NCBI GenBank assembly: GCA_002104905.1
Contig: MCFE01000732.1
Coordinates: 1 to 41,634 of the forward strand
Reading direction: 5' to 3'
DNA length: 41,634 nt
Origin: Basidiobolus meristosporus CBS 931.73
Lineage: Eukaryota; Basidiobolomycota; Basidiobolomycetes; Basidiobolales; Basidiobolaceae
The notes beneath the pieces were generated by a model. That model saw only the letters and a program-made list of their open reading frames with translations. It was not told the origin of the DNA and did no database searches. Positions 1 through 41,634 of the stretch are shown one piece after another (positions within the stretch are counted from its first letter, which is position 1; every line of letters starts with the position of its first letter). Made by a program: the position numbers and the translations under genes.

Positions 1-947
1 TTTTCGTGGCTAATACACACACATACTGAGCAACAGTCAATTAGGAAATGGTGGAAAATGCCATCGTCCTCTTATCTGTTATCAACCTTGCGATAAGACT
101 TATCTAAGAGTATCACAAGGTGGATTTCATTGAACATACTGGGTAAATTGCTGAATCCTATGTATCTCTGAGCTCCAGATGAATATGGACCCTGATAGCA
201 ATGCAGCCAAGATGTCTCCTCAGACTGGCACGGAGATGTTGGCTTTGGTGAATTCAAGGTAGCGCGCACCGATTGCTTCAGCAAGGATGTAAGCTTGATG
301 TCCTACAGCAGCATATAGGGTTCTACGCGAACGGGAACCACTGCTCGGCTGCCACTTTTCCACCAAACCAAATATAGGTGCGGCACATCAAATGGCGATT
401 AGGGTTGAGAGCATGCTGATGTTTGATGGCGATGGGGATGGTGATAGATGCGTCCTAATGGATTTGGGGTATGTGGATCCCACCAAAAATCTCCCCAGTG
501 AGCCAATCGGCAGATCTTAATCTTGCACTTTCCCACATTTCTGATAATCAATTGCCCGACCAATGAATCGCGCGGTTTGTACCGAACCTTCGCAGTGGAT
601 TTGATCCTGCATATCCGTGGTGCATCTCATCTCCCATACCATTTGAAGGGTCTTGCTCACACCAACCACATTGTGAATGTGGCAAGTTCCACCAGTGTGT
701 TCGGGGCAACAGCCCCTTCTACCGGTATGGCAGTTTCCTTACCCACTTCGATGAAGACGCCAACAAATTTGGAGCCATGGCACGCGCGATTTGAATGCTA
801 AACCGATTCAGTCAACCAAGGTTTATTCAAAAAAAAAGACTAGTCTATAAGGTACGAGGTGGAGTAAATCAGCTAGTGAATATTCGAAATGCTCATAAGA
901 AATGATCAACGAGTCAAGCCAGTCTGGTGTGGAGGTGTGTACAAAGC
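1..947. other. no confident gene
   Basis: I see no gene I can name here. Short open stretches exist on both strands (for example 523-801 on the plus strand and overlapping minus-strand stretches), but none shows a recognisable domain, a convincing start or a splice pattern that links it to a neighbour. An A-run at about 830-838 lies just beyond the 3' end of the PRPP synthetase gene. The first 500 bases could hold the edge of a gene that continues off the window. Confidence 0.5.
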
Positions 948-2028
948 TTATTCAGGAACGCTGTGGAAGAGATAGGAAACAGACTCTCCGTTGTGGGTTC
1001 TTCTGATGGCTTCAGCGAGGGTAGGAGACACATCGATGGTTTCGATCTTGGAGCAGAGCTTCTTCTTATCTTCACATGGGATGGTGTTGGTCACGATCAC
1101 CTTCTCGAGAACCGAGTTGCTGATCACTTCGATGGCCTTTCCAGACAATACTCCATGAGTGACGATGGCATAGACTTGGAGAGCACCATTGTCAATCAGT
1201 GTCTTGGCAGCCAGGCCTAGAGTGCCACAGGTATCGGCCATATCATCAACAAGGATACCAATCTTGCCTCGGACGTCACCAACCAGGACCATTCGGGACA
1301 CTTCGTTGGCCTTCTTACGCTCCTTGTGGATGAGGGCGAATTCAAGATCCAAACGGTCAGCAATGGAGGTGGCTCTATGGAGAAAGGTAAGCATTGAGGT
1401 GGTGATGGACGTCGACTGAATTACAGCATGCGTACCTCTTGGCACCACCGGCATCGGGAGAGACGATGACGGCGTTTTTGTAGTCGGGGATTTCGTTTCT
1501 GATGTACTTGAGGACAGATGGTTCGGCGTAGAGATTGTCGACGGGGATATCGAAGAAACCTTGAATCTGGGAAGCATGAAGATCCATGGTGATAACGTGG
1601 TCGGCTCCGGCAACAGTAAGCATGTTGGCCACCAACTTGGCGGAAATTGGAGCACGAGATTTATCCTTTCTGTCTTGACGAGCGTAAGGGAAACAGGGGA
1701 TAACTGCGGTGATTCTGCGAGCAGAGGCGGTTTTGCAGGCGTTGATCATGATCAGCAGCTCCATAAGGTTGTCGTTAATCTCGCCACAGCCAGATTGGAT
1801 AATGAAGACGTCTTCATCACGAACTGATTCACCAACGGTAACTGAAGTCTCTTGATTGGAAAACTTCACAACGACTACATTGGCAAGATCAATACCGAGA
1901 CGCCTAAAAACCAGGTTAATCAAGGGGTTGGGTTAGACGCAACACATAGAGGCCTACTTGGCAACAAGACCAGCCAGCTCGGGGTGAGAGTTGCCAGTCA
2001 AGACTTTGATCGAATTAGTCATAGTCAT
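948..2028 (-). CDS. PRPS: ribose-phosphate pyrophosphokinase (PRPP synthetase)
   Basis: Makes PRPP from ribose 5-phosphate and ATP, the entry metabolite for purine, pyrimidine, histidine, tryptophan and NAD synthesis; cytosolic. Three exons were resolved: 2028-1958, 1903-1436 and 1374-948, with GT-AG introns of 54 and 61 nt. The splice phases join cleanly to give 321 residues, the usual length for the family. The protein starts [19 protein letters not shown], typical of eukaryotic PRPS N termini. Visible landmarks are the ATP/Mg region [20 protein letters not shown], the [11 protein letters not shown] segment, and the PRPP-binding loop [11 protein letters not shown] in exon 3. All look intact. 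A second ATG lies two codons downstream and could serve instead. Which yeast paralogue it matches (PRS1-PRS5) cannot be decided here. The family assignment is very secure. Confidence 0.96.
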
Positions 2029-3809
2029 TTTGTAGGAAGTGCTGAAAGCCTCAAGAAAAGTCTAGTGAAGTGACATCGACGGTTAGCGAACTGTTCCTGG
2101 TAAATAGAGTGGTGCCTATTCACAAAGAGAAGGGTTAACTAACCTTTTACCGAAAGGTAAATAAAGTGCCGAGCGCGTAACTCGAAAATCCTGGAGTACG
2201 AACCTTTTACTCTTAAATCAAATGCTCTTCAGGGTGTGAAAAAAACAACATGAAAAGAAAAAAAGGCCCGGGGACTGGAAAATTTATTTACCGCAGATCT
2301 AGGGAATTACTCATATTCGCCTCAGGGCGGACAAAAAATATCGGCAATTCCCATCACCTTGTTTGAAACCGGGAACCTTTTGAAGATTGTGATCCACCCT
2401 CGCCGACTGCATGAGCTTCCTGGATATGTATCGCCCAATAGCTCAGGAAAGCGGAGAGATCCAAATATATCCACATGGTTTACCTTCTAATTTGGTTGAT
2501 GCACAGGTGCGAGTGTTGGAGTGTATCTAGACAAACTGCTCGGCACGGCATCAAAATCCATGGTTAAGGGAAGGTTACATCTTCCACAGTCTGATCCAGC
2601 GGGCCGGAAAACGTTGCCGAAAACGCATCGCATGGGCGCCTATCACGCCATTGCAGCCTTGCCTGGTGAAGGACAACCTCCCTCTTACCAAAGGAGAAAC
2701 ACATATGCGCCCTCAGCGAAACAACGCACTGGCACATTTCTGCTTCAACGAATTATCAGAGGCATGCCATTTGCGGATGCGTTGGTTCAAGAGGAAGGAT
2801 ATCGGTGCCTGTAGGACTGCTCCGTTATTCTGTGTAATGAAATGGAATATTCTAGATCCACTAACTGCCTTTAACCTTGAAATCGATTTTCAATCGAATG
2901 ATTTTCTTCCATTGACTCATCGAAACATGTCGATGCCCGCTTTATAGGCCAACAGCCAAGCGTCGAAACAATGCCTATTTGCCTAATCCAGTCAAGGGAT
3001 CCATTCCCTGTTCCCATTCGACGGTGATTTCTGTAAAGAATGTCTATGCAGACAATCCAGGTGCTCTTCTGGAGATTAGATTTGACCGTGTAACCCAAAA
3101 GCCAAGTGCAATATTCAGCTTGATATTGTGAAATTCAGGTGAAGATGATTCGGGCGCGTGTTTCGAGTTCCACAGGAGTGTGCGGTATGCGTCAGCTGCC
3201 TGTTAATACCGCTCCTGGATGTGTTCATGGACTCAGAACGCCTGTGTTGCTAGGGTGTGCCGGACTTTCACGACACATGTCCAGTGTTTCTATTGAGATC
3301 CGTTGGCTACTGATTGATTCCGATGAGCTCCTAAAGATAAATGCCATTTAAGACAATTTGGAATAAGGTTGGCAGCCATCAGGCTCTGTGGCTTTGTAAT
3401 CGTTGTCAATATTAGTCATATAACTAGAGTTGGTTATGTGTGATATCAAATATAAAGAGTGTGTATAGGTTAAGTGCTGGAGTCCATGGTGGAGGTGGTA
3501 CAACAAAATAGTCTATCCTTAATTGTTTTGACCATTCAGTTTGATGCTCTATATTACGGACTTGGTGTGCTACATGGACAAATGCATTCATGTATCGCAC
3601 TTGGAACCCCAACTTTCTACCATACTGATTCTACATACTACATATCGAGAGGTGAGTAGTTTCTATTAGGTGTACAGTTCTCTTGTCATAATCCGGCCTT
3701 GCCTCGGTGCTTCAATACCTTTTCAACACGCTTTCACTCAGAGAACCCACACCCTTTGCGCTTGCCTTGGAACAAGTAACGCCAGTGCTGAGGTCCACTA
3801 TATGCATTT
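2029..3809. other. intergenic, no recognised gene
   Basis: About 1.8 kb between two divergently transcribed genes (PRPS leftward, NUM1-like rightward), so it should contain both promoters. A GC-richer patch at 2521-2947 is open in two plus-strand frames (97 and 98 codons), and 3139-3351 encodes a 70-residue Arg/Ser-rich peptide with a vaguely mitochondrial-presequence look. I recognise neither and find no downstream exon that continues them. Confidence 0.5.
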
Positions 3810-6800
3810 ATGTTGAAGTCAGATCCCCCTTTGATCTATTTGAATTCTGATGGTTCCCAGGAATTCTCCGATTCCGAGGTGGAGTTTTCCGACTCAGACC
3901 ATAGCTTCGAGGCCAAGCTTCGTGAACCTCAAAGAAAGAAGGAGAACCAGAGCCAGACCCCAACCCATTCTTCCGTCAGACGTCTAAGAAGTTTTTCGGC
4001 CAGTAAACTTGCTTCACCGGTGAGGCTCACAACGGATGCTCGGTTGAGTGAATTAGAGGCAAAGTTAGCAGAGAAAGAAAATGAAGTATTGCTGGCTGCG
4101 GACATAGGCCAGGTCTTGTTGAAGGAAATCGATAGTTTGAAATATAGATTAGCCGCGTACGAACATAGCCGACCTGCTGACGATTTGAGCCAGGAGATTG
4201 AGATTAATAACGCCGAAACCTTGCAGATGCTACGCTCGTTTCGTATTGAGGCCGAGATATACACTTCCTCTTTCAAGGAGAAGTCTTCGAAACTTACGGA
4301 GAGCCCATATTCGCCTGGTCGACGCGGTGAGCAATCAGGTGCACATAGCCCATTCTCACTTGATAGTGAGCTAGATCGAGCAGCCCTTCCTCCACCTGTT
4401 TTACAGTCCAAGCAAAGCACCACAAGCACCCTGTATACTGAAATCAATAAGGCTGTGGAGTCGGGCGAGAATTTGATGAAATTAGCTCGTCAGATTCAGG
4501 CTAAACTACTTGATGCCGAGCGAGAGTCTCTCAACCTCGCCGAAAAATGCTCCGAGCAGGATCGACAGATGGTTGCTTTGAAGATGCATATCACTCGAGG
4601 GGTTGAGAATGAAGGTAAGCGTTGGCCATAACGAAGCCCAATTCTCCAACACTGGTATACTAACAGCGAAACCATACACATATCATGTATGGCTCAGCCA
4701 AGGCACAGGAGAATTCCTGGAATCTCGAACTTCAGAACCAAGAGCTGCAAACACAGGTTGCTGCCTTCGAGCAGGTGGTACAGAAGCTGACCAATGACCA
4801 GGGAAGACTACAAGAGGCGCTCTTAGATGCCCGAGATGCCATTGAACAACTAAACATCAAAGATGAGAGGTCCAGCCAAATGATCAAGCGTCTCAAGAAT
4901 AGGAATGAGCTAGAAGTCATTGGATTACGCCGACAGATAGACGATCTCCAACGAGAGAAAGCCGAGCTTAATAGAAATAACGAGGAGCTCAATAGAAATC
5001 CCTCGATGAAAGGTGAGAAGTCCGAGGTTAGGCTGATGGGCAGTCCCTCTCCTACCTTTCCTATTGGATCCACGTCCTCTGAAATAGATACCGCGACGGA
5101 TTTTTCTGATGTACCTGAATCAACACCACAGTCTCCATTGCCTTCGTCCTTAATAGCTGGGCAGACCCTCCAAGTGGAAACGCTTTCGGGCTCTTTAGGG
5201 CATGCTCATAGAACGATAGCAAACCTCCGATCATTATTACAAAAGGAGAAGAACGAAAAGCTGGAGCTGAAGAAAATCCTGGCCGAGACACAACAGTCGG
5301 TTGAGGATCTGATGAATGAATCGGTATGTGAGAATGCAAATGCAGATAAAGAGACGGATCCCTTCACGAAGCCGGACAGAAAGGGAGTAGATCGTAGAAG
5401 CCGGCAGTCAATCATCCGAAGATCGAGCAATCTTCATGATTATCCACCAAGCTCAGTTAATGATATAGAGGAGCGCTTTATAGATAGACTAAACAACGCA
5501 AGCAGATCCAGCATTTTGATAGACACTGAAGGATTGGATTGCGCCCGAACTGATTTGAATTGCATTGAAACGGAGTCTGACCAGTCGATCGATTCCCGTA
5601 GATCATCTTATCAGTGGACGCCTACCAGAAATCCGCTGATAAGGCGCTCCACATTGAACCCTATGCCAATCCGTGATTTACTTAAGGAATTAACTCTGTT
5701 CGACAAATTACCAAAAATGGAGGATTTCCCTATTGCGGAGAAGCGCGATTTGATTGGCGAGGGCTTGAAGAGAAAGGATCAAGGAATCCAAGCTTCATTT
5801 GCGACATCTTCCGACATCTGTAGTGTGTGTGGCTCTTCAGCTGATCCCACAACCCGAGTGGAGCAGAAAACAGAGGCCCGGGGTAATGCTGAAACGCAGA
5901 AGATGGGAGTTCCAGCAGAGATTGAGGCAGGTAGCTCGGCCGAAATAGATGCGATCGATAAAACTGCGCCTGTCTTAGCCTCTGGTCAATTGGGAGAAGG
6001 TATTTCTGCCACGGAAGTCGATCGACCAAGTCCTGAAGATCCATGCGCAGCCAGTAAGGAATTAGGAGCTGTTCTTTCTACCGTCAACAGTAGTATACAC
6101 AACACGGATGGGTTTGCTCCTGGATTGAATGGAGCGGCTTACTCGGGTGATGCAGAGCATGAAACAATCGACATTAATAGTGGCGCAATCAAGCACAAGG
6201 ATGATGCAAGCGCCACCATTGACAAACGCACTAGCATATCGAGGCCCGAAGTAGTGGAGAATAACGGGGCTGATGGATCAGTTCAGCACGCTCGATTCTT
6301 ACCGGTGCAATGGCCGAAATGCGACGCCAGCACACAGACTACAAACACTCTTAGCGGTTCTTCAACACCAACCCGTCCTGCGACACAACCTCCACGAGCA
6401 TTAGTTGCCCTCTCTCTTAGCCCGATCCGGCTTGACAGGTCATTGCTGAAGACCGATGACCGGGATAAGTCTGTTGAAGATGGTGAGCACCATTCTCCTC
6501 CCGTGGGCCATAAAAGACCTCTGATCCCAGCTACTCTGCTCTCCGGAACAGCGTCAGCATCTGAAGTTTACCAAGCGAAAGAGAAGTCCCACACAGACCC
6601 AGAGAACAGTGGCGCCTACCTTCGAGTCGAGACACCAAGCCAAAGGCAAGGCGCGAAAGTCATAGCCATTCATACGTCGACGTCAGGCATTAATACTGCT
6701 CACCAAAGCCCACGAACTGCACCCACCAGTCCAACGAGATCAGATACGCTGACCTCCATCACCACGGATTCGAGTTTTGTTGAAGAAAATTGGCTAAGCC

Positions 6801-7501
6801 GCCGTCGTGTCTTCTCTGCAGATCCTACCATTATTCACGCAATTACCCAAGCCATGATCGGGGATTTCATGTGGAAATACACTCGTCGGGTTCTTGGCAC
6901 GGGGACCAGTGAGAAGAAGCACTTGCGCTATTTCTGGATCCATCCGTATGCAAAAACCATCAATTGGGGTAGAAAGCAACCAGGCCCTGACAGAATCACC
7001 CACACAGTCGGCAAGACGTTCAAATCGGCCTACATCGAGTCAATACGTGTGGTAGAGGATATCCCCTCGTCTGAGGAGGCTCCCGCGGAGTATAGCCTGG
7101 TCATCCAAACCACTACGAGAAAGCTGAAAATCAAAGCGCTAGGAAAAGACAAACACGACTTGTGGTTATTGGCTCTAACTTATTTGACAAGTAGAGACAG
7201 TGCACTCACATCTACACCTCACCAAAGTGGAAGTGCCTCCACGGTAAACGAGGCGTCCCGCGAATCACCAGGGAAATCCCCGAAAGATTCCGCTTCCACG
7301 GTTCAAAGCAGCTTGGCCGCATCTTCCAGAAGCATCTCGAAGAAGCACAGCCTGGCCAGACTGTTTAAAAAGCCCAGCAAATCAAGCCTCTCCTCGGTGG
7401 TCAACCTTGAGAAGGGTGATGACAACGTAGAGGACGTCCGGAAATGCTGCAACGGAAGACATGATGTTGCGAAATTGGAGAAAAACGACCCCTTCAGTTA
7501 G
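3810..7501 (+). CDS. NUM1: NUM1/ApsA-like cortical dynein anchor with C-terminal PH domain
   Basis: Family role: anchors dynein (and in yeast mitochondria) at the cell cortex for nuclear migration and spindle positioning; the PH domain binds plasma-membrane phosphoinositide. Two exons, 3810-4614 and 4698-7501, with an 83-nt GT-AG intron containing a perfect TACTAAC, give 1202 residues. The N terminus is acidic (SDSEVEFSDSDHSF), followed by a coiled coil (about residues 78-120, 215-275 and 285-360) holding AADIG at 96-100, which resembles the CC1-box AAxxG of dynein adaptors. A long Ser/Thr-rich disordered middle follows. The PH domain lies at about residues 975-1100 and begins with the family-typical HAITQAMIGDFMWKYTRR. 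The tail is basic and Ser-rich. No large tandem repeat block like that of budding-yeast Num1 is seen. The start is the first ATG of a long open frame; an extra upstream exon is not excluded. Confidence 0.88.
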
Positions 7502-7734
7502 GTGGAGTTGGTGCATCACACGGTGTCTACTTCTGCCACACTGATCTCGAGAGTTGGTCTCTTGTCATTTGCGACAGAAGCAAGAGATCGGGTGGTGGAC
7601 CTATAATCATATTTGTTCCCGAGAATACAGTGGCTGTTGTATCATAACATATGAAGTTCTTGGTAATTTACTTGTCACTCTCAACGTATATATTCATCAT
7701 GACTACATCTGTATCAATATCTAAAATAAACTAC

Positions 7735-7740
7735 AACATA
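7735..7740 (+). terminator. poly(A) signal-like AATAAA after NUM1
   Basis: A canonical AATAAA hexamer about 235 nt past the NUM1 stop and 38 nt before the convergent J-protein stop. It could serve as the 3' processing signal. Positional evidence only. Confidence 0.4.
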
Positions 7741-7777
7741 ATGATGCGTCACGACCATGGTGCAGCGCAGGGTTCGT

Positions 7778-9478
7778 TCAGGAAGTTCCGGTAGCATCAT
7801 ATCGCTTTCGCTTGGCAGCTACATAGGGAAAGTCAGTAGTGGCACACAGGGACGTGATGTGAAAAACCTAGCGTACGATCTCTTAGCACTGTATAAGCCT
7901 CGGATATCTTCTGGAATTTCTGCTGGTGCATGACCTTCTCCTTGGGGTCGGAGAAGCGATCTGGGTCTGATGGAACGTTTATCAGCAAACAAAAGCGGTG
8001 TCGAGCTGGTACACGCTACTTACGATTTTTCATGGCGAGCATACGGAACGCCGACTGTATGTCTTCCTTCGACGCGTCCGGCTTGACCCCAAGTGTAGCG
8101 TAATACCCGAGCGCATCCGAGCCCTTTCTGGCTCGGCCTTGGCTTTCGTAGGTTTTGCGGTAGGTGCTTTCTTGCTTCTGATGATACTCATTGTATCCGC
8201 GCACCCACTCGTAGTCCCACGAATCCTGCTCCACTTGCTCGTGCTTCTTCTGCTCCCAGCTTCTCCATTCGTGTCGTACCCGGTTGGAGAACAACGGGTA
8301 GTAGAGGGTGGCCATTCCTACAGCTATGGTGGGGGCAACAACCCCGAGCCAGACGAATGACACGAAGGAGTGTTCCTGGAAATAGCCACTGGCCATCAGA
8401 AGAAGGGTGGTGGAGACTGCAGTCACCATGGAGGTTTTCTCGGGAGAGTAGAATAATTGACCCCCAGTGTTGAGCGTCGCTCCGTGGATGAAGGTCCGGA
8501 ACTTGGTGCCCAGATACTCTTTTTTCGCAACAAAGACCGGGAAATAAACTGGCGAGACCTGCAAATCGAGGAGCTCTGTCTCTAGGTGCAACAGGCGGAC
8601 ATTGTCTGCCCGGTAAGTTTGCATCAAGAATCGCTCCGCTTGTCGTTCCTCTTGCATCTGCACGTATTTGCGGATGGTCTCGACGGCGATGTTGGGCTTG
8701 ATGTTGAATATTTCCACGTGGCTAACCTCCGTCCGGTCTGGTAGAGTCAGGAGAGATGGGTCGAAATCCTGAATATCCTCAATGCCATCCCCATTCCCTC
8801 TGATCGGGTTGATGTAGCCCTTTTTATACTTGTAGGCACCGTAGATCTGCATCTGCGGGTCCGTGCTCATATACTCCCCTTCCAGAGTGAACTGTCGATC
8901 TATCCAACGCCAACGTGTCTCTATAGTGGCTTCGTTACGGTTGGTCGCACGGTTGTATCGAACAACAGTTTGGTTGTACCCCTGAAAACGAACGATGAGT
9001 TTGTCTGTGAGCTGAGACGAACCGAGCCAACGCCAACGAAAACCCGGCGAGCTGAATATACAGTACCACTTGTGCGGAAACGATGTTCGAAACGACCGAG
9101 GTAGATCCAACCCAGAATGGCACGTACCTGGCGTCCATCTTTTCGGGGTCTAGGTGGCGGGCGGAGAACCAACTTTTTCCGTGGTAGCGGGCGTAGGCCT
9201 TTTTTCCGAAACCAAAACCAAGGTCAGTGTGGGTGGTAGGGGAAGGAAAAGACGTGTAGAACGCTTACTTCAAGCGCTTCGTTCTTGGTTCGGGTGAAGG
9301 GAACCGCTTTAAGCTTGGTTCTCTTGGGCCCCTGCTTTGGGTCGGGAAACTTCGTCGCGTACTGACGAAGCAGAAGCCCCCCGAACCGTTCTCGCGGGAT
9401 TTTCATCAGTGGCGATTTGGTCCAACTGGAGAGTACCAAACCACCTATGATGCTCGAGCGGAAATGAACAATTGTCAT
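7778..9478 (-). CDS. membrane protein with C-terminal J domain, probably mitochondrial
   Basis: Five exons fit frame and phase: 9478-9269, 9198-9067, 8981-8024, 7966-7877, 7818-7778 (introns 70, 85, 57, 58 nt), giving 476 residues. The N terminus is basic, lacks acids early and carries RQYATKFP, resembling a mitochondrial presequence cleavage region. The middle contains aromatic strand-like segments (ARYVPFWV, ETRWRWID, SPVYFPVFVAKKEY). Two hydrophobic segments lie at about 299-316 and 320-341, then a charged linker, then a J domain from about 405 to the end. The J-domain HPD motif is created by splicing: the His codon is split between exons 3 and 4. A J domain recruits and stimulates Hsp70; which Hsp70 and compartment are inferred. 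The exon 2/3 junction (donor GTACTG) is the weakest call, and the start may lie at another upstream Met. Confidence 0.78.
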
Positions 9479-9868
9479 GGGTTTCTCTTTCAAGGCTACT
9501 CCTCTCCTACCAGGATGATGATATCCAAACCTGGCCACAACATGAAAATTTATTCCAAGCTTTGATGTCATGAACCCGCATAAACAGGATCCATATTTGG
9601 GAACGTGACGTGACTTCACTATCTGTTGAGGACATCATCCAATCAAGTGAGATATGGGTGAGTGGTTGTAAAGGTCGTTTTGATAAGTGCAACAAGTTGA
9701 AACACAGCACTAGTAACGGGAGGAACCATGTTTGAATGGGATTCTTTTATTGCAAGAGACTTCGATATATACACAATGGACCAAACCAACGCATGGTTGG
9801 GTGACCAACAATGGCTCATGAGCAAGGTTGCTGATTAGCGAATGAAAGCTGCTTCTAACGTACTGGGA
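9479..9868. other. short intergenic stretch between J-protein and MAPKKK
   Basis: About 390 bases lying upstream of the J-protein start and downstream of the MAPKKK stop, both on the minus strand. The minus-strand frame stays open for a further 47 codons above the chosen J-protein start, so part of this may be 5' leader or extra N terminus. Nothing else was recognised. Confidence 0.4.
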
Positions 9869-12800
9869 TTAGTTTCCTGTACCGACAGACTGCACAAAAG
9901 GATGGTTAAGCAGTTCCTCGGCACTGGGACGAAGACTCAAGTCACTAGAAGCCAGAAGTTTAGATTGATTTGGTTGAGAGAGAGTAGAAACTTGATATTG
10001 CTTACATTTCAAACGTTTTCTCCAAGAAATCCTTCGCTTCGTCGGAGATGTACTCCGGTATTTCGGGGGCTATGTTTCTACCAATCTGCGGGAAAAATCA
10101 ATTAACATGCGGCCGAGGTTCAGAACAATAACCATGGTTAGTTGCCTGGAAAATTGCCTGCATTTGTGAGGAGGCAGGAAAGGGATGTTCGCCAGTGAAC
10201 ATTTCCACAACTAGACACCCAAGACTCCTAAGTTGGAGTTAGCACAGTGCGAGGCTTGTAAAAAAATCGGACTCTTACCATATATCGGCTTTCTTTGTGT
10301 AGTGGGTATTTTTAACCACCTCGGGGGACATCCAGAATACGGAACCTGGAAAGCCGAGAATTAATACCCGTTGTTCTTGCAGAGTGTTAAGTGCCAACAA
10401 CATACCTTGCAATGAAGCTCGCGCATTAGTGGGGACCGTAAGCTCAGCTACGAACGAATGTTAGTACAGATTTGGGGCGGGAGAGGGAGAGCGACAAGGG
10501 TTTACTGTTTTCTGCTTTCTTGGAAATGCCAAAGTCGGAAATCTTCACACATCCTTTGTTGTCAACTAGGATATTCCCTCCTTTGATATCTTTGGGGGTG
10601 GATGTTAGGCTTTAATTGACGACCAATGCTCCTAGTGTTTGGGGGAAGTACCTCTGTGGATGATATTTCTATCATGAAGATAAGTCAAGCCCATCAAGAT
10701 CTGTCGTACAAACGATCGCACCAGGGTTTCTTCAAATGCATTTCCGAATTTCTCTAGCAAAGCAGCGACCGAGCCACCAGGCACATACTCCAAGAAGATA
10801 TTCAGATGCTCCTCATCCATCTGCGACCCTAATGATAGCAGTGAGTTGTCGGTACCGCATGATACCCAGACGCTATCCCAGGAACTTACCAAGATATCTT
10901 ACAATATTCGGATGCTTCAATCCCTTCAGAAGAGCAATCTCACGTTGCAAAGCTTCCAACTTATGTGCAATAATGTTAGACCTCCTCCACTCCATGAAGC
11001 CGCAGCACTATACTTTACCATGGCGATTTTTCTTTCCTCGTTGCCACCGTCGTTCTTTGGGAGTTCTACCTGCTTGGCAGCCATCAGCTCTCCGCTAAAT
11101 GGGTTAAGACCGAGATACACATTTCCAAAGGATCCGGTTCCGATCAGCGCACCTCTAATCCATTTCTCTGGGTATCCTAATATAGCCTAGTTCGTGGATG
11201 TTCTCTGGGATATTCGGGAGTCTACATACCTTTTGAGCCGAACGGACTGGCAGCTTTTTCACTAACGGGCGGAACTATGATCTCGGTGAACGGCAACTCA
11301 CTCGCGCCAAGGTCCTTCTTCGTTTCCTTAGGCAGGTCAATCTCCGCAGAGGGCTCCACCAGCAAGCCAGACTGGCGAAGTTTAGCTATGGAATAGCGAA
11401 CCTTGCCATTCTGAACCTCCAGCATGTGACTTTCATGTTCGGGAAAGAACTTCCCTAGATTCATGGAGATCAGCTCTGAGGGAGGTCTTTCGCCGAACAC
11501 CTTCCTCAGCTTCGTGTGGGAATTGCTCTTCGGCGGCTTCTCCCCGAAGAAGTTCTCGAGCTTACGGATCGTGTGCTTCAAGGTTCCTTGTCGCTTAAAA
11601 TCGTCATGTCGTAATGGCTGGTGCTTCTTGCGCAGAATCAACCGCTCTCGCTCGGGTCGATCCGGACTTTTGCAAATGGCTACTAGCTCATCGTCGCTGA
11701 CGATACGCGCTGAAATGGAAATCAGCAACTCCCGCGATAACACCTAAGCACTTGGGTGATAACACTGACCTGCACCGGTGCCCCTAAATACGGTGAATAT
11801 CGTATACTTCTCGGAATCGCCAACAATATTGAATTTGTGCAATATTTTCGCCATAATCCCGGAAGCGTCGGAAACATCTTGCAGACTCACTATACGTGTT
11901 TGGCCATCCTCCCCAAAGACACGAACACAATGCTGAAGTGGTGAAGGGAGGCATTAACGGACAAGCCGAAGCCACTGTTATTCCCATCATACATACCTGT
12001 TTGACTGCATCCACCGACATCACATCTCTGTTGACCATGGCCTAATCAAAATGCACTTCAGTAAGGGGTAGATTTGTCGGATGAGCTGGCGATGGGAATA
12101 CCTTGCTGTTAGATATGTTCTGTGGAGCATTGGTAGAGCTCGTATCGGGCTCCGACACCTTGGTTTCAGTAAACTGAACGACCTTTTGGATGGGCTCGGC
12201 CTTCCTATTTGAAGGTGCCGGTATGGGCTTTCCATTTGTCGCTTTCTCGCCATATAGCATCTCAGGTGCAGTATCGCCTATCAAAATCAATCCGTCTTTG
12301 TTGGTGGGATTGGCGGTGCCTATCTTATCCTGTGGTATAGAGTTAGTTATGTGTGCACTGACTAAATATGAACCACCATTCACCAGCTCTAAATCGGTAG
12401 AATTGCTGGCCCATTGCTTCTTCAGGCCCTTGATGGCGGTCAAGATCCGAACACGCCCGCCCACAGTATTAACCAACAGCTCTTTCAAAGTGTCGTGACT
12501 AAGATCTAACAATGCGTCTCCGTTTATGTCGTTTTCTAAACAAAGGATGTCGAGGGGTTAACCACAACCATATATATATATGCGGGCTTAATGTATTCTC
12601 GGTTCCTGAATGCTACCTGCGAAGATTTGCTTGTACTGGCCGAGGTTGTTGTCATGAAGCCACTCGGCAACTTGGCTTTCAGTCCAGTGAGAAACTCTCT
12701 CACTCATCAAGGGTTGAGAAAAGGAGACCGAAGAGGGGGAGATGCTTACGGGGAAATCAGACGTTTTCAGCAACGCAGGTGAAGAAGTGGACTCTTGCAT
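9869..12800 (-). CDS. STE11: STE11/Byr2-type MAP kinase kinase kinase (SAM, Ras-binding, kinase)
   Basis: Top kinase of a pheromone/filamentation/osmotic MAPK module that phosphorylates a STE7-type MAPKK. Fifteen exons: 12800-12617, 12535-12384, 12329-12102, 12041-11997, 11932-11770, 11709-11230, 11176-11019, 10959-10890, 10828-10652, 10589-10506, 10447-10406, 10345-10279, 10227-10146, 10085-10006, 9944-9869; they total 695 codons plus stop and every phase closes. Order: SAM domain (about 38-100, [18 protein letters not shown] then [11 protein letters not shown]), Ras-associating ubiquitin-like fold (about 204-285, starting [17 protein letters not shown]), basic linker, kinase (about 423-690). 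Kinase motifs are intact: [12 protein letters not shown] lysine, HRDIKGGN, DFG, WMSPE. The intron 10145-10086 uses a GC donor. The second intron (12383-12330) is 54 nt and open in frame, so its removal is likely but not certain. Confidence 0.92.
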
Positions 12801-14792
12801 CTTGGAGGCACTTTTCAGTCAAAGTAGAGGTGTACCTTGAAGATGGACTTTCTGATGGAAGAATATTTGAGGTCTGCAATGGCCCAACAGATTCCTTGGA
12901 ATATTTATATTCACATCAACATATGTTGAGTAACTTCCAAATCACCATGGAATTCAATTATATCAGTTGTCAATAATCATCCTTAAATTGATGTGCAAGA
13001 TGTGGTAACCCTTCGTGACCATTCGATCTTACTACAGGATAAGGTTTATCATTGGTATGTTCATTGCAATAAGCATTTGATTGTGGCCAGTTCCAAATTT
13101 GGTAAAACGGCATTATTCAACGAATTGGTTGTGTGCCGAATTTGTAGAATCAATGCTGGAAGGCCAAAGAGCGAATGAACAGTGCGGGCAGTGTCTGAGC
13201 CAGATCTTGTGACTACACTGACTGAGAAGAATCAGCAAACGGTTTGCTATAAATAAGATGTGGACGCTGTTGAGCACGTCATGATCTGAAGCGACGTCTC
13301 CTATTCCATGGCAAATCGTGTAGCGGCCAACCCAAGAGTCCGTACGAGGGACACCTATGGCCAGCAATTGTGCATCAATGTGGCCATTTATACACACAAA
13401 AATGACAAGAGCTATGCTTGACCTGCGGACAACTCTTGATTAGCGCCCTGGCCTGTGTGCTGATGAATTATCTGTTGGCTATCCTGTGCGGAACATACAT
13501 CCGGGAAACGTTTGTGCCTAAGCGCGTTGGCATCGTTTAACAGTGGATTCCGCCTTAGTTATCATTAGTTGGACTCCTTCCATTCATAAAACGGCGTTTC
13601 GTCCTTTGTCTTGCTTGAGTCGTTTTGCTCCGCTCTCTGATTCATGGCGGATTGCTTTCCAAAGAGAATTCGGTATTGGGTCAACTCCAATCCAGTTTCG
13701 AATCTAGTTCCACCAACATGATTCAACCAAACAGCGATGATACAGCTAGTAGGAGAGACAACATATATACTGGATTCAGTGGAACCCAGAAGAGCTCATA
13801 TTCTAATTTTTGCCGAATACTGTTCCCATATCTCGAGAAATACCAAGAGTCGCTCCTGGCGCTTTTCCACAGGTGGAAAATCGGTTGACAGCTATCTAGG
13901 GTGCTGGTAGCAATATTTTCAACTTATTGGCGGATAATGGAACGGAGGACATATCCACAGCCAGCCCTTAATATAGAGCAGGAGCTTGTGCTTCTCGATA
14001 TATACCAGGGTAGAATCGGAGAAACACTCTCGAGCATTAAGTGTAGCACTTCCACCGGAAAATCCTTTGTTTATGTAGTTTATTTATCGAGATATGACTT
14101 GGCCATCTTTGCCTGAGCCCTCCTGGCGTTTCACAGGTCAGTCAACGAGATTTAGTTCGAATATTCACTGGGAGAAGAATGGACTCTTTTTATGTCCAGG
14201 GGAAAAACTTTTCACTCCAACTCACCAGAAACGAAGCATTTTAGGTTCACAACGACTGTGATAATACTGGTCCACAACAGAATCCAAATAACTTGAAGTT
14301 TATCTAACTGACTCATACCCTTAAGGCATATGGAATTAGAAACTACAACAACAAAACCTATGAACGGCCTTGAAGAACTAGAGAGGCTGAAAATCGGTTA
14401 GGAAAGTGCCACTACAAATAAGGGCTCTAAGAGGTGGGGGTACATGGCCATGATTGAATTTCCAGGCAGCCATGCAGTGATATGTGGTTAATACAGAGAA
14501 TCATAAACAGACCCCCTTATGAGATAGCTCCATGATTTTGGGCCTCTCTGAAGCCTATCTAAAATATCGAATTTTTTTTCGATATTCACGAAAGTAAATA
14601 TACATTTGAAATTGCTCGGTCACAATAAGGATGTGATTTGTATTAAATAAATCATATTGTCGTCATCAAGCATGTTAACCAAGATATTTTCGCCAAATTG
14701 GTTTGAACAACTAGCATCTCTCTCTCTCTCTCTCTCTTTCAAACAATAACAGTAGGTTAGCCTTCCCCTTCCCAGATTGACCAGGTACTACC
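12801..14792. other. 2 kb intergenic region, no recognised gene
   Basis: Divergent promoter region between the MAPKKK (leftward) and YKT6 (rightward). It is moderately AT-rich and contains only short open frames, the longest being 13625-13888 and 13113-13397, neither with recognisable features. A TC dinucleotide tract sits just upstream of YKT6. Confidence 0.5.
14717..14737. repeat. (TC)n microsatellite
   Basis: An uninterrupted run of about ten TC units ending roughly 56 bases before the YKT6 start codon. In fungi, pyrimidine tracts are common in promoters of constitutive genes, so it may be part of the core promoter; this is inference from position. Confidence 0.85.
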
Positions 14793-15602
14793 ATGAAGAT
14801 TTACGCCATCTCCGTATTACAAGTGGATTGCAAGCCAGTCCACGAGCTTGCCAGCGAATATGAGCTCTCTAGCTTTGGCTTCTTCCAACGTGGAAGGTGA
14901 TTGATGGGATTTATTAACGCTTCACTGACAAAAATGATATTCACCTCCAATTTGTGTCCTAAAGTGTCCAAGAGTTCATGAGTTTTTTCGCCAAAACTAT
15001 CTCCGAAAGAACTAGCCCAGGCCAACGCCAGAGTGTGGAGCAAGAGAGTATGTTCAAGTGAGGGAAACCCGTACCCACTGTATGTACTAAAGACTTTCTC
15101 CCCCCGTTCTAGACTATATCGGTCACGTATTCACAAAAGCCGAAGGGGTTTCTGGAGTCATTATAGTGGATCGTGAATATCCAAGACGTGTTGCCTTTTC
15201 TTTGTTGAGCAAGATTCTCGACGAGTTTATGAGCAAGTACCCCAAGAATGAGTGGAATCAGATGAGAAGCTATCCAGAGCTCAAGGAATACCTCACCAAA
15301 TATCAAGACCCTAAGCAAGCTGACACCATCATGCGAGTTCAGCAGGATCTTGATGAAACTAAAGTTGTTCTAGTGAGTAGCTTCCTCCTTTCTCCTTAGT
15401 GCAGTTTTCTGCCTTTCACATAAGTTCCCCAAGCACTCCAGAACTCACAGTTATATGCCTCTAGCACAAAACCATCGAGTCCGTCCTCCAGCGTGGCGAA
15501 AAGATTGACAGCTTGGTAGAGAGATCGGACGAACTATCCACCCAGTCCAAGATGTTCTACAAGACAGCCCGTAAAACCAATTCCTGCTGTTCAGTTATGT
15601 AA
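14793..15602 (+). CDS. YKT6: R-SNARE YKT6
   Basis: A soluble, lipid-anchored R-SNARE acting in ER-Golgi, endosomal, vacuolar and autophagosomal fusion. Four exons (14793-14896, 14965-15047, 15113-15372, 15465-15602) with introns of 68, 65 and 92 nt give 194 residues, the normal length. The longin domain begins [10 protein letters not shown] and contains SSFGFFQRG and [14 protein letters not shown]. The SNARE motif (from about residue 132) includes the zero-layer arginine in LVERSDELS. The C terminus is CCSVM: the penultimate-type cysteine for palmitoylation plus a CaaX box for prenylation. All diagnostic features are present and nothing is odd. The first intron's acceptor (AAAG) was chosen because it alone restores the conserved QRGSVQEFM sequence. 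Confidence 0.96.
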
Positions 15603-16639
15603 AAATAGCCCCAGATAAATCAGTGTCTATTTCAGAGCTTATACACCAAATGAGCAATTTCTTTTTGAGTGGATCCTCGAGCCACACTTCCTGTTCTACT
15701 TTTGGTTGCACTTCTACAATCCGATCTCAAGAAAGGTTCTCGTATTTTCAATCCCATCAAGTCGGGCGTCTGCTTTATTATATGAGGTTGTGTATACGTG
15801 AGCGCAGGGATAATTTGTTATCAGAGTGAATACGCTCGCATGCTGGATTGGGTTTACACTGAACATTCGTTTCAGAAGCAAAGCACGCTATCTATACTGT
15901 TGCAACAAGGGGCTTGGTGTATCCATGCAATCAAGCAGAACGATTCATGAGTGTCCTCTAGTAGCGAGCTTATCTTGCCTCTGAGCCATTGAGCATTAGT
16001 TTGTGAGTAGTACGAGGCCCTGGGGTTCCATTTTGAAGAAAGCCAAATACTATTTAGGGATTGCTTTTCAGCAAGTAAAGATCAAATCTCCAAAATCCGG
16101 ATACTGTAGTGGGGTGGCTGTTGGCCATGATGATAGGTGTGCTGTCATTTAACGAGCCCGTCTCTTACCCTTTTCAGCTTGGATTTAGAGTAACATAAAT
16201 CGATTCAGCAAGAAAGGGCCTGTTCGCAACGGTAGGTCACACTAATTCACCATGTATGATAAAGGTGACTTCGAGTTCAACCTGGCACTTCGTCGTCAGC
16301 TAATCTTGCACGGAAGGTTGTGGCGTTTGAAGTACAAAGAGAAGGTTGATGGAGTGACGCTTTACTACGCTTTCTGCTACAACCTTATCATGATATGCTT
16401 CATCCATGGACCTAGGTGTTGTACTTGGACCTAATGTAGCACCGAAATGTGCGCCAATTGAAGTCTAGCAACCACTGTTGTATTCGGTGTTACCGTTTAT
16501 CTCCTGCACAGGGCCTAGTTGCCACACACACACACACACACACACACCAACAATTTGACCCCTACACAATTATTGTGCTTATCATCGCCTGAACACGTGG
16601 ATTTATTGATCATCAGGGATTTAGATTTGTCATATCCCA
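15603..16639. other. intergenic, no recognised gene
   Basis: About 1 kb between the 3' ends of YKT6 and the amidase-like gene. Contains a short open frame at 16252-16434 (60 codons) with no recognisable domain, and a CA microsatellite. Nothing else was seen. Confidence 0.5.
16523..16547. repeat. (CA)n microsatellite
   Basis: About 12 uninterrupted CA units in the intergenic space downstream of the amidase-like gene. Confidence 0.9.
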
Positions 16640-18283
16640 TTATAGTGGCGGGCTCTTTCTAGCCTTTAAGCTCTGCTCAAACGCATAAGCATAGCTTAAC
16701 AGCTGGTCGTCACTACATGGAGCACCAGCAAAGGCGAGGCCGAACGGCGCACCATCCTCCTTCGTATAACCGAATGGAACGGTAACGACTGGGAATTTTG
16801 CAAAGCCGAAAGCTTGTGTGGACAGAGAGGGGGTGACAAATGCAAATGCGGTGATTTTTTGTTGATCCATCTGAGTGAGAAGGTACTGGCGGATGTATTT
16901 GTCCACAAAGTTCAGCCGCTCCCGAGCCGCTTTGGAGCTAGCCCCGCGCGATTTCATTGCCCCTTTGATGAAGAGGGTTCGAACCTTTGGGTCATTGATA
17001 GCTTTGTAGTCGTTCACCAGTTTCTCAAAAGAAGGGACTTTTCCAGACCTAAGGGATTTTATGGTCTTGTCAAAATACGTGTGGACCTGGTCTAAAAAGG
17101 AAAGGTGTCCCTGTACAAAATGAGTGGCATTCGCACGGTTGGTAGGTAGAACCATGGCTCCCAACTGAGTCAATATGACCTTGGCGGTTTCTATCGCGTT
17201 TGGTGAAGAAGGCTTCAATGAAGCAGGGAATTCCGGATGGACGAAATTATTGTCACTGGCAAACAACGCAATACGAGCATACTTCATGATGTTTGTACTG
17301 AGATTCTCGCTAAGTGGCTGGTCACGCAGCTCAGGGCATGCTTTGGTAGCTTCATCTCTTTTGTCAGATGCTTTGATGGCGTCCAACACGATGGCTACGT
17401 CTTTCACCGAGCGTGCCATAGGCCCATACGTATCGTATTCGTTGGACCAGAGGAAGTTTCCTGTTCTACTGGTCAGACCTACTGTAGGCCTCATGCCAAC
17501 AATTGCGTTCAGAGCAGACGGCATGATAATTGATCCTGTGGAATCCTCTCCAACAGCCACTGTCACCAGGTTTGCTGCTACTGCAACGGCAGAGCCAGAA
17601 GCAGATCCAGATACTGGGGCTTTTGGGTTATATGGATTAGTTGTCTGTCCGCCCATTGTGCTGTACCCGTTACTGCCCACAAGACCATTCAGCTCGCCCA
17701 TATTCCCCTTGCCGAGAATCACCGCACCCGCCTTGCGTAGCTGTTGCACAATAGACGATTCCTCTGAAAGGTGAGAGCCGGCGAGGAACTTGGATCCTGC
17801 GTTTACATCCATCTTATCCTTAGTCTCCATACTTGAGGAAACCAAAACTGGGATTCCGTGCAATGGGCCACGGGTCTTTCCGCTGTCACGCTCTTGATCC
17901 AATTTGGCCGCGATGCTGATCGCTTCTTGGTTTGTGATCAGCACGGCGTGCAAATTGGGGTTTAGCTTCTTGATTCGGTCCAGGTACATCTCCACCAGCT
18001 TTTTCGAGGTAATCTTACCCGATTGTAGCCATTCACTCAGACTATCGATAGTGGCCTCCTCCAGCTTCACCTCCTGACCGTAGGAGCCGTTGCCACCCGA
18101 GGAGTATTCGGAGGAACCATTGGCCTCATCATAACTATAGGAATCAGGCGAGCTAACGGTTTCGTATACGTACTCTCCACCATCGGTGCCGTCTCCAACC
18201 GACTGACTGTCACTGGGGGAGCCACCCAGAGTACCTTGCACCAACATAATCGCACCCAGGCACAATAGTGGCCATGCTTTCAT
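16640..18283 (-). CDS. secreted amidase-signature protein, catalytic Lys replaced (likely pseudoenzyme)
   Basis: Single exon, 547 residues from the ATG that begins a clear signal peptide (MKAWPLLCLGAIMLVQGTLG); the frame runs 18 codons further upstream but those residues do not look like a secretion start. A Ser/Gly/Tyr-rich linker (about 22-75) precedes an amidase-signature fold. Family members hydrolyse amides with a Lys-cisSer-Ser triad. Here the lysine segment, normally of the form P-V-L-V-K-D-N, reads PVLVSSSMETKD, so Ser sits at the lysine position (about residue 149). The GSSGG loop reads GSASGS (about 226-231) and the nucleophile region reads GEDSTGSIIMPSA, keeping the final Ser. The rest of the fold (NPYNPKAPVSGS, GMRPTVGLTSR, YDTYGPMARSVKDVA) is well conserved and the frame is intact. 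This suggests a maintained non-hydrolytic or altered function; that is inference. Confidence 0.87.
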   Translation of the reverse strand: MKAWPLLCLGAIMLVQGTLGGSPSDSQSVGDGTDGGEYVYETVSSPDSYSYDEANGSSEYSSGGNGSYGQEVKLEEATIDSLSEWLQSGKITSKKLVEMYLDRIKKLNPNLHAVLITNQEAISIAAKLDQERDSGKTRGPLHGIPVLVSSSMETKDKMDVNAGSKFLAGSHLSEESSIVQQLRKAGAVILGKGNMGELNGLVGSNGYSTMGGQTTNPYNPKAPVSGSASGSAVAVAANLVTVAVGEDSTGSIIMPSALNAIVGMRPTVGLTSRTGNFLWSNEYDTYGPMARSVKDVAIVLDAIKASDKRDEATKACPELRDQPLSENLSTNIMKYARIALFASDNNFVHPEFPASLKPSSPNAIETAKVILTQLGAMVLPTNRANATHFVQGHLSFLDQVHTYFDKTIKSLRSGKVPSFEKLVNDYKAINDPKVRTLFIKGAMKSRGASSKAARERLNFVDKYIRQYLLTQMDQQKITAFAFVTPSLSTQAFGFAKFPVVTVPFGYTKEDGAPFGLAFAGAPCSDDQLLSYAYAFEQSLKARKSPPL

Positions 18284-19071
18284 CGAATAAGACAACCTAA
18301 CCATCTGGCTTGTACTTCGGCCGTTGGGACTCGACAAACGATTTCGAAAGAAGAGCGGGGTGGCAAATGCAGAGTCGATCCAAGTACTCTAATGGTGGAG
18401 AGGCAGTGGCTTTCCTGAGGAGAGACTGCGGCCGTGAGAAACGATTGAAATCGGTTAGCCTTGTGGAAGAGATATACGGGTGGATCCGAGGTATTTGAGG
18501 AGATTTCTCCATCCAATGTAATGGATTCTCTACTGTGTCGGAAGCCAATGGGCTTATTTTCCGCCAGCCGGATTTGAAACAGAACGCTTCCCAAGTCTCG
18601 TTTCGTAGATGTGTTACAAGCTGGCTTGCCCTGCCTAGGATGTAAGTGGCTTGTTTCAAAGTAACGCAATATCGATAGGTTGGGCAGCTCAGCAAACCTC
18701 ATTGGCGGTTTCATGTTAGTTTTGCATTTGGATCGTAGACAGGATTCCACTCCAGAGAAGCACAATAAACCACCATGTTCGTCAATTTTAATCGAATGCT
18801 GGTTTTCTTCGTACGACATGATGTGGCGTCAATGATGTCAAGCAATGAGTGTACATTAGATTTTAGATACTGGCCTTTGAATAATTACATAGCATTTGAG
18901 GCTGAGGGCTTCCAACCAATCAGCGCTCGGTATAGCGAACATTTTGGGGTTAAAATGGCTCTAGGTAGTGGTGGTAGGCAAAAACGCGAGTAATGTAGAA
19001 CGGACTGTGCGCGCAAAGCAGCAAAGGGATTATGCCGTACACCTGTGTTGCCGCCCTAGGGATCGGGATGC
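18284..19071. other. intergenic between amidase-like gene and MFS transporter
   Basis: Upstream region of the amidase-like gene and downstream region of the MFS gene. A minus-strand frame (18280-18819) is open for 179 codons, but it overlaps the amidase start, has low-complexity composition and no recognisable domain, so I do not call it a gene. Confidence 0.45.
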
Positions 19072-20756
19072 TCACTGTGGTCTCCATTGCTGCCCACGCT
19101 TGTATACTGCAAATAGCAAAACCCCAAAAATCGATGTCAGGATAGCCAAGCCGGTAAACAGCCATCCTGGACCCATGGCTTTCATTAACGGACTAACAAG
19201 CGCGGAGGCAATAGCAGCGGATAGATATCTCATGCAGTTGTTGAGGGCGGTGGCGGATGCGCCCAGCCCTGGGAAAATATCCACCATATACGTGGATATG
19301 GAGGAGAAAATGTAGGTCATTGAAAAGCCAAGGAAGAACATGCTCACTAGAGGAGCAGGAAGTGGCAACTTCGTTTGTACAAACCAGCCATAGCACAGAA
19401 GCATAGCTGGAAGAAGTACAGTCCCCAACCACACCGCTCGAAACCGCGCTTCTGCTGGTACAGGACGTCCATCGTTCTTCTCACGTAAGTGGCGTAGTGA
19501 GTGGTCGGTCACTCTACCACCAACCGAGGAGCCGATCACATTTCCAATCCCTGAACTCAAGAACACCAGGCCGACCGCCGAAGATCTCAGATGATAGGTG
19601 GGAACAAATAAACTTGGTAAAGAAGTAGTATAGCAATAGATTGCGGCAAAAATCATGCAGCCATACGCCATAACAATCATGACTGCTGGGTATCGCAAGA
19701 ATAATAATGGCTGCAGGAAATTGATCGGACTCGCCTGTAATGGGCCGCTGTGGCTCTTATTCTTCTGCTGCTCCACTCGAGCTTTGGTCATTGTCTCTGG
19801 CAGGAAAAAGACAATCAAGAGTAAGGCGAACCCTCCCAAGCCTGCAATCAGATAAAAGATCTTCTGCCAGCCAAGGGATTCACTCATGAAACCACCAATT
19901 ACAGGGCCTGATGGGGCAATGATTTAGCATATGCTATGGCAAATACATCCTCCAATCTTACCAATGATCGGGCCTAGTAAAGGGCCGATGAAGTAGAATC
20001 CAAAGGCAGTTCCTCTCTCAGCTGGAGGGAATACATCACTAATCGTCCCGGCACCTAGTTAATGGAGTGTTAGCTAGGCTCAAGGTCTGCTAACTTTTCC
20101 ATATACTGACCTACGGACAGAACTGCTGAGGCGCCTATGGCCTGAATGGCACGCATTACTATCAGCATGATGATGTTCACTGATAGCCCACAGCCAATAC
20201 TTCCGGCCACATAGATGCTCAGAGAGATCAGGTATATCAGGCGACGACCAATATGATCGGAGAGTGTTCCCCAAATTAGGGGCTACGGTGCAATAGAGTC
20301 ACATTTAGTGCAGTTGATGCATAGAGGTGGAAAGTGCCACTCACCGTAACCGCCAGGAATACCATATACACAGTAATAGTCAGGTTTACCGTTGCATCTT
20401 CCACCTGCAGATCATTTCGCATGTGATCTAGAGCCGGAACCTACATACCAATAGTAAGTACAAGCACGCCACAGAGGTTGAGAACAGCGAACACGCACAA
20501 AGATGTTTGTTGAAAGCGGGCCTATTAAGCCTGCATAGGCAATGATCAAAATAATTAGAGCCTTCTTGATTGGCGAGAATGCGCGTGGCGCATTCGGCGA
20601 ATTTTCATTTTGCAATTGCCGTGGAATCCCAGTCAACCCGGCGACCTTCTCCTCCCTTGCAATACAGTTTTCTTGGACCAGAGTGGTAGCACCCGACTCT
20701 TCTAGAGAACTAACCCCGACTTGACCCCCTTTCTCAGGATCCTCCGCGACGTTCAT
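19072..20756 (-). CDS. MFS transporter, DHA1 drug:H+ antiporter type
   Basis: Plasma-membrane exporter of the 12-TM major facilitator family. Five exons (20756-20499, 20440-20345, 20282-20111, 20054-19962, 19907-19072) with introns of 58, 62, 56 and 54 nt give 484 residues with perfect phase closure. The cytosolic N terminus is about 65 residues, and TM1 begins KKALIILIIAYAGLIGPLS. Motif A is GTLSDHIGRR after TM2; the antiporter motif C is in GPLLGPIIGPVIGG in TM5, joined by the last splice. The central loop is MTKARVEQQKNKS; the second half holds YHLRSSAVGLVFLSSGIGNV and a final helix before the short basic tail. The family pattern resembles yeast QDR/TPO/DTR-type exporters (polyamines, organic acids, drugs). 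Substrate cannot be read from sequence. Confidence 0.93.
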
Positions 20757-20855
20757 GGCCTAGCAAAACAGATACGATCGAAGAAGAAATCGCTTGCAAC
20801 GATGGGTTACCAGATAGGACGAATACTAGACCCATTAGCCTGCCTTCATGAGCAG

Positions 20856-20863
20856 TATATATA
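20856..20863 (-). promoter_or_regulatory. TATA-box-like element of the MFS gene
   Basis: TATATATA lying 100 nt upstream of the MFS start codon on its strand. The position fits a fungal TATA element, which would suggest inducible expression. Confidence 0.5.
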
Positions 20864-23337
20864 GCTTCTGAAACTCTAAGTAAAGCTTAATACGAGCACC
20901 GTATTTCTGGTAAAACCGCAAGGAATATTAGTAGAACCAGGCCATCACCTGATTAGGAAGGAGATTCCCATTAGAGGCAAAGAAAAAAGGAAAATAAGGA
21001 AAACAAGCTTTTGTCTAAACCAAAAGAGTTGACTCCATGCCTAATACTACGAATCGCTACACAATCCAAAAACAATCAATGGGTTTCCTGGTTCACACAC
21101 GCATCAAGATGAAACTCCAGTCGATCTCACACCCCAATCTTCAGGCGTTTGAAGGGGCCCATCAGCACTGTTTGGAAACCAGATTGAGTCATACGCTCAC
21201 CCAAGGTGATACCAATTTAGCAATCAAAAATTAATAAATCTGGCTATTACGTGACGACATGGAGGGAGCAGCCGCCACGGTACTTCTGTTTATCCTCTCG
21301 GGGATACATATTTCCCTCACCAAGAATATGCCCCATGATCACCGGTGCGTATTAAGCGCCCCGCTCCCTACATGAAACCAGTTACCTGGATGTTGCTAAA
21401 TCGTCTGTGTTCAAGTGGTCCCCGCTATTCCATGACCGACACTCCCAAAGAGTGACAAACTTCACCAAGCTCCAAAGGTATTCTTGACCGTTTCTCCATC
21501 AATATTGATTCATACGGTACGGACTAATCTGACGCTCGCCATACCAACAGTTACACTTTACCGAGATCTGTACAAATGGCTGAGCAGAGAGTGCCTTGGG
21601 TTGCTACTCGATGTGATGCAGACTCCCATGCATTTGCCGTTCCAGAGAGGTACTATTTTTAAGGCGGATCTAGCAAATCACCCAGTGATGTGATGAGACC
21701 AAGATCAGTGACTGGCACCACGCCACTGACATTATCGCAAATGTCTTGGTTTTTTGGTCAATGAGGACAGAGCGGTGTTGAGATAGCACTCTAATTGCTA
21801 TTGCAGGTAGAATTTGGGTCTATTGAAGATGCAGAAACCCTGGGCTGCTCGGTTACTAAGATACAGTGGAATCTGTCGTCCATGCTTAGTCGCTGACACC
21901 TTTGATATTTCCATAGAGACTTCGGAGTGCAGTGAAGGGTTCAGAGCTGGGTTTGTTTACTTATCCATGTATTTTTGATTATATACTTGGTTAAAATGAT
22001 TGAAATTGATGGAGACTTCGATAATTCTGAAGAACGGTGGAAATATGAGATGGTTGAATATTTTATGACTAAAGACCCCAAATGTTGAGCACATTTCTCC
22101 AAAGCCTCCGAAATAGAGCTCATTGACAAGAGCAGCGTTTGTTCACTAAACCAATATACAAGACCGGCACACACTCCAAGTTTTCTTCTGTTGTAAAAAT
22201 TCGGAATTCCACCTAAATATTCACCTAACTTAGTCACTTAGATCATTACCTTCAAACCCTAGAGAATACTGACCAAATTTCTTGTCGGGATTTACTTAGA
22301 ATATTTACCCAGAACATGAAAATTAGATAAGTTGTCCAAACAGCCCCAAACTTTGCAAACATGTTGTTGGGACCTTCCTAACCTTATTCTACGTGGTTGT
22401 TATGCCAAGACCATGTCAAAGTATAAATACTACTTTTACATTCAATAAATCATTAAGTGGAAACCACAGAATCTACTTGTTCTCCCAATCACTTCCAATA
22501 TCTCTAAGACTCTTACAACGTCTTCTACACTGGCCACCCTAACCATATTCTGTGTGAGTTTGGTTGTCTGAGCTTAAGGATGTTGAAGCATATGTCCCAG
22601 TCAGAATCACATGTGCATATCAGTAGATATCCAATATGGATAGAAACTCCTAATAAATGAGGATTAGGGATCATATGCTAAATACTACATGGAGTATATA
22701 TGCTATCTCATAAGCTCTTTCCAGGCCAAGTATGAAGCCTATATACTATCATATAGCAGCATATGGAGTGAAAGCCATCACAAGACCACACTGAAATGGC
22801 ACAAATACCATCAAGAAATCCAATTTGGTAAATGCTGATGGGAACACCTCAATAAAGTATAGAACCTAGCTTTTACAAGAAGTGATCTTGACACTTGGCC
22901 ATTCCATGAGTCTATGTATTCTTTGTAATTGCAGAAACAGACAATTGATCACTGTCCAAGCATAGTTAGCATGCCACTAACTTGCACTCTCAGCATATTA
23001 CATAGCTCTGAGTATAGTATTTATACCCAAAGCTCATTCTTAATTGTTAATGCCAATTCAAACTTCAGCATATTGAGGTTTTACTTGGTTGTTCCAAGCA
23101 CTCCACGTTGCAACCTACTAATTGCATACAATTATTTGGATGCAAGCATTAACACAAATCTATTTTAAATCGATTTCAAACTGCATTTTGCTGGCGGAAT
23201 TGTATAAACACTTTGGCAGGGACTCAACTGAAGTGGAGCATTGGTCGTAGCTCGTCATCAACTCCACAAGGGAGTCCTATATCCATTTTTGCGATCCTCG
23301 CCACCTACTACAAGTATAAATGTTACATTTTTCCTTC

Positions 23338-23368
<31 letters not shown>

Positions 23369-23848
23369 CTCGTATACCTAGATGCCTCATATAATCCCCA
23401 AGTCCCTTCTTTTATGGGCTACAGAGTTCACTCCAAAAATGATGTCCTATCCCGCCTCTCTACTGACTCGAAGATTCTTGTTACATAAGGAAGGCCTGCC
23501 GAAAATGATAGCAAGTAGATTGAAATTCAGGGACCAATTTTGATGCGTATTACGGAGGTGTGTACCAAATGGATACCATTTGCTGAGGGAGATCAGCAAG
23601 AGAAGGTTTCAGATTCACTTGATATGGGGTTAGGTACTGCGAGCTGATTTTCAAGATATCACTCCAGATGGATATTTCCTAGGAACTGTCCAATACCCTC
23701 ACTCGCTATATTGCCGCATTCAGCATAAAAGTCAACAGTGGGTTTTAGACTCTTGAGTAGAGTCATAGAGACGTGAAACAACATTCATAGTTAATCATAA
23801 TTAAGCAGAAGTTGAGGTTTGGACCCCAGTCTGGGTGCACAATGTGCT

Positions 23849-23880
23849 GCAAACAATTAGTACTGTACCTAATTGTTTGC
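23849..23880. repeat. perfect 12-bp inverted repeat (hairpin)
   Basis: GCAAACAATTAG at 23849-23860 is matched exactly by CTAATTGTTTGC at 23869-23880 with an 8-base loop. The left side, from 23846, is nearly identical (15 of 16) to 33541-33556, which also forms a short hairpin, so this may be the end of a dispersed small element. Confidence 0.75.
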
Positions 23881-25670
23881 AACAGAATCAAGCGAAGGCA
23901 CGATCCACTTCCAACTAGTACAAGGTGAAATGATCCGCTATTGATGCAAGCCCATACGCATCAAGCTTCATAATGACTGGCGTTGTGACAGCTATCGATA
24001 TTTCATCCTATCCGAAGGATCGCCAAAATGTGCCCACCAATAACCAAGTTGAATATTTCACTCTGCTATACTGATGGTTGGGTACAATGCTAACCACCTC
24101 CTATGCGTTGTAGAAACCCATAAACTGTACCAGAAATCCGTAGGTATGAAAAGAGTGGCGCTGAGCAAATTACAGTACAGTAAGACCATTCCTAGTAGAG
24201 ATCGTCGCTTAGCCATTAACCCGGACCCCGTCTAACGCAACATTGCGAAGCCACCAATTGACCAGAGCTTTGGGGTTTTCAGAGTCCTTTCAAAAGTGAT
24301 TGTCATTTTAGATAGCTTTCAGGACACCTTGCAGTGCTCCCGATTAGGGTGCATTGCCAGCCATGAAAACTTCACTTTCTACTCTAGCGGATTATCTACA
24401 GCCGATTCGTCATCGAGGATCTGCTAGATTTGCAATAAATCCAGTGAGTGGCGGATCTTTGACTACCTCAAAAGGCGCTGGTGCAACTTCATAGTGTGAG
24501 AAAATCATGCCACTAGAAATAAAGTTACGCCCATCTAGAGCTTCCAGAATGGCGCAAACTCAATTTGAGTGATATCATTTTTTCCCAATATTCAGCACGT
24601 TATAGCCGCTGGTGATCCTTCATATCCATCAGTTTATATGCTGATATGGATCAGTATTATTGTAGAATACATGGGGACAGCATGCTCCAACTCTCATCAA
24701 TAGGCTCCATTCAAACGGCTCAATGATTGATACACTATTTCTTTCTAACCAACGAACAGATGGGGAGTGCATGATACTGGGAACTCCTGAGCAGCCATCG
24801 GTGTATATTACTTACATAGCTTTTTGATTAGTAATTAATCTATTTGTAACTGCTGTTGCTTCTATTCTTAAGCTCTCATTGCATTGGCCCGGAAAATATG
24901 ATGAGAGCCGGAATATACATAACAACGGGTCTGGGGGATGAGGAAAGAAGCTGCATACTATCAATAAACACAAACATCCAATATCTCTTGGCTATTTCCA
25001 CGTCTCTTGGCATCAATTTATTCGATTTCTGCAGATTGATGCACTGGGCTCGCAATCCGCTCAACATACTAGATTGTTAAATACGCATCTATGAGGGCAT
25101 TCATTGAAATAATTCGCATCTAGCTTGGGCTGAGTGGTAAAACTGATTTAAGTGCTGATGGAGATACCTCAGTGTTTGTTGCCAAGTGGGTGTCCCATTG
25201 AACTAAGGGATATCGTTAAGAATGTGCCGATACCCCTCCACTTAACTTTATTCCCAATATACTTTAGCCCATACAGATAATACTTGACTAGGAACCACAT
25301 AGACAGCGGTATATACGGATAAAACTAATTACGCACACGCTAAAAGGATAAGCCGACTGGTGGTTTCTCCATTGATTGTACTAGCCCAACGGTACCAACA
25401 GAATAATATCGAGATAAAGTTGCAGTGATGTTACATTATTTCAAGTTAGAGGTTTCATCAATTTTAGTGGCCTACTAATAAGGAAGAAGGAAAACTTGTA
25501 GCTTGCTCACCACATTTCCATAAAGGGATGTATCTGGAGAATTTTCCTTTTCTCCAGCCCAGTCTACCGCCGGGAAAACCAAGTGCAAAGTGAATTTAGA
25601 AACCCGAGTAATCTGTAGTTGGCCACAGCAGGCCTTGTCTCTTAGTCGATGCCGGTAATATGCTAAACTA

Positions 25671-25717
25671 ATAGGATATGACAGGATAGGTTAGGATAGG
25701 GTGGAATAGGATAGGAG
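25671..25717 (+). repeat. degenerate ATAGG/TTAGG-like purine repeat
   Basis: About 47 bases made mostly of GGATAGG, GGTTAGG and GGAATAGG-like units. It is reminiscent of degenerate telomeric sequence but has no exact TTAGGG array, so it may simply be a minisatellite. Confidence 0.5.
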
Positions 25718-27122
25718 TATGGTGGATGAGTCGTGCCTTTCTCTTCTCAGTCCCATATATTGTGCTGAGAACTACCAGCAGATTGCCTGATGATTCGGGA
25801 AAATTGAAACCCGAGCGTCCATTAGCTTTGTTACCTGTGCCTGGAATAACCTTATGCCCATTTGACGCAAGGGAGAGTGATTGGAGCACTGGGAACCATT
25901 CGCTAGGTGCACACTCATCAGTACATGAGCTGATGATCCATAATTGTTCAAAAAGGTTGCTTTTAATCCTAAACAGGCTTCACATGGATTAATCATCATA
26001 TTGAAGGCTAATTCAGAGAGAGAATCATACATCACCATTACTAAATATGCGAACCTGTGCATTGTTCAGAGGATAGTTGGCCAATGGTGGACATTGTTAC
26101 GGGCAATCATGAGTGAGGATATCCTTTTATGGGAGGCATGATACACATGCTCACATTAATAGATTTGGTGCTCCCTAGGTTGCGAATGGTTTGTACTTGA
26201 GATCGCACACCTGGAAATTGACAATCAACAAGCAACAGCTGCATCAGCAGTATGTGTCCGTACATGCAGCGTGGCCTATTTGAATACAAGAGCAAGCACA
26301 ACTTGCATGTAGGGGCTGGCCACCGGTGGGTAGAGAAGCGTAATCATGCCAACTGGAGCCTTTGCCCATCATCGCCAGACTGGTAGTAAGCACTAAGCGT
26401 ATATTTAGGGTTGCTGCTGCAAGCGTAACTCTAACTTTCCTCATACCTGCTGAATGCAGGTATCGTGCAGATGTATCTTAATGAAGATCCTTACCGCCAA
26501 TAAGGTTGGTGGACTAAAAATAGTGGAGGGCAGTGAGGGTGAGCGCTATATTTGGCAGAAAAGTGATGAAGCGATTGATGTGGGTGAATTTTCCTTATGC
26601 ATCGACACCAGGCAACCTCCAATAACTTGGCATGACATCGGATGAAGGGGCTTTTGTTCAGCTTGCTCACTTGATGATCCAGTGGCAGGAGTCCGCAATC
26701 CGGCTCTGACCAACCGGATCTTGAGGCGGTGCAGTAGAGGTCACCTCGATTCCTTGCAAATTTTAGATCCGATAAGCTCTGGGGTTTACACGCCAATTGG
26801 GCACCGCTGAGACGCAACCCTCATCGTTCAGGCTAATCTAACCTCTGTTTTCTAGCCTCTGGGCAGTGCCCTCAGATGAATGGATGCATAGTTTTTCCGG
26901 CTCAGGACGTTTCAAACCCGATCGTTCATTTCAGATGGGTGAAGCTTGAGATCAGGATAACATGACTCTGAGCACAGCTGGTTATGGTATTTCCTAATAC
27001 GGGGGGTGCTTTATCTTTCAGTAATTGTGCAAGACGTGGTTTGTAATACGGATTTAACTTCTCGCTCTATAGTGGATTCGAAGCCAATCACGGTGGCCCA
27101 TATTTTCCCATACTGACAACCT

Positions 27123-27130
27123 TATAAATA
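27123..27130 (+). promoter_or_regulatory. TATA-box-like element of the WOPR gene
   Basis: TATAAATA 125 nt upstream of the WOPR start codon on the same strand. Confidence 0.55.
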
Positions 27131-27254
27131 CCCTGGCCAGCTCTTGGCCTCTCTCATTAGTGTCTTCATTCTTTTACCAGCCTAACTGTGACAGCTGTGA
27201 TTCACTGTTGCACTGTACATTCTTTATCTTATTTATATTTTATATATTTATCCA

Positions 27255-28121
27255 ATGGAAACCTATTACGGATACATCGAGTCAGTCCACGATGCTCTTC
27301 TCATTTTTGAGGCCTGCCGACTTGGTTTGCTCCATCGCGTTCAACGCCGGTTGAGCGAGAAAGAAAGGCACCGAATCCGCTCTGGCTCGGTTTTTGTCTG
27401 GGAGGAGGAGGAGTCCGGAATGCGTCGCTGGACGGATGGTCGTACTTGGTCACCATCCAGAGTTCATGGTAGCTTCCTAACCTATCGTGAGCTGGATAAC
27501 AAACGCAAGCCCGGCAAGCCCTCCGACACCCCATCCCCCACTCTCTCTTGTAATGAACCAGATTTTGATAGTCGTTCACACCACTCTGAGGATTTCCATT
27601 ATAAGAACAACGGAATGATCAAACAATCCCTCTCTGTCACCACCATAAACAACCGCAAACTTCACCTTATTTGTTATTTCAACAAGGAGCATGTTTTCAC
27701 CGGAAATCTGAAGCTACCTTCGCAAGACCCTTCGTTGAGCGTGATCACTATTCCTAAAGGGATCTATCCGGACATGACCAATGACTTCTATCCTCCTTCT
27801 CATGGGGACCAACGTGTAAAGTATCGTGAGGATTATGCCAAACCCAATCCATATCACAAGCATGGGCGTGCACCAGAGTACGTGCAAAACCATATCTCAG
27901 CCATCACGAACTACGAGCGCTACCGCCTCCCAAGCCCAGCTAACTCAGAAACCTCTTACCGTGAAATTGACTTGGCACCTCTCCGAGGCTCCAGTAACTA
28001 CTCGCCCACGTTGAACCTACCCCCACCTTCATTGCCATATCAAGATGTTCGCCTGGAGCGCCTTCCATTTAGCGAAGACCGCCGACAATTGGCAGTACTT
28101 ACCACCGTGTTTTCTCTGTGA
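27255..28121 (+). CDS. WOPR (Gti1/Pac2/Wor1) family transcription regulator
   Basis: Single-exon gene, 288 residues. The first half of the fungal WOPR DNA-binding domain is clear at the N terminus: METYYGYIESVHDALLIFEA, then GLLHRVQRRLSEKERHRIRSG, then a V-WEEEESGMRRWTDGRTWSP-R...GSFLTYREL block. The second half follows a short spacer: MIKQSLSV...KLHLICYF. The C-terminal half is low-complexity, rich in Pro, Tyr and Ser. Family members are nuclear master regulators of morphological switching, sporulation and effector or secondary-metabolite expression (Wor1, Ryp1, Sge1, Pac2). It stands alone with several kb of gene-poor DNA on each side and has its own TATA element and a poly(A) signal. Which subfamily it belongs to cannot be decided. 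Confidence 0.94.
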   Translation: METYYGYIESVHDALLIFEACRLGLLHRVQRRLSEKERHRIRSGSVFVWEEEESGMRRWTDGRTWSPSRVHGSFLTYRELDNKRKPGKPSDTPSPTLSCNEPDFDSRSHHSEDFHYKNNGMIKQSLSVTTINNRKLHLICYFNKEHVFTGNLKLPSQDPSLSVITIPKGIYPDMTNDFYPPSHGDQRVKYREDYAKPNPYHKHGRAPEYVQNHISAITNYERYRLPSPANSETSYREIDLAPLRGSSNYSPTLNLPPPSLPYQDVRLERLPFSEDRRQLAVLTTVFSL

Positions 28122-28348
28122 TGTACATTCGTTGAATTTTAATCACAACGCGTTCAGACTCCAGAACGACTGGAGATACCCTTGTAATCCTTGATGTAGA
28201 GAGAGCTTACTAGCATCCAGCTTGGACTCCGTTGAGATCGCCGGAGTGTTCGCTTTCCCCTCCGCAATAGTCACTTGTTATTACAATTGGACATACCTTC
28301 AGTGCCAAGCACTGCATCAAAGCTTAGCAAGACTCGTGTATTTTTTGT

Positions 28349-28354
28349 AAATAA
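28349..28354 (+). terminator. poly(A) signal-like AATAAA after the WOPR gene
   Basis: AATAAA hexamer about 230 nt downstream of the WOPR stop codon, in an AT-rich context. Confidence 0.4.
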
Positions 28355-30360
28355 ATTTCTCGTAATTTTCACCAGATGGAGCACAATATCCACCCCCATG
28401 AAGTTACAACTGGAAGTCATTTCTTGGCATTGAAAATAAGGGAATAATTAGTATTCTGTGGCCAGTCAATCAGTGAGCGGAGTTGGGCCATCAAGTAACA
28501 GCGTCCATGATGCGATTGTCCAAAATTGTATTAATCAAGCCTACATTTATCGGCCACAGGCGCTCTGTAAGACATCTGCTTGAGACAGTATTTGCACCAA
28601 GCGTTCACCATACATCTTTGCACAATAAACCATAAGAAATCCCGTTTCAGGCCTTCACCATCAAGAGCAGACCTGATGTGGATGCATAAATCCTGCTGCA
28701 AGTGTAGCTCCAAACTACATATCTCCATGAGCCATAGTTATCCCGAATAGCCGGGGAGAGTAATTCCACCCTATGGGGGTTCGTCTTGTCCTTTCCTGTT
28801 GTTGGAAAGCAAGCATCCAATGGCTGATGAATACCGTAGCCCCTGCCAATTTCGGTTGATTAAACCTTATTTTTCCTCGTCTGGATTAGTAAGGAAGCAA
28901 GGAAAAAACAATTCCACTTCTGAGTTTAGATCGGTCAATTGGAATTCCGGACGTTGCGTCGTCACCTGATGATTAGATACGTGAAGTGTATATGAAAAGG
29001 AACTTTTGGGTGACACCGGTGTATCTGTATTATCTTTGTTGAACATGCAGTTCATCATTGTGCTCCCATTGAGCATGCCAATACCTTATTTCAGAGAGCA
29101 TACTAATACGACAATCTAGTCATGATGTGTATGTTACACCAGCTTCTTTTATCTTCATTAGCTTTGGTAGGATCCTAAGCGGGAAACATGTACCGCTGCC
29201 AAACCTGTATGTGCCCGCCGTCAGCCTGAATTGGGTGGGTGAACGAGGTATACTATAATAGGGCCAAGGGTGAAAACTGCGATGGCTATCTAAAAGAGGG
29301 AAAATGTACATGGATTCTCCCGTCACACAACTCTATTTTTTTCATTGAATTTCATAGTGTTGAAGGAAAGCCATCAATACATCTGCTCAAGGTTTGGTGA
29401 CGACGTGTCTTTGAACGTACAGGTGTTGAAACAGCACCGTTCTAGAGCTTGCGCTGTTCGTAGATTACAAACCTGCAGGAAAAAACTCGCTATTTTTCCG
29501 TGGCAGAAAGACGTCAACCCATTCTTAGGGGTGTCGGCTCAGGCAGTTTTTCCGCAAAATGCCGCCTACGCCAGCCGAGCCGATCATGATTGAAGAATTC
29601 TCCTTGAAACGCAAATAGACTCGTACACACGTGTTCCCCATCTCTCCATCTAAACACAGATGCGTTTTCCTAATGCAAGGCTTTGCAAGTGTGCACGCAT
29701 CTAACTCTGCCACGGGGTATACTCGCAACCGCCATTTGATATTTAGCTAGTTGCCTAAATAGATTGGCATGGCCTTGTAGCACCCCCTCATTGTAACTCG
29801 AATGAGGTGGCAGCTGATGAAAGAGTGACGAATATGTGAATTCTGTGAAATCGAATGGGGTCACAGTACACCATGATTATGATTAAGAGTAGAGCTGCAA
29901 GGTATTTATCGCGTGTAATGGGCTTACCTCGATTTTTCTGTGCTACTTCCTAACTAAATATTAGCAATCCCCTTTTGAAGAAATCCACTTGACGCTGTCA
30001 ATAAATCCATACACAATGCCTCAAACGGGAATCCCTTTTACAGAACACTATGAAACAGCCCAATGCTCACCCAAAAAGTTTTAGAGTTGAAATCCGACAT
30101 CTCGTGGGATATCGATCTTTGCTTTGTCCACGTCCGGTAGCAGGTGGTATTTAACCGAGGTATATGCAATGGGTACTGCCTCGGGAGTCTTATGAAGTGT
30201 ATGGCGGTAATCATCGCGATGATGGCCCCATTAAGTAAATAGATCTGATCCGTCTATTCCCTACCAGATGGTGATCGTGAACTGCAAATCCAATGAGCAA
30301 GAGTGAAGTACCCATTGCAATAGCGAGTAGAGTGAATTTTGCACATCAAGGGAAACTCAA

Positions 30361-30370
30361 GGGGGGGGGG
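30361..30370 (+). repeat. G10 homopolymer
   Basis: Ten consecutive G. Similar G9 runs occur at 34085-34093, 34282-34290 and at the inner end of the telomeric LINE (37176-37184). Confidence 0.9.
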
Positions 30371-30640
30371 ATTGCTCCTGCTGAGACTATGGTTCGTCTA
30401 TCATAGAGTTTTGTCATCATAAAATGATGGTGGCACCAACGCTAACTAATTGCAACAGAGATCTAGCATGCACTGATCTGTGCAATCACTATCAACATTC
30501 TAAAGTTCGCCAATTTCAGCGGATTGCTTGGGCATGCTAACTGGCTTGGTTTCATCAGATGCGATGCTAACAAAGGAATAACTGAAGATGCCTGGCCTAC
30601 ACCTTCTCCATGGATGAAGGCTCGTGGCGGAGTAGCAGGG

Positions 30641-30648
30641 TATATAAG
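30641..30648 (+). promoter_or_regulatory. TATA-box-like element of the GH9 gene
   Basis: TATATAAG about 248 nt upstream of the GH9 start codon. Plausible TATA box with a long leader; position alone supports it. Confidence 0.4.
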
Positions 30649-30888
30649 CAGTGAAAAATCCTACCTTATTCAGGTTTGCCTACTTGTAATCCATTTCGAG
30701 GTGGACATCCCCATTACAGTAACATATCTTGTCATAACCTTTTAGTTGCCACCAGGAGGTGAGCACACCTGGAAGTCCCCTAGCTAACTACCTCTAAAAG
30801 TAACTCTAACCTAACGTAGTCTTTAAAATAACCCGAACCATATCGTGCTACGAAGTCCATATCCTCCGTATACTTTAACCGTAGAAAA

Positions 30889-32768
30889 ATGGATCTCTCT
30901 TTCACAATCATCATCTTGTGTATTTTACAACTCGGCGTGGACTCAAGGAGATCTCCAGGCCTGTATACGCTCGTATCCGGGAGTAGGCAAGATCCCCGGG
31001 GACTGCATGGTAACATTGAACCCTTGACGTTTCCCGAATAGTGCTTTGTCCTGAACAAAATTCAGATATATCTAGGATAATCTCGGGGCCTAAAAGCCAT
31101 GTACCAATTCTTCCCATCAACCACGGGCCCAAAATCTCGGCTAGCCAAAAGGTGGGTATAATTCATGATGATCAAGAGTGGGGGGCAGGCGCTCAAAACA
31201 AATATCGTGGGCGATCCACCACACGAAAAAGCAAGAAGAGAAACCAGAAGCACCAAACAGCCAAAAATCGCCCAAAGCGACACAGCAAGAGTAGGAAATC
31301 TCGAACAAGGCCAGAGCCGAAGACCTCAAGATCTGCACCGACTACCAAACCCGTATCGAGGCCTACGGTATCAGGCGAATCGCCGCTGACCACGGAAATA
31401 ACAACAGATGGTTATGGTTCTGGCAGCTTCACTCGCTACAAGAATTATCTAAATCAATCCATCCTCTTTTTCGAAGCCCAACGCTCCGGCAGACTTCCTG
31501 CCAACCAACGCGTCAAGTGGCGCAAAAGCGCTCATGTCGAGGATGGAAAAAAGTACAACTGGGACCTGAGCGGTGGATACTACGATGCTGGTGATTTTAT
31601 CAAGTTCGGATTACCTGGTGCCTATGCAATGACAATGCTCTCGTGGTCACTACTGGAGTACCCGCTTGGATTTCAGAGAACTGGCCAGCTGGAGCATATG
31701 CTTCAGGCGATAAAATGGGGGTTGGACTTCATCCTCAAATGTCATGTAGAGCGTCAGAAGTTTGTTGTCCAAGTAGGGGATCCAAAGAGCGACCATGACT
31801 ATTGGGGGTCTCCCGAAGATATGCCTAAAGTCATTAACCGACCGATTTATTTCGTGACCCCCGAACTGCCGGGCACTGAGCCGGTGCTTGAAGCAGCTTC
31901 TGCACTAGCTAGTGGGTCAATTGTGTTTCAAAGATATGGTCATATGGAGTATGCCAACAACCTACTAAAACATGCTAGGGAACTATTCGAGCTGGGCAAC
32001 AATCACCGCGGAAAATATCAGGGAAGCGTTGATAAGCAAAAGAAGGGGTCAATGCTAGGTGTCAACGAAGGCTATCTTAGCTCCAGCTATGACGATGAGT
32101 TAGTCTGGAGTAATTTGTGGATGTACAAAGCCACAAATGATACCAGGTATCTTGGCCGTGCTAAAGCAAGTTACAAGAAGTTTTCCCTGGAGCGTAGGAT
32201 CATTGGAACCTTCCACAGCTGGGATGATAAATCTGTTGGATCTGTACTACTGCTATCATTGCTCACCGGGGATAAATCTTACATGAATGCCCTAGATAAG
32301 TACTTCGCCAGAGTTGGGCGTAAAAAAACTCCTGGGGGTCTGCTGTGGCTTCCTGAGAGTAGTTCGGGGTCGGCCAACGTGGCAATGAGTACTTCATTGA
32401 TGGCACTTATATATGCCGACAATCACAAGCGTAAGAACGCTCAGTCGCTGATTGCGATGTCCAATTCGCAGGTAGAGTACATCCTGGGTAAGAATCCCTT
32501 ACATAGAAGCTACATAATAGGTAGTGGAAAAAACTATCCTCTGCATGCACATCACGCTGCTTCGCACGGCGCTCCTGGTGGTCTAGGGTGGAAACTATAC
32601 TCCAGTAGAAGACCCAACAAATATACTCTGGAAGGAGGCTTGGTAGGTGGCCCAAAGAAAGACGATTCACACCGTGATGAGAGACAGAGACATGTGGAGA
32701 ATGAACCAGCCCTAGACTTCAATGCAGTGTTAGTTGGCGTGTTTGCACGAATGGCTACACACCATTAG
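30889..32768 (+). CDS. secreted GH9 endo-beta-1,4-glucanase with basic N-terminal linker
   Basis: Glycoside hydrolase family 9 (mostly cellulases, inverting). Two exons, 30889-31009 and 31066-32768, separated by a 56-nt GT-AG intron, give 607 residues. Exon 1 supplies a signal peptide (MDLSFTIIILCILQLGVDS). Residues about 85-142 form a very Lys/Arg/Ser/Thr-rich linker with many RKSKK-like clusters. The catalytic (alpha/alpha)6 domain runs from about 155 to the end. The catalytic base pair is in SGGYYDAGDFIKFGLPGAYA (YDAGD at 213-217); the His-containing loop is HAHHAASHGAPGG; the acid Glu is in NEPALDFNAVLVG (about 587). No carbohydrate-binding module is seen. All catalytic residues are present, so it should be active. 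GH9 is uncommon in Dikarya and better known from early-diverging fungi, amoebae, plants and bacteria. Confidence 0.92.
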
Positions 32769-32840
32769 TAGCATCTGCCATTCGTCACATTTCTTGTTGC
32801 CACGTTGATCTTATGGAGTGGGGTCGCCACTTGGAGTCAT

Positions 32841-32850
32841 AATAAATAAA
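32841..32850 (+). terminator. poly(A) signal-like AATAAATAAA after GH9
   Basis: Two overlapping AATAAA hexamers about 73 nt past the GH9 stop codon. Confidence 0.5.
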
Positions 32851-33334
32851 CTTGTTTAATCATCGCCTGTGACCCCTCCAAGAATGCAACCAGTACGATA
32901 GTCTCATGCATACACACGAAAATATTCAGAAGGACTTGTCACATAATATCTGAAAGTTTTCTGGTTCACAAGTAGCTAGGAAGCACTTTTATGGATAACT
33001 ATATATAGTGTTGGTGCTAGGTGGATTATGTTGATTTTAGGGTAAGTGTGAGGGGCATTATTACTGTTGTGTTGATCGTGCCAGAGTGTATAGCATACCT
33101 ATGAAAAATCTCAAACTTCTGATTTTCAGTTGGTCTTTTGCTGGTGTTTTTCCTTCAAATTTTAAGTCGCAATTTTTGGTGGAAGTAGTGAGCAGCTGAT
33201 TTTCAGATTTGGTATGAATGTTAGTTGGCCTAGTCTCCTCCTGGAAGATACGTATACCTGTCTGCCCAACAGCTAGAACCTGAGATATTGCAGGTTGTCA
33301 GTTTTGAGAAACCTGGAGTCCAGCTGATATTATG

Positions 33335-33994
33335 ACGGTATTTTGCTGACCTTTTCTCAATTTTTTGCCAAGGGCGTGAGCCAATGGTACCCTTAGTTTA
33401 GGCGTGGTACCCTCATGTACAAATCTTTCCAGCCAATATATCTAGCAAAGTTTGGTGTATTTCATCATTTGTTTTGCTCCGTGAGAGTTGGCGGAGGCCA
33501 TCATTAGGGTGGCTATGGGACAAAGGTTGAAGCAACAAATGCTGCAATCAATTAGTTTGCAGCCTAAATTATTCCTAGATCTGAGGCTTCTACTTGACTT
33601 GCTAATCTATAAATGCTGACATGATTTAGTTTGTAAAATAATGATTAATTGCTTGAGTTAGCAAAGTCCTAAAAGATATCAAATTTTCAAACGCATCTAA
33701 ACAATCCTAAAACCTGTGCACCATCTGCCAGGATCATTCCCAGAACAATTTTGCCATTAGTTTTGCAAAATTCTACTAACTGTGCTTACATCCTACGATC
33801 TCAATAGAAGCATCAGCTGTATGCTACGCAAATCTTGTGGTTTTCGAAATCACTTGTAATACTCCCCAATATCTTGGGCAATAAGTGAAGTCTGCCATTT
33901 TTGGTATTTATCCCATGAAAAGCTTCCAACCTGGATTGCATAAATATCTTTCTGGTTTTCCTACAGTATTCCAACGGTGTTCTGCTGATCTTTT
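33335..33994 (+). repeat. pair of degenerate direct repeats
   Basis: The 21-base segments 33335-33355 and 33974-33994 share 18 positions, and all three differences are transitions. Less exact echoes of nearby phrases (for example 'caaatttggtgtg' and 'aaagtttggtgta') suggest a longer decayed unit. Confidence 0.5.
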
Positions 33995-35080
33995 ATATTC
34001 AGCTTTTTAAATATTTATGACTCTGGAATTAGTAAGCTAGCTGCTATCAAATTTGGTGTGACGGTTGCTCTGGCTCAAGTCCATGGGGGGGGAATATGTC
34101 TACTTTCCTTCAAGATTGAGCCTTCAAGGAAACTGTGATTTCTGCAGGTATTCTGCAGGTCCTTGTTGCTTTTTATAGGGTTAGTGGAGGTCAGTGTGGT
34201 ATGCGTACTTGTATTGAGAGTTACCAAGTACAGATCCAAGTAATAGTGCTTAACATAATGTGCACCTAGGAATCTGCTTTTGGGGGGGGGTCAAATTGGA
34301 GCAGTTGCAAATTCTGAATATTCGCAAAGTTGGCTGAGGCTAGAACATCTCAATAAATTAGCCATTTGAGGCTGTTTTCCAACAGTACCATACATAATTG
34401 ATATTCACCCCTGTAGTCACTAGTTAATCTCAGACTGAGCTTGTCATAGTCAGTTAGACTCGCTATTTCAAGTATATTTACTCTTCTAGTTGGATGTCAT
34501 CGGCGTTATACTGACCACTAATGCAATAAAGCACAGGAGTAAGGTCACATATATCCGATGTGTAATCTCGCCTGTGTACTAATTTCTCAATGTGTTTATG
34601 AACAGGTTTAGTCTCGAGCGAGTATACGGTCGATATGCCTCGACTAGCACATCCCTTGAGATATTGATCATAGACAGTATGGCTGGACTGTACCCAAAGT
34701 GGCTAACAGTATTAGATTTGTTCTGGATTCGCTCTCATTGGCCTGCTATACTGCAGTCGATTAGTAAATCGCGTTCTGACAATGTGCTCGTCCGTATTTG
34801 GGAGATTTCACTCGAGTACCGGGATCTACGCTTGAGAGTATATCAATCGAATGTATTCAATAATACGCTACAAATGGTGCTTGTTTGTTGGTTGCCTGAC
34901 GCATGTAATGTAGTGGCCATTAATCCCTCAATTAGCTATTTGTGTGAGTTTTGTCGTAGTAGTAAGTAGCCTGTTAAAGCTATCCTCATTGACTAATTAA
35001 GGCAGTAAAGGTTGCGCAACGGACGCGGTACTAGACAAAAAACAACCTCGGGAACCAACCCTCCCATTCGCTACGCGAAA

Positions 35081-35088
35081 TATAAAAG
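35081..35088 (+). promoter_or_regulatory. TATA box of the LPMO gene
   Basis: TATAAAAG 60 nt upstream of the LPMO start codon, an excellent match in sequence and position for a core-promoter TATA box. Confidence 0.65.
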
Positions 35089-35140
35089 TGCCTCTACACG
35101 AAGACGTTAACAATCATCGGTTTCATTAACCCTAGTCAAC

Positions 35141-36049
35141 ATGAGAGTGCCATTCTACCTCGTAGCTGCTTTATCTCTGTGCTTCCTGAACTCCGTGGCT
35201 GGCCACATGGAGATTCAATCACCCGCGCCTCGTAGATCAACCTTTAGCAAGTACTATAGGTCAAAAGGAAATATTGATTACGATATGAACGGTCCATTGG
35301 GTGTATTTCCTTGCAAAGGCTACAAGCCAGGGCCGGTTGAGTACACATACAAGGCTGGTGACTCTGTGAAAGTTCAATTTGCCCCGGGAAATACGCACCG
35401 AGGGGGACATTGTCAATTTGCACTCTCGTATGACAACGATAAAACATTCGTCGTTTTGAAAACGATTGTCCGTAACTGCTTCAAAAGTGGCCTTACATTC
35501 GACGTTCCAATTCCGGCCACTGCACCTCCCAGCGAGCGAGCTACTTTAGCCTGGACCTGGGTTAATGCGGAAGGTAATCGAGAGTACTACATGAATTGCA
35601 TTGATATCACTATAAACGGCGGAATCCCTGGTGGCAAGATTACCGGACCAAAACTTATGATTGCGAATCTTCCGGGGTACCCTACCATCCCAGAGATGGA
35701 TATTGGTGAAGGTGATGGTCGCGAGTTACTGGATAAACGTCCAATCATCACCATTGAGGGTGCCGCTGGTGGTTCCAACACCAATCTGCCTGTTCATATT
35801 AAGCCATCAGCTACTGGCAAGTCGACTGCAACTATGAATAAACCAACCCACACGCTCCCGATCAAGCCCACCATCACAAGTAATCCGGCAAGAGGCGCAT
35901 GCACTGGAATTCCAGCATGGAATTCCCAAACTGCGTATCATGGCACTCAGAAAGTGACATTAAAGAAGCATTTGTGGCAAGCCAAATGGTGGACACAGCA
36001 CGAAACTCCGGGTGAACAGGGAGTCTGGATAAGCTTGGGTGCGTGCTAA
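35141..36049 (+). CDS. secreted AA11-like lytic polysaccharide monooxygenase with CBM5/12
   Basis: Copper enzyme that oxidatively cleaves polysaccharide; AA11 members act on chitin. Single exon, 302 residues. The signal peptide MRVPFYLVAALSLCFLNSVAG is followed directly by His22, which becomes the N-terminal histidine-brace residue (mature HMEIQSPAPR). The second copper His is H86 in GNTHRGGHCQFALSYD, at the position of the AA11 HGGGSCQ motif. The axial Tyr region is NREYYMNCIDITING. Paired cysteines (58, 91, the NC in RNCFKSG, and MNC) fit disulfides. A Ser/Thr/Pro/Lys linker (about 215-250) leads to a chitin-binding module of the CBM5/12 type (about 254-302; AWNSQTAYHGTQKVTLKKHL then WQAKWWTQHETPGEQGVW). 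The second domain supports chitin as substrate. It has its own TATA box and AATAAA. Confidence 0.9.
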   Translation: MRVPFYLVAALSLCFLNSVAGHMEIQSPAPRRSTFSKYYRSKGNIDYDMNGPLGVFPCKGYKPGPVEYTYKAGDSVKVQFAPGNTHRGGHCQFALSYDNDKTFVVLKTIVRNCFKSGLTFDVPIPATAPPSERATLAWTWVNAEGNREYYMNCIDITINGGIPGGKITGPKLMIANLPGYPTIPEMDIGEGDGRELLDKRPIITIEGAAGGSNTNLPVHIKPSATGKSTATMNKPTHTLPIKPTITSNPARGACTGIPAWNSQTAYHGTQKVTLKKHLWQAKWWTQHETPGEQGVWISLGAC

Positions 36050-36082
36050 TATGCTGTGAATTGTGCAATAGACAAATATTTG

Positions 36083-36088
36083 AATAAA
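36083..36088 (+). terminator. poly(A) signal-like AATAAA after the LPMO gene
   Basis: AATAAA hexamer 34 nt downstream of the LPMO stop codon. Confidence 0.5.
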
Positions 36089-36477
36089 CCAATGATTTTG
36101 ACTATTGAAAAGGGGCCTAACTCTACCAAGGAGTGGAGATGACTTGTACTGTCATTAAACGGTAATAAACTTGTTCCGTAGGATAGTGCCACACTGAGCC
36201 ATGAGTGCCAAATGATGCCATAGTGTTCCAGGGAGGCCAAGTGGACCAGTACATGGCCACAGAGTGTGAAGCAAAGTTCTTCATCTTCATGCAAAGCAGC
36301 CCCTATGTTTCACCTGTTGTGCTGGAGAAAATTCATTTTTGACCTTTTTTTTGGGTCAATGTTGTGCAGGATGTGTAAGAGGACAGAAGGACTGAAGAAA
36401 TGCATCTGGTACTCAATACCCATGGCACTCTGAATCTAGCTCCTGTAGCTTGTAACATTTCACAAAAATGCATAGCA
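36089..36477. other. spacer between LPMO gene and LINE array
   Basis: No gene. It contains AGTGCC/GGCACT-type words in both orientations (for example at 36183-36210), which echo the inverted repeat to the right and may belong to the same small transposon remnant. Confidence 0.4.
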
Positions 36478-36575
36478 CTATCTTGGTCCACTGGTACTAT
36501 CTGGCACTATATCTAAATATTAGCCCTAAAGTAAAACCTATACAAAACACCTACAGTGCCAGTGGACCAAGATAG
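36478..36575. repeat. 98-bp inverted-repeat unit (MITE-like)
   Basis: Arms 36478-36498 and 36555-36575 are inverted copies matching at 20 of 21 positions, with the innermost 16-bp core (36479-36494 and 36559-36574) perfect. The arms begin and end at TA dinucleotides, as in Tc1/mariner-type insertions, and no coding capacity lies between. It lies immediately beside the 3' end of the older LINE copy. Confidence 0.6.
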
Positions 36576-36586
36576 GGGAGGGAAAG

Positions 36587-36601
36587 TCACCAAGTTGGTG
36601 A
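36587..36601 (-). ncRNA. 3'-terminal RNA stem-loop of the truncated LINE
   Basis: On the element strand this reads TCACCAACTTGGTGA, a near-perfect small hairpin sitting just before the C-rich 3' end. The TCACC/GGTGA stem is the same as in the full-length copy while the loop differs. Likely part of the transcript's 3' end that the reverse transcriptase recognises (inference). Confidence 0.5.
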
Positions 36602-36650
36602 AATCTTTATCTGAGTCAAGAACTAATCTAAGTACAAATAAAGAAGCCAA

Positions 36651-37163
36651 TCAAGAAGTATAGAACTTCTCTAATAAGTAATCTAATTTATGTTTTGTTT
36701 CATCTCTAATGTTTGTTTCAATAAAGTAAAGCTCATCAGGGGTAAATATAAAATTCAATGGTTTTGGGGGAAGTACAAATTGTAGATGTTTCTGATCAAT
36801 ATAATCCAAGACTGGAACCCAGCCTGGGATTAGGTGTAGTAGGAAAGGTGTGTGGACTTGTAAGTAGCTCTGCCACATAGATCTTAGATGGTCCTGAGCC
36901 AGTAGTCTTGGTTTCTCAGCTTTTTGAAGTTTTGAAGCAAGCTCTGTTACTACAGCAGAGCCAACCAGGGTGTGCCAGCAAGAAGATTTCAGGGAGGAGT
37001 TAGATTGAAGCCATTGTTTGATGGAGGGGTTATGTGATTTCTGAAGTTTGACTAGGAAGGAAGCACGGAGATAGACCATTTGGATTTGGTATGGGTAGAA
37101 CCCAAAGGCCCTGTTAGTTGCATGGATATAGGGAGATACTGGAAGATAAGGTACCAAGGATCT
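36651..37163 (-). pseudogene. ORF2 C-terminal fragment of the truncated LINE
   Basis: About 170 codons, open to a stop at 36651, matching the post-RT C-terminal region of the intact neighbour's ORF2. Shared blocks in order include VPHLP/VPYLP, PY-H then GFxPYxI, YLR, SCW-T, SEKP/AEKP with L-x-W-Q-x-YLQ-HTPF, LPP-PLN, and T-x-EL. By eye identity is about a third to two fifths, so it is a different family or subfamily, not a recent duplicate. Endonuclease and RT catalytic domains are missing. It cannot be functional by itself. Confidence 0.85.
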
Positions 37164-37184
37164 GGGTTAGGGTTAGGGGGGGGG
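37164..37184 (+). repeat. interstitial telomeric repeat plus G tract between LINE copies
   Basis: GGG, then two TTAGGG units (37167-37178), then six further G, lying exactly between the truncated 5' end of the inner copy and the 3' end of the outer copy. Orientation matches the terminal telomere. It marks a former chromosome end onto which the outer element was added. Confidence 0.92.
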
Positions 37185-37188
37185 ACAG

Positions 37189-37202
37189 TCACCAACAGGT
37201 GA
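37189..37202 (-). ncRNA. 3'-terminal RNA stem-loop of the full-length LINE
   Basis: On the element strand TCACC-TGTT-GGTGA, a 5-bp stem with a 4-nt loop, placed 4 nt before the C tract that merges into CCCTAA repeats, and just after AATAAAGATT. Same position and stem as in the truncated copy. Confidence 0.55.
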
Positions 37203-37206
37203 AATC

Positions 37207-37212
37207 TTTATT
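37207..37212 (-). terminator. AATAAA near the LINE 3' end
   Basis: AATAAA on the element strand, 24 nt downstream of the ORF2 stop and 4 nt before the terminal stem-loop. The older copy has GATAAA at the equivalent place. May direct 3' processing of the element RNA. Confidence 0.4.
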
Positions 37213-37236
37213 TCAGTTGAAACAAAGAAGCCAGCG

Positions 37237-40005
37237 CTACTGTTGTAGCTTTGATACAAGAGTGTGTAGCTGAGGGGAATTTGTAGGTAAGTTAATAAGA
37301 AGTGATGATAGTTCTTCAGTGCTCAAGACACTGTTCAGTGGGAAGGGGGGTAGCAAGAGAGGTAAGAATGACTTGTGAACAACATTAATGAGGGGAATGT
37401 GATAAGGATTGATATTCATCATAAAGGGAGTGTGCTGCTGCAGATATTGCTGCCAAAGGTCTGTCAAGTACTTCAGGTAGGCCAGCTTGGGTTTTTCTGA
37501 CTGCAGAATAAATTCAGCAAACTTCTTGACTTCAGGATCTCCAAGTATAGTTCTCCAGCAGGAGCCAGGTGTTGTGTGGTGTGTTCTCTTCCAGGCCTTA
37601 ATCAGTGGGTTGTTGCAGTTGTGAAGTCTGAGGTATAATCTGGTTCTAAGGTAGAGAAGTCTGATCTTATAGGGCATAAACCCAAAAGCACCAAGAATAG
37701 CATGTCTGTAGGGGCATTCAGGCAAATGAGGCACCAAGGAGGTAATGCACCATACTGCAAACTTGTCAAGCTTAGTGCAGTCTCTAGAAGTAAGAGAGAG
37801 AAGTGGTAAGCCAAATTCCAGGACAGGGAAAACAAACTGCTTGAGTAGAAGGAGGCAGCTTGGAGCTGAAGTTGTAGGAGGAGTAACAGCCAGTAGCTTG
37901 TGGAGTGCCTGTCTTGCCAGGATAATTCTCTTCTTCAGGTGTGCTCCAGAGTCTAGTCCAGTAGGAAGGAAAGGAAAGCCAAGATATGTAGCAGAAACCT
38001 GAGCAGGTAGAGTGGAGTTCTCCAAGTTGATGGGAGAGCCCAAAGGTACTGTCTTTGCAATGGAAAGCTGGAGATTATTCTTCTGCAGATACTGGTGGAT
38101 GGTCTGGGAGTCTTGTTGCACATTGGAGGAGGATATTCTGATGTCATCAGCAAAGAGAGTAACCAGGCAGTCAGCTGAGAGTCTTGGGAAATCATTCAGG
38201 AAGATGGCAAACAGTATAGGACCAAGCACAGAGCCTTGAACCACTCCATTAGGAACTGAGAACACAGCTGATTGCTCACTTGGGTGCAGAATTCTTGCTT
38301 GTGGATCCAGAAACAGAGACCTGACAAGGAGGGTGAGAGAGGTACTGGAGAAGCATTGCAACTTGGACCAAAGCAGATTTCTGTCAACTGAATCAAAGGC
38401 CTTAGTAATATCAAACAGAACAGAGGGATACTTGCACTGGAGAGAGTGATCTTGGCTAAGTATGACTGCATATTCCAAGGAGAGGCCAGGAACAAAGCCA
38501 AACTGTGCAGGATGAAACTTGAGGGAGTCAGAGTAGAGCTCCTGAGCAAGCAGAAGCTCAAACACCTTTCTGCAGGTGGGCAGCAGAGATATTGGCCTGT
38601 AGAAGCTAGGATCCAGGTGCTTTCCTTTACCCTTGTACAGTGGCAGAACATTTGCAAAGGACCATTCCTCAGGAGTAGAAAGCTGGGCTGAGCATTGCTG
38701 AAACAGTGGAAGCAGAAGTGCAGACATGGCCTTGGTACTAGTCTTCAGAAGCTCATAGGAGATTGTGTCCACACCTGGAGCAGTAGAGTTGGGAAGCCTC
38801 TTGAGCACATTATGGATTCTCCTTTGATCAAGTGCAAGTGGGATGGGCAGAGTCTTGAAGTCAGGATGAAAGCCAGGAGTTGAGTACTGCTTTGTAGAGA
38901 AGAAGATGTTAGCCAGCTGTTCTGTTGAAGGTAACTTCCTGGAAGAGGGCCTCATTGCCCTGTAGAGTCTTGATACTGTTCTTGTTATAGAGTTGGAAGA
39001 TTGCAGAGGCAAAGAACTCATAATATGATCCCAGAGCTGAGTATGCAGAGTGTGGTGAATTGCCTGGGAGTGGTGTATTGCTGTCAGGAGGAGTTTCTCT
39101 GTTTTTGGGTTAGGGAAACTCAGGTAGCTTTGTTGCAGGGCTGAAACAATGGATTCCCATTTTCTTGAGGTAACAGCAGTAGTCTTGCATGGCAGTGAGA
39201 GGGAGGCAGACACCAGAATCAGATGCTTCACAAAGAGCCAGGCATAGTTGAGATCATCTGGCAGAGAAAGTAGCAAACTGGCAAGCTTCAAGTAGTTCCC
39301 AAAGTCTTTCTTCTGATTCTTGGTAGCTTTGTGGGTGAGCACAGTAAGTTTTGGCAGCTTCTTCTTCACAACTGGTTGCATAGAAAGGGACCAGGCTGGG
39401 TGGTCAGAGGCTCTCAAGGATCCTAACTCAGCTCCAGAGAATTGCTTAACTTCATTCACAAAGTAGAGGGCAGCAGCAGAAGGGCAGATCCAGTCAACAC
39501 ATCTTTTCTCAGATTGAGCACCTAGTGATAGCAGGTGGCTTTCTCTCAGGAAGTTCAGTAGGAATGTAGACCTTGGCTTCATTCTTGCAGTCAGAGTAGT
39601 CTTGTTCTCAGGATGGGGAATGTTGAGATCTCCAAGCAAGATAACAGGTGTTGATATAGATTGCTGGTATTGCTGAACCTTCTGGCATATAACTTGCACT
39701 TCCTGAAGGGCAAGACTTGGAGGCAGATAGCAGAGCACAAGACTGATAGTTGGCAACTGGAGAGCAGCACAGTAAGGGGAGTAAAGAGGAACACAGAGCT
39801 GAGGAGTATTGATGGTAGAAGAGATGAAGCAGATAGAGAAGGTATTCTTTGTTCTAGGAGTAGAAAAGCAATATAGATTAGTCAAAAGTATAGAAGGTAG
39901 CTGAACATCAATCAAACACAGGAGGGAAAATCTTGAAAGAAGTCTCTCTAGAGTTGGTCTTGATGGCTGTATGCTGTTGCAGTTAAGCAACAGAACTTCA
40001 GGTAG
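37237..40005 (-). CDS. LINE ORF2: APE-type endonuclease and reverse transcriptase
   Basis: Open frame immediately after the ORF1 UGA, 922 codons to its stop. It has no AUG until residue 137 of the frame counted from 39990, beyond essential endonuclease motifs, so it needs readthrough or non-AUG initiation. Endonuclease motifs (39990 numbering): LNCNS (3-7), CLID (25-28; Asp where Glu is usual), CYLPP (87-91), GDLN (120-123), VDW (D166), SDH (195-197). RT motifs: LPLYKGKG, YRPISLLPTCRKVFE, LFDITKAFD (catalytic D527), QGSVLGP, FADD (D615, D616), then a thumb-like region. The C-terminal extension lacks an evident CCHC or RNase H. Function: nick or prime at telomeric DNA and copy the element RNA. 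No frameshift or internal stop, so the copy may be active. Confidence 0.93.
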   Translation of the reverse strand, partial: LPEVLLLNCNSIQPSRPTLERLLSRFSLLCLIDVQLPSILLTNLYCFSTPRTKNTFSICFISSTINTPQLCVPLYSPYCAALQLPTISLVLCYLPPSLALQEVQVICQKVQQYQQSISTPVILLGDLNIPHPENKTTLTARMKPRSTFLLNFLRESHLLSLGAQSEKRCVDWICPSAAALYFVNEVKQFSGAELGSLRASDHPAWSLSMQPVVKKKLPKLTVLTHKATKNQKKDFGNYLKLASLLLSLPDDLNYAWLFVKHLILVSASLSLPCKTTAVTSRKWESIVSALQQSYLSFPNPKTEKLLLTAIHHSQAIHHTLHTQLWDHIMSSLPLQSSNSITRTVSRLYRAMRPSSRKLPSTEQLANIFFSTKQYSTPGFHPDFKTLPIPLALDQRRIHNVLKRLPNSTAPGVDTISYELLKTSTKAMSALLLPLFQQCSAQLSTPEEWSFANVLPLYKGKGKHLDPSFYRPISLLPTCRKVFELLLAQELYSDSLKFHPAQFGFVPGLSLEYAVILSQDHSLQCKYPSVLFDITKAFDSVDRNLLWSKLQCFSSTSLTLLVRSLFLDPQARILHPSEQSAVFSVPNGVVQGSVLGPILFAIFLNDFPRLSADCLVTLFADDIRISSSNVQQDSQTIHQYLQKNNLQLSIAKTVPLGSPINLENSTLPAQVSATYLGFPFLPTGLDSGAHLKKRIILARQALHKLLAVTPPTTSAPSCLLLLKQFVFPVLEFGLPLLSLTSRDCTKLDKFAVWCITSLVPHLPECPYRHAILGAFGFMPYKIRLLYLRTRLYLRLHNCNNPLIKAWKRTHHTTPGSCWRTILGDPEVKKFAEFILQSEKPKLAYLKYLTDLWQQYLQQHTPFMMNINPYHIPLINVVHKSFLPLLLPPFPLNSVLSTEELSSLLINLPTNSPQLHTLVSKLQQ

Positions 40006-40008
40006 TCA
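39974..40008 (-). promoter_or_regulatory. putative stop-codon readthrough cassette (UGA-CUA plus hairpin)
   Basis: The ORF1 stop is TGA (40008-40006) followed by CTA, the known leaky UGA-CUA context. After a 12-nt spacer comes CTGTTGC (39993-39987), loop TTAACT, and GCAACAG (39980-39974), a perfect 7-bp hairpin. Zero-frame continuation gives LPEVLLLNCNS, joining ORF1 directly to the endonuclease. These parts match documented readthrough signals; use here is inferred. Confidence 0.7.
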
Positions 40009-41430
40009 GGCAGAGGTTGTAGCTTCTTCAGAGGCAGCATTGATAATGTGACCTGCAGAGTCCCAGAGCTCTTCAAATGGTGCATCACTTAAGTCAGCAA
40101 GGAGGGAAATGGCATGATTCTTGAGGAAGTATGCCACATCATAGGAGGGGGCTTGTCTCTTGATGGCAGCAAAGAAAGACAGAATGGCAACATGGGCTGG
40201 AGGCTTGTTGAACAGTAGAGAGTCAGAGGATTCAGATTCTTCAGGCACTATCTTGAAGTCAGTTTTCAGCCAGTTAAGGTTCTTCTCCACAAAGGCAACA
40301 AATGGGTCAGCAATGTTTTGGTCTAGGATAACCTCCAGAATCTTCCCTTTTCTCCAGGCCAGGTTGACAATTCTTGAGAGCTGAATATTGCATGCCTTGA
40401 GTGCTTTCCTGATGTTGGAAATGGGAGTCCAGGGAACTTGCTTCAAGTACACCACAGTCCAGGTAGAAGCTTGTGGTAGGTTTGCTGGGGGCTTGTAAGT
40501 CCTTCTGTGTTGCAATGGAGCTGCAGTAGTCAGATTGGAGTCCACATTCTCAGTAGAAGGTTTTCTTGATGTGTCTTGCTGAATAGTACTGGAGCTGGAT
40601 GTGCTGATAATTCTTGCTAGAACCTTGCCTGCATAGGTCTGAGGTATAGCTGAGGTGACTGTAGAGGTGTTGGCAGCTGGTGCAGGTGGAGAGGCAGAAA
40701 CTGAAGCAGGAACTGAGGTCACCTGGGAGAAGGTAGTGGAAGCAGGTTTTCTGGGAGGAACAGAGTTCACTATCCAGTAGTTCTGTAAAACACTGGAGTA
40801 GCTTTTCTGTGGAACAGGATCTTGCTCTTGAACAGGAACAGAAGCAGGAGGCTGGGGCTGAGCAGTAGTGGTAAGGCAGTGGCACTCCAAGGAAGCTTTT
40901 TGCAAGGCATCTCTGGCAGTTTTCAGGGCAGTATTGGCTTCATTCTTGAGCTTCTTGCATTGAGCATCCAGTCTCTTGTTTTCAATAGCCAGGGCAGTAT
41001 TGGCAGCCTCTAAATCAGCAATTCTCTTCTCAACTGCAAGGAATCTCTGAAGAAATGCATCAGTAGAAATGCTGGCATCTGGAAGAGCAGTGGCAGGAAT
41101 AGAGTCCATTGACAGTGGGCTTCTTGGAGGCAAGGAAAGTGGACTGGCAGATTCAGGCACAAAAGGAGATATCCTGGCAGGAGGAGAAGGAGTATCCAAG
41201 GCAGTAACAGAGGCAATTCTTGTTGGTGAAGCAGCAGCAGGGGAGGCAAGCCTGTTCAGAAACTGGGTAGGAGAGAGTGCTTGAGGAGAGGGAGTCTTCA
41301 GCTTGGCAAGCATGTCTTCCATCAGAGTGATACCAATATTCCTGGTGCATTTGCAGAGAAAAGTAAGCTTCCTGAGTCTGCCAGCTCTTCCATTCCTTCT
41401 GATAGTTCCTTTGTTTCCACAGTTGGGCAA
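40006..41430 (-). CDS. LINE ORF1: coiled-coil, RNA-binding-like protein
   Basis: Open from the telomere junction to the UGA at 40006. The first AUG is at 41322 (MEDMLAKL), giving 438 residues from there; upstream codons encode PNCGNKGTIRRNGR and FLCKC, resembling a zinc-ribbon remnant. Order: Pro/Ser/Ala-rich segment, coiled coil (about residues 125-180 of the open frame: FLAVEKRIADLEAANTALAI...), a long Ser/Thr/Pro/Gln linker, then a folded region (about 320-410; STWTVVYLKQVPWTPISNIR...) that resembles the RRM-like domain of fungal LINE ORF1 proteins, and an Ala/Glu-rich end. No CCHC knuckles were seen. Likely packages element RNA. Reads in the same frame into ORF2. The true start is uncertain because the 5' end meets telomere repeats. 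Confidence 0.85.
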   Translation of the reverse strand: MPNCGNKGTIRRNGRAGRLRKLTFLCKCTRNIGITLMEDMLAKLKTPSPQALSPTQFLNRLASPAAASPTRIASVTALDTPSPPARISPFVPESASPLSLPPRSPLSMDSIPATALPDASISTDAFLQRFLAVEKRIADLEAANTALAIENKRLDAQCKKLKNEANTALKTARDALQKASLECHCLTTTAQPQPPASVPVQEQDPVPQKSYSSVLQNYWIVNSVPPRKPASTTFSQVTSVPASVSASPPAPAANTSTVTSAIPQTYAGKVLARIISTSSSSTIQQDTSRKPSTENVDSNLTTAAPLQHRRTYKPPANLPQASTWTVVYLKQVPWTPISNIRKALKACNIQLSRIVNLAWRKGKILEVILDQNIADPFVAFVEKNLNWLKTDFKIVPEESESSDSLLFNKPPAHVAILSFFAAIKRQAPSYDVAYFLKNHAISLLADLSDAPFEELWDSAGHIINAASEEATTSA

Positions 41431-41448
41431 GAAATCTTCTTGACAGAC

Positions 41449-41634
41449 TTAGGGTTAGGGTTAGGGTTAGGGTTAGGGTTAGGGTTAGGTTAGGGTTAGG
41501 GTTAGGGTTAGGGTTAGGGTTAGGGTTAGGGTTAGGGTTAGGGTTAGGGTTAGGGTTAGGGTTAGGGTTAGGGTTAGGGTTAGGGTTAGGGTTAGGGTTA
41601 GGGTTAGGGTTAGGGTTAGGGTTAGGGTTAGGGT
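41449..41634 (+). repeat. terminal telomere (TTAGGG)n
   Basis: About 31 TTAGGG units running 5' to 3' to the end of the window, so this is a right chromosome end. One unit is short, TTAGG at 41485-41489; all others are perfect. The tract starts directly against LINE ORF1 sequence. The G-rich strand orientation shows the chromosome terminus is to the right. Confidence 0.99.

Follow-up and report, generated by a model that had tools for sequence, protein, structure and literature searches.

The ORF2 enzyme of a telomere-dwelling LINE in the fungus Basidiobolus meristosporus CBS 931.73 is probably made, at about 70% by our own estimate, by readthrough of a UGA-CU(A) stop that yields a minor ORF1-ORF2 fusion, like gag-pol in some retroelements. 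Most ribosomes would end at the UGA and release the ORF1 protein. A minority would decode the UGA, in its leaky UGA-CU(A) context, as an amino acid and continue in frame, and the resulting fusion would carry the endonuclease and the reverse transcriptase. The anatomy of the junction, its recurrence across families and the coding constraint on the stretch from the stop to the first AUG are seen directly in the sequences. We infer that readthrough occurs, and at what rate, and that the fusion would be the working enzyme; readthrough could also set the ORF1:ORF2 ratio.

The window, the whole stretch of 41,634 nucleotides that was analysed, is one contig (MCFE01000732.1) of a genome of 89 Mb assembled into 1,311 contigs. 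Telomere repeats, (CCCTAA)n, close one end of it (41449..41634, minus strand) and host the element, here called family A, which lies on the minus strand and runs inward from the telomere. Its ORF1 (40006..41448, minus strand; relatives P0048-P0054) is 5'-truncated against the repeats and has TGA as its last codon; judged from the proteins, its first codons are apparently out of frame relative to full-length relatives. ORF2 (37237..40005, minus strand) comprises 922 codons and a terminal TAG (37237-37239) and encodes the endonuclease and the reverse transcriptase. The 3' tail (37176..37212, minus strand) contains AATAAAG, a TTCACC/GGTGA stem-loop and a C run, and is followed by telomere repeats. 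A 3' fragment of the ORF2 of a second family, B, lies at the same chromosome end (36651..37166, minus strand). Pfam matches RVT_1 in the window ORF2 (2.9e-24) and Exo_endo_phos_2 at 3.3e-4, below the family cut-off. The endonuclease precedes the reverse transcriptase, the order of APE-type LINEs, and the GDLN and SDH motifs are present; no Pfam match to a restriction-like endonuclease after the reverse transcriptase was found in the window ORF2, and a search among solved structures gave no match. The element is an APE-type LINE sitting in telomere repeats. Of the 30 loci L039-L068, one is internal; the other 29 are found within 11 kb of a contig end, and their 5' end faces it. One near-identical family A copy (G000:C558:96316-97248, plus strand) is placed 96 kb inside a 218-kb contig, which reflects either a misjoin or a telomere tract in the interior.

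Other repeats share this neighbourhood. The family A 5' UTR in L132 and L133 has repeated segments and telomere-like CCCTAACCCTAA before ORF1. In L132 (C833), L091 and L106 an ORF1-like frame leads directly into the LINE 3' tail, and the stretch lacks a reverse transcriptase; these are ORF1-only elements, a layout likened to that of HeT-A of Drosophila. Short repeats in L134, L135 (C518, C380) and L108 carry GGTTCAAATCC, which is taken here to be a B-box-like motif, and end in the LINE 3' tail (AATAAAGATTTCACC..GGTGACT, then a C run). They are probably telomere-inserted SINEs that borrow the LINE tail; neither ARAGORN, run on L135, nor Rfam at gathering scores returned a match. Further inside the window, 35111-36049 on the plus strand encodes a protein that looks secreted and has a CBM_5_12 match at its C terminus (4.6e-5, below the cut-off); the protein presumably resembles a lytic polysaccharide monooxygenase.

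At the junction, the ORF1 stop TGA (40008-40006) is directly followed by CTA (40005-40003), so that the candidate readthrough site UGA-CUA occupies 40003..40008 on the minus strand. The whole frame from 41448 to 37237 contains only two stops, the junction TGA and the terminal TAG. This agrees with a preliminary description of the sequence, in which the TGA of ORF1 was followed by CTA and by the endonuclease in the same frame, with no further stop. The same description placed the first ORF2 ATG at 39582, after GDLN, as is the case (39580..39582, minus strand), but numbered it codon 137, whereas it is codon 142, GDLN being at codon 125. The use of UGA as a sense codon was considered and is ruled against: over about 1,400 codons the frame has a single TGA and 17 TGG tryptophans. 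A host gene with a like stop context was also sought; the TPI gene ends in TAG.

The junction recurs in other copies of the same genome. All 57 distinct family A junctions read (55 rows minus two duplicates, plus four further) and all 22 distinct family B junctions read (23 rows minus one duplicate) have TGA-CTA in frame. The family B junction reads SESA-TGA-CTA-CAA/CAG. A third family, D, is represented by a single decayed copy, in frame with TGA-CTC. TGA-CTA is likewise present in each of the nine family A elements in which both ORF1 (513-523 aa) and ORF2 (922 aa) were found open; these came from crossing two lists of matches. The junctions read are part of larger families and were picked mostly from the best matches or by similarity to the window, the first scans having scored 40 of 161, 127 of 838, 150 of 1,194 and 87 of 470 candidates. 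Of 20 family B stretches, 13 contain the junction, one fell beyond its contig and six are without it; these six are sequence from the ORF2 or 3' end of A, ORF1-only elements, or a truncated B with the putative SINE tail joined to it. Within A and B, zero changes fall in the six junction bases where about three are expected, a weak result in a count that included a duplicate row.

The comparison between A and B carries the weight, because the copies within each family are young and represent few events. The ORF2 proteins of A and B are 47% identical over 918 residues. At fourfold sites, 85 of 213 (40%) are identical against 27% expected by composition; these sites are incompletely saturated, and therefore shared descent plays a part in the likeness of the junctions. 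Among the 93 leucines that the two families have conserved, CTA is used in both only at the leucine after the stop. Family B uses CTA at 21 of the 93, and a shared CTA, given CTA in A, has a probability of about 0.23 by usage, so that taken by itself it would lend readthrough modest support; the identity of the stop, the frame and the neighbouring codons add to it. The linker before the stop differs by an indel of five whole codons, which preserves the frame, and within this otherwise differing linker 13 nucleotides, TCTGCCTGACTAC (40002..40014, minus strand), are the same in both families. In an alignment of 3,450 positions, counting gaps, this run is among the three longest identical ones between A and B, and the other two fall in conserved ORF1 protein. 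The recurrence of stop, CTA and frame in B, at 47% ORF2 identity, is more than chance.

The sequence that follows the stop behaves as coding sequence. Codons 1-141 in A and 1-58 in B are without ATG, and the first ATGs, at codons 142 and 59, both fall inside the endonuclease. In a multiple alignment the motif LLLNCNS (codons 5-11; 39973..39993, minus strand) aligns with ILLWNANG, the first motif of other LINE endonucleases. The LINE endonuclease profile is matched by B from residue 4 and by D from residue 3, and by A over 86-157 only, the N terminus of the A endonuclease resting on the multiple alignment and on the B and D matches. The endonuclease apparently starts three to five codons past the stop, and therefore AUG initiation could not yield it whole. 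Over codons 1-141 of family A there are 21 synonymous and 18 nonsynonymous distinct changes, with changes to stop left out of the count, giving a pN/pS of 0.30 (p 0.0002-0.003, depending on the assumed transition bias). The window copy was the reference; 59 rows were found, eight gapped ones were dropped and 51 used, of which 21 span all 141 codons. Consequently, the stretch before the first AUG is under selection at the protein level, and the stop is followed, as in UGA-CU(A) readthrough genes, by an in-frame coding extension under selection. In the same region, codons 32-35 (39901-39912) read IDVQ in A, IDVK in B and ANVK in D, where other LINE endonucleases carry SETH. The glutamate of SETH is assumed to be catalytic, and it seems to be replaced in all three families.

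A hairpin after the stop had been proposed to promote readthrough. The stem CTGTTGC/GCAACAG, with a 6-nt loop, is present 12 nt after the TGA as had been noted (39974..39993, minus strand), and folds at -10.2 kcal/mol over 36 nt (z -2.56; 4 of 200 shuffles equally good) and with z -1.59 over 91 nt (11 of 200 shuffles). The folds of the B and D junctions show no stem at its place, and its arms in A coincide with the codons of LLLNCNS; the hairpin was thus rejected as a readthrough signal. Of the programmed readthrough that had been put forward, UGA-CU(A) in frame across families, the lack of an AUG and the coding constraint right after the stop hold, and the hairpin does not. Gammaretroviruses make gag-pol by readthrough of UAG with a conserved pseudoknot. 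They resemble family A in having a structural protein, one in-frame stop and then enzymes, and differ from it in that family A has UGA and no conserved structure was found just after the stop in the B and D folds.

Five close ORF2 relatives in other sequences were found among 47 matches, none of them fused to ORF1; a search with the family B ORF2 added no close relative, and none was confirmed in the viral contigs searched. Of the seven ORF1 relatives (P0048-P0054), five end in S/T-A at the column of the family A stop, P0052 (Basidiobolus ranarum) diverges before that column, and P0054 ends in SI, near the GI of family D, so that the residue before the stop varies. The ORF2 relative P0001 begins MDLLLLNCNS, which places a predicted start codon (ATG, GTG or TTG) at the junction; P0001 was read as a protein, and the codon may be an AUG. 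The predicted start of P0003 falls on a conserved leucine, which suggests that the gene predictor accepts TTG as a start. This predicted start of P0001 counts against readthrough, as do the CTC of family D, seen in one decayed copy, and the unconserved hairpin.

Translation of ORF2 might instead begin anew at a non-AUG codon next to the junction, through termination-reinitiation at the ORF1 stop or through internal initiation. This is unlikely, though likelier than the other rivals. AUG-independent translation of L1 ORF2 speaks for it, together with the predicted start of P0001 and a TGGGA at -57 in family A, which we take to be the core of the calicivirus reinitiation motif; the latter was discarded as a signal, being absent in B and at -7 in D. 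Among two-ORF LINEs, SART1, which also targets telomere repeats, has an overlapping stop-start site and L1 a spacer with unconventional reinitiation (available part of PMC5972666), and Zorro3 needs the ATG of its ORF2 (available part of PMC1965478). Family A, on the other hand, has no AUG at its junction and no spacer: no AUG overlaps or adjoins the stop in A, B or D, and no ATG occurs in their first 12 ORF2 codons. Nor do they share a near-cognate codon at one position, codon 5 being CTG in A, CTC in B and TTG in D, and separate initiation leaves the conserved frame and stop context unexplained.

Two further explanations do away with the stop or with its function. Splicing would produce an mRNA that lacks the stop, with CTGAC as branch point and the following AG as acceptor, and such an AG does follow in family A and in 17 of the 23 B rows. 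It is absent, however, in the other six, which keep TGACTA nonetheless, and the phase differs between A and B, by codons. Retrotransposed spliced RNA would also leave stop-less copies, and none of the 79 junctions reads without a stop, which makes splicing very improbable. Slighter still is the chance that the stop is mere decay, the enzyme starting at the first AUG or being dead. The window copy is indeed 5'-truncated, but all nine elements found with both frames open carry the stop, the first AUG differs between A and B and lies within the endonuclease in both, and selection acts upstream of it.

Readthrough of the UGA has its closest parallel in fungal genes with UGA-CU(A) readthrough, among them Ustilago tpi1; these share UGA-CUA, an in-frame coding extension and a fungal host and need no structure. 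According to the available part of PMC4207609, UGA-CUA alone suffices in Ustilago maydis to bring about readthrough, and of the bases after UGA the first two matter most; the CTC of family D fits this. The extension of tpi1 is a short targeting tail, whereas that of family A is an enzyme of 922 residues and a candidate for readthrough only, and CUA is followed by C in both A and B, where the same text notes G as frequent. Candida Tca2 is another fungal retroelement whose two genes are separated by a UGA; unlike family A, it is an LTR element with a purine-rich context and a predicted pseudoknot (available parts of PMC2194720 and PMC7175516). Its gag-UGA-pol junction directed no readthrough in yeast (PMC2194720, in part), a caution that a UGA at such a junction does not ensure readthrough in a reporter. 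MoTeR and FoTeR insert in telomeres with the 5' end pointing to the end of the chromosome, as family A does, but carry a restriction-like endonuclease (available part of PMC12857005) where family A has an APE-type endonuclease preceding the reverse transcriptase.

In the open-licence papers searched, as far as their available text extends, no LINE is reported to use readthrough, SART1, L1 and Zorro3 relying on reinitiation or an AUG-dependent ORF2. The mode of ORF2 translation is unsettled in many LINE lineages, and here the question is narrowed to six bases. It is somewhat more likely than not that one clade of telomere-dwelling LINEs of early-diverging fungi follows a gag-pol strategy, in which the reverse transcriptase is produced solely as part of an ORF1-ORF2 fusion and the programmed UGA-CU readthrough depends on the six-base context and no structure. 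If true, LINEs would join retroviruses and some LTR elements in rationing their enzyme by a leaky stop, and the functional reverse transcriptase would have ORF1 attached to its N terminus.
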